Source: Thermoplasmatales archaeon (GTDB lineage: Archaea; Thermoplasmatota; Thermoplasmata; Thermoplasmatales; Thermoplasmataceae). Taken from it: 64,000 nt of DNA. Position numbers and translations under genes: made by a program. The notes under the pieces were generated by a model. It searched no databases and was not told the DNA's origin. It saw only the letters and a list, made by a program, of their open reading frames with translations. Positions 1-64,000 of this stretch are shown piece by piece (position 1 is the stretch's first letter; every line of letters starts with the position of its first letter). The stretch spans positions 1 through 64,000 of the forward strand of contig JAJSLM010000004.1 of the NCBI GenBank assembly GCA_026127925.1, written 5' to 3'.

Positions 1-564
1 GAGGATATTGAAGAACAGAATGGAGAAGAGAAGGAGGTTGAAAGAAAATGTCTCATAAAACAGCGGAAAAACTGTCCAAAATTAGAGGGCGCAGATCAGG
101 GATGGTCCAAGCTTCATGCTGTCATATCCATAAACGATGTCTCTGTGTTGTCATTTGCAATCACAGATGAACATGTGCATGATGCCAGGGAGGGAGGGAA
201 GATCCTGGAGAACATCAGGGGCAAGGTTAAGAGAATATTCGGCGATAAGGGATATGATTCCAAATCGATATACAATATATTCGAAGAGGATGCGATAATA
301 CCACCGAGAAGCAACGCATCTTCAAAGAGCAGGGGATCACCTGCAAGGGCTAGGATAGTCAGACAGATCAAAAAGACATCAGAGAGCGAATGGAAGAAAT
401 CTGTTGATTACGGAAAGAGATGGAATGTCGAGATATACTTCTCAGGCCTGAAGAGAACCATGGGAGAAATAATCAAAGCCATAAGACCCGATTACATTGC
501 ACAGGAGATTGCCTTGAAGGTTCAGTATTACAACATTCTCAGGGAGATGATATATGCCTATTGA
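1..564 (+). CDS. IS4/IS5-type DDE transposase, C-terminal part (cut by window edge)
   Basis: The reading frame is open from base 1 to the stop at 562-564, so about 187 residues are visible and the N-terminus lies outside the window. The pattern fits a DDE (RNase H-fold) transposase of the IS4/IS5 group: GWSKLHAVI before a strand, then the second catalytic Asp in FGDKGYDSK, a basic stretch rich in Arg/Lys/Ser, and the catalytic Glu in RWNVEIYFSGLKR, ending YYNILREMIY. Only the first Asp is off-window. No frameshift or stop interrupts the visible part, so the copy may be intact. I could not identify the terminal inverted repeat downstream. The family assignment rests on motif spacing and could be IS4 or IS5. 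Confidence 0.85.
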   Translation, partial: EDIEEQNGEEKEVERKCLIKQRKNCPKLEGADQGWSKLHAVISINDVSVLSFAITDEHVHDAREGGKILENIRGKVKRIFGDKGYDSKSIYNIFEEDAIIPPRSNASSKSRGSPARARIVRQIKKTSESEWKKSVDYGKRWNVEIYFSGLKRTMGEIIKAIRPDYIAQEIALKVQYYNILREMIYAY

Positions 565-612
565 ATTACGCAACACACTTCTTAATTACATATAATTTAT
601 ATAGTATCAACG

Positions 613-999
613 ATGACAGCCACGGAGAGTCTGAACCTGTTGCACATATACTGGAAGAGACTTCATGTTTATACACATCACGGCGGGCAATGGCATGCTG
701 TGATTCAAAACAAGCTGTACAGTTATGATAAGAAAGAGCTAAAGGGCAAATTACTAGCTAAGCACCAGAATACCTTGAGTAGCTACATTTGCGTGAAGAA
801 TGTTCTAACTATAGGAAACAACTTCTCAGAGCATGGAATTGCTGCCATGGCAGAATTGCTTAAATCGGATCTCAACGCGTCAAAAAACGTAATGAAAAAA
901 GCAATTCTTGAAGCCCTCTTGAACGAAATGGAAAGTATAAAGTTATACACAAGAAGTTTGAGCTTCGGACTGATGATAACTTCCAAAGGTGAATGTTAA
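613..999 (+). CDS. hypothetical protein, possibly a gene remnant
   Basis: An open frame of 128 residues sits between the transposase and the glycosyltransferase and overlaps the latter's GTG start by 11 nt. A strong AT-rich promoter-like run (ATATAATTTATATAG, about 590-604) lies directly before it. The protein has no family I recognise. The second half (residues 60-128) has the alternating charged/hydrophobic pattern of a helical protein, whereas the first 60 residues look less protein-like, so the true start may be an internal codon or the whole may be a decayed gene next to the insertion sequence. Confidence 0.4.
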   Translation: MTATESLNLLHIYWKRLHVYTHHGGQWHAVIQNKLYSYDKKELKGKLLAKHQNTLSSYICVKNVLTIGNNFSEHGIAAMAELLKSDLNASKNVMKKAILEALLNEMESIKLYTRSLSFGLMITSKGEC

Positions 1000-2176
1000 C
1001 ATGGTTAACGAAAACCGTAAAATCACGCATAAAAATCTAGACAGTATAGATAAAAACAAAATCAAAATTTTACAATTATCTCACGGCAAAATCATTCCAG
1101 AATACACTAGTGCGTACTCAATGAGGTGCTACAGCATATTCAAGAATGTTAAAGATAGAAAGATTTTTTCTGTTGCTGGGACAGTGTTCAAGGATCGCCG
1201 TACTGATTTTGTATTCCAATTTAGGTCCATAATCCTAACTGGATTGTCAATACTGAAAGGGAATAGATCATTAGAGATACTTATCGCCAGGTCCAGATTT
1301 TTACGAAAAAAATTTATTAAGTCTTCAAAAAAAGAAATTGCAGAGTCGAATGTGGTAGTGTTTGAAGGACCCTGGCATTTTAAGACGTTTGAAAACGACC
1401 TTAAAGGGAAAGTCGTCATTTACGATGCTCATAACGTAGAATCCAGACTGCGTGAAAAAAACATTTTCTACGATGAGGTTAAAGAATTAGAACTAGCAAT
1501 TTCTGCTGTGGCAGATGCTATTTTTTGCGTTACCAATGATGACTTAAATGACTTTCTGAAAATTTATTCAGTCCAAAGAGAGAAGTTATTTCTTGTCCCA
1601 CATTTCCAGATTAACGTTGGTAAAACATGGAATGGCTCTGAAAGCGACAGTGTCGTTTTTATTGGATCCGTTTATTCCCCGAACATAGATGCCGTAAATT
1701 CAATAAAAAAGATGGCTATCAAGATTCCTGAAGTAAAGTTCTATATTTTAGGAAATTTTCCTTTTCCATTTCGAAGGGATTCTCCAAAAAATGTGATATT
1801 TACTGGAATCGTAAGTGACAACCAAAAAGAGGATCTAATGTGTAACTCTTTTGCTGCTCTTAACCCGGTCACTGAAGGAAGCGGCAGAAATCTAAAAATG
1901 ATTGATTATATGGCGCACGGAATCCCAATAATTTCTACAACCGTTGGGTGCAGAGGATTAGGTGGATACAATATCGAAAATATAATAGATGTATGTGAAG
2001 TGGACGGTTTCATTGATATGATTCTGAATTTAAAGAAAAATAAAGAAAGAATGATGGAAGAATCCAGGACCTTGATAGAACTCTACGATGATCTGAAAAA
2101 GCAGGAAGGCTCTTCAGACCCAGAAGAAATTACAAGAAATCTGCTTATAGAAAAGACTAAAAATAAATTACGATAG
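989..2176 (+). CDS. GT4-type glycosyltransferase
   Basis: A 395-residue GT-B fold glycosyltransferase. The N-terminal domain ends with VVIYDAHNVES, a signature of GT1/GT4 enzymes. The C-terminal nucleotide-sugar domain starts with VVFIGSVYSPNIDA and carries EGSGRNLKMIDYMAHG followed by PIISTTVGCRG, the donor-binding EX7E-like region. It should transfer a sugar from a nucleotide sugar to a lipid or glycan acceptor on the cytoplasmic face; the substrate cannot be read. The GTG start at 989 overlaps the preceding frame; an in-frame ATG follows at 1001. The gene is AT-rich and lies between a transposase and gmhA, which suggests a variable surface-glycan region. Confidence 0.8.
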   Translation: MNVNMVNENRKITHKNLDSIDKNKIKILQLSHGKIIPEYTSAYSMRCYSIFKNVKDRKIFSVAGTVFKDRRTDFVFQFRSIILTGLSILKGNRSLEILIARSRFLRKKFIKSSKKEIAESNVVVFEGPWHFKTFENDLKGKVVIYDAHNVESRLREKNIFYDEVKELELAISAVADAIFCVTNDDLNDFLKIYSVQREKLFLVPHFQINVGKTWNGSESDSVVFIGSVYSPNIDAVNSIKKMAIKIPEVKFYILGNFPFPFRRDSPKNVIFTGIVSDNQKEDLMCNSFAALNPVTEGSGRNLKMIDYMAHGIPIISTTVGCRGLGGYNIENIIDVCEVDGFIDMILNLKKNKERMMEESRTLIELYDDLKKQEGSSDPEEITRNLLIEKTKNKLR

Positions 2177-2441
2177 TTTCTAATAACGCGGACGTGAGAG
2201 CGTAACAAACCTTCGTGCCTCGATTTGCCTAAAAGTGGCGAACAAATCATTGAAATGCATTTTGATCTCACAAATCTACCAGAGAAGTTATGGCACTTCT
2301 CCTCAGCATAGAGATAATAAAAGGCAGATTCAATCATGAAACCATTTTGCTAAATATGCAATGATCCTTTCTCTGAGTAAAATAAATATCCATAAAGAAG
2401 AGTAGCAACAGAATATTATGCATGCGATCATTATCTAACCT

Positions 2442-3011
2442 ATGGATATTTCATTAGAAGAATACATCAGGGAAGGGTTGGCTGCCAGAAGCGCTGTCGA
2501 TTTGAATAAAATAAAATTGTTGGCAAATAGGATTTACGAATCTTTTGGGGAAGGTGGAAAGATAATAGCGTTTGGCAACGGTGGATCTGCTGCAGATGCA
2601 CAGCACTTTGTTGCTGAACTTGATGGTCATTTTTCTGTAGAAAGAAAAGCATTTCCGGCCATTGCATTGACCACAAATACGTCGTCGATAACAGCGATTG
2701 GAAATGACTATTCTTTCGATGACATATTCTCAAGACCTGTTGAGGCTCTTACCAATAAAAATGACGTTGTATTCGGTATATCCACTTCTGGAAATTCAAA
2801 GAATGTTATAAATGGAATACTATCTGCAAAAGCAAAAGGTGCATACACAGTCGGGTTAACTGGAAAAAAAGGAGGAAAGATGAGGGACTTAGTTAACGAA
2901 CTTTTTTCTGTGCAATCCGATCTGACACCGATAATTCAGGAAGTACATATAGCAATTATACATATGATTTGCCTAGAGATTGATAATAAAATGGTTAAAG
3001 AAAAAGTGTGA
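2442..3011 (+). CDS. gmhA: SIS-domain sedoheptulose-7-phosphate isomerase (GmhA-like)
   Basis: A 189-residue single SIS-domain protein of the usual GmhA length. FGNGGSAADAQHFVAEL is the phosphosugar-binding signature of phosphoheptose isomerases; GISTSGNSKNV is the second Ser/Thr-rich phosphate loop, and DLTPIIQEVHIAIIH supplies the metal/active-site Glu and His typical of GmhA. The family converts sedoheptulose 7-phosphate to glycero-manno-heptose 7-phosphate, the first step to ADP- or GDP-heptose. No HldE-like kinase is in the window, so heptose use in a surface glycan is inference. The ATG start is preceded by a 265-nt AT-rich gap that includes a 7-bp hairpin (2282-2301) of unknown role. 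Confidence 0.85.
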   Translation: MDISLEEYIREGLAARSAVDLNKIKLLANRIYESFGEGGKIIAFGNGGSAADAQHFVAELDGHFSVERKAFPAIALTTNTSSITAIGNDYSFDDIFSRPVEALTNKNDVVFGISTSGNSKNVINGILSAKAKGAYTVGLTGKKGGKMRDLVNELFSVQSDLTPIIQEVHIAIIHMICLEIDNKMVKEKV

Positions 3012-3307
3012 TCACCTTACCGTATGACAAGGATAATACGAGTTTTTGAACGTGTTAACCGCACTGGAATTTTCAATTTAAATTTTGAATACGTGATTCC
3101 AAAAAATAACTCGCTGCGACACGTTTTGTCTGGGTAAAAATATTGCTAACAGTGCTATTATAACGGCCCTGCTCCTGAATTGTATCACTTCTGTTGAAAT
3201 CTTACTTGCAATTCACCAGATTATCATAGGCAGATCTGTTCCCTTTCCAATCAAAAACACGTACCTGAGGTTTATAAGATTGTAGAAAAATATCTGACTG
3301 CAAATTT

Positions 3308-4108
3308 CTAAGGTTCTTCTTTCTTTTGAGCACGGGCCTTCTGCGAAAGTCTATTAACATAATTGGAAGTGCTCCTATCTCTTGATTCCTTATTGACCTT
3401 CATCATGTAGAAAACATCAAAAAGGTATTGAAAAACAAATTTGAATCTTTTGTCAACAATTTTCGAATGCCCGTTCTCTCTTTCTACAAAGCAGTAAGGA
3501 ACTTCAGAAATTACAAGTTCCCTGTACCTCGCAATCAGGTAAGGTAGAAGTTTAATCTTCACTAAAGATTTTCCTCTCAAATCTGAGACGTATTTCCTTC
3601 GTACTATAAAGAACCCTGAAAGTGGATCTTTCACTTTTATAGTGATTGGAAGAGCAACGTGACAAATGAATGTAGCTGTACGACTAATTAACCCCCTCAA
3701 AGGAAGCCTAACAGACTTACCGCCGTTGTATCTAGAAGCTATGGCCAAGTCCCGTCCTCTGGAATTTATAATCAAATTTGGAATAATATCTACTGGATGT
3801 TGTAAATCACCATCCATCATTATTACCTTTTCACCCTTTGCGACACTGGCACCATCTATCTGGGCACTAAGAAGACCCATTTTTCTGTTTCGCTCTAACA
3901 GAATAATGGATAAATCTAAAATCTCATTTGCGAGCTTTTCTACAACCTGCTGCGTACCGTCTGTGCTCTTGTCGTCAACAATGACTATTTCTGTTATTCC
4001 TAATGTCGGATTCCCCCTTGCTATACTAACTAAGTTTTCCACTATTTTTGGGATATTATCTACTTCGTTAATAGTCGGGATAATGATACTTACTGTTCTA
4101 TTTTCCAT
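3308..4108 (-). CDS. polyprenyl (dolichyl)-phosphate glycosyltransferase, GT2
   Basis: A 266-residue GT2 enzyme resembling dolichyl-phosphate mannose synthase without C-terminal membrane helices. It opens VSIIIPTINEVDNIP, has VIVDDKSTDGT (nucleotide binding), MDGDLQHPVD (metal-binding DxD/QHP motif) and SRYNGG, and keeps DPLSGFF, all diagnostic for the DPM1 group. It would transfer mannose or glucose from an NDP-sugar to a polyprenyl phosphate on the inner leaflet, supplying protein N-glycosylation or surface glycan assembly. It runs opposite to gmhA, with 296 nt of AT-rich DNA between their 3' ends. The C-terminal 25 residues are strongly basic, perhaps for membrane association. Confidence 0.85.
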   Translation of the reverse strand: MENRTVSIIIPTINEVDNIPKIVENLVSIARGNPTLGITEIVIVDDKSTDGTQQVVEKLANEILDLSIILLERNRKMGLLSAQIDGASVAKGEKVIMMDGDLQHPVDIIPNLIINSRGRDLAIASRYNGGKSVRLPLRGLISRTATFICHVALPITIKVKDPLSGFFIVRRKYVSDLRGKSLVKIKLLPYLIARYRELVISEVPYCFVERENGHSKIVDKRFKFVFQYLFDVFYMMKVNKESRDRSTSNYVNRLSQKARAQKKEEP

Positions 4109-4205
4109 TGTGCTTCGCTTCTTATTCTACTTGTTGATGAAAATCTAACTATTTCAATGTTGTGTTAAATTCTACTAGAAAATAAGTAATTACCAGAATA
4201 TTTAC

Positions 4206-4251
4206 ACTTATAAGTATTACATTTTCATAGCCAAAAAAAGAGATGCATCTC
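4206..4251. promoter_or_regulatory. two short perfect palindromes upstream of the GT2 gene
   Basis: In the 282-nt space between two minus-strand genes lie ACTTATAAGT (4206-4215) and GAGATGCATCTC (4240-4251), both perfect inverted repeats. They sit 100-140 bp upstream of the GT2 start at 4108. Nothing else gene-like is visible here. They could be operator sites or part of a terminator for the upstream operon; the sequence does not decide. Confidence 0.3.
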
Positions 4252-4390
4252 ATAGAGAGAAAAATGACTTAAAATGACATGAAGAGAGGGATTAAGGATG
4301 GCTCTGAGAAAATGTCAACCAGCCTGATATTAGCAAAAAGTTGAATGCTCAAATTCATGAATAAAAAATGCAGGTAATAAACTATAATCA

Positions 4391-4987
4391 TTATTTCATT
4401 GTGAAAACTATAGCACCGACGTCCCCGTAAGAACTATAGTTTATGTTTATAGCACCGACGCTTATATCACCGGCAGCAAAATTTTCAAGTGCAGTTTTGT
4501 TTAATGACAAAGAGAAGTGAAAGGTAGCGCTCCCCCCGCTTAATGAGATGCCCGTTACATTTATAGGTTGATAAAGCGCGTAAGTTATATTCTGATAAGT
4601 ATATGTCGTTGCTAGCGTAGTTGCAAGCGTTGTATTCTTAACTGTGGCATTAACTTTCGAGAATATGTTGGCAAACGTACTATTGAATTTTGACATGTTG
4701 ATAACATAACCAGGCCTTATAGATATATTCAACGGACCGGAACTCACACTTGAGACAAGGGTAACAGTGAAATACGCAGTTGAGGAAGAGTTATCAACCG
4801 TTGTCATAAATGTTGCATTTGCGGCATCAAAGGTCCCTGAAAAGCTGGAGTTCGACGACGCACTTATCCCAGTTATGGTTATACCACTGGCTTTAGCTGG
4901 AAATACATGATTCCAGCTGAATACGCCGCCAAGCAATATTAAGGTAACGATTATAAAAGCTACCCATCCCTTTAAACTAGAAGGCAT
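4391..4987 (-). CDS. membrane-anchored extracellular protein, sequon-rich
   Basis: A 198-residue protein with one N-terminal hydrophobic segment (about residues 8-24, VAFIIVTLILLGGVFSW) and a long Ser/Thr/Asn-rich outer part. I count twelve N-X-S/T sequons in about 165 exported residues (for example NSS, NAT, NIS, NMS, NST, NTT, NIT, NVT, NKT, NYS). No known domain is recognisable; the beta-prone spacing suggests an all-beta ectodomain. Its ATG overlaps the stop of the crotonase-like gene (TAATG), so it is the last gene of the Rieske-cytochrome b operon and is probably translationally coupled. An accessory subunit or chaperone of the respiratory complex is an inference from position only. Confidence 0.75.
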   Translation of the reverse strand: MPSSLKGWVAFIIVTLILLGGVFSWNHVFPAKASGITITGISASSNSSFSGTFDAANATFMTTVDNSSSTAYFTVTLVSSVSSGPLNISIRPGYVINMSKFNSTFANIFSKVNATVKNTTLATTLATTYTYQNITYALYQPINVTGISLSGGSATFHFSLSLNKTALENFAAGDISVGAININYSSYGDVGAIVFTMK

Positions 4988-5676
4988 TAATCAATCACCT
5001 CTTTTTGACGAACCTCACGATTTTTCAGTAAGTCTGAATATCTGTTCTTAATGTAGCGAAGATGCTCATCGTCGATTACTTCACGTATGTGTCTTAATCT
5101 CGATTTTCTAGTTTGCACCATTATACGGGAACTGATCCTGTTTATTAATTCCACAGAGTCGCCGAGAAAATTCTCCCTTGCAACTACTGCATCAACATTT
5201 AAATTTTCTTTCGCTATGCCAACTATGCTGAATTTATATTTCTGGGAAGTTATTGAACCACCCATGATGAATTCATAATCGTTGTTAAAACCTACCTCAT
5301 TATTAGTAGTAGAGATCATATAATCAGTAAGGAGAGAAATTTCATATCCGCTATTCTTACACGGACCGTTTAAAAGTGAAAATACTGGCTTATCAAATGA
5401 AGCCAAGGAAAGAGAGAGAGTCCTCACAGATTCCAGCAGATTCAATGTCTCAGAATCATCTGCTTCTATCGAATTAACGAAATAATTGTTCTGACCAGTA
5501 AAAGCAACTGCTTTCACTTCGCTATCTAGAGAAGCCGATGTGAGTGCCAAAATAATTTCATCAATGGTGTTACGCGTCATGTTAAAATTTTTATTTGTCT
5601 TTATGACTATCACACCTAAATTATTCTCCCTCCAGAAGGAAATTCCGCTGAAACCATCTACATTCACATTATTCAT
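4987..5676 (-). CDS. divergent crotonase-fold (enoyl-CoA hydratase-like) protein
   Basis: A 229-residue soluble protein, shorter than the usual 255-265 residues. AVAFTGQNNYF followed by LNGPCKNSGYEISLLTDY matches the crotonase core (the A-x-x-x-G-x-x-x-G-G-G-E-L-A-L-x-C-D region) but the first oxyanion-hole segment, usually S-A-G-A-D, is VNSIEA, and the canonical catalytic Glu residues are not obvious. The start overlaps the end of cytochrome b by 8 nt and its stop overlaps the next start, placing it inside the Rieske-cytochrome b operon. Fatty-acid metabolism is therefore doubtful; a scaffold or protease-like accessory role is possible. Confidence 0.65.
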   Translation of the reverse strand: MNNVNVDGFSGISFWRENNLGVIVIKTNKNFNMTRNTIDEIILALTSASLDSEVKAVAFTGQNNYFVNSIEADDSETLNLLESVRTLSLSLASFDKPVFSLLNGPCKNSGYEISLLTDYMISTTNNEVGFNNDYEFIMGGSITSQKYKFSIVGIAKENLNVDAVVARENFLGDSVELINRISSRIMVQTRKSRLRHIREVIDDEHLRYIKNRYSDLLKNREVRQKEVID

Positions 5677-7378
5677 TGTAAAACGCCGCCCTATAAATTC
5701 TGACTATAATAGCTGCAATTATCATGAGGAACCCCATGCCTATGCCGAATTGCGCGTTTCCTACTATACCAACAATCGGTACTTGAAAAGTAAAGTATGC
5801 AATTACAATCGAACTGACTAACAGCAGACCGGATATAACCATTGCCAGATCCTTGTTCATACGATATTGATTGCGAGAAACCTTTTTCGGTGGTTCATCA
5901 AAGTGTTCAGATATCCTGGCCGATCTTGACGTGCCTACTGCTCCGAACATCATTACTCCTCCTGATGCAAGAGTAGCGAAAACGTTCATTCCTGAAGGAT
6001 CCGACAAGGCGGAAAAGAACCCCTGTCCGAACATATAAGCAGCAAAAATCATTACAAAAAGGAAGAGAAAGAATGAGGAGAATATCTTCTTTGGAGTTAT
6101 GTTAAATTTGCCTCTTTTGTACTGATTCGATAGTATGAAGATCCCTGATACGACGACCACGAAAGGAATGGCTAAGACTATAATTACCTCAGAAGTTGGG
6201 ATAGCTATGCCAGGTGCTAATGCCCCCCAAGCGGACATTAAGATTAGGTAGATGATCCCTAATATGCCAAATGAAGTTATCATTGGCTTTGACAGAGGGT
6301 GCAAATCATCGGTAGTGTCAATAAAGGGAAGCATTAAGAAATAAACCAGGGGTATTACTGCAAACATGAATGTAGCAGCCAATGGAGACAACGGACCGGC
6401 TAAGCTAAAAAACTGAAAATCGACAGCTTTGTACACGAATAAAAGGAACCATGGAGGGTACGGTGGGACAAATGCCGCCAAAGGACTTGATGACGGGACC
6501 TGAGGAAATGGGGAAAACAAAGTGGGGACGTTTCCCATTAATGCGAGTATTGAGGGTATGATTATTACAAAAGCGAACGTGAAGAGCGCTATCTGAATTA
6601 TAAACGCCATATTGTATGGATACCATTTCTTGTACCATGGCTTCTCTGTGTCCACAGATGGGGCCTTATAGTTAGAATCTCTGTGTCTGGGCATCATACC
6701 GTTTGCTTCAGCCAGCCAGAAATGAAGGCCGAATATGGCAAAGATACCAACAACCAGAATTATATGCCAAGCCAGCATGTGCTGGAATAAACTTAAACTA
6801 GTGCCATTTCCAAAAAAGATAGAATCCAGGTATTTCCCAATGAAAGGAACTGCACCTGCTATTCCACGTCCAACATCCGTTGCGTCTGTGGCAAGAACAT
6901 CATCAACCATTGAATATCCAAAATACCCTACTCCAACGGTTGTAGCGAGAAGACCAACACCACTCAACCATTGAAGCTGTCTAGGTTTTTTATATGCTCC
7001 AAAGAAGTAATTTCGGAACATATGTATGTAAATCAAGAAAATCATCGCGTAAGCACCGTAGAGATGCGTGGTTAACATAAGGGAACCAAACGGTACTGTG
7101 TTTATTACTGCCTCAGTTGAGGCGTAGGGATCAGCAGGATTGTAGTATATCAGCAACAGTAACCCAGATATCACTTGATAGACGAACACAATAGAGATGA
7201 TCGCACCAGTCCAGTACCATATCGACCCCCTTTTCCTCATATAATCGGGTACAGTCTTCAATGGCAAATCGTCTATATGCATAGCATCTGGACCCAAAAT
7301 GGCTCCCTTCTGCGGCGGTTTAAAAAGCTTTGGTATCTGAAACTTTCCAGGTTTCTGCCTTTGGTCTTCTTTTTCCAT
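5669..7378 (-). CDS. cytochrome b of a bc-type quinol-oxidising complex
   Basis: A 569-residue polytopic membrane protein with the fused b6/subunit IV layout of cytochrome b. Four axial haem ligands are visible as two His pairs with 13 residues between: THLYGAYAMIFLIYIH in helix B and WHIILVVGIFAIFGLH in helix D. After helix D comes a loop and then helices E-H and about four further hydrophobic segments, longer than mitochondrial cytochrome b (about 380). The Qo-site motif normally PEWY reads PPWF, so the conserved Glu is missing. It lies 17 nt downstream of the Rieske gene and is followed by two overlapping genes. It should oxidise menaquinol-type quinones with the Rieske protein; no cytochrome c1 gene is present. 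Confidence 0.9.
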   Translation of the reverse strand: MEKEDQRQKPGKFQIPKLFKPPQKGAILGPDAMHIDDLPLKTVPDYMRKRGSIWYWTGAIISIVFVYQVISGLLLLIYYNPADPYASTEAVINTVPFGSLMLTTHLYGAYAMIFLIYIHMFRNYFFGAYKKPRQLQWLSGVGLLATTVGVGYFGYSMVDDVLATDATDVGRGIAGAVPFIGKYLDSIFFGNGTSLSLFQHMLAWHIILVVGIFAIFGLHFWLAEANGMMPRHRDSNYKAPSVDTEKPWYKKWYPYNMAFIIQIALFTFAFVIIIPSILALMGNVPTLFSPFPQVPSSSPLAAFVPPYPPWFLLFVYKAVDFQFFSLAGPLSPLAATFMFAVIPLVYFLMLPFIDTTDDLHPLSKPMITSFGILGIIYLILMSAWGALAPGIAIPTSEVIIVLAIPFVVVVSGIFILSNQYKRGKFNITPKKIFSSFFLFLFVMIFAAYMFGQGFFSALSDPSGMNVFATLASGGVMMFGAVGTSRSARISEHFDEPPKKVSRNQYRMNKDLAMVISGLLLVSSIVIAYFTFQVPIVGIVGNAQFGIGMGFLMIIAAIIVRIYRAAFYNE

Positions 7379-7395
7379 ATTTTTTTCTCCGTAGA

Positions 7396-8136
7396 TTAAA
7401 CTGCTACCTCTCCAACACCTGTTGTTGTGGTTCCGGTTGGGAATGGTGTCCCCCCAGAAAGATCGTTTGGTTTACTGTAGATTGTTGGACCAGTCATCAT
7501 CTTAACTTTATAGATATCAGTTAAGGCATCATAATCAAGAATTACATTAGGAAGAGGCTTTTGTGTTGGTCCCGTAATAACTCCCGCACCGTGCAATGGA
7601 TCATACGTACTACCATGACAGCTGCAGTGAATATATCCGGTCTCGTTGCTTAAAGTAGGATGTCCAGGAATCGACGCTCCTCCAGGATAATAGTGGATAA
7701 TTGGCACAATGCACCCCAAATGCTCACATATAGCACTAAATGATATGACAGATTTAAACGGTCCAACACCGGGTGGAGACTTAAACTTTGTTCCTGTAGC
7801 GGGGATTAACACGTCGCTTGGAAGAACTGTAACATCTTGTCCTGATTTATTCCTAAGGCGAATCAGAAAGTTTGGATCATTCTGAAGAGGGTAATAGAAA
7901 ACGTAGGCTATTGAGCTATTGTTTTCAAGATCGGCCGTATGAACTGGTTGATTAGTCGAGCTGTTAACAAGGGTCATCGTTGGAAATGAAGTTAAGCCTG
8001 ACCGAGGTGCAATCACATTTCCAAGAACACCCCTAACAACACTAGCCGCAGCTACGCCAGCTGACAATACAATCATTGCCTTGAGGAAATTCCGTCTTCC
8101 CTTGTCAACTGAATCATCATCCATGAAATTCCCCAT
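7396..8136 (-). CDS. Rieske iron-sulfur protein with twin-arginine signal
   Basis: Both Rieske boxes are present: CEHLGC (C-x-H-x-G-C) and CSCHGS, separated by about 28 residues, somewhat longer than usual and rich in Gly/Pro/His. The N-terminus has a Tat-type signal, GRRNFLKAMIVLSAGVAAA, which also anchors the protein, so the [2Fe-2S] domain faces outside. Starts at 8166, 8136 and 8124 are in frame; the TATA-like boxes at about 8173-8180 and 8146-8152 make the 8166 codon too far upstream, so 8136 or 8124 is preferred. First gene of the four-gene respiratory operon, divergent from a ribbon-helix-helix regulator. Confidence 0.9.
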   Translation of the reverse strand: MGNFMDDDSVDKGRRNFLKAMIVLSAGVAAASVVRGVLGNVIAPRSGLTSFPTMTLVNSSTNQPVHTADLENNSSIAYVFYYPLQNDPNFLIRLRNKSGQDVTVLPSDVLIPATGTKFKSPPGVGPFKSVISFSAICEHLGCIVPIIHYYPGGASIPGHPTLSNETGYIHCSCHGSTYDPLHGAGVITGPTQKPLPNVILDYDALTDIYKVKMMTGPTIYSKPNDLSGGTPFPTGTTTTGVGEVAV

Positions 8137-8193
8137 GCGATGACCATATAAGTTTTTTTGGTGCATGAATAAGCTAAATACCCGTTATTCCAA

Positions 8194-8276
8194 ATTTCAT
8201 GAAATAGGTCATGCTTGAAAGATTTACAAGATTACAATATTGAAAAGATTTCTGGAAATCATGAAATCTAAATACT
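8194..8276. promoter_or_regulatory. divergent promoter with two ATTTC-N2-GAAAT operator-like sites
   Basis: Between the Rieske operon and the RHH gene are two inverted repeats of the same half-site: ATTTC-AT-GAAAT (8194-8205) and ATTTC-TG-GAAAT (8248-8259), with an additional GAAAT half-site at 8263-8267. The second lies just upstream of a TATA-like CTAAATACT (8268-8276) whose predicted transcription start coincides with the ATG at 8296. The first lies just upstream of a minus-strand TATTTAGC (8173-8180). Placement over the BRE/TATA region of both promoters fits regulation of both units, plausibly by the adjacent RHH protein. Confidence 0.55.
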
Positions 8277-8295
8277 AAGTTGTAATCTATCATTC

Positions 8296-8736
8296 ATGAC
8301 AAACGATGAAGAAAAGAAAAGAGATGTGTCGATAAAAGGTGTAAGCAAAGAGCTCTATCAAAAAATGATATCCTTTGCGAAGAGCACCGGAAAAAATGTG
8401 GGTGAAGTAACGAATGAGGCATACAGAGATTTTCTCTCGACCGTGGAGGACATAAGGCATTCAGCAAGAAATTTGCAGAACAAACAGCCCTCAAATGTAA
8501 AATATGTTGAGAATATAAGAGTGCTTACAATTGATGAGAAAACTTTAACAGAATTAGGAGATAAGATAATTTTCCAAGGCATGGATGACCTTACTTTTGA
8601 TGGAGTATCTAACGAAGAATTCACGAAAAGAGTTGTTTCAATAAAAAATGTAAAACGACTTACACTTTCACCAGCTATTAGTAAAGCCGCTGCGATATTG
8701 AGATGTACTTTTGTTGACCAAATAGATCAGAAGTAA
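8296..8736 (+). CDS. ribbon-helix-helix regulator with C-terminal ligand or partner domain
   Basis: A 146-residue protein. Residues 9-46 (RDVSIKGVSKELYQKMISF then a turn and TNEAYRDFLSTV) have the strand-helix-turn-helix pattern of Arc/MetJ/NikR-type RHH DNA-binding domains. The remaining 90 residues form an unrecognised domain containing a possible beta-rich section (IRVLTIDE, KIIFQGMDDLTF) and one Cys. Transcription is probably leaderless from a TATA box 25 nt upstream. It is divergent from the Rieske-cytochrome b operon and faces two matching palindromes, so it is a good candidate regulator of itself and of that operon. The ligand or signal cannot be read. Confidence 0.65.
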   Translation: MTNDEEKKRDVSIKGVSKELYQKMISFAKSTGKNVGEVTNEAYRDFLSTVEDIRHSARNLQNKQPSNVKYVENIRVLTIDEKTLTELGDKIIFQGMDDLTFDGVSNEEFTKRVVSIKNVKRLTLSPAISKAAAILRCTFVDQIDQK

Positions 8737-8846
8737 ATATCTTTAAATTCTACACCTACGTCTCCTTAATCTCAAATGAGAAGAATACCGGAAATCGCGA
8801 CATATGAGTAAAGGCTATAATCTTCTCTTGAGATATCCCTGGAGAC

Positions 8847-8919
8847 GGGCTCGTAGTCTAGTGGTCATGATACCGCCCTTACAAGGCGGTGGTCACCGGT
8901 TCAAATCCGGTCGAGCCCA
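8847..8919 (+). tRNA. tRNA-Val (anticodon TAC)
   Basis: A full cloverleaf is visible: acceptor GGGCTCG/CGAGCCC, anticodon arm CCGCC-CTTACAA-GGCGG with anticodon TAC, T-arm ACCGG-TTCAAAT-CCGGT with the normal TTC of the T-loop, discriminator A. CCA is not encoded and there is no intron. Confidence 0.95.
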
Positions 8920-9373
8920 TTCCATACAAATTGTTGGTAGGAACATTTTCGAGTTTCAGCAAATTATCTCGAGTAATTAAAAGTAAGTTTCTGAAGCGTA
9001 TCGGTGTGACGACATTTACCTCAGGTTACTGTGACACTTGATTGGAGAAGTTTTCGTATAAGACGAGAGCACGCGCTTTCCGAAAGTTTCTGGAATTGAG
9101 ACATAAAGAGAGAAAGTGTGGATTCCAGTTTTCTACATTATGCTAAAGTAGATCCCAAATTTAGAATAGCCCCCAAATAATTGGTGGAAACACGATGTAT
9201 TAATTTCATTCTTTTCCTATGGACGTTAATACAGCCTAATGTAATTCCATTAGAATAAGGAATGAGACAACAGTTGCATAATAGAATTACATTAGACAAT
9301 TATGGCAATATGAGTTATAAGTATTTCAAAAAACGACCAGTAGTGTGATTTATTCAGGAAATGATAAATAGAG
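8920..9373. other. intergenic region with a 12-bp inverted repeat
   Basis: No coding region is supported in these 454 nt. The one structure I see is a perfect inverted repeat, CTAATGTAATTC (9236-9247) and GAATTACATTAG (9284-9295), separated by 36 nt. The arms could form a hairpin or mark a small mobile-element relic. It lies between the end of tRNA-Val and the 3' end of the acetyltransferase gene. Confidence 0.5.
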
Positions 9374-9823
9374 TTACAATAACTTTTCCATCCTGTAAGC
9401 TCCCCTTGAACCGCGGAAAACCTCTGTGTAATAATGATGCATATGCTCTACCGTTTTGTACCCATGTTTAACGTAAAAACTTATAGCTTCTGAGTTTGTA
9501 CTTCGGACTTCCAGAACTGAAATACCAAAACCTCTTTTCCTCATTTCATTCTCGATGCCAAGGAGCAGTTTACTTCCTATTCCGAATCTGTGAAAATCTG
9601 GATCAACTGCAATAGTTTCTATGTCAGCCTTTTTTTCATCTAGGGGAAAAGCAACAACGTATCCTACAATCTTTTTATTTTCTTCAGCAACAATGTTAAA
9701 TGCTTTAGGACTATTGAAAATCCTTTTTAACATACGCTTTGTATATGGACCAACTTCGAATGCTTTCTTTTCTAGCATACATATTAGTTCTAGATCTGAA
9801 GGATCATATCTTCTCAGAATCAA
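9374..9823 (-). CDS. rimI: RimI/Ard1-type protein N-acetyltransferase (GNAT)
   Basis: A 149-residue single-domain GNAT. IVGYVVAFPL, ADIETIAVDPDFHRFGIGSKLL (the acetyl-CoA pyrophosphate loop, Q/R-x-x-G-x-G/A variant RFGIGS), VLEVRSTNSEAISFYVKHGYK and a C-terminal YRMEKLL match the archaeal RimI/Ard1 N-terminal acetyltransferases, which acetylate Ser/Ala/Thr/Met N-termini. Translation starts at TTG (9821-9823), consistent with leaderless initiation from a minus-strand TTAAATTA about 25 nt upstream. It shares its promoter region with the riboflavin operon. Confidence 0.8.
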   Translation of the reverse strand: MILRRYDPSDLELICMLEKKAFEVGPYTKRMLKRIFNSPKAFNIVAEENKKIVGYVVAFPLDEKKADIETIAVDPDFHRFGIGSKLLLGIENEMRKRGFGISVLEVRSTNSEAISFYVKHGYKTVEHMHHYYTEVFRGSRGAYRMEKLL

Positions 9824-9846
9824 CTTTCCACAATTGCGAATAAGTA

Positions 9847-9890
9847 ATTTAAGTAATCTACTAGTATTCTAGTAGTTACCAATATATTTA
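9847..9890. promoter_or_regulatory. divergent rimI/rib promoter with CTACTAG-N4-CTAGTAG operator
   Basis: A perfect 7-bp inverted repeat CTACTAG-TATT-CTAGTAG occupies 9858-9875, with nearly symmetric flanks (GTAAT on the left, TTAC on the right). It sits between a minus-strand TATA (TTAAATTA, 9847-9854) for rimI and a plus-strand TATA (AATATATTTA, 9881-9890) for ribB, six nt from the latter. Many euryarchaea control riboflavin operons with the bifunctional riboflavin kinase/regulator RbkR; this palindrome is a natural candidate for its operator, but I cannot compare it with known sites here. Confidence 0.55.
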
Positions 9891-10584
9891 ATTAATGTCG
9901 TGAAATTACATATTATGATTAAAAAAGCGTTAAATGACTTGAAGTCTGGAAAACCTGTCCTTATTTTTGATAATCCGGAGCGGGAGGGGGAAACTGATAT
10001 AGTTTTTGCATCACAGTTCGTTGACCACGAAAAAGTACAATTTATGAGATCATTTGGGGGCGGACTGATATGTACGACTCTTCCGGAAAGGTATGCAAGC
10101 AAGATTGGGCTTCCATTTATAGAGGATGTATACAGAAATTATTTGAAGCTCAATCCTAGGGCCTTCGATAATTCCGACCTTAGGTATGATAAAAACAGTT
10201 CATTTTCGGTCACGATAAATGACAGAAGAACTTTCACAGGAATACCTGACAATGACAGAGCACTGACCATAACAAGTTTCGCTGGTTTCCTTAGCAACCT
10301 GAATCAATATAATGGAAGTGCGGGTGATGTCTTTTCAGAGATTTTCAGAGTGCCTGGCCACGTAATACTGATCATTGCAAGAAATGGTTATTTTAGCCAG
10401 AGAAGAGGGCACACAGAACTGAGTACTTATCTTATGGAAAAGGCAAATTTGATACCGTCGGCTACAATAGTAGAGATGTTGGATACGGACGGATATTCGC
10501 TTCGCCGAAATAAAGCTGAGACTTTTGCGAAGGAACACAACTTAACATTTATAGAAGGGGATACTATAATCGCTCAGTGGAAAG

Positions 10585-11501
<917 letters not shown>

Positions 11502-11502
11502 G

Positions 11503-11922
11503 ATGATAAAAATGAAAATAGGAATTGTTGTTTCGGAATATAATTATGACATAACGATGAGCATGCTAAAAAGAGCGGAAGAACAGGCAAATTTTCTTGA
11601 CGTAGAGATAGGCGCAGTTCTTCAGGTACCTGGCACCTTTGACATACCTCTAGGTGTTAAAAAATTGCTGGAAAAGAAAGAGATTGATGGTGTGGTTACT
11701 CTGGGCGCAGTGATAAAAGGCGAAACAGATCACGACCAGATTATCATGCAGAATGCAGCAAGAAAGATCGAGGATCTTTCTGTAGAGTATTCTAAGCCGG
11801 TTGCCTTGGGAATTTCTGGGCCGAACCAGAGTAGATTACAGGCACAGGCCAGAATCGAAATGGCAAAAGATGCCGTCGATAGCGTTGTAAAAATGCTAAA
11901 AAGAATCAACGAGACAGACTAA
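11503..11922 (+). CDS. ribH: 6,7-dimethyl-8-ribityllumazine synthase
   Basis: A 139-residue lumazine synthase that condenses the RibB product with 5-amino-6-ribitylaminouracil. VSEYNYDIT at the N-terminus, VPGTFDIPLGVKKLL, LGAVIKGETDHDQII (with the catalytic His region) and GPNQSRLQAQAR line the active site. It starts 1 nt after ribC and closes the operon ribB-ribL-ribC-ribH. Together these cover all late riboflavin steps and FAD formation; GTP cyclohydrolase III, the reductase and the riboflavin kinase are not in the window. Confidence 0.92.
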   Translation: MIKMKIGIVVSEYNYDITMSMLKRAEEQANFLDVEIGAVLQVPGTFDIPLGVKKLLEKKEIDGVVTLGAVIKGETDHDQIIMQNAARKIEDLSVEYSKPVALGISGPNQSRLQAQARIEMAKDAVDSVVKMLKRINETD

Positions 11923-11959
11923 TAACAGCTAAGATAAGACTATAGTTTTAAAGTTCAAT

Positions 11960-12574
11960 TTATATTTCTTCGCTTTTTCTTATTTCCTTTAATGCCTCTT
12001 GATCTCTGCAATAAAGATAGGGTGCTAGATCGAGAGCTGATGGAGACTTGCCGAGTTCCCTCTTGTATACCTGCCTTAGATTCTTGTCCACTTCATCGCA
12101 GTACCCTTTCCAGGTAACCCCTAAAGATTCCACATACTGTTTCTCTATGCCCGTAGCAATTTCATGAGCATAAGGATACTCGTACTTTTCGTCAGAAAGC
12201 CACTTTTCCGGCAATTCATGATGTAAACCGATACTTTTGACTGCATCCACCTCTTTGCCCTCAACGTGCAGAATACGTGGGAAGTGTTCGTCAAGGTAGA
12301 TTGTTTTTCCGTCCAGTGAATATCCACCGGTGTACTTTATGTCATAATCCGTGCTGACCTTGACCTCACTTGAACTTTTCCTTTTAATGACATTGCCTAC
12401 CACCTTGTTATCCAGTATTACATTATTTCCATCTAAAAGAACAAGGCTCCCCTTTTCCAACTTCCTGTCAATGCTTGCAACGGCAAAAGTTGGATCCACA
12501 TAATTTATGCAATAGATAATATGTTCGTTTTTCTTGATACCATCCTTGTGCTCAATAACTTCAAATTGCGTCAT
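11960..12574 (-). CDS. conserved hypothetical protein, possible metal-binding motif
   Basis: A 204-residue soluble protein. The N-terminal 80 residues look like beta-rich strands (KGSLVLLDGNNVILDNKVVG). The middle has GKTIYLDEHFPRIL and DAVKSIGLHHELPEKWL followed by YPYAHEIATGIEKQYVE. The spacing of His and Glu (HHELPE then AHEIATGIEKQYVE) resembles a conserved hypothetical family seen also in bacteria and could bind a metal. No function can be assigned. It is convergent with the rib operon (37 nt apart) and starts with ATG about 140 nt from the metallo-hydrolase gene on the other strand. Confidence 0.65.
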   Translation of the reverse strand: MTQFEVIEHKDGIKKNEHIIYCINYVDPTFAVASIDRKLEKGSLVLLDGNNVILDNKVVGNVIKRKSSSEVKVSTDYDIKYTGGYSLDGKTIYLDEHFPRILHVEGKEVDAVKSIGLHHELPEKWLSDEKYEYPYAHEIATGIEKQYVESLGVTWKGYCDEVDKNLRQVYKRELGKSPSALDLAPYLYCRDQEALKEIRKSEEI

Positions 12575-12717
12575 ATTAAAGTAATTGAATTAATACTATT
12601 TAAGTATAGGGCTATTCTGATAAGAATACAACGTGCTTTGAGCTTTGGCAGAAACTAAATGGCCCCGAGATAAGATAAAGTGAAAAAGTTCTATATTGAT
12701 CATTAAAATACCACACA

Positions 12718-13326
12718 ATGCGAATCAGCGATAACGTTCAACTTATAGACGGAACAATGGCCAACTGTTATTTTATCAAGATTAATGATAAGAATATTCT
12801 CGTTGACTGTGGGACGAAGTCATCAGCTAAAAAGATCATAAAATTTTTTGAAGTCCTAGGAATTTCACCTAATATTGTTCTGATAACACATGATCACCCG
12901 GATCACATAGGTGGCCTCAGCATTATTTACGATAGATTTAAGCCAGAAATATATGCAAATAAGATCGAAGTCCCGACCATACAGGGCAAAGAAAAAATGC
13001 GTACGGCAGGAACATTCATGTCTAGAGTTGTCGGTGGCCTCATGAAGTCCATGCCAGTTCAGGATGTTTTGCCACTCGAAAAGTTTAAAATGAAGGATCT
13101 TAGCGTTGTGGAGACACCGGGACATACGGCGGGAAGTACCTCGTTTTTTTACGAACCTGAGAGAATGATGTTTGTTGGAGATGCCGTTGTGGTACACAAT
13201 GGGGAACTCAACATAAACAAACAATTCACTGCCGACATGGATGAAGCAAAGAAGTCCGAGAAAAAAATAATATCATACTCGCCTGTAACGATACTTCCAG
13301 GACATGGAAAACCACTCAGGATTTAG
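12718..13326 (+). CDS. MBL-fold metallo-hydrolase
   Basis: A 202-residue metallo-beta-lactamase-fold protein. The metal-binding THDHPDHIGG is at residues 57-66 (His58, His60, Asp62, His63), followed by the third His in TPGHTAGS, the bridging Asp in FVGDAVV, and a final His in LPGHGKP. This is the short glyoxalase II/RNase-Z-like type; substrate is unknown, with thioester hydrolysis the commonest activity. Leaderless ATG behind a TATA-like CTATATTGA. Its last 11 nt overlap the 3' end of mptA on the other strand. Confidence 0.85.
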   Translation: MRISDNVQLIDGTMANCYFIKINDKNILVDCGTKSSAKKIIKFFEVLGISPNIVLITHDHPDHIGGLSIIYDRFKPEIYANKIEVPTIQGKEKMRTAGTFMSRVVGGLMKSMPVQDVLPLEKFKMKDLSVVETPGHTAGSTSFFYEPERMMFVGDAVVVHNGELNINKQFTADMDEAKKSEKKIISYSPVTILPGHGKPLRI

Positions 13327-14215
13327 TTTTGTCCAACTGTTCCTTGATTTCACGAAGACTAAGAGAGATATGCGCTCTTGCATTGTGAGGATGGATGCTT
13401 TCGTCGCTTTCAGATGAAACTTTGATCATAGTTTCTTGAGGAAAATCAGCAAATTTTTCAGCTGCCTTAGCAGCTACTTCGCGTACTATGTCCTCCACAA
13501 ACATTGGTTTCTTATGTGAATTATATACAAGTCTGGCTTCGTCCATCCTCTTCAATAATGACTGCAGAGAACCTCCAAGAACATCTTCGCATATTTTGAT
13601 CATATCATCCGCCTCTGGTAGACTACCATCTGGTGTCTCTATCTCAAGCGTGATCCTATTCCGCTGATTGTGCGTTACAGTTGGTATTTTTTTCAATGCC
13701 ACTTCCAACTCTGGGAAATCGGAAACCATTAACGCGCGAGTTGATTCCATAGCACATGGGCATGAGCTCATCCCTTGAACAACAACACCGATAGAAAGTC
13801 TATGCACGCCGTTTGATCGCGCCACTGCATTACTGAATATTGTGTAAGGCACAAATATGTCCATTCCTGCATCGTTCTTTCCTTTCCTGAAGTAGTCCGC
13901 AGATACGTAAACTCTGGAGACTGTTGAATAAGGCATCTTTTCAAGAGCTAGAGAGGCGACCTTGAACGAGACATCCTCGATAGAATGAAGCGAATGGGAC
14001 GAAATAACACTATAAATAGATTCTATTTCTCTTGAGAAATCGGCACCCTTCCTCCCTTCTGGCAAGTCAACGAAAACGTTGGCAGTGGCAGAAAGATCTA
14101 TGATATGCCCATTTCTCTCAATCTTTATGGGAAATTTTACGCCAGAAACTCCTGCCTCATTTATTGAAATTTTATAATATGGTGACGTTGCCTGTACGTC
14201 TGGGGATTCTATCAC
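13316..14215 (-). CDS. mptA: GTP cyclohydrolase IV (MptA/FolE2)
   Basis: Catalyses conversion of GTP to 7,8-dihydroneopterin 2',3'-cyclic phosphate, the first step of archaeal folate-like pterin synthesis. The 299-residue protein carries the family features GMSSCPCAMESTRAL (with the metal/active-site Cys) and VTHNQRNRITLEIE, plus the C-terminal HNARAHISL. It overlaps the prefoldin beta stop by 4 nt and is likely cotranscribed with pcc1 and pfdB. A folate-type GTP cyclohydrolase (FolE2 proper, giving dihydroneopterin triphosphate) is the alternative within the same family. Confidence 0.9.
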   Translation of the reverse strand: MIESPDVQATSPYYKISINEAGVSGVKFPIKIERNGHIIDLSATANVFVDLPEGRKGADFSREIESIYSVISSHSLHSIEDVSFKVASLALEKMPYSTVSRVYVSADYFRKGKNDAGMDIFVPYTIFSNAVARSNGVHRLSIGVVVQGMSSCPCAMESTRALMVSDFPELEVALKKIPTVTHNQRNRITLEIETPDGSLPEADDMIKICEDVLGGSLQSLLKRMDEARLVYNSHKKPMFVEDIVREVAAKAAEKFADFPQETMIKVSSESDESIHPHNARAHISLSLREIKEQLDKTKS

Positions 14216-14586
14216 TGTGATGTTCCTCTTTTAGAAGTTTCTTCTGCATACTTCTGCTGAACAAGCGTCTCTATTTCCTTATACTTATCTTCAAGAGTTT
14301 TTTGCTGTCGCTCTAGAGTCTTTATTCTTATTTCGCTTAGCTCTTTCTGTTCGGAAAGTTCATCTATCAATTTCTTTCGATCCTCTACCCGATAGAGTAT
14401 ATTTCCAACGCTTTTGTATACTGGTGTATCCTCGGATATCGAAGAGAGCTCCTTAAGAGACTTCTCGAGCTCTTTAATTCGAGAATCAAGCTGATACCTC
14501 TGACTGACAACCTGTTCTATCTGGGATTCAATTTGTTGAGCTTGCTTAAGTTGATTTTGAATATACTGACTTATATCATTTTCCAA
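14212..14586 (-). CDS. pfdB: prefoldin beta subunit
   Basis: A 124-residue coiled-coil protein: two long heptad-repeat helices (QYIQNQLKQAQQIESQIEQ and KKLIDELSEQKELSEIRIK) flank a short beta linker with VYKSVGNILYRVEDRK, the classical prefoldin beta signature. It forms the hexameric alpha2-beta4 chaperone that captures unfolded proteins. I place the start at TTG (14586), nine nt after a GGGGT Shine-Dalgarno-like run, giving the normal family length; a longer ATG-started frame from 14631 would overlap pcc1. Lies between pcc1 and mptA. Confidence 0.88.
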   Translation of the reverse strand: MENDISQYIQNQLKQAQQIESQIEQVVSQRYQLDSRIKELEKSLKELSSISEDTPVYKSVGNILYRVEDRKKLIDELSEQKELSEIRIKTLERQQKTLEDKYKEIETLVQQKYAEETSKRGTSQ

Positions 14587-14588
14587 TT

Positions 14589-14822
14589 CTATTCGACCCC
14601 TTTCATTATATCGGTTACAACCTTGAACCATCTTGTAAACGAAGACAAGGCTGCTCTCATTGCTGCGATATCAGGCGATGATATATAAATATAAAAGTAG
14701 TTCGAATTTTCATCGATTCTTATTCTTGATCTTCCGACGTTGCTAACGAGATCAGGTTGCATAGCACGAATATAATCACCAAACTCACTCTTTTGGACAG
14801 TTATCTTGACCTCAAACTTCAA
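14589..14822 (-). CDS. pcc1: KEOPS complex subunit Pcc1
   Basis: A 77-residue protein with the ISSPDIAAMRAALSSFTRWFKV pattern of Pcc1, the dimerising subunit of KEOPS. KEOPS makes threonylcarbamoyl-adenosine at position 37 of ANN-decoding tRNAs together with Kae1, Bud32 and Cgi121. The N-terminal FEVKITVQKSEFGDYIRAM is the paired beta-strand part. Neighbouring prefoldin beta, spaced by two nt, is a recurrent archaeal arrangement. Confidence 0.85.
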   Translation of the reverse strand: MKFEVKITVQKSEFGDYIRAMQPDLVSNVGRSRIRIDENSNYFYIYISSPDIAAMRAALSSFTRWFKVVTDIMKGVE

Positions 14823-14951
14823 TGAATAGGTATCCCTTTTTATCTCTTTATTGTTTTCTCTATGCTGTGACTGTGGATTAAACGTAACCTGAATGTCTAA
14901 CTAACCTACAGCAAAAATTAAAATTAAACTACACAATAAAGTTAAGCTTCG

Positions 14952-15026
14952 GGGCCCGTGGCCTAGTATGGATAAGGCACCGTCCTTCTAAGTCGGTGAT
15001 CGTGGGTCCAAATCCCACCGGGCCCG
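14952..15026 (+). tRNA. tRNA-Arg (anticodon TCT), with irregular bases
   Basis: Acceptor GGGCCCG pairs with CGGGCCC, discriminator G; anticodon loop CTTCTAA gives anticodon TCT. Two departures from a normal tRNA are visible: the anticodon stem CCGTC/GTCGG has a T-T mismatch at the 30-40 pair, and the T-loop is TCCAAAT, placing C at position 55 where U (pseudouridine) is near universal. The rest of the fold is sound, so it is probably functional, but it deserves checking. Confidence 0.9.
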
Positions 15027-15404
15027 TTTGAAGTAGTAAAATTTTATAATTAGAAACTACCTGTTTAAATATTAATTCACTAAACTCACATAATTTCACA
15101 ATTAAATTTGCCAATACATAACTGGGTCCAGAACTTTAAATTATAGCAGATAACCACTTGACCAAGTAAAACTACAGACAAGCTCTCCGATTAAGAAAAT
15201 AAGAGCCTGTTCATATCCAGAAGTAAATGTTGTGGGCCAAGTGGAGTACCGCTCCCCTAAGCGCTGCAATGAAACGATAAAACTAACCTTAATGGACAAT
15301 AGTTTCTGTTTAATCTGTGAAATCTACTTTGCCTCTCATTACACTAAAAAATGTAGGCATGAGAGGAAATTTAAAATACGTTGGTTCATTAAAACACTTG
15401 ACAG
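15027..15404. promoter_or_regulatory. 378-nt gap ending in a palindrome and TATA box for the DUF996-like gene
   Basis: No coding region is supported. Near the 3' end, CCTCTCAT (15332-15339) and ATGAGAGG (15359-15366) form an 8-bp inverted repeat, with an inner TACA/TGTA pair and a GGC bulge. A TATA-like ATTTAAAATA (15369-15378) follows directly and predicts transcription near 15402, making ATG 15405 leaderless. The palindrome abutting the TATA is positioned like an archaeal operator. Confidence 0.45.
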
Positions 15405-15902
15405 ATGAGTGAAAGTGAAGAAACTTTACTAGATTCTACCGTTTGCGAGGATGAGCTGAGTAGACTGCGGAAAGCATCGGCTCTCATGGTTGTCCTCACT
15501 CTTATGGCTTATTTGAACTTCGTGCTCAAGTTGCTGGCCGTAGACGTAATAGTAATTGTTCTCGGAATTTTGGCCTTTATTTTCCTTTTCCGCACTTTTT
15601 CAGGTCTAGGATACATATCTGAAAGATATTCTATTGGTAATATGGGCGTGATTTTAGAGATACTTGGGGTGTTACTGGCTTTCAGCGGTTATTTTTCTCT
15701 TCTGAATAGATCATTTTATGGCCTTTTCTTAGCAATACCCGGCCTGGTGATTGCCATAATAGGTCTTATTTTGGTTGCTGTTGGTATTCATAGACTTGGA
15801 GCAGGTCTTGATAGCTCCTCACTCAAAACAGGAGCATATCTTACAGTAATACCTTTTCTTAACATTATAGGCTGGATTGTGGTGCTTATAGGATCTTATT
15901 GA
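15405..15902 (+). CDS. DUF996-like integral membrane protein
   Basis: A 165-residue protein with a 25-residue acidic cytoplasmic N-terminus and about five hydrophobic helices, including VIVIVLGILAFIFLF, ILEILGVLLAFSGYF, PGLVIAIIGLILVAVG and the final IPFLNIIGWIVVLIG. The overall arrangement resembles small archaeal DUF996 membrane proteins. No catalytic motif is seen; function unknown. A hairpin-forming palindrome precedes its promoter. The following transporter starts 63 nt downstream. Confidence 0.7.
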   Translation: MSESEETLLDSTVCEDELSRLRKASALMVVLTLMAYLNFVLKLLAVDVIVIVLGILAFIFLFRTFSGLGYISERYSIGNMGVILEILGVLLAFSGYFSLLNRSFYGLFLAIPGLVIAIIGLILVAVGIHRLGAGLDSSSLKTGAYLTVIPFLNIIGWIVVLIGSY

Positions 15903-15965
15903 TTTCAGAACGGTCTTCGTCATTTTCTTGAAAACTTTTCTATACTTACTGTCGGTACAGATAGG

Positions 15966-16877
15966 TTGAAGACATACGCATACGCCTTGCTAGCCTTTAT
16001 TGGAGCTTCGATGTGGGGGCTTTCTGCGACGATCGCTCAGTACTTATTTTCGGTATATAATTTTCCTGCCTTTCTATTATTATTTCTTCGTCTATTCGTT
16101 TCTACTTTGATATTGCTTCCATTTGTAAAGCTTAACTACAAAGCAATTTTTTCTTGGGAAATAGTATTATTTGCAATCTTTGGTGTACTGCTTTCTCAGT
16201 TAACCTACCTTTTGACGATTGAATATGCAAATGCTTCAATTGCCACTGTTCTGCAATACCTCTTTTTACCACTCGTGGCCTTATTTGAGATGATCAGATT
16301 TAAAATTAAAAATACCCTGTTAATTTTCGCTGTTATTCTCGCATTTGCCGGGACGTTTATTATTGCCACGGACTTACAACTAAAAATAGTTATTCCTATA
16401 ATAGCAGTTGTCACCGGATTGTTGTCTGCTTTCGCAGCTGCATACTATACTTTGGCGTCCAGAGGCCTTTTGAGTAAATTCAATTCCTGGTCTATGATGC
16501 TCTCTGGTTTCATCATAGGTTCTATTGTATCTTTTCCTTTCTCTTTCATAGGAGACACAAATTACTTCGTCGGAAGATCTCTGGACTTTATCTTGACTGT
16601 TTTAGGCCTCGCAATGCTAGTAGTAGTTCTTGGAACAGTAATAGGGTATGGTTTCTATCTGAAGAGTCTTGAAAGAATCAGTGGAAGTGAGGCGGCAATA
16701 TTTGCAACGATGGAACCACTGACCGCAATGATTTCCTCTCTCATTCTGCTTGGAACAAGACTTCATGTTTTTCAGTATTTAGGAGCAGGTTTAATCCTTT
16801 TTGCGATTTTGATTATTTCCATGAACAATTTGTTCCTCAAGAAAAAACCAAAAATAAAAGCGCAAAGTAGGGGATGA
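15966..16877 (+). CDS. EamA/DMT-family transporter
   Basis: A 303-residue protein with ten hydrophobic helices arranged as two EamA repeats of five. The N-terminus GASMWGLSATIAQYLF and the second-repeat GYGFYLKSLERISGSEAAIFATMEPL are hallmark stretches of the drug/metabolite transporter superfamily. The basic tail KKKPKIKAQSRG should be cytoplasmic. It starts with TTG (15966). Members export amino acids, nucleosides or drugs; the substrate cannot be inferred. Confidence 0.85.
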   Translation: MKTYAYALLAFIGASMWGLSATIAQYLFSVYNFPAFLLLFLRLFVSTLILLPFVKLNYKAIFSWEIVLFAIFGVLLSQLTYLLTIEYANASIATVLQYLFLPLVALFEMIRFKIKNTLLIFAVILAFAGTFIIATDLQLKIVIPIIAVVTGLLSAFAAAYYTLASRGLLSKFNSWSMMLSGFIIGSIVSFPFSFIGDTNYFVGRSLDFILTVLGLAMLVVVLGTVIGYGFYLKSLERISGSEAAIFATMEPLTAMISSLILLGTRLHVFQYLGAGLILFAILIISMNNLFLKKKPKIKAQSRG

Positions 16878-16962
16878 CGCAAGGATTTGATCCGGGGAGA
16901 TGCCTTACATTGAAGCGAATATATATCACTATAATAAACATCGTTGCCATAAAGGTAAGGCT

Positions 16963-18072
16963 ATGAAGAAGCCAGAAGTAAACATATTTGTTGTTATTCT
17001 CGGTGTAGTAACAATTATAATTGGAGCAACAATAATACCGTCAACTCATGTTTACTTTTTCTATTTCTTCGGAAAACTTTTGAGTATTTCCCAGAGAGGG
17101 TTGTCTTTCTTCACTGTTCTTGACGGATTCTTCATTACAATAGTAGGATATGGATTAAAGAACAAAGGAAGAGGTACTTGGAGAGCCATTGTATCGGCTA
17201 CGATCGTAACTCTGTTTATTCTTTCACTAAGTAGTTTAAGGCATTATGACATAACTTGGATTGGGCTCGCACTGGCAATTCTTGTCCTGGTATTGCTTTA
17301 TAGACACAGGAAAGAGTATGTTTATCCGTCTATCTCTCTCGGAAGGCCAGAAATTGCGGTTGCTATAATAGCCATAATATTCACTGTGAGCTATGGTATC
17401 GGAGGATCGTTGCTCCTAGGCAATCAGTTCGTCCCGCCTATTAAGAACATTGAGGATGCTTTATATTTTACAGGTGAAGCGGTTACGACATTAGGCCTTG
17501 GAGATATCCTTCCAGTGACTTTTACAGCAAGGATGTTCACGATATCACTTTCTGTTCTGGGGATAGGTATATTCTTTGGGGCAATGGCTATAATCATAAC
17601 ACCTATTATAGAAAGAAGGATTGGGGGGATAGTAGTAAGAATGGGGGAGCGTCAATTAAAGTCATTGAAGAATTACGTTCTTGTCCTTGGCTATTCTGAT
17701 TTTGTTCACGGTTATGTGACAAGTATCAAAGGTAGCGGGAAAGTTGTCGTAATAGTCGTAAGAGACCAGCAGGAAGCTGATAAGCTAAGAGCAGAGGGTT
17801 TTATAGTCCTGAATCAAAATGCAGACGAAGAAGATTTATTAAATTCATTTAATCTGGAAAACTCTTCACGAGTATTAATAGCCTCGAACGACGATGGCTA
17901 TAACCTTCTTATTGTTGCAGCAATTAATCAGATTAAAGACCAAGAAAAATTCAAAGGCAAGGTTACAGTCTTAGTCTCCAACAATAAAAATCTTAACAAA
18001 TTTAAGATATTTGGATATGAGATTGCAGATATTTCCTCCGTCATAAGCAAATACCTTCAGGGCGGATATTAA
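16963..18072 (+). CDS. potassium channel with TrkA-N (RCK) domain
   Basis: A 369-residue protein. About four hydrophobic helices in the first half are followed by a pore region TGEAVTTLGLGDILP; the filter is T-L-G-L-G-D in place of the common T-V-G-Y-G-D. The C-terminal half (from KNYVLVLGYSDFVHGYV) is a Rossmann-type TrkA-N/RCK gating domain with a slightly altered GxGxxG (GYSDFV). I start at ATG 16963, after GGT/AAG Shine-Dalgarno-like bases, rather than at 16900, because a TATA-like AATATATA at 16918-16925 lies inside the longer version. It should move K+ or a related cation under ligand control. Confidence 0.85.
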   Translation: MKKPEVNIFVVILGVVTIIIGATIIPSTHVYFFYFFGKLLSISQRGLSFFTVLDGFFITIVGYGLKNKGRGTWRAIVSATIVTLFILSLSSLRHYDITWIGLALAILVLVLLYRHRKEYVYPSISLGRPEIAVAIIAIIFTVSYGIGGSLLLGNQFVPPIKNIEDALYFTGEAVTTLGLGDILPVTFTARMFTISLSVLGIGIFFGAMAIIITPIIERRIGGIVVRMGERQLKSLKNYVLVLGYSDFVHGYVTSIKGSGKVVVIVVRDQQEADKLRAEGFIVLNQNADEEDLLNSFNLENSSRVLIASNDDGYNLLIVAAINQIKDQEKFKGKVTVLVSNNKNLNKFKIFGYEIADISSVISKYLQGGY

Positions 18073-18345
18073 TATCCTCTCTGCCCTGAAATATGCTGAA
18101 TTCTTTACTCCAATAGTGATAATCCACTAGGCTCCTTTTGTCGATTCTGGTCTGGTGTAAGTTCTCACAGATATAGATTTGGAATTAACCCCATTCTTTT
18201 GTCCGTCAGGTGCTACTCACACATTTTCCTTTTCTCTGTGCCCAACCACCTTACCTGATAGCGGAGGTATCTCATATTCTGCCGGAATTTTTCAAATTGC
18301 AATGCACTGTAACACCGATCCCTAATCAAACAAGATGGATAGGGA

Positions 18346-19572
18346 TCACGTTAAGGCAAGGATGCCGAAAACAAGGACGAAGATCATGCTTGCCCAGTAA
18401 GCTATTTCACCTTTTCGCGATGTAGAATAATCACCCATTATAGATCGGTTTCTGGCTATTACACCCATTAACACACCCGGACCAATCAGGACAAACACAA
18501 AGACAACTAGTAAATCAAGAACCGTGTTTATCAATAATGTTGCGGGGATAATTAAAGCTATTATGACCGCGGGAAGACTCTCCAGAATGTAAACAATGGA
18601 TGACTTTTCTCTTTTGATTCCAAGCGCTTCCATGAATCCCCAAGCACTTCCAAGAGAGATTACCACAAGAGCCAGAAAAGCAGCCCCTATCAGACCGATA
18701 CCAAATATATATGGAGAATATACTCCGGCTATAGCTGAAAGACCTTTTGATAATTCCGGGATCGAAGCAAAATCCATGTCAGGATTTATTCCACTCATGG
18801 CCATCTCCACGATAACCATCAGCATTTCGGAAACGATCGCCCCAAAAAGAGTTTCCATCCTCATTGACTTCAGGGCAATTTGAGTAAAATGGGATCGCTT
18901 TCCATTACTCTTATCACCAGAGATATCCGTGTCTCCATTGCTTTTTCTTATATGGGATACTTTTTCGGCTGTTGCAGAAGCTTGGAAAAATAGCATGAAT
19001 GGCATGATTACTGCACCCACATTCACTGCAAGCATGAAGAGAAAACTTGGCGATGGGACAAGGTATACCGGGTTGTAAGATTTGATTCCTCTCACGACAA
19101 GTGTCGCCATGAAGGCCACTATGAGAAAAGCCGACACTGCGACCAATATCGATTCAGTAGCCCCGTATTTTCTGCGGATCACAATAGTCAGATGGATTAT
19201 ATAAAAAATTGGAAGCGAAAATATTATTGGGACCCCAAAGAAAGAAAGCCCAATAGCAATGCCTAAGTATTCTATTATGTAAGTTACCACGTCAGTTAGT
19301 ACCATGGGTAGAGTTGTAATCACTGCAATTTTATGTGAATAATTGTCTCGAATAACCTCCCCAAGACCCTTTTCAGTCGCAACACCAATCCTTCCTGACG
19401 TTTCCTGAACGAAGTAAAGTGGAATTATAAGCAGAATCATGAACCAAATAAGACCATACTTGAATATTGCACCTGTTTCAGCTGCGCCAATTGTACTGCT
19501 TGCATCCATATCAGCAATCATTACAAGCCATGCAGGCCCAAAGAACTTTATGTACTTTCTGAAATTGCTTAT
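18346..19572 (-). CDS. Nramp-like divalent metal transporter with unclear start codon
   Basis: A polytopic protein of the Nramp type. TM1 contains ADMDASSTIGAAETGA, corresponding to the family's DPGN-containing break, and TM6 contains AVIMPFMLFFQASATAEK, corresponding to MPHxxxxHS. The first in-frame ATG is at 19521, but the conserved start of TM1, KFFGPAWLV, is encoded upstream in the same open frame, with no ATG, GTG or TTG between the TAG at about 19660 and that ATG. An ATA at 19570-19572 would give a normal N-terminus (ISNFRKYIKFFGPAWLV) and about 408 residues. Probably imports Mn2+ or Fe2+; the operator upstream supports metal control. Confidence 0.8.
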   Translation of the reverse strand: MSNFRKYIKFFGPAWLVMIADMDASSTIGAAETGAIFKYGLIWFMILLIIPLYFVQETSGRIGVATEKGLGEVIRDNYSHKIAVITTLPMVLTDVVTYIIEYLGIAIGLSFFGVPIIFSLPIFYIIHLTIVIRRKYGATESILVAVSAFLIVAFMATLVVRGIKSYNPVYLVPSPSFLFMLAVNVGAVIMPFMLFFQASATAEKVSHIRKSNGDTDISGDKSNGKRSHFTQIALKSMRMETLFGAIVSEMLMVIVEMAMSGINPDMDFASIPELSKGLSAIAGVYSPYIFGIGLIGAAFLALVVISLGSAWGFMEALGIKREKSSIVYILESLPAVIIALIIPATLLINTVLDLLVVFVFVLIGPGVLMGVIARNRSIMGDYSTSRKGEIAYWASMIFVLVFGILALT

Positions 19573-19600
19573 ACGTGTCGTATTTCTTCCTGCGCAGAAA

Positions 19601-19614
19601 TTAGGTATACCTAA
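19601..19614. promoter_or_regulatory. TTAGGTATACCTAA operator-like palindrome (metal-regulator type)
   Basis: A perfect 14-bp palindrome, TTAGGTATACCTAA, lies between a minus-strand TATA-like ATATTTAT (about 19615-19622) and the predicted transcription start near 19592 of the Nramp-like gene. The TTAGG/CCTAA arms match the general form of DtxR/IdeR/MntR-family operators (TTAGGT...ACCTAA). Placement downstream of TATA fits repression by a metallo-regulator. Confidence 0.6.
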
Positions 19615-19624
19615 ATAAATATTT

Positions 19625-19975
19625 GCTAAAGTGCTTATTTTAAGTGCGGCGATTAATAAGATCTAACAAACCGCAAAGAATTTCATCGTTATTGAACTTT
19701 TGAAAAATTTATTCTTACAGAAACGACCCAGCAACATCCATTAGACATGCGTAAATAATTGAAAATTTCAAGTAAAGTAACGACAAGATTCAACAGTCAC
19801 TCATTCCATGATTTAGCAACAACGCAATATAAAAATTGCATAGCACAAAATTAGAATGGCAATCTTTCGACTTTGCAATCGTATACTTTGCAGAAATAAG
19901 ACGATAACTGTAAAAATCAATTAAATAGTCGGAAACAATAAGAGTAGAACGAGTAACAATACGTACCAGTACAAA
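19625..19975. other. gap between divergent transporters, with strong TATA and a 22-codon leaderless frame
   Basis: A clear TATA box (TATAAAAAT, 19828-19836) predicts transcription from about 19855, exactly before ATG 19856-19858, which opens a 22-codon frame ending at TAA 19922-19924. The frame is the same as that of the MFS gene downstream, whose own coding sequence continues open from that TAA. No other gene is seen. The mini-frame could be a leader peptide or the old start of the MFS gene cut by a stop. Confidence 0.4.
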
Positions 19976-21199
19976 ATTCGGGGTTTCGACAAGAGATTAT
20001 GGATCCTTAGTGCCACTAGATTTATTAGAGCTTTTGGCAGGGGATCAACATTCATATTCCTCCCTCTTATTTTCATAATCGTTTACAAGATATCATTCAT
20101 TGAAACCGGGGTGCTTCTGGGATTCGCCACAGTGATCATGGCCGTTATTCAATATTTTTCCGGAATTTTTACGGATAAAATCGGCAGGCGATCTATTCTT
20201 GTTTATTCGCAAATACCCGCAGTGGTACTCTATCTTTTGATATACTACACCGTCGCAGTCCCCCATTATTTTGTTCCGTTAGTTCTTTCATGGTACGGAA
20301 CCATAGTTGTCAATTCCGTCCAGTATCCTGCCGTGCAGGCATCGGTCGCCGATATAACGGAAGTTCAGGATCGGTTGTCCGGTTACACAATTATGAGAAT
20401 AATGGCAAACCTAGGAATTGCAGTTGGGCCATTACTGGGAGCCTACCTTGCTGGTTACGGGTTACAGTATATTTTTCTCATTTCTGCCATAGCAACAGTC
20501 GTTGAAATTGTCATGCTTTACCTAATGATGAGAGAAACATATTTCCCGAAACTTCACGAACCACTGCTGAAGGGCGACCTGTCAAGAGCATATCGATCAG
20601 ATAAATTTTTTATTGCGTTCATCGTTATTGGCATTTTCCTTGGATTCTTCATGAGACAAAGAGGTAGTTCGCTAACGGTTTATTCCATAGCCATAGAGAA
20701 TCTCCCATTCATGTATCTTGGCTATATCTGGGCACTTAATGGCTTCCTTGTTGTAATAATTCAGATCCCTATCTTAAGGCTCATGACAAATGTGGGCAAT
20801 CCTATGCTATGGAGAGGTATCGGTACCCTCTTCTACGCTGCGGCATTCCTGGTCTTGGTAAATTATCCTACATTGGAGATACTCCTTTTGTTCATGACCA
20901 TCTCTACATTTGGGGAGGATATGCTTTCCCCGACAACCCAGAGCATAATAACCTCCATAGCCCCAGAAAACATGAGAGGATCGTACATCGGTGTGTACAA
21001 CCTTTACATCAGCGTAGGTTCCTTCAGTGGAGCCATAATAGGGTTATGGCTTCTAGCAGTCCTAAGAAATTTGACTGCAACTTATTGGATTATTATAGCG
21101 ATCGGATCCATCGCTACAGCCGTTATGTACATCTCAATAAGCGGACAATTTAAGAAAAGATTTGCTGAGATACCAAAAACTGTAATTGAGCAGAGCTAA
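19976..21199 (+). CDS. MFS transporter with unclear start codon
   Basis: Twelve hydrophobic helices are expected, with the MFS loop 2-3 motif GIFTDKIGRRSILVYSQIP and symmetric halves. The first canonical start (GTG 20111) would omit TM1, yet the conserved N-terminus (GFDKRLWILSATRFIRAFGRG then STFIFLPLIFII) is encoded just upstream in the same open frame. Between the TAA at 19922 and GTG 20111 there is no ATG, GTG or TTG; ATT 19976 would give IRGFDKRLW and 407 residues, the usual MFS length. Substrate unknown. Divergent from the Nramp-like gene. Confidence 0.8.
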   Translation: MRGFDKRLWILSATRFIRAFGRGSTFIFLPLIFIIVYKISFIETGVLLGFATVIMAVIQYFSGIFTDKIGRRSILVYSQIPAVVLYLLIYYTVAVPHYFVPLVLSWYGTIVVNSVQYPAVQASVADITEVQDRLSGYTIMRIMANLGIAVGPLLGAYLAGYGLQYIFLISAIATVVEIVMLYLMMRETYFPKLHEPLLKGDLSRAYRSDKFFIAFIVIGIFLGFFMRQRGSSLTVYSIAIENLPFMYLGYIWALNGFLVVIIQIPILRLMTNVGNPMLWRGIGTLFYAAAFLVLVNYPTLEILLLFMTISTFGEDMLSPTTQSIITSIAPENMRGSYIGVYNLYISVGSFSGAIIGLWLLAVLRNLTATYWIIIAIGSIATAVMYISISGQFKKRFAEIPKTVIEQS

Positions 21200-21254
21200 G
21201 ATCTACTCTCAAAAATAACGCTCGTTTTGCAATAATACGTGTATTTTATAATGA

Positions 21255-21488
21255 TTATTGAGATTCATCTTCTTTGTTTTTTAATTCTGCAAGAAATTTC
21301 TTATATTCTTTATCGTTAAACTCGAATATTACTGGACCGACATACCCACAATCGTTACATTTATATGTTCCCGTAACAAAGCCTATCTCAAAGAATATAT
21401 TTTCAGATCCACATTGAGGACAGACTTTATGCTGCCGTGGCAGCGGTTCACTACTCATCTTCTTTTCTTCATTATTTTCAGATTTCAT
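21255..21488 (-). CDS. small zinc-ribbon protein
   Basis: A 77-residue protein with one zinc ribbon: CPQCGSENIFFEIGFVTG then YKCNDCGYVG (two CxxC pairs about 16 residues apart), flanked by acidic/basic tails. Such ribbons occur in archaeal transcription-factor-like and ribosome-associated proteins; no specific role can be assigned. Convergent with the MFS gene and divergent from the lipid reductase. Confidence 0.7.
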   Translation of the reverse strand: MKSENNEEKKMSSEPLPRQHKVCPQCGSENIFFEIGFVTGTYKCNDCGYVGPVIFEFNDKEYKKFLAELKNKEDESQ

Positions 21489-21649
21489 TCAAATCAGTGC
21501 CAAAGTTCCTACCATTCAACCTCAACATGCTATTTAACTCTTGTCTATTGTAAAACGAAATTTGTTAATTGGTACTTTTAGAAATAATGTCACGGTATTT
21601 TCTACTTCGTTGAAGCTTGGCTTAAATATGGCATAATCAATTACATGTT

Positions 21650-23098
21650 ATGCAGAATCCGGAACAATACTACGACCTGATTATTTCAGGGGCTGGTTTT
21701 GCAGGCCTATCCGCCGCGATCATCGCATCCAGAAAACTGGATCGAGTTCTGCTAATAGATAGAAATCCAAGCAAGAACGTTGGGAAAAAAACCAATTGGG
21801 GGTGGGTATGCGGGGATGCCATCGGGAAACCACATATTGATTTCCTGGAAAGGAAGATTGGGGTAAGCTTTGGATCTCCAGAGATAGAAAGAGATTTTCA
21901 TGCAGTTTATGCTCTTTCTCCTGATCTGAGAAACAGATTCAAATTCGATGGGGATGGCTACGCACTCGATAGACCAGAATTTGAGGCCAGACTCCTTAGA
22001 ATTGCCCTTAAAACTGGTACAAAATATCTGGATAATTTTGAAATAGACGGCCCTATATTGGAAGGCAACAATGTTTCCGGGATTTATGGAAGAGATCAAG
22101 ATAACCAATTGATGACTTTCAGATCGAAGGTTGTAATAGATGCTTTGGGTATATCGTCGATACTAAGAAGAAAACTTCCAGAAAATCCATTCATACAGAG
22201 AAACGTAGAACGTAATGACATAGTTCTCACTGGGAGATACATTTTTGAGTATGATCGTTCCGATGAAAACCCAAGTTTTTTTGACAAGAGCAATGCATTA
22301 ATTCATTTGAACAATGACATAGCGCCTGGAGGTTATGCTTGGGTCTTCCCAAAGGGTGAGAACAGGGTTAACATCGGCCTAGGAGTCCAGCAAGCGGCTA
22401 TGGAAACGAGAAACCAGAAGTTTAAGATGAATGATACGGTAAAATCGCTCCTGGACAATTATGTGAAACTCAATTCAAAATTACACAATTTAAGGATCTA
22501 TGACAAGAACAATAACGGTACCGGTTTCTGGACAGTTTCTGTTCGCAGACAGCTTGACTCTATTGTTTTCAACGGATATATGGGTGCAGGTGACAGCATG
22601 ACCATGCCGAACCCACTCAGCGCAGCAGGTATAGGACCTGCTGTTATCGCTGGAGTCCTCTCTGCGGAGAACGCGATAAGGGCAATAGAAGAGCGAGATG
22701 TGTCGGTAAGGGGACTATGGAATTACAATTTAGACTACAACAATGCCTATGGAAACAAGATGGGTGGCATGGAGCTCTTCAGAATTTATTTGCAATCACT
22801 TAGCAACAAAAGCCTCAATTATGGCATGGAAAAATTCCTGACACCAGAGGAAGCTTCCGAAATCACGCTCGGAGGTGTTCCAAAACTATCTGCCTTGTCA
22901 AAATTGAAATTTGCCTTACGAGGGCTAGGAGATATCAAAGCTTTCAAAGGGCTCGTTTATACAGTACAGCAAATGAGATTCATGGATGAACTTTATCGAA
23001 ATTACCCAAAGAATCCGGACAAGTTTGTAACGTTTTCAACTGCGGTAAAAAGTGAAATAGAGCAGGCAAAACAGATGTTCAGTCCACTTACGCTTTGA
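21650..23098 (+). CDS. geranylgeranyl reductase-family flavoprotein
   Basis: A 482-residue FAD enzyme. The N-terminus YDLIISGAGFAGLSAAIIASR is the Rossmann dinucleotide motif, NWGWVCGDAIGKPH is the family's conserved WxCGDA region contacting FAD/substrate, and GYMGAGDSMTMPNPLSAAGIGPAVIAG is the second FAD motif. Archaeal members saturate geranylgeranyl chains of ether lipids or of menaquinone side chains. It is about 80 residues longer than the best-studied Thermoplasma enzyme, so it may be a paralogue with another isoprenoid substrate. The ATG is leaderless: TTAAATATG lies about 27 nt upstream. Confidence 0.85.
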   Translation: MQNPEQYYDLIISGAGFAGLSAAIIASRKLDRVLLIDRNPSKNVGKKTNWGWVCGDAIGKPHIDFLERKIGVSFGSPEIERDFHAVYALSPDLRNRFKFDGDGYALDRPEFEARLLRIALKTGTKYLDNFEIDGPILEGNNVSGIYGRDQDNQLMTFRSKVVIDALGISSILRRKLPENPFIQRNVERNDIVLTGRYIFEYDRSDENPSFFDKSNALIHLNNDIAPGGYAWVFPKGENRVNIGLGVQQAAMETRNQKFKMNDTVKSLLDNYVKLNSKLHNLRIYDKNNNGTGFWTVSVRRQLDSIVFNGYMGAGDSMTMPNPLSAAGIGPAVIAGVLSAENAIRAIEERDVSVRGLWNYNLDYNNAYGNKMGGMELFRIYLQSLSNKSLNYGMEKFLTPEEASEITLGGVPKLSALSKLKFALRGLGDIKAFKGLVYTVQQMRFMDELYRNYPKNPDKFVTFSTAVKSEIEQAKQMFSPLTL

Positions 23099-23192
23099 GT
23101 GGGGATTTTGTTGAATACTTAGAAAACAACAATCGTCTCCGGTAATAAATGAATCATGGATAACTTTTTTTTAGGGATTGCAATTATACGTT

Positions 23193-23654
23193 ATGACTTT
23201 TAAGATAGACATACCTGCTTTCAAGTATGGCGCAGACATTGATAAGAAGTTTACCTGCGAGGGCGAAGATCTATCTCCGCAGATTAAATGGGAGGAAGAA
23301 CCAGCGTCAACAAAATCGTACATACTAACTGTCGAAGACCCGGATGCCCCAGGAGGAACATTTATCCATTGGGTGATGTATAATATTCCCTCCACTGTCA
23401 AAGAGATTCCGGAAAATATTCCGAAAACTGAGGAGACTCCGCAAGGATTTACGCAGGGGAAAAATAGTTTTGGAAAAATTGGGTATAATGGACCATGCCC
23501 CCCAAGAAGGAGCAAACACAGGTATTTCTTTTTCCTCTATGCGACCTTAGTGACCGAGAAACTTCCACCGGGAATGACGCGTTCCGACCTAGAAAAGATC
23601 ATCGAAGATAAAACCATTAAGCGAGTCACCTTCATGGGTCAATTTGGAAGGTAA
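23193..23654 (+). CDS. YbhB/YbcL-type PEBP (Raf kinase inhibitor-like) protein
   Basis: A 153-residue phosphatidylethanolamine-binding-protein homologue. The signature strands are CEGEDLSPQIKW, VEDPDAPGGTFIHWVMYNIP (DPDxP with the HW motif) and GYNGPCPPRRSKHRYFFFLYA (GPCPP...HRY), which build the conserved anion-binding pocket. Archaeal members have no known physiological role. ATG 23193 fits the family N-terminus; a TTG at 23178 would add five residues. Confidence 0.85.
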   Translation: MTFKIDIPAFKYGADIDKKFTCEGEDLSPQIKWEEEPASTKSYILTVEDPDAPGGTFIHWVMYNIPSTVKEIPENIPKTEETPQGFTQGKNSFGKIGYNGPCPPRRSKHRYFFFLYATLVTEKLPPGMTRSDLEKIIEDKTIKRVTFMGQFGR

Positions 23655-23793
23655 ACCCATCCACTTTCTACGTTCACATCCATTTCCAATACGATCATAT
23701 AAGAGATATTGAAGTTAAAAGCAGGTTCTCTTTAATCGTGGCGTATTTCTGAAGAAAATGTAAATTACCAATGTTGCAATGGGTGATTGAATT

Positions 23794-24432
23794 TTGTTGA
23801 TAAAAGCAATGATATTTGACATGGACGGCACCCTTCTCGATAGCGAAGCCATATCATCTGCTTCCACGGATTATGCCTTCAGGACTGTTCTCGGACGAGG
23901 CCTTACTCCGGAGGAAAACGCCAAGCTGATTGGAAGACCGGTAAGCAAGGTACTGTCTGAATGGTATCCGGATACTGGTAACAAAATCTATGAACTGAGT
24001 AAATCTTTTTTTCATGAAAGAGTTCGTCTGATAAGTTCATACCCGGGAGTGAAAAATCTTATCTCTGACCTAGTAAAAAACTACAGACTTGCGGTGGTAA
24101 CATCAAGTAAGAGGAAAGACGCGGATATACTCCTCAAAAATACAGCTCTGGATGGCTATATGGATTTCTTCATTGGGCAGGAAGACACAGAATTCCAGAA
24201 GCCTGATCCTGAGCCTATTAAACTTGCGCTACATAAACTGGGCGTTCATTCAAGGGAAGCTGTTTTTGTTGGTGACCAGCCGTACGATATTATCGCTGCT
24301 CACCAGGCAGAAGTAGTTGCCATTGGTACCACCTGGGGTTCTGGAGACCGCGAAACACTTGAGATGTATCATCCGGATTACATCGTCAATAAGCCAGAAG
24401 AACTTAAAGACCTCCTCGATCTCTTGTCATAG
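23794..24432 (+). CDS. HAD-superfamily hydrolase (beta-phosphoglucomutase/phosphoglycolate phosphatase type)
   Basis: A 212-residue HAD protein with a helical cap after motif I. Motif I is FDMDGTLLDS (nucleophile Asp9, acid Asp11), motif II VVTSSK, motif III Lys in FQKPDPEP and motif IV GDQPYDIIAA. KPDPEP and the cap architecture place it with small-molecule phosphatases such as phosphoglycolate phosphatase or PGMB. TTG start at 23794, six nt after the Shine-Dalgarno-like GGTGAT. Its stop is 55 nt from the end of the convergent SDR gene. Confidence 0.82.
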   Translation: MLIKAMIFDMDGTLLDSEAISSASTDYAFRTVLGRGLTPEENAKLIGRPVSKVLSEWYPDTGNKIYELSKSFFHERVRLISSYPGVKNLISDLVKNYRLAVVTSSKRKDADILLKNTALDGYMDFFIGQEDTEFQKPDPEPIKLALHKLGVHSREAVFVGDQPYDIIAAHQAEVVAIGTTWGSGDRETLEMYHPDYIVNKPEELKDLLDLLS

Positions 24433-24487
24433 CCGTGGGCAATATTTACCAGAAGATTCCAGTGAAACAAACTATGCCGATACAGGG

Positions 24488-25315
24488 TCATATCTCCGGG
24501 ATAAATCTATCGTCTATGAAGCTGGCACCTCCGTCAACAAATATTACCGAAGCGTTGAGAAATGCTGCGCCTTCTGTGGCGAGAAATAATGCTGGTCCCA
24601 CAACATCTTTCACACGTGCCCAGCGATTCAGAGGAGATTTAGAGGCACACTCTAAATAGCTTTTCCTGTCCTTTCTGAGCCCCTCGGTCATAGGTGTTTC
24701 AACAATCCCAGGAGCGATCACGTTAACTCTGAGGTTATATTTTCCCATTTCAGCAGAAAATGCCCTGGCTAACTGTATTACAGCTCCCTTGGTTGCCGAA
24801 TAAACTCCCTGACCTATTTCGGTTCTCTGGGTCAAAGAGGATGCTATGAGCACAATGCTTCCTCCGTTGAATTCCTTCCCGATCCTTACGGCGATCTCCT
24901 TTAAGGCGATGAAGGCACCCTTAAAATTCAATTCAATAGTTCTGTCAAAAGTTTCATAACTGAAATTCTCTATTCTTTGAACTGGATCGATGCCCGCGAC
25001 TACGTAAACTACGTCTATTTTTCCTAGCTTCTCAATTGCTGCAGAATAGAGGTTTCTGACGCTGTTGACAGAGGTCAGATCACACATTTCCGTGTAAATA
25101 GTTCCCTCTTTTTCCTCTACACTCAATCTTAATTTTTCAAGGGCCTTTTCATTTATGTCCGCTGCCATTACCGTTCCACCGTTAGCGAGAACGCCATACG
25201 TTATCCCGAGACCGATTCCAGAACCTGAGCCAATTACAAGCGCCCTTTTTCCATTCAAAGATAGAAGGCCTCGCATTTCTTCAAAATTGCAGTATTCATC
25301 ATTTTCCGTCGACAT
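24488..25315 (-). CDS. short-chain dehydrogenase/reductase
   Basis: A 275-residue classical SDR. GSGSGIGLG is the cofactor-binding TGxxxGxG variant, DLTS follows strand 4, the usual NNAG is replaced by VVAGID, the catalytic Ser lies in IVLIASSLTQ, and Tyr/Lys in YSATKGAV. The C-terminal NVIAPGIVETPMTEG and GAAFLNASVIFVDGGAS are typical of sugar and polyol dehydrogenases. The changed NNAG motif is unusual but occurs in active members. Substrate unresolved. It is divergent from pyrD. Confidence 0.82.
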   Translation of the reverse strand: MSTENDEYCNFEEMRGLLSLNGKRALVIGSGSGIGLGITYGVLANGGTVMAADINEKALEKLRLSVEEKEGTIYTEMCDLTSVNSVRNLYSAAIEKLGKIDVVYVVAGIDPVQRIENFSYETFDRTIELNFKGAFIALKEIAVRIGKEFNGGSIVLIASSLTQRTEIGQGVYSATKGAVIQLARAFSAEMGKYNLRVNVIAPGIVETPMTEGLRKDRKSYLECASKSPLNRWARVKDVVGPALFLATEGAAFLNASVIFVDGGASFIDDRFIPEI

Positions 25316-25479
25316 GGAACACTAATAGAATATGAACTAATAGTTGTTTTCAAACAATAAGAATAGTTAAGAATCATAATGTTTTTGCAATTGAACAGAT
25401 TTATATTTCTCCATATATCTCTTGGCTAAAAAGATCAGAAAATTGCTTTAAGGTGCAGGACATTTCTCTCTGAATTATT

Positions 25480-26382
25480 ATGCCGTCTATTAGAACCAAC
25501 GTAGGCTCAATTTCTTTGGAAAATCCATTCATGCTTGCTTCTGGTATACTTGACGAAAACGGCTACACCATGAAAAGAATACTGGAAAATGGTGCGTCCG
25601 CTGTTGTTACCAAATCCATAGGCACGGATGAAAGGGCCGGTTATTCCACCCCGGTTATTGCCGAACTACCTTATGGCCTTATTAATGCGGTTGGGCTTGC
25701 AAACCCTGGAATTGACAACTTCGGTGAAGAGATAAAGATTGCACTTAAAGGAAAAGGGCCAGTTATTGGAAGTATATTCGGTTCCACTCCGGAAGAATTT
25801 GTGAATCTTGCCCTTAAAATGGAGAACTATGGAGTAAATGCAATTGAACTGAACTTATCCTGCCCCCATGTGAAAGGCTTTGGGTCTGAAATAGGCTCTG
25901 ACCCGGATCTTGTTGAGGAGATTATTAAGGAACTTAAGTTAAAGACAAAGATACCTATCTTTTCTAAGCTTTCACCCAATGTCACTGACATTATTTCCAT
26001 AGCCAAAGCTGCAGAAAGATCGGATGCCTTAGTGATGATCAACACTGTAAGAGCAATGTCCATAGATATATACGCAAGGAAGCCCGTATTAAGCAATACA
26101 TACGGAGGCTTATCTGGCCAGGCGATAAAGAACATAGGTGTAAGATATGTGTATGAAGTCAAGAAGGAGACAGGGCAACAGATAGTTGGTGTTGGAGGAA
26201 TAGAAACTGCAGAGGATGCAGTAGAATATATTATGGCTGGTGCATCCGCTCTCCAGGTAGGAACTGCGATCCATAAAAAAGGCATAGGTATTTTTAAAGA
26301 GCTTTCTAGGGGACTTGAGGAATTCATGAATCATGAAGGATTTGAAACCATAAGTGCAATGACAGGAGTTGCTTTGTCTTGA
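25480..26382 (+). CDS. pyrD: dihydroorotate dehydrogenase B, catalytic subunit
   Basis: Oxidises dihydroorotate to orotate in pyrimidine synthesis. The 300-residue FMN barrel has NPFMLASGILDENG, FVNLALKMENYGVNAIELNLSCPHVKG with the class 1B catalytic Cys in NLSCPH, FSKLSPNV, VMINTVRAM, GGLSGQAIKN and GVGGIETAEDAVEYIMAGASALQVGTA (FMN phosphate binding). It partners PyrK, whose gene overlaps the last 4 nt. The cytosolic NAD-linked PyrDK complex is expected. Confidence 0.93.
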   Translation: MPSIRTNVGSISLENPFMLASGILDENGYTMKRILENGASAVVTKSIGTDERAGYSTPVIAELPYGLINAVGLANPGIDNFGEEIKIALKGKGPVIGSIFGSTPEEFVNLALKMENYGVNAIELNLSCPHVKGFGSEIGSDPDLVEEIIKELKLKTKIPIFSKLSPNVTDIISIAKAAERSDALVMINTVRAMSIDIYARKPVLSNTYGGLSGQAIKNIGVRYVYEVKKETGQQIVGVGGIETAEDAVEYIMAGASALQVGTAIHKKGIGIFKELSRGLEEFMNHEGFETISAMTGVALS

Positions 26383-27125
26383 ATTTTTCAGTTATATTGA
26401 GCAAGGAGACGGTAGCAAAGAACACAGTTACTCTAAAATTCTCCTTTGACAGACGCGTATACGCTGGACAGTTTGCCATGGTTTGGGCGCCTGGAAAGGG
26501 AGAGATACCAATTTCATTTTCGCACACCGGAGATCCGAAGGGTATAACTATAAAGAATTACGGGGATATGAGCGCACCGATAGTTGCACTTAATGCCGGT
26601 GAGAGAATATTTTTCCGCGGTCCTTATGGCAATAGTTTCACTAAGCCGATAGGAGGCGATTACCTATTAATTGGAGGTGGATCTGGAATTGCAAGCCTTG
26701 CTCCATTAATATCAAAAAATGCCCATGGCATTATTTCTGCGCGATCTATGGAGGATTTATTTTTCCTTGACAAGTTTGAAAAATCCAAGGTCACAGCGAC
26801 TACGGATGACGGATCCTTCGGAATCAAGGGAAATGCACTCGATGCGCTAAGAACACTCGACGTGGAAAAGTTTGAAAACATATATGTGTGCGGCCCAGAA
26901 AAAATGATGAAGGGGATATACGATTACATTAGACCAAAGAACATTGCGGCAGAATTTTCTCTTGAAAGGCCAATGAAATGCGCTATAGGGGTTTGTGATT
27001 CCTGCTCCGTAAATGGTATACAGATTTGCAAAAGCGGACCGGTTTTTGGCATGGATTCTTTAAGGGATTTCACCGAATTTGGAACGAGCAGACTCCTGCT
27101 TTCTGGAAAGCGGGTGAGTATCTAA
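26379..27125 (+). CDS. pyrK: dihydroorotate dehydrogenase B, electron-transfer subunit
   Basis: A 248-residue ferredoxin-reductase-type subunit. GQFAMVWAPG and RGPYGNSF bind FAD, LLIGGGSGIASLAPL binds NAD(H), YVCGPEKMM is the C-terminal nucleotide motif, and MKCAIGVCDSCSVN followed by ICKSGPVF provides four Cys for the [2Fe-2S] cluster. It passes electrons from PyrD's FMN to NAD+. It starts at TTG 26379, overlapping the pyrD stop, so expression is coupled. Confidence 0.92.
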   Translation: MNFSVILSKETVAKNTVTLKFSFDRRVYAGQFAMVWAPGKGEIPISFSHTGDPKGITIKNYGDMSAPIVALNAGERIFFRGPYGNSFTKPIGGDYLLIGGGSGIASLAPLISKNAHGIISARSMEDLFFLDKFEKSKVTATTDDGSFGIKGNALDALRTLDVEKFENIYVCGPEKMMKGIYDYIRPKNIAAEFSLERPMKCAIGVCDSCSVNGIQICKSGPVFGMDSLRDFTEFGTSRLLLSGKRVSI

Positions 27126-27197
27126 ATTCAACACTGGTTTTGAATTTTGCAATGCCACACTTGGATTAGTCGGTGGTTAAAGTGTATGCTTTGTTTA

Positions 27198-27460
27198 TTT
27201 AACATTCGCGAACGAAAATTCATTTGTTATGGTGAAATTGATCGAAAACCCTATATGTCAACCGGAGATAATATTCCGGTGTGTAGGATAAAGAACGAAA
27301 ATGCTAAGATTGCCTGATGCCTCATATGTGTCTGCATGCCTGAATTGAGTCTACTTGATCGAGAGAGGAAAAAACTCTCGGCCCGGTGAAAATTAAACTT
27401 CAGGGAGGTCTTTGCAATAATATCTGAAACAGGAAGTCGCAACATTTCTCGCGATAGGAT
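27198..27460 (+). pseudogene. degenerate TnpB (IS200/IS605) 3' relic, copy A
   Basis: This intergenic stretch aligns over its length with 36901-37188. Both begin with TTTAACATT(C/T)GCGA(A/G)CGA(A/G)AATTC, share a run like ATG(C/T) CTCAT-TGTG-CTGC in the middle, and end with CTCTCGGCCCGGTGAAAATT here versus CTTCGGGCCGAGGGGAATTC there. Translated, the last part resembles the PSGRGE...ISPVTFE-G-S tail of archaeal TnpB proteins, but with several stops. It is a decayed element end rather than a gene. Confidence 0.55.
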
Positions 27461-27499
27461 GCCACTACAGCAAAAACTGATAAAAATGGAGATATATCA

Positions 27500-27736
27500 A
27501 TGCCTGAACAATCAATAGAAAGTAAATGCATTTTTCACGAAGAAGGAATGTGTTTGCTTCATGAGAATTTTCCAACAAAATGCAAACTTTGTTTCAATTT
27601 TGCATCGGTTCATAGACTTATTTCAAAAGGAAAAATTAAACCAATTTACACGTTATCTGACTATTTGGACGCAACGGGTCAGGGTGATCTCCTATATCCA
27701 AAGGATGAAACACTACAGGACACCCTTGAACTTTAA
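27500..27736 (+). CDS. small cysteine-rich hypothetical protein
   Basis: A 78-residue protein with CIFHEEGMCLLHENF then TKCKLCFNF: two Cys/His pairs that could hold one zinc ion. The C-terminal half (PIYTLSDYLDATGQGDLLYP) is unrecognised. It begins 40 nt after the TnpB relic and lies convergent with the membrane-protein gene downstream. Coding is likely from codon use and the motif; function unknown. Confidence 0.6.
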   Translation: MPEQSIESKCIFHEEGMCLLHENFPTKCKLCFNFASVHRLISKGKIKPIYTLSDYLDATGQGDLLYPKDETLQDTLEL

Positions 27737-27753
27737 AGTGTTACGGGCACCGG

Positions 27754-28152
27754 CTAATATATCAGAAATTCTGCGATTGTAAAACCGACAAGGGCGAATA
27801 GAGATAGAATTGCCAGAACAATTTTAAGGTTTGTTTTCATCCGCTGGCTTCTTGTTCGTTCTATTGGAAGCTCACCCTTGGCATCCAGATCAAAGAAGGT
27901 TTCAAGCGGGACAGAAAAATACGGGTTTCTTATATCGTTGACGTAAAACTCGCTCCTGTCTTCAAAGCCAAACGGATAGATCAAAAGATATCTGTGATAC
28001 TTGAAATCAATTTCTGGATAAGGGTTTCCAGTCGATAGATCTTCAAGCCAGTAATTGAATATGCGAGGATCAAATTTAAAATCTGTGTGAGATGTAAAAT
28101 ACGGATTTTTAAGCATTTCAGAGATTTCATCATCAGTGTATTTGAACTGCAT
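27754..28152 (-). CDS. tail-anchored membrane protein, unknown
   Basis: A 132-residue protein whose soluble N-terminal 105 residues are rich in Tyr/Phe/Asp (YTDDEISEMLKNPYF, PYPEIDFKYHRYLLIYPFGF) and which ends in one hydrophobic helix, LKIVLAILSLFALVGFTIAEFL. I place the start at ATG 28152, seven nt after a strong GGAGGT Shine-Dalgarno site, instead of 28188. No family is recognised. The tail anchor would put the body in the cytoplasm. Confidence 0.65.
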   Translation of the reverse strand: MQFKYTDDEISEMLKNPYFTSHTDFKFDPRIFNYWLEDLSTGNPYPEIDFKYHRYLLIYPFGFEDRSEFYVNDIRNPYFSVPLETFFDLDAKGELPIERTRSQRMKTNLKIVLAILSLFALVGFTIAEFLIY

Positions 28153-28231
28153 AACAACAACCTCCAAGTACATGTTATCATAGTACAATCGATTATTTAC
28201 GCCGTTCCCCTAATATATTACCCAAATTCTA

Positions 28232-29086
28232 CTATGGTTTATTGTTGTTGTAAAAAGGCTTAACGAAACTGATTCCTCTTTTGAATCTCGACATAAATAT
28301 GCCGATGAACATTATTATTACACCTATTATTGAAAGTAGCTCCGGTAAGGATTTTGTGACGAACACCCCAATAACCATGGTAAGGGCAGGAACGCTGAAA
28401 GAAAGAACCGTGATTCGATTCACTTTGCTTATTCTAATCATGTAGTTCCACATAAGGAAGGTTACGACGCCTCCAAGAGTGGAGAGCCAGAGAAGGTCTA
28501 TTACGAAGTCTCCTGTTGGGACAAGCCTAAAGTCCAGAGGGCTCAAAGCAAGCATGATAACTGCTCCTATAAGGAATTGAGAGGCGTTCAGTGCTATGGG
28601 GTCCTGGGACTTCATCTTCCTATACATTACGGTATATGATGCCCAGAATACCGCATTGCCCACAGTCAATAGTATGCCTGCAAGATCGAAACCACCCAAG
28701 AGCGGCAAACTGTAAATAATAACGCCGAAAAAACCAGTCACAGTACCTATGATCTCTAGATGAGTTGGCTTTTCCCTGATCAGTATAAACGCTATCGGGA
28801 GAGAAAAGAGTGGCATGGAATAACTAAGAACCGCCGACTCTGATGGAGAAACTATAGTGAGGCCATATGCCCATAGGATAGTACTCGACGCAGTTAGAAG
28901 GGAAAATATGATTATATCTCTACTAAAAACAAGCTTTCGTGAGATAGCAAGGAGAATAACGCCCCCTATCAAGAACCTTAAACCCATGTACACCAGAGGA
29001 GATGAGAAGAGAAGCCCATTCTTGGCAAAATAATAGCTCAGGGCAGTAAATACCACATAAGGTAGCAGGAATTTTAGCTCCTTCAC
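28232..29086 (-). CDS. EamA/DMT-family transporter
   Basis: A 284-residue ten-helix DMT protein in two EamA repeats: AKNGLLFSSPLVYMGLRFLIGG and SPSESAVLSYSMPLFSLPIAFI in the first, NAVFWASYTVMYRKM and VNRITVLSFSVPALTMVIGVFV in the second. The start is GTG at 29086. It is divergent from the CPA2 antiporter gene with 162 nt between. Only about a fifth of residues obviously match the DMT gene at 15966, so this is a separate subfamily with unknown substrate. Confidence 0.85.
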   Translation of the reverse strand: MKELKFLLPYVVFTALSYYFAKNGLLFSSPLVYMGLRFLIGGVILLAISRKLVFSRDIIIFSLLTASSTILWAYGLTIVSPSESAVLSYSMPLFSLPIAFILIREKPTHLEIIGTVTGFFGVIIYSLPLLGGFDLAGILLTVGNAVFWASYTVMYRKMKSQDPIALNASQFLIGAVIMLALSPLDFRLVPTGDFVIDLLWLSTLGGVVTFLMWNYMIRISKVNRITVLSFSVPALTMVIGVFVTKSLPELLSIIGVIIMFIGIFMSRFKRGISFVKPFYNNNKP

Positions 29087-29248
29087 TGTAGGGGTAAGTT
29101 GAGTTTGTTTAAAGATATATTTGAGGCAAGGGTATTATCTCGGCGTTGAACTGGACAAGAATGCCTGATCTGGTCGACCACATACATATACTGGTGGTTG
29201 TTTGTATAAAAAATATTATAAGGCAGTTGTTGCTCATACAAAGTAGGT

Positions 29249-30418
29249 ATGGACATAATCTTAGCAATATTTCTGCTCCTGTTGTTTGCTCTCATATTTG
29301 GTGAGCTGTTTGAAAAATTTGGTCTACCGTCGATCGTGGGGGAGATCCTTGCAGGAGTGATCCTCGGCCCGGCTGTATTGAATTTTATAAAACCGGGTCC
29401 AATACTTTCCGGGTTCTCCGAGATAGCCCTCTTTTTCATCGTTTTGCTCATCGGAATAGAGCTTACAACGGAATCACTAAGAAAACACTACAAGACGGGT
29501 GTACTTTTTTCCATGACAAGTTTCGTGATCCCTGTAATTGCCATGATCTTGATCTCGATTTTCCTGCTCCAACTCAAGGAGGAGACTGCGACAATACTTT
29601 CAGTTGCAATAGGCGTTCCGTCAATCTCTATAATTTCTGTTATAACGAACAGGCTGGGATTGTTGAAAGTGGATGATGGAAACATAATTATTGCCAGTGT
29701 TGTCATTACGGACGTAACCGCATTTGTAATTGCGTCGATATACATTGGAAAGAATATTTATCTCGTGGTATTGGCCCTTGTTGTTTTTCTTGTCCTCCTC
29801 TTTCTGCTTGACCATTTCATAAGAGCAAATTCAGAAAGAGTTGCAAACATTTTCAGAAGATTGCACGCTGCTGACCGAGGAGAGAAGATCATATTTGGTG
29901 CAATTATTCTAGGCGGTCTTGTTATATCGAGTCTTTTTGAATTTATAGGTATAACTTATGTTCTTGGCGCATTTTTCGCAGGTCTTCTTATCAGTGACGT
30001 TGTTGTTGGAAAATCGCTGCAAGGCATACTTACCAGAACACTGACACGATTGGACGACAGCTTCTTCATACCTATATTCTTCAGCATTGACGGCTTATCT
30101 GCAGTTATACCATCGATGCATTACGTTGCTATCCTAATAATTCTTATAGCCACCACCGGCATCATAGGGGGTGCGCTAGATCTTTATCTTGGGCGTAGGG
30201 TATTTAGAAATATCAAGGGTAGGACCGCTGCAGGCATTTTTGGTGGAAGAGGGGCTGTGGGGATCATTATAGCAACTGTTGCATTCAACGCGGGTATCCT
30301 ATCTGTTGATCTTTTTTCAGTTGCGATATTCGCATCAGTACTCCTTTCACTTATTTTCTCTCTTTTCATAAACAAGAGAGATGTTAACACAATTGGAGAT
30401 CCGGATATAATTTCTTGA
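29249..30418 (+). CDS. monovalent cation:proton antiporter, CPA2 type
   Basis: A 389-residue membrane protein of the KefB/NapA group with about twelve helices. LFALIFGELFEKFGLPSIVGEILAGVILGP is the hallmark N-terminus; SVVITDVTAFVIASIY carries the ion-binding Asp (TD); FGGRGAVGIIIATVAF contains the conserved RG. It exchanges Na+ or K+ for H+, useful for cytoplasmic pH control in an acidophile. There is no C-terminal TrkA-N domain. Its stop overlaps the next frame by 4 nt, but the true ALDH start is probably further downstream. Confidence 0.88.
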   Translation: MDIILAIFLLLLFALIFGELFEKFGLPSIVGEILAGVILGPAVLNFIKPGPILSGFSEIALFFIVLLIGIELTTESLRKHYKTGVLFSMTSFVIPVIAMILISIFLLQLKEETATILSVAIGVPSISIISVITNRLGLLKVDDGNIIIASVVITDVTAFVIASIYIGKNIYLVVLALVVFLVLLFLLDHFIRANSERVANIFRRLHAADRGEKIIFGAIILGGLVISSLFEFIGITYVLGAFFAGLLISDVVVGKSLQGILTRTLTRLDDSFFIPIFFSIDGLSAVIPSMHYVAILIILIATTGIIGGALDLYLGRRVFRNIKGRTAAGIFGGRGAVGIIIATVAFNAGILSVDLFSVAIFASVLLSLIFSLFINKRDVNTIGDPDIIS

Positions 30419-30459
30419 ATCCTGCTAAAAAGTTTTATCGGATGTGTCGATTAAGTTTT

Positions 30460-31935
30460 ATGAAGAATTTTATAGATGGCGAATGGATAGATTCAAGCAG
30501 TGGAGAAACTTTAGAGAAGATAAGCCCGGTTGATGGTAAAGTCATTGGCACGTTCCCCTCTGCAACGAAAGACGATGTTGATAGGGCGATAGATGCTGCA
30601 GATGAAAGCTTCGAGAGTTGGTTTTCTCTGGGTTCCGTGGGACGCTCAAAAATAATATACAGAGCAAAGGAGCTTATTGAACAGAACAGGAAAGAACTTG
30701 AAGCCCTCCTTATGAAGGAGAATGGTAAGATCAAACTGGAAACGAAGGAAGAAGTTGATGGTGTTATAGATCAGATTCAATATTATGCTGAATTCGCAAG
30801 GAAAATCACAGGTGACTTGGTAGAAGGAGATACATCGACGCGAAAGATCCTTCAGTATAAAGTTCCTGTAGGGGTTGTTGTAGCATTGACACCATGGAAT
30901 TTCCCAGCAGCAATGGTGGCAAGGAAATTGGCCCCTGCATTGATGACCGGCAATTCCGTTGTTATGAAACCTAGCAGCGATACGCCCTTCAGTGCTGAGT
31001 GGATTGTTAGAAAGTTTACCGAAGCTGGTTTGCCCAAGGGGGTTCTCAATTTTGTCACAGGCAAAGGATCAGTTATAGGTGATTACATCGTCGCTCACAA
31101 GAAAGTCAATCTAATAACGATGACCGGTTCGACCTCTACGGGCCAGAGAATAATGAAGAATGCTTCCAACAACATGTCGAAATTGGTTCTTGAGCTTGGT
31201 GGAAAGGCGCCGTTCATGGTCTGGAAGGATGCTGATCTGAAAAACGCACTCAGAACACTACTCTGGGCAAAGTTCTGGAACTCAGGCCAGTCTTGTATTG
31301 CTGCAGAACGTCTGTACGTTCATTCCAGTGTGTACAAAAAATTCATGGATATGTTCGTGAAAGCAACTTCTCAAATAACGGTTGGTGACCCTATGTCCGC
31401 GAGAATGGGACCTCTAATAAACAAGAGTGCACTTCAGACAACTGAGAAGTTTGTATCCGATGCTATTGATTCAGGCGCGAAGATAGCTTACGGTGGAAAA
31501 GTCCCGAACCTTAAGGGAGATCTTGCAAACGGTTATTTCTATGAACCTACAATCATAGAAGATGTTACGCAGAAGTCTAACCTATTCCAAGAAGAGGTTT
31601 TCGGCCCGGTCCTTGGCGCAATGGAGGTTGAGGATGAGGAGGATATGTATACAAAAGCGAACGATTCAAAATACGGGCTTGCTTCCTATCTCTTCACTTC
31701 GAATCCAAATTTAATATTCACTGCAGCCGAGAGAATAAGGTTTGGGGAACTTTACGTAAATATGCCGGGACCGGAATCTTCGCAAGGATACCACACCGGA
31801 TTCAGGCTTACCGGGCAGGCTGGCGAAGGAAGCAAGTATGGAATAGAAGAATATGTAAAACTAAAGAATGTTTACGTCGATTATTCCGGAAAACCACTGA
31901 GCATAGAAACCGTCGACGAAAAGTTAATCGGATAA
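30460..31935 (+). CDS. aldehyde dehydrogenase (candidate glyceraldehyde/lactaldehyde dehydrogenase)
   Basis: A 491-residue NAD(P)-dependent ALDH. PWNFPAAMVARKLAPALMTGNSVVMKPS binds cofactor, TMTGSTSTGQ the dinucleotide, LVLELGGKAP holds the catalytic Glu and GQSCIAAERL the catalytic Cys; EEVFGPVLG is the late signature. Thermoplasmatales use an ALDH of this kind to oxidise glyceraldehyde in the non-phosphorylative Entner-Doudoroff pathway, which fits but is inferred. I start at ATG 30460 because a TATA-like GTTTTATC near 30430 predicts leaderless initiation there; upstream TTG/ATG starts would add up to 15 residues. Confidence 0.87.
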   Translation: MKNFIDGEWIDSSSGETLEKISPVDGKVIGTFPSATKDDVDRAIDAADESFESWFSLGSVGRSKIIYRAKELIEQNRKELEALLMKENGKIKLETKEEVDGVIDQIQYYAEFARKITGDLVEGDTSTRKILQYKVPVGVVVALTPWNFPAAMVARKLAPALMTGNSVVMKPSSDTPFSAEWIVRKFTEAGLPKGVLNFVTGKGSVIGDYIVAHKKVNLITMTGSTSTGQRIMKNASNNMSKLVLELGGKAPFMVWKDADLKNALRTLLWAKFWNSGQSCIAAERLYVHSSVYKKFMDMFVKATSQITVGDPMSARMGPLINKSALQTTEKFVSDAIDSGAKIAYGGKVPNLKGDLANGYFYEPTIIEDVTQKSNLFQEEVFGPVLGAMEVEDEEDMYTKANDSKYGLASYLFTSNPNLIFTAAERIRFGELYVNMPGPESSQGYHTGFRLTGQAGEGSKYGIEEYVKLKNVYVDYSGKPLSIETVDEKLIG

Positions 31936-31948
31936 AAAAAATACAATC

Positions 31949-31954
31949 TTTTTT
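31949..31954 (+). terminator. T-tract after the aldehyde dehydrogenase gene
   Basis: Six consecutive T bases follow 13 nt after the stop codon, the form of a simple archaeal U-tract terminator. No hairpin is needed or seen. Confidence 0.3.
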
Positions 31955-32022
31955 AATATAAACTGGATTTAAGAACTATGGTTCAACTTTTTTTGGACTA
32001 TAGTGAGTTTATCCAACCTAGT

Positions 32023-32265
32023 TCATTCACTATATTCCGGCAAACCGTGAATACTCCTATCAGGATGTTTTTCTTCCCATTCTTCTATGGGCATTTTCCC
32101 TATTATTGCAACATGATCAAATGTACCTTTTCCACATTTAGGACACTTGAAATAAAGGCTTGCAAAAAGATGTGGACGCAGTATGTCACTTGCCCTAAAC
32201 TCATGTAGGAACTTCTCGCCGCACGAAGAGCATGTTATTTCCCAAATATGGACCTGCTTCGTCAT
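32023..32265 (-). CDS. small zinc-ribbon protein
   Basis: An 80-residue protein with CSSCGEKF and FKCPKCGKGTF, two CxxC pairs 25 residues apart, forming one zinc ribbon, and a C-terminal acidic segment WEEKHPDR. Related to uncharacterised archaeal ribbons; function unknown. It is convergent with the ALDH gene. Confidence 0.7.
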   Translation of the reverse strand: MTKQVHIWEITCSSCGEKFLHEFRASDILRPHLFASLYFKCPKCGKGTFDHVAIIGKMPIEEWEEKHPDRSIHGLPEYSE

Positions 32266-32853
32266 TTAAACCATAAGTTGATCAAATGTGAGGTAATAAC
32301 CTTGTTGATTATGATGCTTAATTTTTTGCATCTGTCGGCACATGTTTGAGAAAAACTATGCCAGAATGAACCGCACAGGGAAAAGATCACAAACAGGTAT
32401 AACATCCTCTACGAAGAGGAAAACCATGGACATGCCATGGAAATCTGACAGATACTGTTCCGATCAGAGCATCCTTAATGATTTTGGCAAAAAAAGGTAT
32501 ATTCAGCATTCCCGGTAATAATTTCATAATACTGGGTCCAAATGGTTGGAATGACACAATTATGAGATTCATGGGAGGTCTAATCCTATTCCCGAGAAAT
32601 GCGTCAGAAGAAAAAACTCAAAATCGGATTTCCGCAGACGAGAGAATGATAGGGCCGATCATGTTCTCGCATCAAAAGAAGAACATAGGAACATCGAGAT
32701 TCTCCACAGATTGGTGTTAATGTACAATTAAACTGCTTATGCGCCAGAATCCAGATCCAGAAACTTTCTTGCACCAGATTAAGGGAGTACTTTCGGTTTC
32801 AGGGGTCCATGCCAAATGAAGAAGGTTCAAAAAGGTAATCCCGATACATATCC
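32266..32853. other. 588-nt gap with a possible decayed coding relic
   Basis: No intact gene is supported. In the + strand, one frame from 32345 to about 32720 reads as protein-like on both sides of a TAA-TAA pair and a TGA (fragments such as FEKNYARMNRTGKRSQTG and ENDRADHVLASKEEHRNIE). It may be a dead gene with a few stops; I do not recognise the family. The segment from 32730 to 32853 is the UbiD leader and shows no structure. Confidence 0.35.
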
Positions 32854-34299
32854 ATGTCTTTCGAAGACTTGCACGATTATATATCATTTCTGTCGAATAA
32901 GAAAGATCTAGTTAGAATCGATGACTCCGTCGATACAGACCTCGAACTTACTTATATTCTTAGTGAAGAGGAACGCGTAGGGCGGGGACGAACTATATTG
33001 TTTAGCAATATTAAGGGAAGCAGCGTAAGTGCTGTTGGTAACCTCTTTTCAACACACGAAAAAATGGGATATGTCTTGGGAGAAGATCCTAATACCCTTG
33101 GCTCGAGAATAACGAACCTTGTCAAACCACCTCCAGAGAAAAGCTCATTCATTGGAAAAGGACTAGAAATGATGAAGGAACTTGGCGGTCTTCGCCCCAA
33201 GATTTCGAATACCCTTCCAAATGATAGGATCGAACTGGAAAAAGTCGATCTATTTCGGTACCCTATTTGCAAGACCTGGCCACAGGACGGGGGGAAGTTT
33301 ATTACTCTTCCGCTTGTCATCACAAAGGATCCTGAAACAGGAAACAGGAACATGGGCATGTATCGCATGCAGGTCTACGATTCTGAGACTACAGGTATGC
33401 ACTGGCATATTCATAAGGGTGGTTCAGAGGATTATATAAAAGAAAAATGGCGGAAAGAAATTATGGACGTGGCAGTAGTAATAGGCAGTGATCCTCTAAC
33501 GATATTTTCTGCTGTCGCGCCTCTACCAAGCGGAATAGATGAGTTCATGTTTCGTGGTCTCATCTCAAAGAAGAGATCTGAACTAGTTAAGGGGAAAACT
33601 GTCGATTTGGAATATCCCAGAAATTTTGAAATTGTGCTTGAAGGCTATGTCGACCCCTCTGAGACCAGAGTAGAGGGGCCATTCGGAGATCATACCGGCT
33701 ATTACTCACTAGAGGAGGAATTTCCTGTGTTCCATGTCAGGAAAATCGTAGAGAGAAAGGACAGAATATATGCGACCACAATCGTGGGAAAATTATGGCA
33801 TGAAGATGTTGTAATCGGAAAAACAGTTGAGAGGATGTTCCTTCCATTTATACAGATGGTAATGCCGGAGATCGTTGACATAAACACTATGGAGGAGGCA
33901 GTTTTTCACAACATGGTAATTGTTTCAATAAGGAAGATGTATCCCGGACACGCGAAAAAGGTCATGTTTGGCCTCTGGAGCCTTGGACAGCTAATGTTCT
34001 CCAAGATTATCGTGGTTGTTGACAATGATATAAACATACATGATAGAAAGGAAGTAATATGGGCAATGACAACAAGGATCGATCCGGAGAGGGATGTAAC
34101 AATTATACCCGGTACTGTAACTGATAGCCTAGATCATGCTTCTAGAATCTTCAATTATGGCTCAAAGCTGGGTATCGATGCTACGCGCAAAGGTGCATCG
34201 GAAGGCTACACAAGGAGGTGGCCTGATGTTCTTGAAATGCCGAAAGATCTTGAGGACAGAATGAAAAAATTGCTAAAAGACAGGTTAATGGATAAGTAG
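32854..34299 (+). CDS. ubiD: UbiD-family decarboxylase (prenyl-FMN dependent)
   Basis: A 481-residue UbiD protein. TDLELTYILSEEER at the N-terminus, GMYRMQVYDSETTGMHWHIHKGG (prFMN/metal-binding region), FAVAPLPSGIDEF-like SAVAPLPSGIDEFMF, and RVEGPFGDHTGYYS with the catalytic Glu are family hallmarks. It decarboxylates an aromatic or unsaturated acid with prenylated FMN. The following genes encode UbiA- and UbiX-type proteins, so the three probably finish menaquinone: in the futalosine route the prenylated 6-naphthoate must be decarboxylated. No 5' promoter is clear. Confidence 0.88.
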   Translation: MSFEDLHDYISFLSNKKDLVRIDDSVDTDLELTYILSEEERVGRGRTILFSNIKGSSVSAVGNLFSTHEKMGYVLGEDPNTLGSRITNLVKPPPEKSSFIGKGLEMMKELGGLRPKISNTLPNDRIELEKVDLFRYPICKTWPQDGGKFITLPLVITKDPETGNRNMGMYRMQVYDSETTGMHWHIHKGGSEDYIKEKWRKEIMDVAVVIGSDPLTIFSAVAPLPSGIDEFMFRGLISKKRSELVKGKTVDLEYPRNFEIVLEGYVDPSETRVEGPFGDHTGYYSLEEEFPVFHVRKIVERKDRIYATTIVGKLWHEDVVIGKTVERMFLPFIQMVMPEIVDINTMEEAVFHNMVIVSIRKMYPGHAKKVMFGLWSLGQLMFSKIIVVVDNDINIHDRKEVIWAMTTRIDPERDVTIIPGTVTDSLDHASRIFNYGSKLGIDATRKGASEGYTRRWPDVLEMPKDLEDRMKKLLKDRLMDK

Positions 34300-34307
34300 A
34301 TTAGCAA

Positions 34308-35168
34308 ATGAAATTCAGCGATATCATTGATTACATAAAACTTGAGCACACCGTTTTCGATATTCCGTTTATCTTCACCGGCTACGTAATTGCGGCCGGA
34401 ACTCATATTTACCCGGTGAAAATATTGCTTATATTGATCGCTGCCGTCTCAGCAAGGTCAGCAGCTATGTCTCTTAACAGGATACTTGGCCTGAAGTATG
34501 ATCGCACAAACCCAAGAAAAAAGGATTGGGCTCTCGTATCCGGGAAGATTAAGTTAAGAAACGCCGTTTATTTAACGGCCTTTTTTATTTTTATTTTTGA
34601 GCTTTCATCATATCTGCTCAACACCTTCGTTTTGCTTCTCTCGCCTGTGGTCATTTTTCTGTTCCTTTCAGACCCGCTACTTAAGCGGTACACTGTATGG
34701 CGACACCTATACATGGGATCGGCTATTGGAATAGGAGTACTCGCAGGCTACCTTTCTGTAATTCCGTCCTTTCCCCTGAATCCCCCAATTTACCTTATTT
34801 TCGTCGCTACATCTTTCTGGATTGCCGGATTTGACATGATATACGTTCTCCCAGATATTGAATATGATAAAATTAATGGACTAAAGACCGTTATGACAAA
34901 ATACGGCGTGCAGAGGGGTTTGCAGATATCCGACATTTTTCACGCGATTACGCTGATCTCTTTCTACGCTTTGATATTCTATTACCCAACTGCCTGGTAC
35001 ATGGCTGCGCTTGTAATCATAACTTTCCTGGTAGTATATCAACACTTTATCATAAACCCATCCGATTTGAATTCGGTTCGGACCTCGTTTTTCAGGCCCA
35101 ATTCATTCATTGGCTTCACTTTTCTACTGGCGATTATACTCACAGTAGCGCTTCCAATAACGATCTGA
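34308..35168 (+). CDS. ubiA: UbiA-family prenyltransferase
   Basis: A 286-residue membrane prenyltransferase with about eight helices. The first Asp-rich motif is NRILGLKYDRTNPR (N-x3-D-x3-D-like) and the second is DIEYDKINGLKT, both binding Mg-diphosphate. The motif spacing and the pairing with UbiD and UbiX fit a 1,4-dihydroxy-6-naphthoate or similar quinone-ring prenyltransferase (MqnP-type) rather than a geranylgeranylglyceryl-phosphate enzyme. It starts 9 nt after ubiD. Confidence 0.85.
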   Translation: MKFSDIIDYIKLEHTVFDIPFIFTGYVIAAGTHIYPVKILLILIAAVSARSAAMSLNRILGLKYDRTNPRKKDWALVSGKIKLRNAVYLTAFFIFIFELSSYLLNTFVLLLSPVVIFLFLSDPLLKRYTVWRHLYMGSAIGIGVLAGYLSVIPSFPLNPPIYLIFVATSFWIAGFDMIYVLPDIEYDKINGLKTVMTKYGVQRGLQISDIFHAITLISFYALIFYYPTAWYMAALVIITFLVVYQHFIINPSDLNSVRTSFFRPNSFIGFTFLLAIILTVALPITI

Positions 35169-35236
35169 ATCTGAATATTCCGTTAGTTTTATATTTTAGG
35201 GCTGGATTTAAATTATTAAGCAAAAAGAATATTCGT

Positions 35237-35821
35237 ATGACTGTACTACTCCATTACATGAGAATAGTAATATGCATAACAGGTGCAACCGGTGCAATTT
35301 ATGGTTACAGACTTCTACTTGCTGTTAAAGATCTGAGCAGTATAGAAAGTTATTTGATTATAACGAAAGATGCGGAAACAACACTGAAACTAGAAACCAA
35401 CCTTGATTACGCCGACGTCTCCGCACTGGCAACTCATGTTTACGATGAGAATGATTTTCAAGCGCCAATAGCGAGCGGCTCGTTCATTACGGATGGAACA
35501 ATAATTGCACCTTGCTCGATGAAAACGCTCTCCGCCATTGCCAATGGATATGAACAGAATCTAGTTTCCAGAACAGCCATGGTAAGCTTAAAAGAGAAAA
35601 GACCATTAATTGTTATGGTAAGGGAAACACCTTTCAATATCATTCACCTGAAAAACATGGTCAGCGTGGCAGAAGCCGGAGGTATTATTATGCCTCCGAT
35701 GCCACCTTTTTATTTTAAAATTAAGAATATAAATGAGATGGTAGATCTTACTGTAGGAAGAGCACTGAACATGCTTGGAATTGAAACAGCCCTAATGAAA
35801 CAATGGGGTGTAGATAAGTAA
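35237..35821 (+). CDS. ubiX: UbiX-family flavin prenyltransferase
   Basis: A 194-residue flavoprotein that prenylates FMN with dimethylallyl phosphate to supply prFMN to UbiD. CITGATGAIYG opens the flavodoxin-like fold, GSFITDGTIIAPCSMKTLSAIANG lines the FMN site, RPLIVMVRETPFN holds the conserved R-E-T-P, and MPPMPPFYF is the final loop. ATG 35237 follows a TATA-like ATTTAAATTA by about 25 nt, so a leaderless start is likely; ATG 35258 is the alternative. Confidence 0.9.
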   Translation: MTVLLHYMRIVICITGATGAIYGYRLLLAVKDLSSIESYLIITKDAETTLKLETNLDYADVSALATHVYDENDFQAPIASGSFITDGTIIAPCSMKTLSAIANGYEQNLVSRTAMVSLKEKRPLIVMVRETPFNIIHLKNMVSVAEAGGIIMPPMPPFYFKIKNINEMVDLTVGRALNMLGIETALMKQWGVDK

Positions 35822-35931
35822 AATCAATGTTAACTGCCATTTCCTCTTAAATATTCAAATCTGAAAGTATTTCCGCAAATTATAAGACAAATGCAGCGTA
35901 ATTTACAATTTAAGTCAAATTTATGAAATAA

Positions 35932-36597
35932 TTAGATTCTTAAACTGAATACATTGTCTCTCAACCATTTTTGCCTGACCGAATAATCCGGCATGTTCTT
36001 CTTAACAATGTTCCAGAACCTGCTGGAGTGATTTCTTACTACCGTGTGTGCCAGTTCATGAAGTACAACATAGTCTATTATTGGTATCGGTGCCATTACT
36101 AGCCGCCAGGTGTAATTAATATTTCCATTTTTAGAACAAGATCCCCATCTCTTTTGAGCGGATGTAATCTTTATTGCAGAATATTTTAATCCTGTGTTCC
36201 TGGCAATGATTTCTGTTCTTTCTGAAAGCTTCAAAAAGGCGGCGTTTCTGTACCATTCAATGAATACCTTTTTTCGATCAAGAACCTTTGTGCCTATGAT
36301 AAAGTGATCCTCTTCTATGTGCAATTGATCATTCAATTTTCTTGAATTTTTTAGCTTAAGACTCTTCCCTAAATATAGAAATTCCTCGTTTTCGGTAAAA
36401 TTTTTGTGCTGCGACTCGGAAATTTTAGATAGCATTGTTCTCCTGTTTCTGGCAATCCAGTTGCTATTCTGTTCGACTATCCGAAGAATGCTTTCAGTGC
36501 TTAGCTGAGCTGGTACTCTTACGACCAGTTCTGCATTTTCATTAATTTGGAGAGAAACCGTTTTTCTGTTGGATCTTATCACCTTATCTGGAAACAT
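35932..36597 (-). CDS. YgjP-type M48-like metallopeptidase
   Basis: A 221-residue protein of the WLM/SprT-like YgjP family. HELAHTVVRNH at residues 180-190 is the zinc motif (His180, Glu181, His184, His190), preceded by the family's KRWGSCSKNGNINYTWRL. The N-terminus is a small beta-rich domain. YgjP proteins are associated with restriction systems or stand alone; neither is evident here. Cytoplasmic. It is convergent with ubiX and divergent from tRNA-Gly. Confidence 0.8.
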   Translation of the reverse strand: MFPDKVIRSNRKTVSLQINENAELVVRVPAQLSTESILRIVEQNSNWIARNRRTMLSKISESQHKNFTENEEFLYLGKSLKLKNSRKLNDQLHIEEDHFIIGTKVLDRKKVFIEWYRNAAFLKLSERTEIIARNTGLKYSAIKITSAQKRWGSCSKNGNINYTWRLVMAPIPIIDYVVLHELAHTVVRNHSSRFWNIVKKNMPDYSVRQKWLRDNVFSLRI

Positions 36598-36650
36598 TTT
36601 TCATCTCCCCAAATCACTAGTTTAAATTATATAGCCCTCTAAAGTTAATA

Positions 36651-36723
36651 TGCGGGCGCCGGGATTTGGACCCGAGGCACGAGCTTGGCAAGCTCGCGTG
36701 TTACCAGGCTACACCACGCCCGC
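36651..36723 (-). tRNA. tRNA-Gly (anticodon GCC)
   Basis: On the minus strand the acceptor GCGGGCG pairs with CGCCCGC, discriminator A; anticodon stem CGAGC/GCTCG encloses TTGCCAA, anticodon GCC. The T-stem TCGGG/CCCGG encloses TCCAAAT, so position 55 is C, as in tRNA-Arg(TCT). No intron, CCA not encoded. Confidence 0.93.
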
Positions 36724-36900
36724 TCAAGGGGTTAAACTCAGAAATCACTATTAAGTTTTCCATGCTTATTTGATCACACAGGTAGTAAAGGAATGTTTGA
36801 GGAACTGACCGTATTCCGTGGGTACAAAAATATAATTGACAGATATGATATTAAAAAGTTCTCAAACACTTCATCACATCTTTTACTGAATCCAAAAATT

Positions 36901-37188
36901 TTTAACATTTGCGAGCGAGAATTCTCCTTCCGCAAGATAGGGGATGAAAGCGAGTGAAAGTTTATTTGTTCTACCAACAGATAGTACTGTCCGCTGGCAG
37001 ATGGAAGTGAAGGAGGTCGGACAGCATATTGCTTCATGTGTGCCTGCGTCCGTAAAGTCAGATGGCTTAGCATGAAGAACAGAGTACCTTCGGGCCGAGG
37101 GGAATTCAAGCCCATGGAGATTTCGCCAGTAACCTTTGAAGTGGGAAGCTCCCTGCGAAAGCTGGGAGAGGAGGTCACAATTGTCTAA
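36901..37188 (+). pseudogene. degenerate TnpB (IS200/IS605) 3' relic, copy B
   Basis: Homologous to 27198-27460, with the same left boundary TTTAACATT. The last third stays open to a TAA at 37186-37188 and translates as a TnpB-like C-terminus: a remnant of the second zinc-ribbon pair (YCFMCAC), then NRVPSGRGEFKPMEISPVTFE followed by VGSSLRKLGEE. The 5' part has stops, and the RuvC catalytic domain is absent. A long minus-strand frame across it is a shadow. Confidence 0.6.
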
Positions 37189-37610
37189 CCGGTCAGCTTC
37201 TTCGTTAACTCTTAAGAACGCTTATAGAGTGTTCATATCTAAGCATGGGCCTGTCCTCAATAAGTCACATAAATTCACCTCCAAAAATACCAAATAATGC
37301 TTGAGGCATGAAATTAGCTATATTCACTAATTAAGTCGTCATATTGTCGACTAGTTACGTAATGCGGTAATTTCACACGTTTCCAGTGTAACGCATTTCA
37401 GGGATACGGTAATTTTCCGCATCCTCCATTAAATGATAAAGAGGATGTTATCAAAAATCAGTAAAAACAGAGCTCCGTGCAAATATTAATGGATGAAATA
37501 ATATAGTTTGTAGCAGTTGGCGCTATATAAAATGAAAGACAATTAGCTCATATAACTACAAAACTCTTTTAACAATTATGATTCTATAGGTTTTAAGGTG
37601 ACTGAGTTAG
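37189..37610 (+). promoter_or_regulatory. 422-nt leader region of the tetraether-synthase gene
   Basis: No gene is seen. Structures present are an imperfect palindrome around 37363-37399 (AATGCG...CAC then GTG...CGCATT) and a 7-bp hairpin CATCCTC/GAGGATG (37420-37426 and 37441-37447). A GGTGA Shine-Dalgarno site lies about ten nt before ATG 37611, so the transcript has a leader. The hairpins may be transposon-end remains or regulatory. Confidence 0.35.
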
Positions 37611-39434
37611 ATGATACTTGAAGAAGAAAGGAACAAGTATGCCGAAATCCGTTTCGCGAGTGATTTCGAGATCAGTAAGAATGCTCCTTTTAAAACGGTA
37701 GACGAATTTGTAAATGCCATGGGGCATTTGATAACGCCAGATATGATGATAATAAGGGTCACAGAAAGCCTTTGTCCTATCTGTGTTGATGACGAGAAAT
37801 TTGATCAGATGAGGATTCCTGCTATTGTGTACGAAAATGGCGGGGAAGTCAAACTAATAAAAGAGTGCGCTGAACATGGAGTTACAAAAGAGAAGTACTG
37901 GGAAGACTATGAGATGTACGAAGAAGCAAAGAAGTGGCTTGACCCAGGAGTAAAGATTCTTAATCCCCATGTTGCATTCTATGAGTCAAAGATAATTTGC
38001 CCAACACACTGTGGTCTTTGCGTTAAGCATAAATCTCACACCGGCCTCGGAAATATTGTTGTAACGAACAGGTGCGATCTATCGTGTTGGTACTGTTTCT
38101 TCTATGCGAAGGAAAACGAGCCGATCTATGAACCAAGTCAGGACCAGATAAGGATGATGCTCAGAAGAATGAGGAACGAGAAACCTGTCGGGGCAAATGC
38201 AGTTCAGATCACAGGTGGCGAGCCAACGATCCGTGATGACATTATAGATGTTATCAAGATTGCAAGAGAAGAAGGATATGAACATATTCAGTTGAACACT
38301 AACAGTATACGTGCAGCTTTCGATCCTGATTTCCCAAAAAAAGTCAGAGAAGCGGGTTCAAATGTCATTTATACGAGTTTCGACGGGCCTACACCAAGGT
38401 CTAATCCTAAGAACTTCTGGGAAGTACCTGCGGCACTTGAGAATTACAAGAAGGCACCGTTGGGTGTTGTCCTTGTTCCTACAGTGATCGGTGGGATAAA
38501 CGACCAGTATCTGGGAGATATTATAAGATTCGGTCTATCAAACATAGATGTTGTCAGAGCAGTTAACTTCCAGCCAGTCAGTCTGGTTGGCAGGATGCCA
38601 GACAGAATGAGGGAAAAGCAGAGAGTAACAATTCCCGGCTGCATAAAGAAGATAGAGCAACAAACTGATGGGCTAATAGGTAGGGAAGACTTCTTTACTG
38701 TTCCTTCTACTGCGAAGGTTTCAAACTTCGTCGAACAACTGAAGGGCAAGGAAACCTATAAACTCTCAATACACTTTGCGTGCGGGATGGGAACTTACCT
38801 GTTCCAGGACGATGAAAAGATCGTACCTATAACAAGGTTTATCGATGTTAGAGGAATGTTCGAGTATATAGGCGAACTGGCTGATGAAATTAAAGTGTCT
38901 AACTTTAAATCTCTTACAAAGGCAGTGACGGTTCCAAAGTTGCTTATGAAGATTGGAAAGTTCGTAGACAAGGAAAAGGCACCAAAGGATTTCAAGCTGA
39001 AGGACATGATATACAACGCCTTCACCGAAGGCGATTACCACGGACTGAAAGCTTTCCATTATAAATCTATGTTCATTGGTTTCATGCACTTTATGGACCC
39101 ATATACATACGATGTTGACAGAGTAGAAAGATGCGACATACACTACGCGATGCCAGATGGCAGGGTCGTTCCCTTCTGTGCGTTTAACGTAATTCCTGAA
39201 CTTTACAGAGATGCTACTCAGAGGAAGTATTCTATCCCAGCGAAAATGTATGAAGAAAGGACAGGAAAGATCCTCAAGAAAGAGAAGTACTTCAGGGAAT
39301 ACTCGAAGGAAGACAAGAGAAGAATTCTCGCTTTCTACGAAAACAGCATAGGAAGAAAATTATCAGAGGATGAGATAGGTCTTAACCTGGATGAACCAAT
39401 TCCGGTCATATCATCTCAGAGACCCGATAATTGA
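37611..39434 (+). CDS. tes: tetraether lipid synthase-like radical SAM protein (Tes)
   Basis: A 607-residue radical SAM enzyme. The SAM-cluster motif is CDLSCWYC (Cys155, Cys159, Cys162), followed by QITGGEPTIRDD and IQLNTNS. Upstream is a Cys-rich N-terminal part: LCPICVDD (Cys55, Cys58), KECAEHG, and CPTHCGLC (Cys130, Cys134, Cys137), which could hold further metal centres. This layout and length match the archaeal Tes family, which joins phytanyl chains of two archaeols into membrane-spanning tetraether lipids. The C-terminal CDIHYAMPDGRVVPFCAFN adds two more Cys. Essential in an acidophile without a wall; the substrate is inferred from the family. Confidence 0.88.
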   Translation: MILEEERNKYAEIRFASDFEISKNAPFKTVDEFVNAMGHLITPDMMIIRVTESLCPICVDDEKFDQMRIPAIVYENGGEVKLIKECAEHGVTKEKYWEDYEMYEEAKKWLDPGVKILNPHVAFYESKIICPTHCGLCVKHKSHTGLGNIVVTNRCDLSCWYCFFYAKENEPIYEPSQDQIRMMLRRMRNEKPVGANAVQITGGEPTIRDDIIDVIKIAREEGYEHIQLNTNSIRAAFDPDFPKKVREAGSNVIYTSFDGPTPRSNPKNFWEVPAALENYKKAPLGVVLVPTVIGGINDQYLGDIIRFGLSNIDVVRAVNFQPVSLVGRMPDRMREKQRVTIPGCIKKIEQQTDGLIGREDFFTVPSTAKVSNFVEQLKGKETYKLSIHFACGMGTYLFQDDEKIVPITRFIDVRGMFEYIGELADEIKVSNFKSLTKAVTVPKLLMKIGKFVDKEKAPKDFKLKDMIYNAFTEGDYHGLKAFHYKSMFIGFMHFMDPYTYDVDRVERCDIHYAMPDGRVVPFCAFNVIPELYRDATQRKYSIPAKMYEERTGKILKKEKYFREYSKEDKRRILAFYENSIGRKLSEDEIGLNLDEPIPVISSQRPDN

Positions 39435-39473
39435 ACCTAACTTTTTATTTATTACAATCCAATTTCCTTTTTA

Positions 39474-39881
39474 TTGAAATTTGAAGTTTTAGATCATGTT
39501 TCGGATGTCGGCCTGCGTTTCTTTGGGCATAGTTTTAAGGCGCTTCTGAATAGTGCGATGAAAGGAACGGCTTATCTCATTGGTGATCGCGATGCATATT
39601 CGATGCCAATTAAGAAAACTGTCCGGCTCCGGTTCAAAACACCTGAGGACCTTATGATACAGATCCTGGCTAAAGTGGTATATTTCTTTGATACAGAGCG
39701 AATAATATTAAATCATGCCGAAAATATTCCTGAAATATTTCCAGGTCAAGCCAGAATAACCCTTACCGGTTATAAAGTTGGACCAAAATTTAATTATCGC
39801 TATCTGCTCAAATCCCCAACATATTATGACTTTGTCCTTTCTCCGGAGAAAGGTTATGGAGAAATTATTTATGACATCTAA
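39474..39881 (+). CDS. archease (RtcB ligase cofactor)
   Basis: A 135-residue archease. It begins with LDHVSDVGLRFFGHS (the DHxADxG metal-binding motif), has LAKVVYFFDTERI in the middle and ends FVLSPEKGYGEIIYDI with the conserved C-terminal DI. Archease activates RtcB by accelerating guanylylation during tRNA splicing and RNA repair. The start is TTG at 39474. It follows tes by 39 nt; RtcB is not in the window. Confidence 0.85.
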   Translation: MKFEVLDHVSDVGLRFFGHSFKALLNSAMKGTAYLIGDRDAYSMPIKKTVRLRFKTPEDLMIQILAKVVYFFDTERIILNHAENIPEIFPGQARITLTGYKVGPKFNYRYLLKSPTYYDFVLSPEKGYGEIIYDI

Positions 39882-40114
39882 ACAGGGTTATTTTTCCAAC
39901 AAAGCCGAATTCCATAAGAGAATACGGTTCACTGATCGACGGCTTCTTACGAGTTAACTCCTGTTATTTGTTCGCGTTCTCCCATAACATTAGAGATTGA
40001 TATTAGATTCATTTTCGCTGATCAATTCGAGTTCTCCACGTTTCGTTCTGTGAATTTTTAATTTCTAAGATAGCATAACGTGAATTTATTTAATGTGAAA
40101 GCATTTCGCTGAGT

Positions 40115-40666
40115 ATGTCTTCACTTGTTGCAAAGAAGGTATTTTTTACGCGAGGAACTGGAAGGGGGCAGAGCGAACTCAGATCTTTTGAGGAGGCTTT
40201 GCGAGATGGCGGGATCGCACCATACAATATAGTTGGAATAAGCTCTATTTTTCCGCCCTTCGCCGAAACTGTGACTAGGGATGAGGGTCTCAAGCTGCTT
40301 TCGCCCGGTCAAATATTATTTACGGTTCTTGCTCGAAATTCCTCAAATGAACTCAACAGGATGATATCTGCCGCCATCGGTTACGCCATCCCCACGGATA
40401 GGAGCAAGTGGGGTTATCTGAGTGAGCATCATAGCTTTGGGGAGACAGAGAAAGTAGCTGGCTTCTTTGCTGAAAAACTTGCGGCAGAAATGCTTGCAAG
40501 CACGATGGGCCAGGCGTCTGAACTGAAATGGAATCAGGAAAAAGAGGAATACGTTCTGAAGGATAAAATTTTGACAACGAAAAACATTTGCTCGACTGCT
40601 GTGGTCCTGAATCCTGGAGAGTGGACAACGGTTATTGCCGCAGCAGTTATGATTATGGGAGATTAA
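40115..40666 (+). CDS. pdaD: pyruvoyl-dependent arginine decarboxylase
   Basis: A 183-residue proenzyme that self-cleaves at Ser43-Ser44 in [11 protein letters not shown] to give an N-terminal pyruvoyl group on the larger chain. [19 protein letters not shown] and [13 protein letters not shown] are also conserved. It makes agmatine for archaeal polyamines and for the agmatidine modification of tRNA-Ile. The ATG is leaderless, behind AATTTATTTAA about 28 nt upstream. It ends 1 nt before leuS, with which it is likely cotranscribed. Confidence 0.9.
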
Positions 40667-40667
40667 C

Positions 40668-43409
40668 ATGGATCATGAGACAGAAAAAAAATGGCAAGAA
40701 AGATGGCAAAAATCACGCATATTTGAGCCCGATATAGATCATTCCAGAGAAAAATATTTCATAACGGTACCGTGGCCATATACTAACGGAGCCCTTCATG
40801 TAGGGCACGGGAGAACCTACACTATTGCCGACATAATCGCAAGGTACAAGAGGATCAGGAATTACAACGTTCTCTTTCCTATGGCATTTCACCAGAGCGG
40901 GACCCCTATTCTTGCGTTTTCTGAGCGTTTAAGAAATAACGACCCTGATACCGTACAACAGTACAGAGACTACCTTTCCGGCTATGAAGAAGAAACGGAA
41001 ATTGATAGAAGAATTGAGGAATTCAAAGATCCAAGGAAGATTGCCGAATATTTCTCAGAGAGAATCGTAAAGGACTTTACGGAACTCGGTTACTCTATTG
41101 ATTGGCGGAGGAGATTCACTTCTGCTGATCCATTTTATCAGGAGTTTGTTAAAATACAATTTCTTAAATTGAAGGAGCTCGGACTCATAAAGCAGGGGGA
41201 CTATCCTATACTCTACAGTATAGAGGACCAGAACGCAGTGGGAGAAGATGATATACAGGACGGAGACATAAATAAGGTAACTATTGAGGAGTTCACTGGC
41301 GTTTTCTTCACGGGGGAAAAGTATTCCTTAGTCGCTGCAAGCTTGAGGCCTGAAACAATATTTGGAATAACAAACCTGTGGATTTCTCCTGATTCAAGAT
41401 ACGTTCTGTTAAAATTTAACGATAAAAAAATTGTTGTCTCCTCAGAATCCTATGAGAAGCTGAGGCTGCAGAACAGCAAAGTAGAATACATATCGGATGT
41501 ACCTGTACCTGAAATCGTTAGCCACCAGTATAAGTTGCCGTTCCAGCACAGGAAGGTTGGTGTCTACACGTCCGCATTCGTGGATCCGGATAATGGCACA
41601 GGTGTAGTGTATTCAGTTCCAGGACATGCAGTGTGGGATTACGTTGCAATGAAAGAGCAAAAAATAGACATCGATCCCATCAAGGTAATAGAGACGAAGC
41701 CCAAAACGAGCGTTGAAAGCCTCGTCACCTCTGGAAAAATATCGTCCATAAGCGAAAGGGACAAAATATCAGAGGCTACTCAGGTACTGTACAAGGAAGA
41801 ATTCTACAACGGCGCCATGAACGATAGGAATGAGAAATACAGCGGCCTTTCCGTACAGGAAGCAAGGGAAAAGATAAAATCCGATCTCTTCTCAGAGGAT
41901 CTTGGTTTCATTGTTTATGAATGCTCTAGGAAAGCCAAGACCAGAGGCGGATCAAAGGTTATCGTGGCCGTGATGCACAATCAGTGGTTTATTGATTATT
42001 CAGTCAGGTGGTGGAAGGACAAGTCGCTGAATGTGGTGGATGAAATGCAATTTTATCCCCAGTATTACAAGGACGCAATGAAGGCGGCGATAGAGTGGCT
42101 CCGGGAACGCCCATGCGCAAGAAGGAGAGGACTTGGAACAAAGTTACCCTTCGATCCTGAATGGGTCATAGAGTCGCTTTCGGACTCTACAATATATCCT
42201 GCAGTCTATACTAATTCTTTTCTTGTGAAAGAGGTCTTCGAAAGAAATGGAAAGAGGATCGACGAGGGTACTCTCGATTTCATATACTTCAACGGGAAGC
42301 CGGAACGTGCCGAAAACACAGATAAACATAATTCGGAACTCGTTAAAGAAGCGAGGGGACAGATGGATTACTGGTACGGTGTTGATCTTAGGGTAACAGC
42401 GTACCCTCATCTCAGTAACCATCTTTCTTTCTATGTTATGAATCACGCTGCTCTTTTTGGCATTGATAAACAGCCAAAAGCACTTGTAATTTCTGGGTTG
42501 GTCACTTCTGGCGGGTCAAAGATTTCAAAGAGCAAGGGTAATGTCATAACTCTCCTAAAAACTATAAACGAGTATTCGGCAGATATTTACAGACTCTTCG
42601 TGGCCATGAATGCTGACATATCGTCCACGTCAGACTGGAACGAAAGCGAGATATCGACGCTAACAAAGAAATACAACGCCTTCGTTGACCTTTTCACGGA
42701 CACCAGAGAATATGAAAAAAACCAGTATATAGAAGACTGGTTTGTGTCAAAATTCTATATGAATGTCCACGAGTACTTCAAAAAGATGGAACAGTTCAGT
42801 ATAAGAGACGCCTACATTTCAATCTTCTACGAGGTATTGTCCGATCTAAAGCATGTTGAGGCACGCTATGGAAATGTTTCAGAATGCCTTAACAGAGTGA
42901 AGAAGATTTGGCTAACACTTCTAACTCCGGTGATTCCACACACATGCGAAGAATTATGGGAGAAGAGTGGCTACGATGGGTTTGCAAGCACATCAAAGCT
43001 TGATCCGAAGGAAGTTCCGGCTCCAGACCAGGATATCATTGCATCAGAAGAATACGTGATGGATCTCATAGACGATGTAAAGCAGATCATAAAAGCCACA
43101 GGTCTGGACCCAAAAATGATAACGATCAGGACATGCGATGCGGAAGTAAGAAAGATGGCTGAGACTATAGATGAGGGCAATAAAGATCACATAGATCCTA
43201 GAATGAAACGGTTTATCCCGGAATTCATGAAGAACAGAAAGAACATGAAATTCAACATCAGGAACGAGATGGAGGTCATTGCAAACAACCTTGAATATCT
43301 GAAGCACACATTCAACTGTGATATTGATCTGGGCGAAAGTGACCCATTTGAGGACAAACATATAGGTTGGCCTGGAAGACCGTATATTCACATCTTGCAG
43401 AACCCATAA
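40668..43409 (+). CDS. leuS: leucyl-tRNA synthetase
   Basis: A 913-residue class I synthetase of the archaeal/eukaryotic LeuRS type. PYTNGALHVGHGRTYT is the HIGH motif, FHQSGTPILAFSERL follows, RPETIFGITNLW and GTGVVYSVPGHAVWDY belong to the CP1 editing domain, and KISKSKGN is KMSKS. The long C-terminal anticodon-binding and C-terminal domains are complete. It charges tRNA-Leu and edits mischarged norvaline/isoleucine. Starts 1 nt after pdaD. Confidence 0.94.
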   Translation: MDHETEKKWQERWQKSRIFEPDIDHSREKYFITVPWPYTNGALHVGHGRTYTIADIIARYKRIRNYNVLFPMAFHQSGTPILAFSERLRNNDPDTVQQYRDYLSGYEEETEIDRRIEEFKDPRKIAEYFSERIVKDFTELGYSIDWRRRFTSADPFYQEFVKIQFLKLKELGLIKQGDYPILYSIEDQNAVGEDDIQDGDINKVTIEEFTGVFFTGEKYSLVAASLRPETIFGITNLWISPDSRYVLLKFNDKKIVVSSESYEKLRLQNSKVEYISDVPVPEIVSHQYKLPFQHRKVGVYTSAFVDPDNGTGVVYSVPGHAVWDYVAMKEQKIDIDPIKVIETKPKTSVESLVTSGKISSISERDKISEATQVLYKEEFYNGAMNDRNEKYSGLSVQEAREKIKSDLFSEDLGFIVYECSRKAKTRGGSKVIVAVMHNQWFIDYSVRWWKDKSLNVVDEMQFYPQYYKDAMKAAIEWLRERPCARRRGLGTKLPFDPEWVIESLSDSTIYPAVYTNSFLVKEVFERNGKRIDEGTLDFIYFNGKPERAENTDKHNSELVKEARGQMDYWYGVDLRVTAYPHLSNHLSFYVMNHAALFGIDKQPKALVISGLVTSGGSKISKSKGNVITLLKTINEYSADIYRLFVAMNADISSTSDWNESEISTLTKKYNAFVDLFTDTREYEKNQYIEDWFVSKFYMNVHEYFKKMEQFSIRDAYISIFYEVLSDLKHVEARYGNVSECLNRVKKIWLTLLTPVIPHTCEELWEKSGYDGFASTSKLDPKEVPAPDQDIIASEEYVMDLIDDVKQIIKATGLDPKMITIRTCDAEVRKMAETIDEGNKDHIDPRMKRFIPEFMKNRKNMKFNIRNEMEVIANNLEYLKHTFNCDIDLGESDPFEDKHIGWPGRPYIHILQNP

Positions 43410-43439
43410 ACTCTTTATTAATCAAAACTATGCAAAGGC

Positions 43440-45404
43440 ATGCCTGATAACAGATACAGTGTCGACAATGGTGAAATGCAGGACCTGATTTCCTATTCAA
43501 GAGAACTTGGCAGAAACCCGGATCTTGTCCTGCATGGTGGTGGAAATACTTCCATAAAGCACAAAGAGCTTGATCATACGGGTAAATTAATAGACGCTCT
43601 GAGAGTTAAGGGAAGCGGATCTAATCTAGCGGATATAAGCGAGAAGGGATTCACCGGGTTACGACTTGATGATATGCTTTCAGCATCGCGTATCCAATCT
43701 ATGTCCGATCTGGAAATGATATCGTACATGAAAAAGAGCATGATCGATCCCTCGGAACCTTCTCCGAGCGTTGAATCGTTTCTTCATGCCTTTCTGCCTT
43801 TCAAGTTTGTCATGCATTCTCATGCCGACGCCATTCTTTCGATAACAAACACAACCCTGAAAGCCAAAGAAATTGAGGCCATATTCCCAGATACTATAGT
43901 CGTCGGATATATTCCACCAGGATTTTCACTTGCAAAAGCGCTCCATGCTAAAGTTGACAAGCTATCTGAGAACATTAACGGCATTATTCTATCAAAACAT
44001 GGACTGTTTACGTTCTCCGATGATCCAAAACGATGTTATGAAAAGCATCTTTCGGTTGTTTCCCAGGCTGAAAAATTTCTAAAGTCAAAAGGAGCAGACG
44101 ATATTCTCCAGAAAAAATTTGAAGCCGTTGAGGCAGCGTCCGTGTATGGTATGATGCCACAGATCAGGGGCGCGCTCTCCAGATTGAACCACAAGGTACT
44201 AAGGATAGACAGCGAGGGTGTCGGAAAGAAGATTGCACTGTCTTCCGAAGCAGAGGAAATGAAAAATGTAGGTGTTGCAACGCCTGATATGCTTATACGC
44301 ACAAAGTACACCTATCTTTATTCAGAAAAGCCAGAGAATATACTTGGAGACATAGAAAGTTTCAGAAAAAACTACGAGGATGAGTATAAGAAATATGTCA
44401 AAGGCTATAAAATGCATGATCCATATCCCGCAGCTATAATCGTCAGAGGTTTCGGAATAATAACCGCAGGATCAAACGACAAGGAGGCTGGCATTATTAT
44501 GGATCAGATAGTTCATAGCGTTAAGGTTGACGCCATGGCGAGTCATGTAGCGAAGAATGAGTTTCTGGAAAAAGAAGATGCATACAATATGGAGTACTGG
44601 TCCCTGGAAGAGGCGAAGATCAAGAAACCAAAGAAGCTTGAAGGAAAGATTTCTATCGTGACAGGGGCAGCCAGCGGGATAGGGCTTGTTGCATGTGAGA
44701 AACTTTCAGAACAGGGAAGCATCGTTATCGCCTGCGACTTAGACAGCAGCGTGGATCAGGTTAGCGAGGAGATAAACAAAAAGAAAGGGGGCCTCGTTGT
44801 TCCAAGAAGAATCGATGTATCAGACGAGCATCAAATCATTGAAACATTTGAATATATCAAGAAAAGATTTGGCGGTGTAGATGTATTGTTCAACAATGCT
44901 GGAGTACTCAAGAGCGAGCCGATCGAGGAAATAACTTCAGATACACTTGATCTCCATTACAGGGTGAATGCGAGGGGAACATTTCTCATGACTCGAGAGA
45001 CGTTCAAGATCATGAAATCACAAGGTAACGGCGGGAATATCGTCTTCAATGTGTCCAAAAACCTGACAAATCCGGGCCCAGGAATGCTTTCATATGGTAC
45101 AACAAAAGCATTTGCTGCCTATATATCCCATTACGTTTCCAAGGAGGGTGGAAAGTATGGTATCAGAGCGAACATTATCAATCCAGACAAGGTCTTTCGT
45201 GGATCAAAGATCTGGGAGGGTGGTGTTCTTGAAGCCAGAGCAAAAGCAAAAGGACAGACTGTGGAACAATATAAAACGCAGAATCTCTTGGGGAGAGAGG
45301 TACTGCCAGATCATGTCGCAAATGTTCTTCTCGCGCTTCTCGACGAAGATACATTCGGAGTCACAACTGATGCCATGATACCGGTTGATGGCGGAGTAAT
45401 ATAG
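43440..45404 (+). CDS. fused class II aldolase/SDR dehydrogenase (RhaD-like bifunctional)
   Basis: A 654-residue fusion. Residues 1-380 are a class II aldolase/adducin domain with GRNPDLVLHGGGNTSIK, metal-binding MHSHADA and the acidic SESFLHA-like SVESFLHAFLPF. Residues 400-650 are a short-chain dehydrogenase: TGAASGIGLV, VLFNNAGVL, catalytic Ser in NVSKNLTNPG and Tyr-x3-Lys in YGTTKAF. Known fusions cleave rhamnulose 1-phosphate (or a related deoxy sugar phosphate) and oxidise the lactaldehyde. The exact sugar is unknown; no kinase or isomerase neighbours. Confidence 0.85.
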   Translation: MPDNRYSVDNGEMQDLISYSRELGRNPDLVLHGGGNTSIKHKELDHTGKLIDALRVKGSGSNLADISEKGFTGLRLDDMLSASRIQSMSDLEMISYMKKSMIDPSEPSPSVESFLHAFLPFKFVMHSHADAILSITNTTLKAKEIEAIFPDTIVVGYIPPGFSLAKALHAKVDKLSENINGIILSKHGLFTFSDDPKRCYEKHLSVVSQAEKFLKSKGADDILQKKFEAVEAASVYGMMPQIRGALSRLNHKVLRIDSEGVGKKIALSSEAEEMKNVGVATPDMLIRTKYTYLYSEKPENILGDIESFRKNYEDEYKKYVKGYKMHDPYPAAIIVRGFGIITAGSNDKEAGIIMDQIVHSVKVDAMASHVAKNEFLEKEDAYNMEYWSLEEAKIKKPKKLEGKISIVTGAASGIGLVACEKLSEQGSIVIACDLDSSVDQVSEEINKKKGGLVVPRRIDVSDEHQIIETFEYIKKRFGGVDVLFNNAGVLKSEPIEEITSDTLDLHYRVNARGTFLMTRETFKIMKSQGNGGNIVFNVSKNLTNPGPGMLSYGTTKAFAAYISHYVSKEGGKYGIRANIINPDKVFRGSKIWEGGVLEARAKAKGQTVEQYKTQNLLGREVLPDHVANVLLALLDEDTFGVTTDAMIPVDGGVI

Positions 45405-45433
45405 TTTGGTAGAGAGATAGAGTTTAGTAAATT

Positions 45434-46213
45434 ATGGCCTCCGTCCTGATAAAATTTGGTTACATTGGATGGCTTTATACCGGCTTCCAGAAAGGAAATG
45501 GGAGTTTGAGTATCGAGGACACGATCCTTAAAGTGCTCATCGATCAGCGGATTTCAGATAAACTGAGTTCGGCTGCAAGAACAGATCGTGGTGTATCGGC
45601 TCTTGGCAATGTTATCAAGATAGATGCAGAGGAAAAACCGGAAAAAATTCTAGGCATCCTCAATCATAGGATTGATGGGATGCTTTTCCACTCTTGGGCA
45701 GAAGCTGAAGAGGATACGAATCCAAGGCATTGTGATTTCAAGACTTATAGATATATTCTTCCAAGAAGCATGATCTCTGGGAACGAGGAAAACTTCGAAA
45801 GGATCATGCTGGAGTTTGTTGGTACACATGACTTCAGATATTTTTGCAAAAGGGATACAAGAAACACCATAAGGACCGTGAATTCCATCAAGTTTCACAA
45901 GGGGAGGAGGTTTTTAGCCATTGACATAGCAGGAAAGAGTTTCCTATGGAATCAGATAAGGATAATGATTGCCTATGCCTTAAAAAACTCAACAGACAGC
46001 AATAACGTCGACCCGTTCGAACTGGATTCCAGATTCCCTGCTATATCGAACCCTGATTCCCTCGTTCTCCTGGACGTGTTCTATAAAGATAGAACCTTCA
46101 AGAGCTGTTTGAACAGGTCAAAAATAGAGACGTTCGAACACATGATCAATGAATTGTCGATGCGTGCCCAGATATTTGAACAATTTAACTCAATTTTGAA
46201 ACAGATGAAATAA
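45434..46213 (+). CDS. truA: tRNA pseudouridine(38-40) synthase
   Basis: A 259-residue TruA. AARTDRGVSALGN has the catalytic Asp at residue 51, YTGFQ is the N-terminal signature, KTYRYIL follows and HDFRYFCKRD and FLWNQIRIMI complete the conserved core. It isomerises uridines at 38-40 in the anticodon arm. Lies 29 nt after the fusion gene, on the same strand. Confidence 0.88.
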   Translation: MASVLIKFGYIGWLYTGFQKGNGSLSIEDTILKVLIDQRISDKLSSAARTDRGVSALGNVIKIDAEEKPEKILGILNHRIDGMLFHSWAEAEEDTNPRHCDFKTYRYILPRSMISGNEENFERIMLEFVGTHDFRYFCKRDTRNTIRTVNSIKFHKGRRFLAIDIAGKSFLWNQIRIMIAYALKNSTDSNNVDPFELDSRFPAISNPDSLVLLDVFYKDRTFKSCLNRSKIETFEHMINELSMRAQIFEQFNSILKQMK

Positions 46214-46240
46214 ATAGTTCCCAATGGATAAGCGATAGAT

Positions 46241-47431
46241 TTGGATTACCGGATTCAAACATCATCCATAAACGCGTCAAGGGCCCTTTATGCCCTTAAC
46301 TGGTTCAACATAGCCCCGGGGCTCTCTTACATTGCACATGATTTCAACATTGAAATTGTACAGCTCGGCGCGATGACAACAGCCTTCTATGTTGGCCTTG
46401 CTGTTTTTCAGATGGCTGGAGGGCTTCTGGCTTCCAAGATAGGAAACCGCAATACTGCAATTTTTGGGATAATGGTACTTGGGGCAGCTGTGATATTTAC
46501 CGGTTTATCCCAGAATCTCGTAGAGCTTATTTCCTCGCGGTTTTTCGCCGGACTCGGGTCTGCGTTCTTTTTCTCCCCTGCGCTTGGCCTTGTCTCCGAG
46601 ATTGTTCCGCAAGAAAAGTATGCATTTCACGTTGGTCTGTTTAATGGTAGCTTCAACCTCGGCGGTGGAATTGGCGTAATAGGATGGTCCTTTCTGGATA
46701 GCGCATACGGGTGGCGTTCTCCTCTGATCATGGCTGGCGCTCTGCTTATTGCTGTTGCAATAGAAAACTGGTTCGTACTAAGGGGGGTGAATCCATTAAG
46801 CTCCAGCATGAATATAGGCAGGAGAGCATGGAAGGTTTTCAAAAACAGGGAGATATGGATATTTTCAATAGTCGCTATCTCCGCAATCCTATCCGAGACC
46901 ATCATAGGGAACCTTTTTGTTTATTACGCTGAAAAATACCTGCACTATGGTTCCCCAGAGGCAAGTTCTCTGGGGAGTATCTTCCTCTTGATCGGCTTCG
47001 TAGGAGGGATCCTCGGAGGATATGTGTTTGGGAAAACGAAGAGGAAATTCATATCTTTCTTAATTGTTTCTATCATAGTCGCCGTAATGACAGCTATGAT
47101 TCCGCTTTCCGGATCTTATTATTACCTTCTTGCGCTCATGATACTTCTTGGAATATTCACTGTCAATGGATTCTCCATGCTTTATTCGCTCATTGTCCTG
47201 AGAACAACTGACAGAGGTATGGTGTCATTTTCGCTTTCTATAGTGAATTTTATACAGAACATAATCGGATCAACTACGCCATTCTTCTTTGGGATACTTT
47301 CTCATTATTACGGTTATCCGATATCCTGGGAAACCATTGGGATCATAGGCATATTCTGCACGTTTCTCATAATACCTGTTCGGAGAGAGTTCTGGAAAGA
47401 GCGCAGAAATAGCGAGATTGCTACGCAGTGA
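46241..47431 (+). CDS. MFS transporter
   Basis: A 396-residue twelve-helix MFS protein. The loop 2-3 motif is GLLASKIGNRNTAIFG and the second half has GYVFGKTKRKFISF. LGSAFFFSPALGLVSEIVP resembles the nitrate/oxalate and sugar-phosphate-type permeases but substrate is not readable. TTG start at 46241, 27 nt behind truA. Unlike the MFS gene at 19976, its N-terminus is complete with a canonical codon. Confidence 0.85.
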   Translation: MDYRIQTSSINASRALYALNWFNIAPGLSYIAHDFNIEIVQLGAMTTAFYVGLAVFQMAGGLLASKIGNRNTAIFGIMVLGAAVIFTGLSQNLVELISSRFFAGLGSAFFFSPALGLVSEIVPQEKYAFHVGLFNGSFNLGGGIGVIGWSFLDSAYGWRSPLIMAGALLIAVAIENWFVLRGVNPLSSSMNIGRRAWKVFKNREIWIFSIVAISAILSETIIGNLFVYYAEKYLHYGSPEASSLGSIFLLIGFVGGILGGYVFGKTKRKFISFLIVSIIVAVMTAMIPLSGSYYYLLALMILLGIFTVNGFSMLYSLIVLRTTDRGMVSFSLSIVNFIQNIIGSTTPFFFGILSHYYGYPISWETIGIIGIFCTFLIIPVRREFWKERRNSEIATQ

Positions 47432-47546
47432 AATATACTTACTCCGGTCTATGGATGCAGGAAACCACTCCCGTTGAAATTGCCCTAAATGCCATAGCGA
47501 TTCACTTGTCAGGCAATATTTAATATAACCACTTCAATTTCAATTG

Positions 47547-49301
47547 ATGAAGTTTTCAAAAGTTTCAGAAAAATTCACAGAAATGTCACAAACGCGTAAG
47601 AGACTTGAACTTACCTCGATCCTTGTTGATATAATAAAAGAGGCAGAGGATGATTTAAAAGAACTCATTTACCTAATCCAGGGAAAACTTGCGCCTGATT
47701 ATGAAGGCGTACAGCTTGGGATGGCAGACAAGCAACTTGCGAAGGGACTTTCAGCGATCTCGGGAAAACCACAGTCTTTTATTGACGAGAAGTTTGCTAA
47801 GGAGGGGGATCTTGGAAACGTGGCAAAAGAAATTATGTCGTCAAGAGCTCAGAACGCCCTTTTCGGTGAAGAAATGACTGTAAAGCACCTTCATCAGCAG
47901 CTTATGAACCTCTCCAGAACATCAGGAAAAGGGAGTGTGGAACAGAAACTCAAAATATATGAGGATCTTCTCTTGAATTCCACGCCAGAAGATGCGATGT
48001 ACATAACACGCATAATAACGGGAAAATTAAGACTCGGAGTTTCAGACTCTACAATCCTTGATGCACTGATTTCAGCGTTTGCGGACAAAGAACATGCAGA
48101 AGAAATCAATGAAGCTTATAATTTTCACCCAGATCTTGGCCTTATAGCAGAACTGCTCAGATCTGGTGAAATAGAAAAAGTACGTGCAATGGGCCCTGAA
48201 CTGTTTGTCCCCGCTAAAGTTATGCTTGCCGAAAGGCTGCCAGGAGTTCACGAGATAATTGAAAAAATGTCTGGAAACTCAGCATTTGAATTCAAATACG
48301 ATGGCATCAGAACGCAGATACATAAAAGGAAGGGAGAAGTGAGGATATATTCCAGAGGATCTGAGGAGACCACGAAGAATTTTCCGGATGTCGTTAGAAA
48401 TGCAAAAGAGACGTTTTCCTGTGAATCATGCATACTTGATGGAGAATCGGTACCTTATAACAGTGAAACTGGAGAGATGTACCCATTTCAGATGGTTTCA
48501 CAGCGAAGGGGAAGAAAACACGATCTGGAAGAGATGGAGAAGGAGGTGCCGATCGTTGTTTTCCTGTTTGATATAATCTACCTGAATGGAAAACAGCTCC
48601 ACAAGGTACCCTATCCTGAGAGAAGGAAAATACTTGAGGGCCTATTCACAGAGGATGACAAATTCAAACTTGCAACTCGTCTAGTTAGCTCAGATGAGAA
48701 GAAGGTTACTGCATTCTTCAATGAGGCCATTTCTTCCGGTTGTGAAGGTTTGGTCGCAAAGAACACATCAGATCAGTCCGTTTACCGTGCAGGCGCAAGA
48801 GGATGGCTATGGATCAAACTGAAAAGGGAATATGAATCAGAGTTCAATGATACCCTCGATCTTGTCGTCGTTGGCGCATTCACGGGCCATGGCAGAAGGA
48901 AGGGGACATACGGTGCCCTATTACTAGCATCCTACAATGAGGAGGATGACTCGTTCGAGACCATATGCAAACTTGGTTCAGGGTTTACAGATGACGTACT
49001 ATTCAATCTTCCAAAAAAATTCGCAGACAAGATTATAAAAGACAAACCAGCGAGAGTCGAATCGAAGCTTACCCCGGACTTCTGGATTGACCCCGAACAG
49101 GTGATGGAGGTTAAAGGTGCGGAGATAACTGTTTCACCCATACACACATGCGACTATGGCAAAGTCGAGAAAGAGGCTGGACTGGCAATAAGATTTCCAA
49201 GATTCACTGGACGATGGCGTGAGGATAAAAAACCAGAAGATGCTACAACATCAAAAGAAATTTTGGAGATGTTTAACTCCCAGAAAAAAAGTATAAAATA
49301 A
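47547..49301 (+). CDS. lig: ATP-dependent DNA ligase
   Basis: A 584-residue archaeal/eukaryotic-type DNA ligase. The helical DNA-binding domain fills the first 215 residues; the adenylation motif FEFKYDGIR has nucleophile Lys250; motif III is [12 protein letters not shown], motif [11 protein letters not shown], motif [12 protein letters not shown], then an OB domain with GRWREDK. It seals nicks in replication and repair. ATG 47547 fits leaderless initiation from TATTTAATA (47517-47525); an adjacent TTG at 47544 is an alternative. Confidence 0.93.
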
Positions 49302-49323
49302 TAATTTCTAACAATAATGGGGA

Positions 49324-49758
49324 TCAGTTTTCGTCGTTGCGTCCCCTATAATTTCTGTTTCCCCTGTTACCGTAGCTTCTGTTGTAACTTTTCCTGTATG
49401 TGTTTTCGTGTTCAGCTTCGCTAACATCAAGCTCGGTGTTAACTTCGCCGAGTTCCTCTTCGGATGGTTTCAGGGATCCATACTTTCCGACATTAAGTCT
49501 TATGTGCCCTCTTACAAGAGAAACGTATCCGTTGTCTATGTAGACAACCTGCCCGTCAGATGTCTGTGCGGCCTGGTCGCCCCATAGAGAAAGAATAACT
49601 TTTCCTGTGTCGTCACCAATATATACTTCAGTGACGGATTTTTCTTCTCCGAATTTTGTCTGTATAGCCTTTGGTTCACTCTTGCTCAATACCTTCGCGA
49701 GAATATTTACACTTCTCGATTCTGGCGTGAGATCTTTTATTTTCGTAACGCCTTCCAT
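49324..49758 (-). CDS. ssb: single-stranded DNA-binding protein (RPA/OB-fold)
   Basis: A 144-residue protein with one OB fold: VTKIKDLTPESRSVNILAKVLS, TEVYIGDDTGKVILSLWGDQA and VYIDNGYVSLVRGHIRLNVGKYG match crenarchaeal-type SSB. The last 30 residues are a disordered Arg/Gly/Asn/Tyr-rich tail (RKSYNRSYGNRGNRNYRGR), likely for nucleic-acid and protein contact. Convergent with the DNA ligase gene, 22 nt apart. Confidence 0.85.
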   Translation of the reverse strand: MEGVTKIKDLTPESRSVNILAKVLSKSEPKAIQTKFGEEKSVTEVYIGDDTGKVILSLWGDQAAQTSDGQVVYIDNGYVSLVRGHIRLNVGKYGSLKPSEEELGEVNTELDVSEAEHENTYRKSYNRSYGNRGNRNYRGRNDEN

Positions 49759-50012
49759 TCTATTACATCCTTTCTTCTTCTATGAAAAAAGACAAACTGC
49801 TATTCAATTTCGATATTTAAATACTTCTATTAATCCGTATATTAAGATAAAATTAATTCCCTTTGCGAATTACGTAATTTCTTGCCCATTGTCTCTCGAG
49901 GTTGCCAGAACGATTACTGCAGCATACCTATCAATTCTGCTGCTAATTTGCATATATTCAATTACCGTCTGACCACGTAGCATTGAATAAAGGTGAAAGA
50001 TAGTGATTAGAA

Positions 50013-50834
50013 TTAGAAACCGACAAGATCTAACCTTTCCATAGTCCATGGTATTACCTGCCTAATGAAAGAGGGGCCATGATGTGCAAAAAAATCAAGT
50101 TTTCCAGGCGTAAGGAAAACGCGCCCATTCTTTACAGCTGAAAGCTTTTGCCAGCCTCTCGAATCAATCAATCTTCGCAGATTTTCATCATTAAAATTAG
50201 AATACATTTTCGCCTCATAGAAAATAACTTCAGGGTCGTATTGTACCACTTCATTCAAATCTGGAGAAATCCATTCCTTGTATCTATTTCGGTAAAGAGT
50301 GTTGACGCCAAGCATTGATAATGCATCAGTTATATAGCTTAATGCACCGAATGTAACCGGTTCAGCAAGGTCGATCTCTATGTACCCACGAATGCTCAGG
50401 TGTCTCCGCATGCTTCCCAAATATTTTGAGAGTTCAAAATTTAGATATCGTGCCTCGTCCATTTTATTCATCACAACTCCTACTTTTGAAACCAGATCTA
50501 ATATCCCTCCCACGCTGGAGGGTAGTTCGAAGACATACACTGGAAATCTTTTGGAAAGATTTTTGGCAAATTCATTTTGGTAACCGGAGACCATAACAAT
50601 CAAATCTGGCTTCAGTTCCTCAAGCAAGTCCGTTCTCACACTGCCGTAGCTTCCAATTTTCCTTATGTTCTTCGTCCCAATGGGCCTTGCGCAGAAGGCA
50701 GAAATGCCAATAATTTTATCTTCAAGCCCAAGCTCGAATAGAATCTCTGTAACTGCGGGACTTAAACTTATAATTCTTTCCGGGGGTTCTGGAACATTCC
50801 GTAATTCATGTAAGGCATCATAAAGTTCGACCAT
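50013..50834 (-). CDS. BtuF-like substrate-binding protein without signal peptide
   Basis: A 273-residue protein of the helical-backbone metal-receptor fold (BtuF, FhuD, heme carriers). ERIISLSPAVTEILFELGLEDKIIG is the N-terminal lobe, LKPDLIVM and the long linker helix DLVSKVGVVMNKMDEARYLN follow, and FYEAKMYSNFND and FFAHHGPSF line the second lobe. No signal peptide or lipobox precedes MVELYDALHELR, and no permease or ATPase gene is nearby. It may bind cobalamin or a metal chelate in the cytoplasm. Confidence 0.75.
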   Translation of the reverse strand: MVELYDALHELRNVPEPPERIISLSPAVTEILFELGLEDKIIGISAFCARPIGTKNIRKIGSYGSVRTDLLEELKPDLIVMVSGYQNEFAKNLSKRFPVYVFELPSSVGGILDLVSKVGVVMNKMDEARYLNFELSKYLGSMRRHLSIRGYIEIDLAEPVTFGALSYITDALSMLGVNTLYRNRYKEWISPDLNEVVQYDPEVIFYEAKMYSNFNDENLRRLIDSRGWQKLSAVKNGRVFLTPGKLDFFAHHGPSFIRQVIPWTMERLDLVGF

Positions 50835-50981
50835 AGTACATCATATCCTTTGGTAAATTAACATTTTCCTGTATATTAAAACATCTTCTTTAACCGATGA
50901 GGGCACTTAAAAGATTATTGAAGCAGTTTGCTAGGATTAGATGAATGATAAGCATAATGGAATACAAGAGATAAGGACAAA

Positions 50982-51017
50982 ATTTCTACGGAATGTATAA
51001 TTTCTACGGAATGTATA
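50982..51017. repeat. tandem duplication of 18 nt
   Basis: ATTTCTACGGAATGTATA occurs twice without interruption at 50982-50999 and 51000-51017, identical over 18 nt. It lies about 70 nt upstream of tRNA-Arg(GCG). A recent duplication, perhaps of a promoter element. Confidence 0.85.
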
Positions 51018-51055
51018 GTAGGATTAAGGTCGAACAAATGCGATCTTATTATTAC

Positions 51056-51073
51056 AGAGGAAATGATTCCTCT
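51056..51073 (+). promoter_or_regulatory. 7-bp inverted repeat 15 nt before tRNA-Arg(GCG)
   Basis: AGAGGAA-ATGA-TTCCTCT forms a perfect hairpin directly upstream of the tRNA. A TATA-like TTATTATTA lies at about 51047-51055. The hairpin would be in the 5' leader removed by RNase P, or it acts as an operator. Confidence 0.4.
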
Positions 51074-51088
51074 CTCGGAAAATGTCCA

Positions 51089-51162
51089 GCCCGAGTGGGG
51101 TAATCTGGATATCCTAGGGGCCTGCGGAGCCTCAGATTCGGGTTCGAATCCCGGCTCGGGCG
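51089..51162 (+). tRNA. tRNA-Arg (anticodon GCG)
   Basis: Acceptor GCCCGAG pairs with CTCGGGC, discriminator G. Anticodon arm GGGGC-CTGCGGA-GCCTC gives anticodon GCG, reading CGC/CGT. The T-arm TCGGG-TTCGAAT-CCCGG is normal, with U55. No intron. Confidence 0.93.
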
Positions 51163-51267
51163 TGATACAATTTAGTAATTGAATGATCAACCGGACTGTT
51201 TCTGGCATCCTTCCATTGAGAATGCAAAATACCATAATCCATTAATCCAATATCCCTGGCCTGTTTA

Positions 51268-52068
51268 TTAGAGATAATATAGGGATATTTCCGGTGATCT
51301 TTCACCTTTTATCTTTTTGGTTATATCACGAAAGCCAGCAAGAAGTACACCTACCGATACAATTGGAATGAGGTAAGGAATAATGCCTAGAAATATCAGT
51401 GATGAATATGATGGTGGAAATGGAGTACAAATGAAATAACCAAGAGATAGCAGCGCAATGGAACCTACTGCTGTCATCGGAGATGAGAATTTCATTGAAA
51501 GTTTGAAATTTTCACTGGCCATAATAAAGAATCCGACAAATATCAGAATGGATGAAAAAATGTATGACAGTTGAATCTCGAACAAAGTTACATGCTTTCC
51601 AAGGAGTACAAAGAAATCCAAAGCAGAGAATGTGATCATTTGATTATATGTGTCTGCATATAGGAGACTACAAAGTGTAGTGAAATAAAACGCCAGAATC
51701 AAAACCAAAAATCCTGAGAAAAGGATCAATAACCCCAGATTCCCCAAACGTATTTCCTTGGGCGTATTCTTGTTCACTCCATATACTCTGTGAAAAAAAT
51801 AGAATGACGAGACATACGTTATGCCAGCGACCGTAAGTAAAACCATCGCAACAATAAATGCCGTCTGAGAAATCCCGCTATAAAAGACAAGATTGGTAGG
51901 TATTTCTGCTGGCACCCCTATCTCTGGCGGTTGGACCAGACCGTACATGAACGATTCCGAAAGAAAGAGACTCAATAAGACGGAAACAAGCAGTAAAATC
52001 ATACCTGAACGAAGATTTTTTATCGCAGCCAGCATCCTAAATTGAGAACCATCCATATATGTATTCAT
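51268..52068 (-). CDS. hypothetical polytopic membrane protein
   Basis: A 266-residue protein with about seven hydrophobic helices, starting with MILLLVSVLLSLFLSESF and ending near PYLIPIVSVGVLLAGF; the C-terminus is cytoplasmic by its basic residues (DITKKIKGER). No conserved motif is visible. It is convergent with the tRNA and could be Thermoplasmatales-specific. Confidence 0.65.
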   Translation of the reverse strand: MNTYMDGSQFRMLAAIKNLRSGMILLLVSVLLSLFLSESFMYGLVQPPEIGVPAEIPTNLVFYSGISQTAFIVAMVLLTVAGITYVSSFYFFHRVYGVNKNTPKEIRLGNLGLLILFSGFLVLILAFYFTTLCSLLYADTYNQMITFSALDFFVLLGKHVTLFEIQLSYIFSSILIFVGFFIMASENFKLSMKFSSPMTAVGSIALLSLGYFICTPFPPSYSSLIFLGIIPYLIPIVSVGVLLAGFRDITKKIKGERSPEISLYYL

Positions 52069-52246
52069 TCATGAGGCTTATAAATATGTTACGGCTAATT
52101 AATTATCACCTAGAAAAATGGATACATGATCTAGAATCCCAAATTCTCGGAACCAAAGATTTGGTATGAATTTTTTTCAGTATTTGTTGCTTCATCATTA
52201 ACCTTTGATGCCATAGGCTTTACCCAGGGATCTGTTTTAATAGAAC

Positions 52247-52978
52247 ATGAACATTTCTTCTAAGGGTATCTGTATGAGTGGGCTTAACCTTGACGATGAT
52301 TATTCCAATAGAAAAGTGATTGTTCCAAAAGAAAGTTTGCATCCATCATACTTTTCCGCTGATGGGACAAAACTCCCAAGTGTAACAACAGTTCTCAGCA
52401 TTATAAACAAGCCATATCTTGTGAAATGGGCTAACAAAATGGGTCTTCAGGGAATCAATGTCGAGGAATATAACCGAGGTATAACAGGAATCGGCACGCT
52501 CACTCATGCAAGAATCCAGGCCTTTTTGGAAGGAGTTCCGATAGATGACAGCGGCTACACAGAAAGGGAGATTAGCATATCTCTTTCCTGCTTTAACGGT
52601 TTTATGAAATGGTACAATGGCCACTCTATAAAGCGTATTTTAACCGAAAAATCACTGATCAGCGAAGAACATAAGTTTGGCGGAACTATAGATGCGTTTT
52701 TGCTCGTGGACGATATTCCAACGATAATCGACTTTAAAACATCAAACCAAATCAGCAATGAGTACTATTCCCAATTATCTGCGTATGATATTTTACTGAG
52801 AGAAAATAATTATAAGGCAGAGAAAACCGCAATTCTCAGGCTTCCGAAAATAGAGCCCGAGATAACTTCTATGGAACCTACGTACGAATATGTGGAAAAG
52901 ACTGTTGATGAACTCCTAAACCATAGGGAAATTTTCATGAAGGCACTCGAACTTTACAAAGCCATGAATACGTTTTGA
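52247..52978 (+). CDS. PD-(D/E)XK-superfamily nuclease-like protein
   Basis: A 243-residue protein with a RecB/PDDEXK_1-type nuclease core: SVTTVLSIINKPYLVKWANKMG, GTLTHARIQAFLEG (helix H1), then EHKFGGTIDAFLLVDD with the catalytic Asp, DFKTSNQIS (D-x-K) and YYSQLSAYDILLRE (Q-x3-Y). It could process single-strand ends or DNA junctions; related proteins exist in archaeal viruses and Cas4. No CRISPR array or cas neighbour is present. ATG 52274 is an alternative start nine residues further in. Confidence 0.72.
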   Translation: MNISSKGICMSGLNLDDDYSNRKVIVPKESLHPSYFSADGTKLPSVTTVLSIINKPYLVKWANKMGLQGINVEEYNRGITGIGTLTHARIQAFLEGVPIDDSGYTEREISISLSCFNGFMKWYNGHSIKRILTEKSLISEEHKFGGTIDAFLLVDDIPTIIDFKTSNQISNEYYSQLSAYDILLRENNYKAEKTAILRLPKIEPEITSMEPTYEYVEKTVDELLNHREIFMKALELYKAMNTF

Positions 52979-53093
52979 ATTGCTTTTAAAATGCGTTTAG
53001 AGTGAATTCCAGAGATTTTTGTGTTAATAATTTGTAATGAAGAAATAGTAATTTCTTCTCGTTTAAATGAAATATCGGAATCGTTAGGCGAAA

Positions 53094-54224
53094 TTACTTT
53101 GATGAGTAAGTTCTGCGGAAGTCCTCTAGAACAGACATGTAGTTCATGAAGGCGTAGTACGGTGATCCATAGGGATTGAAATAATCGTGGACCTCTTGAT
53201 CACTGAATCGGGATACAGACATATAGTAAATGAGATCAGAAACCTGCAACCGCCTCCAGATCTCCGGGTTGCTATTGATCTCCAGCGATTTCAAAAGATC
53301 GAAAGCATCTCTCTGCATGTCGTTTCCAAGCCACGCGTTAAGATTGCGCCCGACATCCGCCCATGAAACATAATCTTGTATTGAGAGAGTATTGCCTTTC
53401 GAACTATTATTACAGAATTCATCTACCGTCTGTATGGATATATTGCGTTTCTCAAGTTCTTTAGGCAGCGCCTTTAGGAATTCAAATATGCCAGTCTCCC
53501 TCCACTGGTGCTCACCAAATGTTTCATAATCCATGAATAAGTTTACAACTTCACCAGGCGATCTGGCCACCCAGTCAGAAAACTTATCCGCATAAAGAGG
53601 GAATTCATTCCATGAATGATTTGAAAAACGGAATGAAATATCATCGCTAAGCTTGTAATTTCGCAACAAAAGATTCATCCCAGAAACAGAGGAATACTTT
53701 ACATTCGGATTATTATAAGCAATGATTTTATCCGTACCTTCGGTTAAAATATTCCTAAAATCTAGATCCTTTGCCAATCGAGAAACGTCGTCGTTATAGA
53801 TCAGTTCGGTGTTCCTGAAAGTTTGCGGTACATGCCCAAAAAGTTTTGATATAGCATCTCTATGTTTGTTCACCTGAAAAATGAATTCTTTTTTGTTCCA
53901 GATAGACGATAGGCTATGGTAGTATGTCTCAGCTACAGGTTCGCCCAATCCTGATCGAAAATATTCCTTGAAAACATCAAGAGATCCGGAGTCCGTCGCT
54001 GTGAGTTGATCGAGTAGAATGCCGGAAATGGATATGCTGGCTTTTATTCCGCTATCAATAAGTATCTGAGTGGCAGGAGTGTAACACTTTTCAGCGACGC
54101 GCTGCACAATTTCCCTGTTTTTGGATTCCCAGAAATAATCATGATTAACCCCTATTTCTGCTATTCTGTACGGTCTTATCCTCATTGGTTGATGTGCTTC
54201 GAAAAAGAATACCACGGATTTCAT
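53094..54224 (-). CDS. glycoside hydrolase family 57 alpha-glucanase
   Basis: A 376-residue GH57 enzyme. FEAHQPMRIRPYR is the first signature, FRNTELIYND carries the nucleophile Glu, and MDYETFGEHQW the acid/base Asp. Members are alpha-amylases, 4-alpha-glucanotransferases or amylopullulanases. There is no signal peptide, so it acts inside the cell. It overlaps the preceding glycosyltransferase by 4 nt and belongs to a glycogen/alpha-glucan operon with it. Confidence 0.88.
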   Translation of the reverse strand: MKSVVFFFEAHQPMRIRPYRIAEIGVNHDYFWESKNREIVQRVAEKCYTPATQILIDSGIKASISISGILLDQLTATDSGSLDVFKEYFRSGLGEPVAETYYHSLSSIWNKKEFIFQVNKHRDAISKLFGHVPQTFRNTELIYNDDVSRLAKDLDFRNILTEGTDKIIAYNNPNVKYSSVSGMNLLLRNYKLSDDISFRFSNHSWNEFPLYADKFSDWVARSPGEVVNLFMDYETFGEHQWRETGIFEFLKALPKELEKRNISIQTVDEFCNNSSKGNTLSIQDYVSWADVGRNLNAWLGNDMQRDAFDLLKSLEINSNPEIWRRLQVSDLIYYMSVSRFSDQEVHDYFNPYGSPYYAFMNYMSVLEDFRRTYSSK

Positions 54225-55339
54225 AAACCTGTATACACCCCCATTGTTTGCACTGCAGCTCGCCTCCAGGTAAACCTCGACGCTTCGATCTGCCCCAGCG
54301 AGCCGAGAGTACCTCTAAGGCTCTTGTACTTAACTACATAAAGTATGTACTGGGAGAATAGATCAGTGTCCCAGTAATCAGCTTTCAAGACGTTCCTAAG
54401 TGTTTCCCCGACTCCAGTCGTGTTACTTATGACGACAGGCGTTCCGGAAATTAACGATTCCAGAACAGTCATACCAAATGGCTCAGAAACAGCAGGAAGT
54501 ACGAAGATATCGCTGTCCCTGTAATACTTGGCAGACTCCCTGAAACTCACAAAACCTTCGAACTTAATTTGATTTGTTATGCCCAATTCCTTTGCCATCC
54601 ACTTCATTTCGCTTGACTGTTCTCCGCTACCTGCTACAGTAAATTCGATGTCATTCTTTATTTTAAGTACCTTTGCTGCAGTCTCCATGAAAAATTTTCC
54701 ACCCTTCTGGCTTGTAAGTCTGCCAAAATAAAGGACCCTGTTCTTCAATTCATAGTCCTTTTCCTCAGATATGTAATAATCTTTGTTAACGCCGTTGTAT
54801 ACAACCTTAATTTTATCTGGATCACAGCCATACTCTTTTACAACTATGCTTTTTGTATAATTGGATACAGCTATAACGCGATCCGCTCCGATAACACCCA
54901 TTTTTTCTATCTCCATTATCCTCTTTTGTGGGTTGAAATATGCTGATCTGTCAAGTTCCGTGCTGTGAACCGTTACGACAAGAGGGATGTGGTACTTTTT
55001 TGACAGCTGCACCCCTGACAGGTACGTTATCCAATCATGGCAGTGTATAATCTTCACACCCCTTGGATCAAATGCCTTCACAACCTGCTCGTTGTAACTC
55101 AAAACGGATTCGTAAAAGTCCGGAAACGAGGTGATCTCGTACGGGTTTCCGGCTATACCATGCTCGATTGGAACAGGAATTACGTTAAATTTATAGGTGA
55201 GCTTCAAACCTTTGAAGCTTGGAACATAGAGATCGATGTCAACATAGTCTGCTATCTCTGAGAACAGGTTGAGCGTGTGTATTCCTAAACCGCCAGAGAA
55301 TGCAGGAGGAAGTTCCCATCCTATAACAGCTATTTTCAT
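54221..55339 (-). CDS. glycogen synthase-like glycosyltransferase (GT4/GT5)
   Basis: A 372-residue GT-B enzyme. MKIAVIGWELPPAFSGGLGIHTLNLFSE has the KxGG-like N-terminus, DWITYLSGVQL and the C-terminal domain FGRLTSQKGGKFFMETAAKVL then EPFGMTVLESLISGTPVV (EX7E) complete the donor site. Glycogen synthases of archaea are of this type, using UDP- or ADP-glucose. I start at ATG 55339, ten nt after GGTGAT, instead of GTG 55369. It overlaps the GH57 gene. Confidence 0.85.
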   Translation of the reverse strand: MKIAVIGWELPPAFSGGLGIHTLNLFSEIADYVDIDLYVPSFKGLKLTYKFNVIPVPIEHGIAGNPYEITSFPDFYESVLSYNEQVVKAFDPRGVKIIHCHDWITYLSGVQLSKKYHIPLVVTVHSTELDRSAYFNPQKRIMEIEKMGVIGADRVIAVSNYTKSIVVKEYGCDPDKIKVVYNGVNKDYYISEEKDYELKNRVLYFGRLTSQKGGKFFMETAAKVLKIKNDIEFTVAGSGEQSSEMKWMAKELGITNQIKFEGFVSFRESAKYYRDSDIFVLPAVSEPFGMTVLESLISGTPVVISNTTGVGETLRNVLKADYWDTDLFSQYILYVVKYKSLRGTLGSLGQIEASRFTWRRAAVQTMGVYTGL

Positions 55340-55542
55340 ATCCGCCCAATCACCGAGTCCAGTAAACACGTTCCATTATTAAAACAAAAGTAATCAAAAG
55401 TCGAATATTGTTTAGACATAAGAAATGAACAATGCCTCACAATAACTTAATCAATAGTTGCTTATTATTGTTTTCCGATTGATTTCCCAGACTGTTGTTG
55501 GTGGATAATATTGCGATCCGGATATCTCGATGAGGCTGTTCC

Positions 55543-57345
55543 TCACGTTGGCTTAAGATCTTCTTCGTAAGCACGTATAAGCTCTGCGTGACTCCAAGCC
55601 TGTGCAATACATCCTCTCCCTACCTGTGGATCAACGCCATCGTATATCTCAGGCACAAGACTGTGTTCATAAAGTGGACGAAAATATGAAAAAAGATCAC
55701 TGGCACTCACGCCAAATCTCTTAGCAGCAGTTATATACGGCCCAACTAACCACGGCCAAACAGTGCCGTTGTGATACGCTTTGTCCCTGGAGTGAAGATC
55801 GCCCTCATAAATCGGTTCAAAATTCAGATCTTCAGAAGAGAGTGTTCGGAGACCGTAAGGTGTCAACAAAAACTCATCAACCTGTGAAATGTAATCATGG
55901 AATTGAGTTTTCATCACCGGAAATGGAAGAGAATAGGCAAAGAGGAAATTAGGTCTTAGAGAGAAATCGTCTGGATCGTATGTGTCCAGAAATTTCTTGC
56001 CCCGTATGAATTTTCGCGGAAACGCATCCTTCAACTCTGTCATCATCTGCTCGAGGTCCTTTGGAAAGTCTTTCTCCAATTCAGCAGAAAAATATTTCAT
56101 CGTGCTGAGCGCGTTAAACCAGAGGGCATTAATATCAACCGGTTTTCCGATTCTTGGAGTCATTGAAATATCGCCGATCCTTGCGTCCATCCAGGTCAAG
56201 CCAGGTTTTTTGAGGGTTACAAAACCACCATCAAGCTCGAAGAATTCATTGCCTTTGGAATAGTCATAAATCAACCTTTCCAGTTTTTCATACAACTCCT
56301 CAAGGAATTCCTTATCGCGAGAATAAGCATAGTACTTGTAAAATGCATAGAAAAGCCAAAGTGTTGAATCGGCTGTGACTTTATTATCATTCGTATCCAG
56401 GCTTCTTGGAACTATGCCATTCTCGCTGTGCTCCAAGTAGTTGGACAGGATCTTCCTGGCGAGATCGTATTTTCTGCGGCATAATAACAGGCCCGGAACA
56501 GATATCAGTGCGTCCCTTGCCCACGTTCCAAACCAGTGGAATCCTGCGATGATATTATCATTAGTGAGGAAAAAAGTCGAACTTGCCTTTATTTCCTCTA
56601 TACCGGACACACGCTTTCTTAGGCCCATTTCATTAAAGTAATAGCTCTTGACAGTTTCGAAGTCGATTGGGCGATCTGTTTCGGAGATATTTATTTCAAG
56701 CTGCCGATTCACCAATTCGCCCTCAAAATGACCTGGATTGAAGAGATCTTCCTGCCAGGCGTATCCACGAACCTTCTCTTCGGGATACTCAAGTTTCCTG
56801 TACCAGTCACCACCAGGCACATACTTAAGCTGTGAGATCACGTTAAACTTTAGTTCACCTGATCTGAAGGAGGTTATTCTCGCACTTTTTGATTCCGCAG
56901 CATCGAACGAGCGCTTCTCGAACAAACTATAAGAAGGCCGAAAAGCAACAAGAGGGAAGAGAGATATTTTCTCCGGAACGACCTTGGGGAATGTATAGCG
57001 TATCACCAAGTGGTCTTCCTGAGGGTGCATTATTATCTCCTTCTGAATTGCGATGTCCCCATGCTGGAACGTAACGATCGGATAAGGGAATGAAGCGTAA
57101 TTCCTTATTAATTTGTAACCGAGAGGGTATACAGTATTTGGGTAATAATTCGTATCCAGGCTGAACTTTACTCCTTTGTTCTCGAATATTTCAAAAAGCT
57201 TGGATAACAGTACCCACCTATCATGATGCTCATTTATGGATGAAACAAGAAGTCCGTGGTAAGATCTTGTGTTCGCAAAACTAACAGTGGAGGATGAATA
57301 ACTCCCCTTCCTGTTCGCCAAAAGCCATTCTTTGTTTATATTCAC
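55543..57345 (-). CDS. glycogen debranching enzyme (amylo-alpha-1,6-glucosidase, GH133 type)
   Basis: A 600-residue protein. The N-terminal beta domain includes NTRSYHGLLVSSINEHHDRWVLLSKL and the C-terminal alpha/alpha barrel starts near GFHWFGTWARDALISVPGLLL, the hallmark FGTWARDALIS of archaeal GDE, ending DGVDPQVGRGCIAQAWSHAELIRAYEE. It hydrolyses alpha-1,6 branches of limit dextrins. Starts at GTG 57345, probably leaderless. Divergent from the GH15 gene and convergent in sense with the glycosyltransferase downstream. Confidence 0.88.
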   Translation of the reverse strand: MNINKEWLLANRKGSYSSSTVSFANTRSYHGLLVSSINEHHDRWVLLSKLFEIFENKGVKFSLDTNYYPNTVYPLGYKLIRNYASFPYPIVTFQHGDIAIQKEIIMHPQEDHLVIRYTFPKVVPEKISLFPLVAFRPSYSLFEKRSFDAAESKSARITSFRSGELKFNVISQLKYVPGGDWYRKLEYPEEKVRGYAWQEDLFNPGHFEGELVNRQLEINISETDRPIDFETVKSYYFNEMGLRKRVSGIEEIKASSTFFLTNDNIIAGFHWFGTWARDALISVPGLLLCRRKYDLARKILSNYLEHSENGIVPRSLDTNDNKVTADSTLWLFYAFYKYYAYSRDKEFLEELYEKLERLIYDYSKGNEFFELDGGFVTLKKPGLTWMDARIGDISMTPRIGKPVDINALWFNALSTMKYFSAELEKDFPKDLEQMMTELKDAFPRKFIRGKKFLDTYDPDDFSLRPNFLFAYSLPFPVMKTQFHDYISQVDEFLLTPYGLRTLSSEDLNFEPIYEGDLHSRDKAYHNGTVWPWLVGPYITAAKRFGVSASDLFSYFRPLYEHSLVPEIYDGVDPQVGRGCIAQAWSHAELIRAYEEDLKPT

Positions 57346-57561
57346 AGCATGTGAATCCTATGATCTTTAAAGAATTATTCGCCTTTACACAGTTGAAAGT
57401 TTATCTCATGAATTCACCATAATAAATCGAGTAAAGAATTCTAACCACAGAACCAAAGTTCGGGTTACTTATTTCCAGAGCTTTTACTAGTGAAATTTGG
57501 GCAGATGAATCTTTAACGCATTATAAGCAAAGATTTAAACCGAAGTGCGATTGCAGAGCCA
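57346..57561. promoter_or_regulatory. divergent promoter of debranching enzyme and glucoamylase genes
   Basis: A minus-strand TTTAAAG (about 57367-57373) is spaced to start transcription at the GTG of the debranching gene; a plus-strand ATTTAAACC (57531-57539) is spaced to the ATG of the glucoamylase. ATTCAC-N5-GTGAAT (57340-57356) covers the first start. Both genes look leaderless. Confidence 0.5.
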
Positions 57562-59469
57562 ATGGTTAGATATCTTCCGTTGGGTAACGGTAGATTACTT
57601 GTTGGATTTGACAGTGAGCATAGACTTGTGGATTTCTATTATTCAAAATTTCAAGCCGAAAATCACTCTGGTGGAAAACCTTTCAGATTCGGTATTTCTG
57701 TGAATAATGCCTTTAAGTGGGTAGATAGCTCAGTTATTTCCCTATGGGATTATCTCGATCATACAATGATCGGTATAAGCAAGTACAGTCTTTTTGGGAT
57801 TGAGTTCACAAACAACGATTTCGTGGATATTTACGATGACGTTCTCTCAAGGGAGATCACCGCAAAGAATAGCTCGAACGAAAGAAAAGAGATCCATTTC
57901 TTCTTCCATCAGAACTTTCTGATTTATGGCAACAATATTGGTGATACCGCAATATATGATCCGGACATGAACGGCGTCATCCATTATAAGGTAAACCGTT
58001 ATTTTTTTGCAAGCACCGCAGATCAGTCGGGCAACACAATGGATCAGTATTCTATCGGGGTGAAAGACTTTGAGGGGCTGGAAGGAACCTGGAAAGACGC
58101 TGAAGACTCACAACTATCAATGAACCCTGTCGCCACCGGGTCTGTTGATTCTGTTATCAGGCATACCCTATCTCTGGAGCCGGGAGAAACAAAGTCTATG
58201 TTTTACTACGTCCTGTGCGCCTCAGGCCTCGAAAAGATCCAGGAAATGAGGAAACAGATCGATTATCTCTCTTTAAAACGCATGCGCGTGCGAACAGAAA
58301 ACTACTGGAAACTCTGGTCTTCGAAGGAAGAAGTTGACGTAAATGGACCTATCAACTCACTATTCAAAAGATCATTGTTTGTGATAAGAAGTCACGTCAA
58401 TGATATAGGAGGCATTGTGGCATCAAGCGACAGTGAAATCCTTGGTTCAAAGCGTGATGGATATTATTACGTATGGCCCAGAGATGCTGCAATCGCTGCA
58501 TATTCGCTTGTAAGGGCCAATCATCTTGGGCCTGCATCAAAGTTCTTCTCCTTTGCAAAGAGCGTTATTTCCCCGAAAGGTTTCTTTTATCACAAGTATA
58601 CTCCTGATGCAAGAATCGCAAGCAGCTGGCTTCCAATGGTCATGGGCAAAAAAAACATATTGCCGATTCAGGAAGATGAAACCGCCCTGGTTCTGTGGGC
58701 TATGTGGAATCACTTTTCCTTGGCAAAGGATATAGAATATATAGGCACATTTTATGAAAGCGTGATAAGGAAAAGCGCGAACTTCATCCTTGACTACCGG
58801 GATGGAAACCTTCCAAAACCGTCATTCGACCTCTGGGAGGAGAGATTCGGCGTCCATACATATACAATTGCAACATGTTACGCTGCACTCATGGCAGCAT
58901 CTAATTTCTCGCGCACCCTTGGAGACGACAATTACGCTGAGGATTATCTTAAGGCAGCAAACAGCATGAGGGATGACTTTGATAAACTTTTTTATTCAGA
59001 TGAAAAGAAATATTATGCAAGAGCTTTTATAGATGATAAACCAGACTTTACAGTGGATTCTGCGATTATGTCCACATTTCTTTATGGCATGAAGGACCCG
59101 AGAGATCCTAAGGTGGAAAACTCAATCAATGCGATAACGTCCCGGCTATGGGTGAAACCAATCGGAGGTATAGCGAGATACGAGAACGACTACTACCAGA
59201 GGATCAAACCAGATAGGGACGTTCCTGGAAATCCATGGATAATAACTACGCTGTGGCTTGCGCAGTACTACGCAGCAGTTGGGAAGACAAAAGAGGCTTT
59301 TGATTTGATTTCGTGGGTGAACAAGCAGAGCCAGAAATCCGGCATATTGCCTGAACAGGTTAACCCTTATGACGGGAGCGCGTTATCTGTTTCTCCGTTG
59401 GTCTGGAGCCACGCCGAATATGTTATTACAATTTTAAAGCTGAAGATCGTGCCAAAGATGAACAACTGA
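57562..59469 (+). CDS. GH15 glucoamylase-type glucan 1,4-alpha-glucosidase
   Basis: A 635-residue GH15 enzyme: an N-terminal beta-sandwich (RYLPLGNGRLLVGFD, SHDH-like LDHTMIGISKYSLFG) and a C-terminal alpha/alpha barrel with DGYYYVWPRDAA, DLWEERFGVHTYT carrying the catalytic acid Glu and GILPEQVNPYDGS with the base Glu. It releases glucose from the ends of alpha-glucans. No signal peptide is visible, so it is cytoplasmic, matching glycogen breakdown. Divergent from the debranching enzyme. Confidence 0.92.
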   Translation: MVRYLPLGNGRLLVGFDSEHRLVDFYYSKFQAENHSGGKPFRFGISVNNAFKWVDSSVISLWDYLDHTMIGISKYSLFGIEFTNNDFVDIYDDVLSREITAKNSSNERKEIHFFFHQNFLIYGNNIGDTAIYDPDMNGVIHYKVNRYFFASTADQSGNTMDQYSIGVKDFEGLEGTWKDAEDSQLSMNPVATGSVDSVIRHTLSLEPGETKSMFYYVLCASGLEKIQEMRKQIDYLSLKRMRVRTENYWKLWSSKEEVDVNGPINSLFKRSLFVIRSHVNDIGGIVASSDSEILGSKRDGYYYVWPRDAAIAAYSLVRANHLGPASKFFSFAKSVISPKGFFYHKYTPDARIASSWLPMVMGKKNILPIQEDETALVLWAMWNHFSLAKDIEYIGTFYESVIRKSANFILDYRDGNLPKPSFDLWEERFGVHTYTIATCYAALMAASNFSRTLGDDNYAEDYLKAANSMRDDFDKLFYSDEKKYYARAFIDDKPDFTVDSAIMSTFLYGMKDPRDPKVENSINAITSRLWVKPIGGIARYENDYYQRIKPDRDVPGNPWIITTLWLAQYYAAVGKTKEAFDLISWVNKQSQKSGILPEQVNPYDGSALSVSPLVWSHAEYVITILKLKIVPKMNN

Positions 59470-59503
59470 GATCATAGACCGATGGAAGCACAAGGAAAAC
59501 TGA

Positions 59504-60193
59504 TCACTTTATTTTCTTCTCCATGACGTGAGCAAATGTGAATTCAAGATCAAGGTGCTTCTCAAGTATTGTGTTCAAATTTACGTTTGAGGAGATGCAT
59601 GTGTATCCGCTTCCCGTAAACCCGATCGGTTCACTGGACTTTTGCAGTATCTGAGCGGTCTCAGAAACCCCTCTGTATATCACCCACCTCTCCCCATTGC
59701 CTTTTACAAATGAAGGCACAGGACCTTTATTCTTCGTAAATTTCCATCCATTATTAAGGAGTCCATCGTAATTTATTTCGCTCGCCTCAAAGCGATCCAA
59801 AAGAGGGATACCATCAAGGAAATAGAAACTTTCAAGTATACGAAATCCAAGTTTCAGGGAAAGGTTCAACGACGCTTCATTTTCGTCGTTGATTAGCATT
59901 CTTACTGATGTACAGCTGTGTTCCAGAGCTCGCTCAATTGACGCTTCTGTGAGCTTTGTACCGATGCCTTTTCTCCAGAACGCTGGATGCACTCTTAATC
60001 CACTCAGCCACGCAGAACCATCATCGAGGTATTCAATCTTTGAAAAACCACCTATCGATCCATCCTCGTATACTAGAACTTCACCCCACTTCAAGTACGC
60101 TTTTCCTTCTCTGTTTATATAATCTTCATAGCCTGAGCGTTTAGAAACTTCGCTTATTTGAATCCAGTCTTGGTCTTTAGCCAGTCTTATCAA
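59504..60193 (-). CDS. GNAT-family N-acetyltransferase
   Basis: A 229-residue GNAT. WLSGLRVHPAFWRKGIGTKLTEASIERAL contains the acetyl-CoA loop (RKGIGTK), and VRMLINDENEASLNLSLKLGFRILE the V/N motif. The last 100 residues form a second, unrecognised domain (WVIYRGVSETAQIL). Substrate unknown. It starts at TTG 60193 next to a divergent tiny zinc-finger gene. Confidence 0.75.
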   Translation of the reverse strand: MIRLAKDQDWIQISEVSKRSGYEDYINREGKAYLKWGEVLVYEDGSIGGFSKIEYLDDGSAWLSGLRVHPAFWRKGIGTKLTEASIERALEHSCTSVRMLINDENEASLNLSLKLGFRILESFYFLDGIPLLDRFEASEINYDGLLNNGWKFTKNKGPVPSFVKGNGERWVIYRGVSETAQILQKSSEPIGFTGSGYTCISSNVNLNTILEKHLDLEFTFAHVMEKKIK

Positions 60194-60241
60194 TACTGTT
60201 GCATATTGAAAAGGTTAAAAAACTTAATTGTGTAACTGTTT

Positions 60242-60397
60242 ATGAAACGAATGTCAATTTCTGGTCTGTGTCACATATGCGGCAAGCCGGCCTATAGTAT
60301 TTGCTTGATGTGCCACGAGCCTACATGTGCGGATCATCTGACTGCCCTTGGTATCTGCACATTATGCATTAAAAGGCACGGCGGAAAGATTCAATGA
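60242..60397 (+). CDS. 51-residue zinc-finger protein
   Basis: A short frame, ATG 60242 to TGA 60395-60397, encodes CHICGKPAYSICLMCHEPTC then ADHLTALGICTLCIKRHGG. The Cys/His spacing (C-x2-C, C-x2-C, C-x2-H, C-x2-C, H) resembles a cross-brace finger of the B-box/HIT kind with two zinc sites. A TTAAAAAACTTAATTG TATA region lies about 25 nt before. It overlaps the last 7 nt of pheS on the other strand. The motif density makes it very likely a real gene. Confidence 0.7.
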   Translation: MKRMSISGLCHICGKPAYSICLMCHEPTCADHLTALGICTLCIKRHGGKIQ

Positions 60398-61896
60398 TTT
60401 ACCACTGAGTATGTCCTCAGCCACTCGATGTCGCTTTGATATATTTTCCTGACGTCATCAAGGCCATAATAAAGCATAGCAAGCCTTTCCAAGCCCAGAC
60501 CCCATGCTATCACCTTTCCTTTAAGGCCGAGAGGTTCAGTGACCTCCGGCCTGAAAACCCCTGAACCCCCTAGCTCCACCTCTTTGCCATCGAGATAAGC
60601 AACAACGTCCATGCTTGGTTCTGTATAGGGATAATAGGATGGAATGAATTTCAATTTGTTAAATCCCAGTCGGCCATAAAATTCCGTCATGAGCCATTTA
60701 AGGGTTGATAAATTAGCATCCTTTCCGTAATACGCCCCCTCTATTTGATTCAGTTCTGCCAAATGCTTCCAGTCCACGCTTTCATGCCGGAACACCTTAT
60801 CTACTGAGAACACTGCAACCGGAGGTTCCGGATGCTCATACAGGTACCGTATCGTACTAACGGTCGTATGCGTTCTCAACAATAGATCCATTGCCTTCGT
60901 CTCCGACCATTCATATTCCCAGCCACGGTATGCTTTTATACCATTTTCATGCACTCTTTTCAATATTTTAAGTACTTCAGGATGCTCGAAAACCGGCTTT
61001 TTTTGGCTTTTAAGGAAAAAGGTGTCCTGCATTTCCCGAGCCGGATGATCCTGAGGAATAAAAAGGGCATCCATATTCCATCCAGAGTATTCTATGTAAT
61101 GCCCTGGCATTTCAGTGAAACCCATACCGACAAATATTTTCTTGATTTCTGAGGTGAGCAGGGTAAGAGGATGCAGGAAGCTCCCAGTTCTTGACTCAAC
61201 CTGCGAGGTGAGATCGTAATCCCTGAATTTCTTCTCCTTCCATTTTCCCGATGTCATTATCTCTGAGGTGATCTCCTCAATCTGGCCAGATTCACTATAA
61301 TGGGAGATGGCCTCAGCGCCAAGGGGAGTGATTGAAATTTCTCTGACTGTTCTCTTCCTCTCAAGAATTACTCCACCGCGTTTCCTGAAGCGTTCCAGCA
61401 TTTCTTTATCGGCGATCTTGTTTCCTTTCGAGAGGTTCTCCAGGAATAACTTCTTCTTAAAGATGTCTTGTTCAATCTCCTCGTTCTTTTCAAACTCTAT
61501 TTTACCGTGATCAGGCCGTATTCCGTACTTCGACAGTTGTGCTAGAGCTACTCGAATATCCTTTTCGCCAAAGTGTTCCGCAAGTTCTCCTATAAAAAAT
61601 GAACCCTTGGATGCACAGTGCTCATATAACCTTTCTTCAGGCAGTCCGGACACTAGAAATTCTGAACCCTCTTCACCAAGTGAGAAATAAGATTCTTCTT
61701 TCCTAGAGACGTATATGAGATTCTTGCTTTCCAACCATGAGATGGAGCTTGCGATCTGAACCCTTTCCATACCCGGTATAGAGATCTCAGGTTCGGGTAC
61801 CGTCCTCACATCCCTAGAATGTTCACGTATGAAATTTAAAACCTTGAATTCATTGAGACTTATACTGGCATTATATTTTTTCTCGTTATTTTCCAT
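60391..61896 (-). CDS. pheS: phenylalanyl-tRNA synthetase alpha subunit
   Basis: A 501-residue PheS of archaeal length. An N-terminal winged-helix segment (VQIASSISWLESKNLIYV) precedes the class II catalytic domain: GFTEMPGHYIEYSGWNMDALFIPQDHPAREMQDTFF (motif region), FRHESVDWKHLAELNQIEG, and GLGLERLAMLYYGLDDVR (motif 3). It activates Phe with PheT, whose gene is not here. Confidence 0.93.
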   Translation of the reverse strand: MENNEKKYNASISLNEFKVLNFIREHSRDVRTVPEPEISIPGMERVQIASSISWLESKNLIYVSRKEESYFSLGEEGSEFLVSGLPEERLYEHCASKGSFFIGELAEHFGEKDIRVALAQLSKYGIRPDHGKIEFEKNEEIEQDIFKKKLFLENLSKGNKIADKEMLERFRKRGGVILERKRTVREISITPLGAEAISHYSESGQIEEITSEIMTSGKWKEKKFRDYDLTSQVESRTGSFLHPLTLLTSEIKKIFVGMGFTEMPGHYIEYSGWNMDALFIPQDHPAREMQDTFFLKSQKKPVFEHPEVLKILKRVHENGIKAYRGWEYEWSETKAMDLLLRTHTTVSTIRYLYEHPEPPVAVFSVDKVFRHESVDWKHLAELNQIEGAYYGKDANLSTLKWLMTEFYGRLGFNKLKFIPSYYPYTEPSMDVVAYLDGKEVELGGSGVFRPEVTEPLGLKGKVIAWGLGLERLAMLYYGLDDVRKIYQSDIEWLRTYSVVNH

Positions 61897-61985
61897 TCTA
61901 CACTCGTACAGTTAATGTTTTCAGTAATATAGTTTTATTTTTTATATGATGATAGATCGAAATTGAGTTCCTGCCTCAGAGTCTT

Positions 61986-62996
61986 CTATTTTCTGTCCTG
62001 GCCTTTTCTTACTATGCCTGGCGGCACAAAAAGGAGCAAAATGTAAAGAACAAGCAATACAAGGGAAAGAAATTCGAAGATCAGTGAGTAGTTATAGATT
62101 ATAGGGCTATGACAAATTTTTGAAAAGATAAAGGATGTAAGAGAATATACGGATATAGGAAACAACGAGGACCAGAGTGATGCATTGTATCCATATGTCC
62201 TAGAAGCTTTCAATTTTAACATGCTTAGATAAGTAATTACTGGAAGTAGAAATGAAGCTACTATGAAGGACAATATCATAATTAAATAAACTACTTTATA
62301 CACCTGAAAATTCAATGAATCGTACAAAACTAGATAATAACTTGCAATGCTAATAAGGCCTCCAAACCCCATGGTAATCCATGTTATCCCAGATATCTTC
62401 TCGACCCATATACCGCGTCTTAACCACCTCAGTAAATTCAGTATAAGAATAGGAGTATAAAATACAACTGCCATAAAATAAGATACAAGAATGAAAATGA
62501 CCAGCAAATTTGAAAGTCCTCGATTCACGTGACCGAGCCAAGATAACAATATCGAAGTGGATAGGAGTGGTATTTCTGAAACCAACCACAAAGCCGAAGC
62601 TTCAGATACTGAAAACCGCTTTCGCGCCAAAAGAACAGCGATAAAAGCCACGGTGTAGAAAAGTACAACAAAAAAGAGAATCCCACCTATAATAAAGAGC
62701 GAAAAAGGGCTGGAAATAAGGGAAATCCTCATAAGGAGCAGGGACAGACCTGCCAGAAACGTAAAATTATTGAATCTCTCTTTTTTAGGATGTATGAACG
62801 CTAAACTATGGGACTTGATGGAATTCCATACAGACAAAGAAAGTAGAACTAAAAAGAACAATGAGCAAATTGCGAGTACTGCTCTAGAGAGGATGAAGAA
62901 TCTGTGAGCATACAACGAAATTGAAATTATCCCAGTTGCCATCACAGGTGCATAAGACGCTTTGTACAGATTTGCAAGAACGTTATTTATCTTCAT
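61986..62996 (-). CDS. TDT-family (TehA/Mae1/SLAC1-like) transporter
   Basis: A 336-residue protein with about ten hydrophobic helices. SYAPVMATGIISISLYAH fits the TehA/SLAC1 opening (P-V-M-A-T-G-I), and WITMGFGGLISIASYYLVLYD a later conserved segment. Members conduct anions such as chloride, nitrate, malate or tellurite. Neighbour 63050-63490, 53 nt upstream on the same strand, may be cotranscribed. Confidence 0.7.
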   Translation of the reverse strand: MKINNVLANLYKASYAPVMATGIISISLYAHRFFILSRAVLAICSLFFLVLLSLSVWNSIKSHSLAFIHPKKERFNNFTFLAGLSLLLMRISLISSPFSLFIIGGILFFVVLFYTVAFIAVLLARKRFSVSEASALWLVSEIPLLSTSILLSWLGHVNRGLSNLLVIFILVSYFMAVVFYTPILILNLLRWLRRGIWVEKISGITWITMGFGGLISIASYYLVLYDSLNFQVYKVVYLIMILSFIVASFLLPVITYLSMLKLKASRTYGYNASLWSSLFPISVYSLTSFIFSKICHSPIIYNYSLIFEFLSLVLLVLYILLLFVPPGIVRKGQDRK

Positions 62997-63049
62997 GATC
63001 GAATCTTTTAGTCCATCATTATTCCTGAAATTTTAATCGCTGCCAATAG

Positions 63050-63490
63050 TTATTTCATGGTTTCAGTTTTCTCTGTTTCTTCGACTTGTTTGGGAAGCGA
63101 TCTTACACCAGAAGTTGCAAATCCTATTGGAGCAAATATGAACAGGAAAAATGCAGCCATTAAGTATGAATAAATAGGCTGAAGAGTGAATATGAAAAGC
63201 ATTCCGAATATCCCGGTTATAAGAACAAGCAAGGTTCCGAAGAGGATCATGAAAGTTACAGGCTTTGGAACCTTCCTCAAATATGCATATACCGCGGTAA
63301 ATCCGGAAACCGCAAAGAGCAGAACGCCGAATAAAATATGCGCGAACATGAATGGATCGGTGAGATCACCTGTTCCAGGTTTTATAGTTATATACACATT
63401 AATATACATACCTACAAGGAACTCTATTGAAAGTATAAGAGTTATCACGTCCAAAAGGACTATTAGGTTACGCCTTAAATTATTCTGCAA
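63050..63490 (-). CDS. hypothetical four-helix membrane protein
   Basis: A 146-residue protein with four hydrophobic helices (VLLDVITLILSIEFLVG, MFAHILFGVLLFAVSG, VTFMILFGTLLVLITGIFG, LMAAFFLFIFAPIGFA) and a charged C-terminal tail. The first and second helices carry His and Met residues but no known motif. Function unknown; same strand as the TDT transporter downstream. Confidence 0.65.
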   Translation of the reverse strand: MQNNLRRNLIVLLDVITLILSIEFLVGMYINVYITIKPGTGDLTDPFMFAHILFGVLLFAVSGFTAVYAYLRKVPKPVTFMILFGTLLVLITGIFGMLFIFTLQPIYSYLMAAFFLFIFAPIGFATSGVRSLPKQVEETEKTETMK

Positions 63491-63691
63491 TGTGAATCGT
63501 CTGGAATCGTTTCGTTGGATTTAATCCTGATGCCAGTCATTAATTTATTAGATAGTGGCCAGAGAATGTGCTTATCACCTACCTATACGCTCTAAATAAT
63601 CTTTATTTACCGAATATAAAACCCCACTTCACTTCGCTAGTTAACTTTTTTTAACTTTCCAGCTTAAGAACGATCTCATCATACGAGAGGC

Positions 63692-63925
63692 ATGGATGAA
63701 AAGAACATAAAACTGAGAATATATGGAATGACCTGTGAAAACTGCGCCATTACAATATCAGAGAGCCTTGTGAAACAGCGGGGTGTAAAAGACGTCAAGA
63801 TATCCCTCTCCACAGGTACCGGAAATATAAGAATCGATCCCTCTGAGGTTGCACCTGAGAGCGTTCTTAAAAACCCGATTTTCTCAGGGAAATCCCATTA
63901 CAAAGCAACGATTATGGAATACTAA
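63692..63925 (+). CDS. HMA-domain heavy-metal-binding protein
   Basis: A 77-residue protein of one heavy-metal-associated domain. GMTCENC holds the metal with Cys15 and Cys18, and the ferredoxin-like beta-alpha-beta-beta-alpha-beta pattern continues to the end. Copper chaperones (CopZ) and mercury carriers (MerP) share it. No signal peptide, so cytoplasmic. It lies 15 nt before a flavoprotein gene that looks like a mercuric reductase. Confidence 0.85.
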   Translation: MDEKNIKLRIYGMTCENCAITISESLVKQRGVKDVKISLSTGTGNIRIDPSEVAPESVLKNPIFSGKSHYKATIMEY

Positions 63926-63940
63926 ATTCGGTGATTGTTA

Positions 63941-64000
63941 TTGGATAAAGAAGTAAAACAGTTTGATCTCGTGATTCTTGGAAACGGCGCTGCGGCATTT
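63941..64000 (+). CDS. FAD-dependent pyridine nucleotide-disulfide oxidoreductase, 5' end (mercuric reductase candidate)
   Basis: Only the first 20 codons lie in the window. From TTG 63941 the frame reads KQFDLVILGNGAAAF, the Rossmann FAD motif. The preceding HMA-domain gene suggests MerA, whose homologues detoxify Hg2+; a dihydrolipoamide or other disulfide oxidoreductase cannot be excluded. Confidence 0.6.
   Translation, partial: MDKEVKQFDLVILGNGAAAF

Follow-up and report, generated by a model that had tools for sequence, protein, structure and literature searches.

A tandem array of 8-bp boxes at the RHH-solenoid protein gene of the Thermoplasmatales: a probable autoregulatory operator

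The window analysed here, a stretch of 64,000 nucleotides from a Thermoplasmatales archaeon, carries the gene of an RHH-solenoid protein and, diverging from it, a Rieske-cytochrome b operon (Table 1). A preliminary description had pointed to two ATTTC-N2-GAAAT palindromes between them, each placed next to the BRE/TATA of one of the divergent units, and to a further half-site behind the second; these were read as a respiratory regulatory switch in which one RHH regulator serves both its own promoter and that of the bc complex. The divergent operon is present, and so are both palindromes, ATTTCATGAAAT and ATTTCTGGAAAT (the latter at 8248-8259), with centres 54 bp apart. On the RHH side, the three-box array directly abuts a TATA-like sequence, TAAATACT, whose counterpart in relatives is TTATATAC, situated 20–27 bp before the ATG; it probably serves the RHH gene as its TATA box. 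The boxes of the array have the form G-WWWW-C and an 8-bp period, and GAWWTCNNGAWWTCNNGAWWTC, searched with zero mismatches, matches the genome of this organism only there. The second palindrome is thus where it was said to be, beside a probable TATA box, and the third half-site (GAAAT, 8263-8267) does exist; the latter is not a separate element, since it and ATTTCTGGAAAT are parts of one three-box array, and the ATTTC-N2-GAAAT motif is simply the junction of two adjoining boxes. The first palindrome, however, is separated by about 50 bp from the TATA box conserved in the Rieske operon. That TATA, ACTTATA, precedes the conserved Rieske ATG by 28–31 bp in each of the 11 divergent relatives, and in the window it precedes position 8124 by 29 bp. 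The upstream ATG at 8166 would precede this TATA and is an unlikely start; translation probably begins at 8124.

Table 1. Genes and sequence elements of the divergent region, in window coordinates
Feature	Position	Strand	Remarks
Cytochrome b, SoxC-like	5669..7378	-	Pfam PF13631/PF00033; NCBIfam cyt_b_SoxC below cut-off
Rieske iron-sulphur protein, SoxL2-like	7396..8124	-	Pfam PF00355; NCBIfam SoxL2 below cut-off
Conserved Rieske-operon TATA	8147..8153	-	ACTTATA on minus strand
Perfect 12-bp palindrome	8194..8205		ATTTCATGAAAT; not conserved
Operator array (putative), three 8-bp boxes	8247..8268	+	GATTTC-TG-GAAATC-AT-GAAATC
Box of array	8247-8252		GATTTC
Box of array	8255-8260		GAAATC
Box of array	8263-8268		GAAATC
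Probable TATA box of RHH gene	8269..8276	+	TAAATACT; -25 slot of box lattice
RHH-solenoid protein gene, 146 aa	8296..8736	+	Orthologues, RHH-like N-terminus, solenoid C-terminus

The adjacent gene had been described as RHH-type, and this agrees with our analysis. Its product opens with a conserved strand, X-[IV]-S-[VI]-K-G, followed in the structural model by helices at residues 18-31 and 35-60, i.e. with the alternating polar strand and two helices that make up the plan of the RHH (MetJ/Arc/CopG) superfamily. The strand itself is unresolved in the monomer model, as expected because the RHH strand forms a dimer sheet. Neither the window protein, compared with the RHH models of Pfam and NCBIfam, nor any of its 37 orthologues matched a curated RHH profile above the cut-off, and the best link to Pfam was that of a class-level homologue to FitA-like_RHH (PF22513; E = 7.6e-5, 23 bits, cut-off 27). 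The last 80 residues are confidently modelled as a beta/alpha solenoid (pLDDT 93.7). Searched as a profile against the PDB, this solenoid finds LRR chains (E = 4e-8), and Foldseek gave nothing significant with either the whole protein or the C-terminal domain searched separately, so that 'LRR-like' is used here as a description and not as a family claim. At threshold, the combination of an RHH domain with a small beta/alpha solenoid has no counterpart among curated families. The gene has its own promoter and, both in the window and in Ferroplasma-type loci, is followed by a protein gene of opposite orientation, which makes it a single-gene operon in the window; in Thermoplasma volcanium only 89 bp separate it from a following gene of the same orientation, and the single-gene operon is therefore not certain there.

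Relatives of the RHH gene were found in 73 of the 117 genomes of the order, with few exceptions one per genome, and the promoter periodicity was analysed upstream of 69 orthologues. The definition of the box was made after these upstream sequences had been viewed; a motif-free lag test of the stretch from -75 to -20 is independent of that definition. Self-identity in this test reached 0.413 at lag 8 and 0.417 at lag 16; the corresponding values for a control stretch were 0.24 and 0.26. Two boxes at a distance of exactly 8 bp are present at 50 of the 69 orthologue loci, representing 17 of 21 genera (0.14 loci in shuffles), and three boxes at 25 of the 69 (0 in shuffles); box-pair counts are close to zero at other lags except 16, the double of 8. 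Two clean boxes are absent from the scored stretch in 4 of the 21 genera. The boxes are placed at -57, -49, -41 and -33 from the RHH ATG and often at -17, the -25 slot being occupied by the TATA box. This array is retained at the RHH gene while the neighbouring genes change, including at RHH genes far from any Rieske gene, and the suggestion that the repeats beside the RHH gene look like its own operator is borne out by the recurrence of the lattice.

Several individual lineages deserve mention. In genus g6 (L071, L072 and L074) the boxes, identified by eye, are ACATGT-like with 9-bp spacing, and the TATA again lies in a skipped slot; in the same genus arginine replaces lysine in the recognition strand (K-to-R). 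The two changes together could represent a natural specificity switch and are worth testing. In Thermogymnomonas acidicola (L242 / L070) the RHH orthologue is broken up into two reading frames close to a homopolymeric G tract, which is either a sequencing error or a real frameshift. No full RHH orthologue was found in the closest genome, which belongs to the same genus (G088); its match to the window Rieske gene consists of the last 32 residues only (97% identical). The class-level homologues in families f9 and f10 (L273-L286) are likewise RHH-solenoid proteins but shorter, and some genomes have two of them; no array of the 8-bp-box kind is evident upstream of these genes.

A second association concerns the protein and its boxes. 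By analogy with known RHH strands, residues 10, 12 and 14 would face the DNA. Residue 10 is T where the boxes are GTxxAC and N or D where they are GAxxTC, in 55 of 59 loci. When placed on the tree, however, the two characters change 5 and 6 times with only 2–4 independent pairs; the covariation is not phylogenetically significant and we regard it as suggestive only.

The distribution of the motifs was analysed in the window and in genomes of the order. The pattern ATTTCNNGAAAT occurs in the 64-kb window only as the two palindromes (0.31 expected; 5 of 100 shuffles reach 2). The genome search proposed in the preliminary description gave 15 matches in the organism's own genome versus 7 for the pattern read backwards, and 10 of the 13 remaining sites are inside ORFs; the motif alone is therefore not a genome-wide regulatory site, and it was rejected as a regulon motif. 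The three-box pattern GWWWWCNNGWWWWCNNGWWWWC matched the RHH promoter in 27 of the 117 genomes, and its backward control gave 7 matches. There were 28 matches outside the RHH promoter; among the ten inspected, seven are inside ORFs, two are possibly intergenic (G113:C43:298 and G075:C15:1010) and one (G082:C40), located where a contig ends, duplicates the RHH promoter. The last of these (L122; G082:C40:8938) comprises promoter and gene start and adjoins a transposase-like ORF. A strict two-box search of the Ferroplasma acidarmanus genus and of the organism's own genome returned the RHH promoter, ORF-internal matches and one intergenic array. The latter (L299), in genome G066 about 300 bp from the start of contig G066:C24 and away from the RHH gene of that genome, has multiple boxes followed by TATATATG, with no clear ORF downstream on the contig. 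In 500 kb of the genome that we take to be that of T. volcanium (G101), the sole intergenic two-box site is the RHH promoter. Weaker operators or targets elsewhere could be missed by such pattern searches. The window itself holds a two-box-like sequence, GAATACCGGAAATC (8783-8796), downstream of the RHH stop and about 50 bp ahead of the tRNA-Val gene (8847-8919); it is the fourth-best box pair in the window (14.5 bits) and may be due to chance. The top-scoring pair (51099-51114) was discarded as it is inside a tRNA-Arg gene, a location which calls for caution in motif scans of this kind.

We considered whether a single RHH regulator might occupy the two palindromes, for instance by bridging them, and so tie expression of the Rieske-cytochrome b operon to its own. 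The palindromes have common half-sites 54 bp apart, the divergent linkage of the RHH and Rieske genes is kept in genera g1, g9, g12 and g17 (the only ones in which the two are neighbours), and ATTTCNNGAAAT is nominally improbable in the 122-bp stretch 8125-8246 (shuffle P ~0.0003, for a motif picked post hoc). The probability of any perfect 12-bp palindrome in that stretch is about 0.07. However, comparison with relatives, which the preliminary description had itself named as a refuting test, goes against this proposal: the Rieske-side palindrome has no counterpart in any of the 11 relatives that keep the divergent Rieske-cytochrome b neighbour and is thus confined to the window among the 12 divergent Rieske-RHH loci. 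It also falls out of step with the 8-bp lattice, since 54 bp amount to 6.75 boxes, does not have the outer G/C that is conserved in the boxes, and scores 0.35 bits as a box pair versus 17.4 for the array, with 457 window positions outscoring it. Eighteen further Rieske loci that do not adjoin an RHH gene (L187-L204) have no two-box site within 219 bp, and RHH genes far from Rieske genes retain their array. Coupling of the two promoters is consequently improbable, and the divergent operon is a neighbour in one genus group rather than a conserved target. Given that the Rieske-side palindrome is neither conserved nor scoring, and that the array follows the RHH gene and not the Rieske gene through the order, the respiratory switch and its link to the bc-complex promoter are not supported. 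The function of the first palindrome is doubtful; because the same half-sites would nominally be unlikely there by chance, a species-specific auxiliary site is possible, at long odds.

The run of boxes is kept at the RHH gene whatever gene adjoins it, so the protein most likely binds there and shuts off its own gene. We put the probability of this reading, MetJ-like repression of the RHH gene by its own product through tandem 8-bp boxes that would block the promoter, at roughly 0.8; the anatomy of the promoter and its conservation make autorepression through a met-box-like array a well-supported, if sequence-based, proposal. The scheme would be as follows: (i) RHH dimers would bind 8-bp pseudo-palindromic boxes, R-G-WWWW-C-Y, head to tail, (ii) adjoining dimers would touch and the row would extend into the BRE/TATA and (iii) access of TBP/TFB to the monocistronic, probably leaderless RHH promoter would be blocked. 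We infer all three of its premises: that the RHH protein is the binder, that binding represses and that the transcript is leaderless. Conservation of the array is also compatible with autoactivation, which would leave a similar footprint.

An operator for another, unlinked regulator that controls the RHH gene is a slightly poorer candidate than promoter coupling. It is allowed by the fact that the box was defined from sequence alone, but MetJ provides a precedent for an RHH operator built of tandem 8-bp boxes with dimer symmetry (as given by a reference in PMC3274233), the box type tracks the strand residue of the RHH protein itself, and no other promoters with recurrent arrays were found among the matches inspected in the box searches. 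A type II antitoxin, with an RHH N-terminus and a partner-binding C-terminus, that represses its own operon is highly improbable and was rejected: autoregulation is a feature of RHH antitoxins, GNAT toxins can be paired with such antitoxins (GNAT toxins are described in PMC9561280) and a GNAT gene is nearby (9374-9823), but no adjacent toxin partner is conserved across 38 loci, a tRNA gene intervenes in the window, the GNAT gene has the opposite orientation and does not recur next to the RHH gene in relatives, and the C-terminus is predicted to be a folded solenoid.

A further and weaker reading concerns the wider role of the protein. Because the searches yielded no recurrent second target, the RHH protein may belong to the chromatin-type proteins, being abundant and holding its own level constant. 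In genome G101 the HU gene is at 171 kb and the RHH orthologue (592854-593318) is approximately the 435th–447th gene after it, the count varying with the gene-calling threshold. The gene 25 places beyond the orthologue, counted by hand over plausible genes, encodes a 120-aa winged-helix protein. Two candidate NAPs of T. volcanium, BAB59768.1 and BAB59743.1, have been reported along with HU (BAB59303.1) (PMC7613761); by accession number, BAB59743 is HU+440 and BAB59768 is BAB59743+25. As both offsets fit, and assuming that accessions run in genome order, gene counting indicates that the RHH orthologue is probably BAB59743.1, a nucleoid-enriched candidate for which the text of PMC7613761 gives neither domain nor operator. 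The two would agree in DNA binding and in the single-gene operon, and high abundance and nucleoid enrichment are published for BAB59743.1, in a match made by gene order alone. The winged-helix gene (L327; T. volcanium 617864-618226) fits BAB59768.1 by the same counting; that protein is reported to come close to HU in abundance and to surpass it in nucleoid enrichment (PMC7613761). No obvious RHH-solenoid orthologue appears in the chromosome mass-spectrometry table of T. acidophilum (PMC7325993). Tentatively, and at less than even odds, we suggest that the RHH-solenoid protein is an abundant, hitherto unassigned chromatin protein of the histone-less Thermoplasmatales, that growth of its polymer along the 8-bp lattice into the promoter sets its level, and that strand residue and lattice sequence co-evolve between genera. 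Gene order would thus tie the protein to a published, uncharacterised nucleoid-enriched protein, and this bears on the organisation of DNA in archaea that lost histones.

Among known systems, MetJ of Escherichia coli is the closest in operator form: an RHH-type protein with tandem 8-bp palindromic boxes and its own gene among the targets. At least two tandem 8-bp pseudo-palindromic boxes are characteristic of that type, and the window has three. MetJ differs in its methionine regulon, its S-adenosylmethionine corepressor and the lack of a solenoid domain; here the box sequence is different, only the protein's own promoter was found as a recurrent target in the three-box and two-box searches, and these gave no indication of the control of methionine genes that marks the MetJ family proper. 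In archaeal viruses, RHH repressors form oligomers that grow toward the BRE/TATA and occlude the promoter (PMC5569661). SvtR, AvtR and F55 resemble the present system in repressing their own promoters in this manner (PMC5569661), F55 also in having tandem repeats. They differ in being viral, small and without a C-terminal solenoid, and their operators are unlike the window array and include those of other viral genes. The FitA-like and CopG RHH domains (PF22513, PF01402) share the strand-helix-helix plan, but the link is below the curated cut-off, and the window protein has neither a match nor a toxin partner. What had been suspected to be a respiratory switch becomes a testable autoregulatory module, with an operator that is conserved across an archaeal order, defined at the base level and nearly absent from the rest of the genomes. 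The type of control, RHH autorepression, is known; here it goes with an unassigned protein architecture and an order-wide operator.
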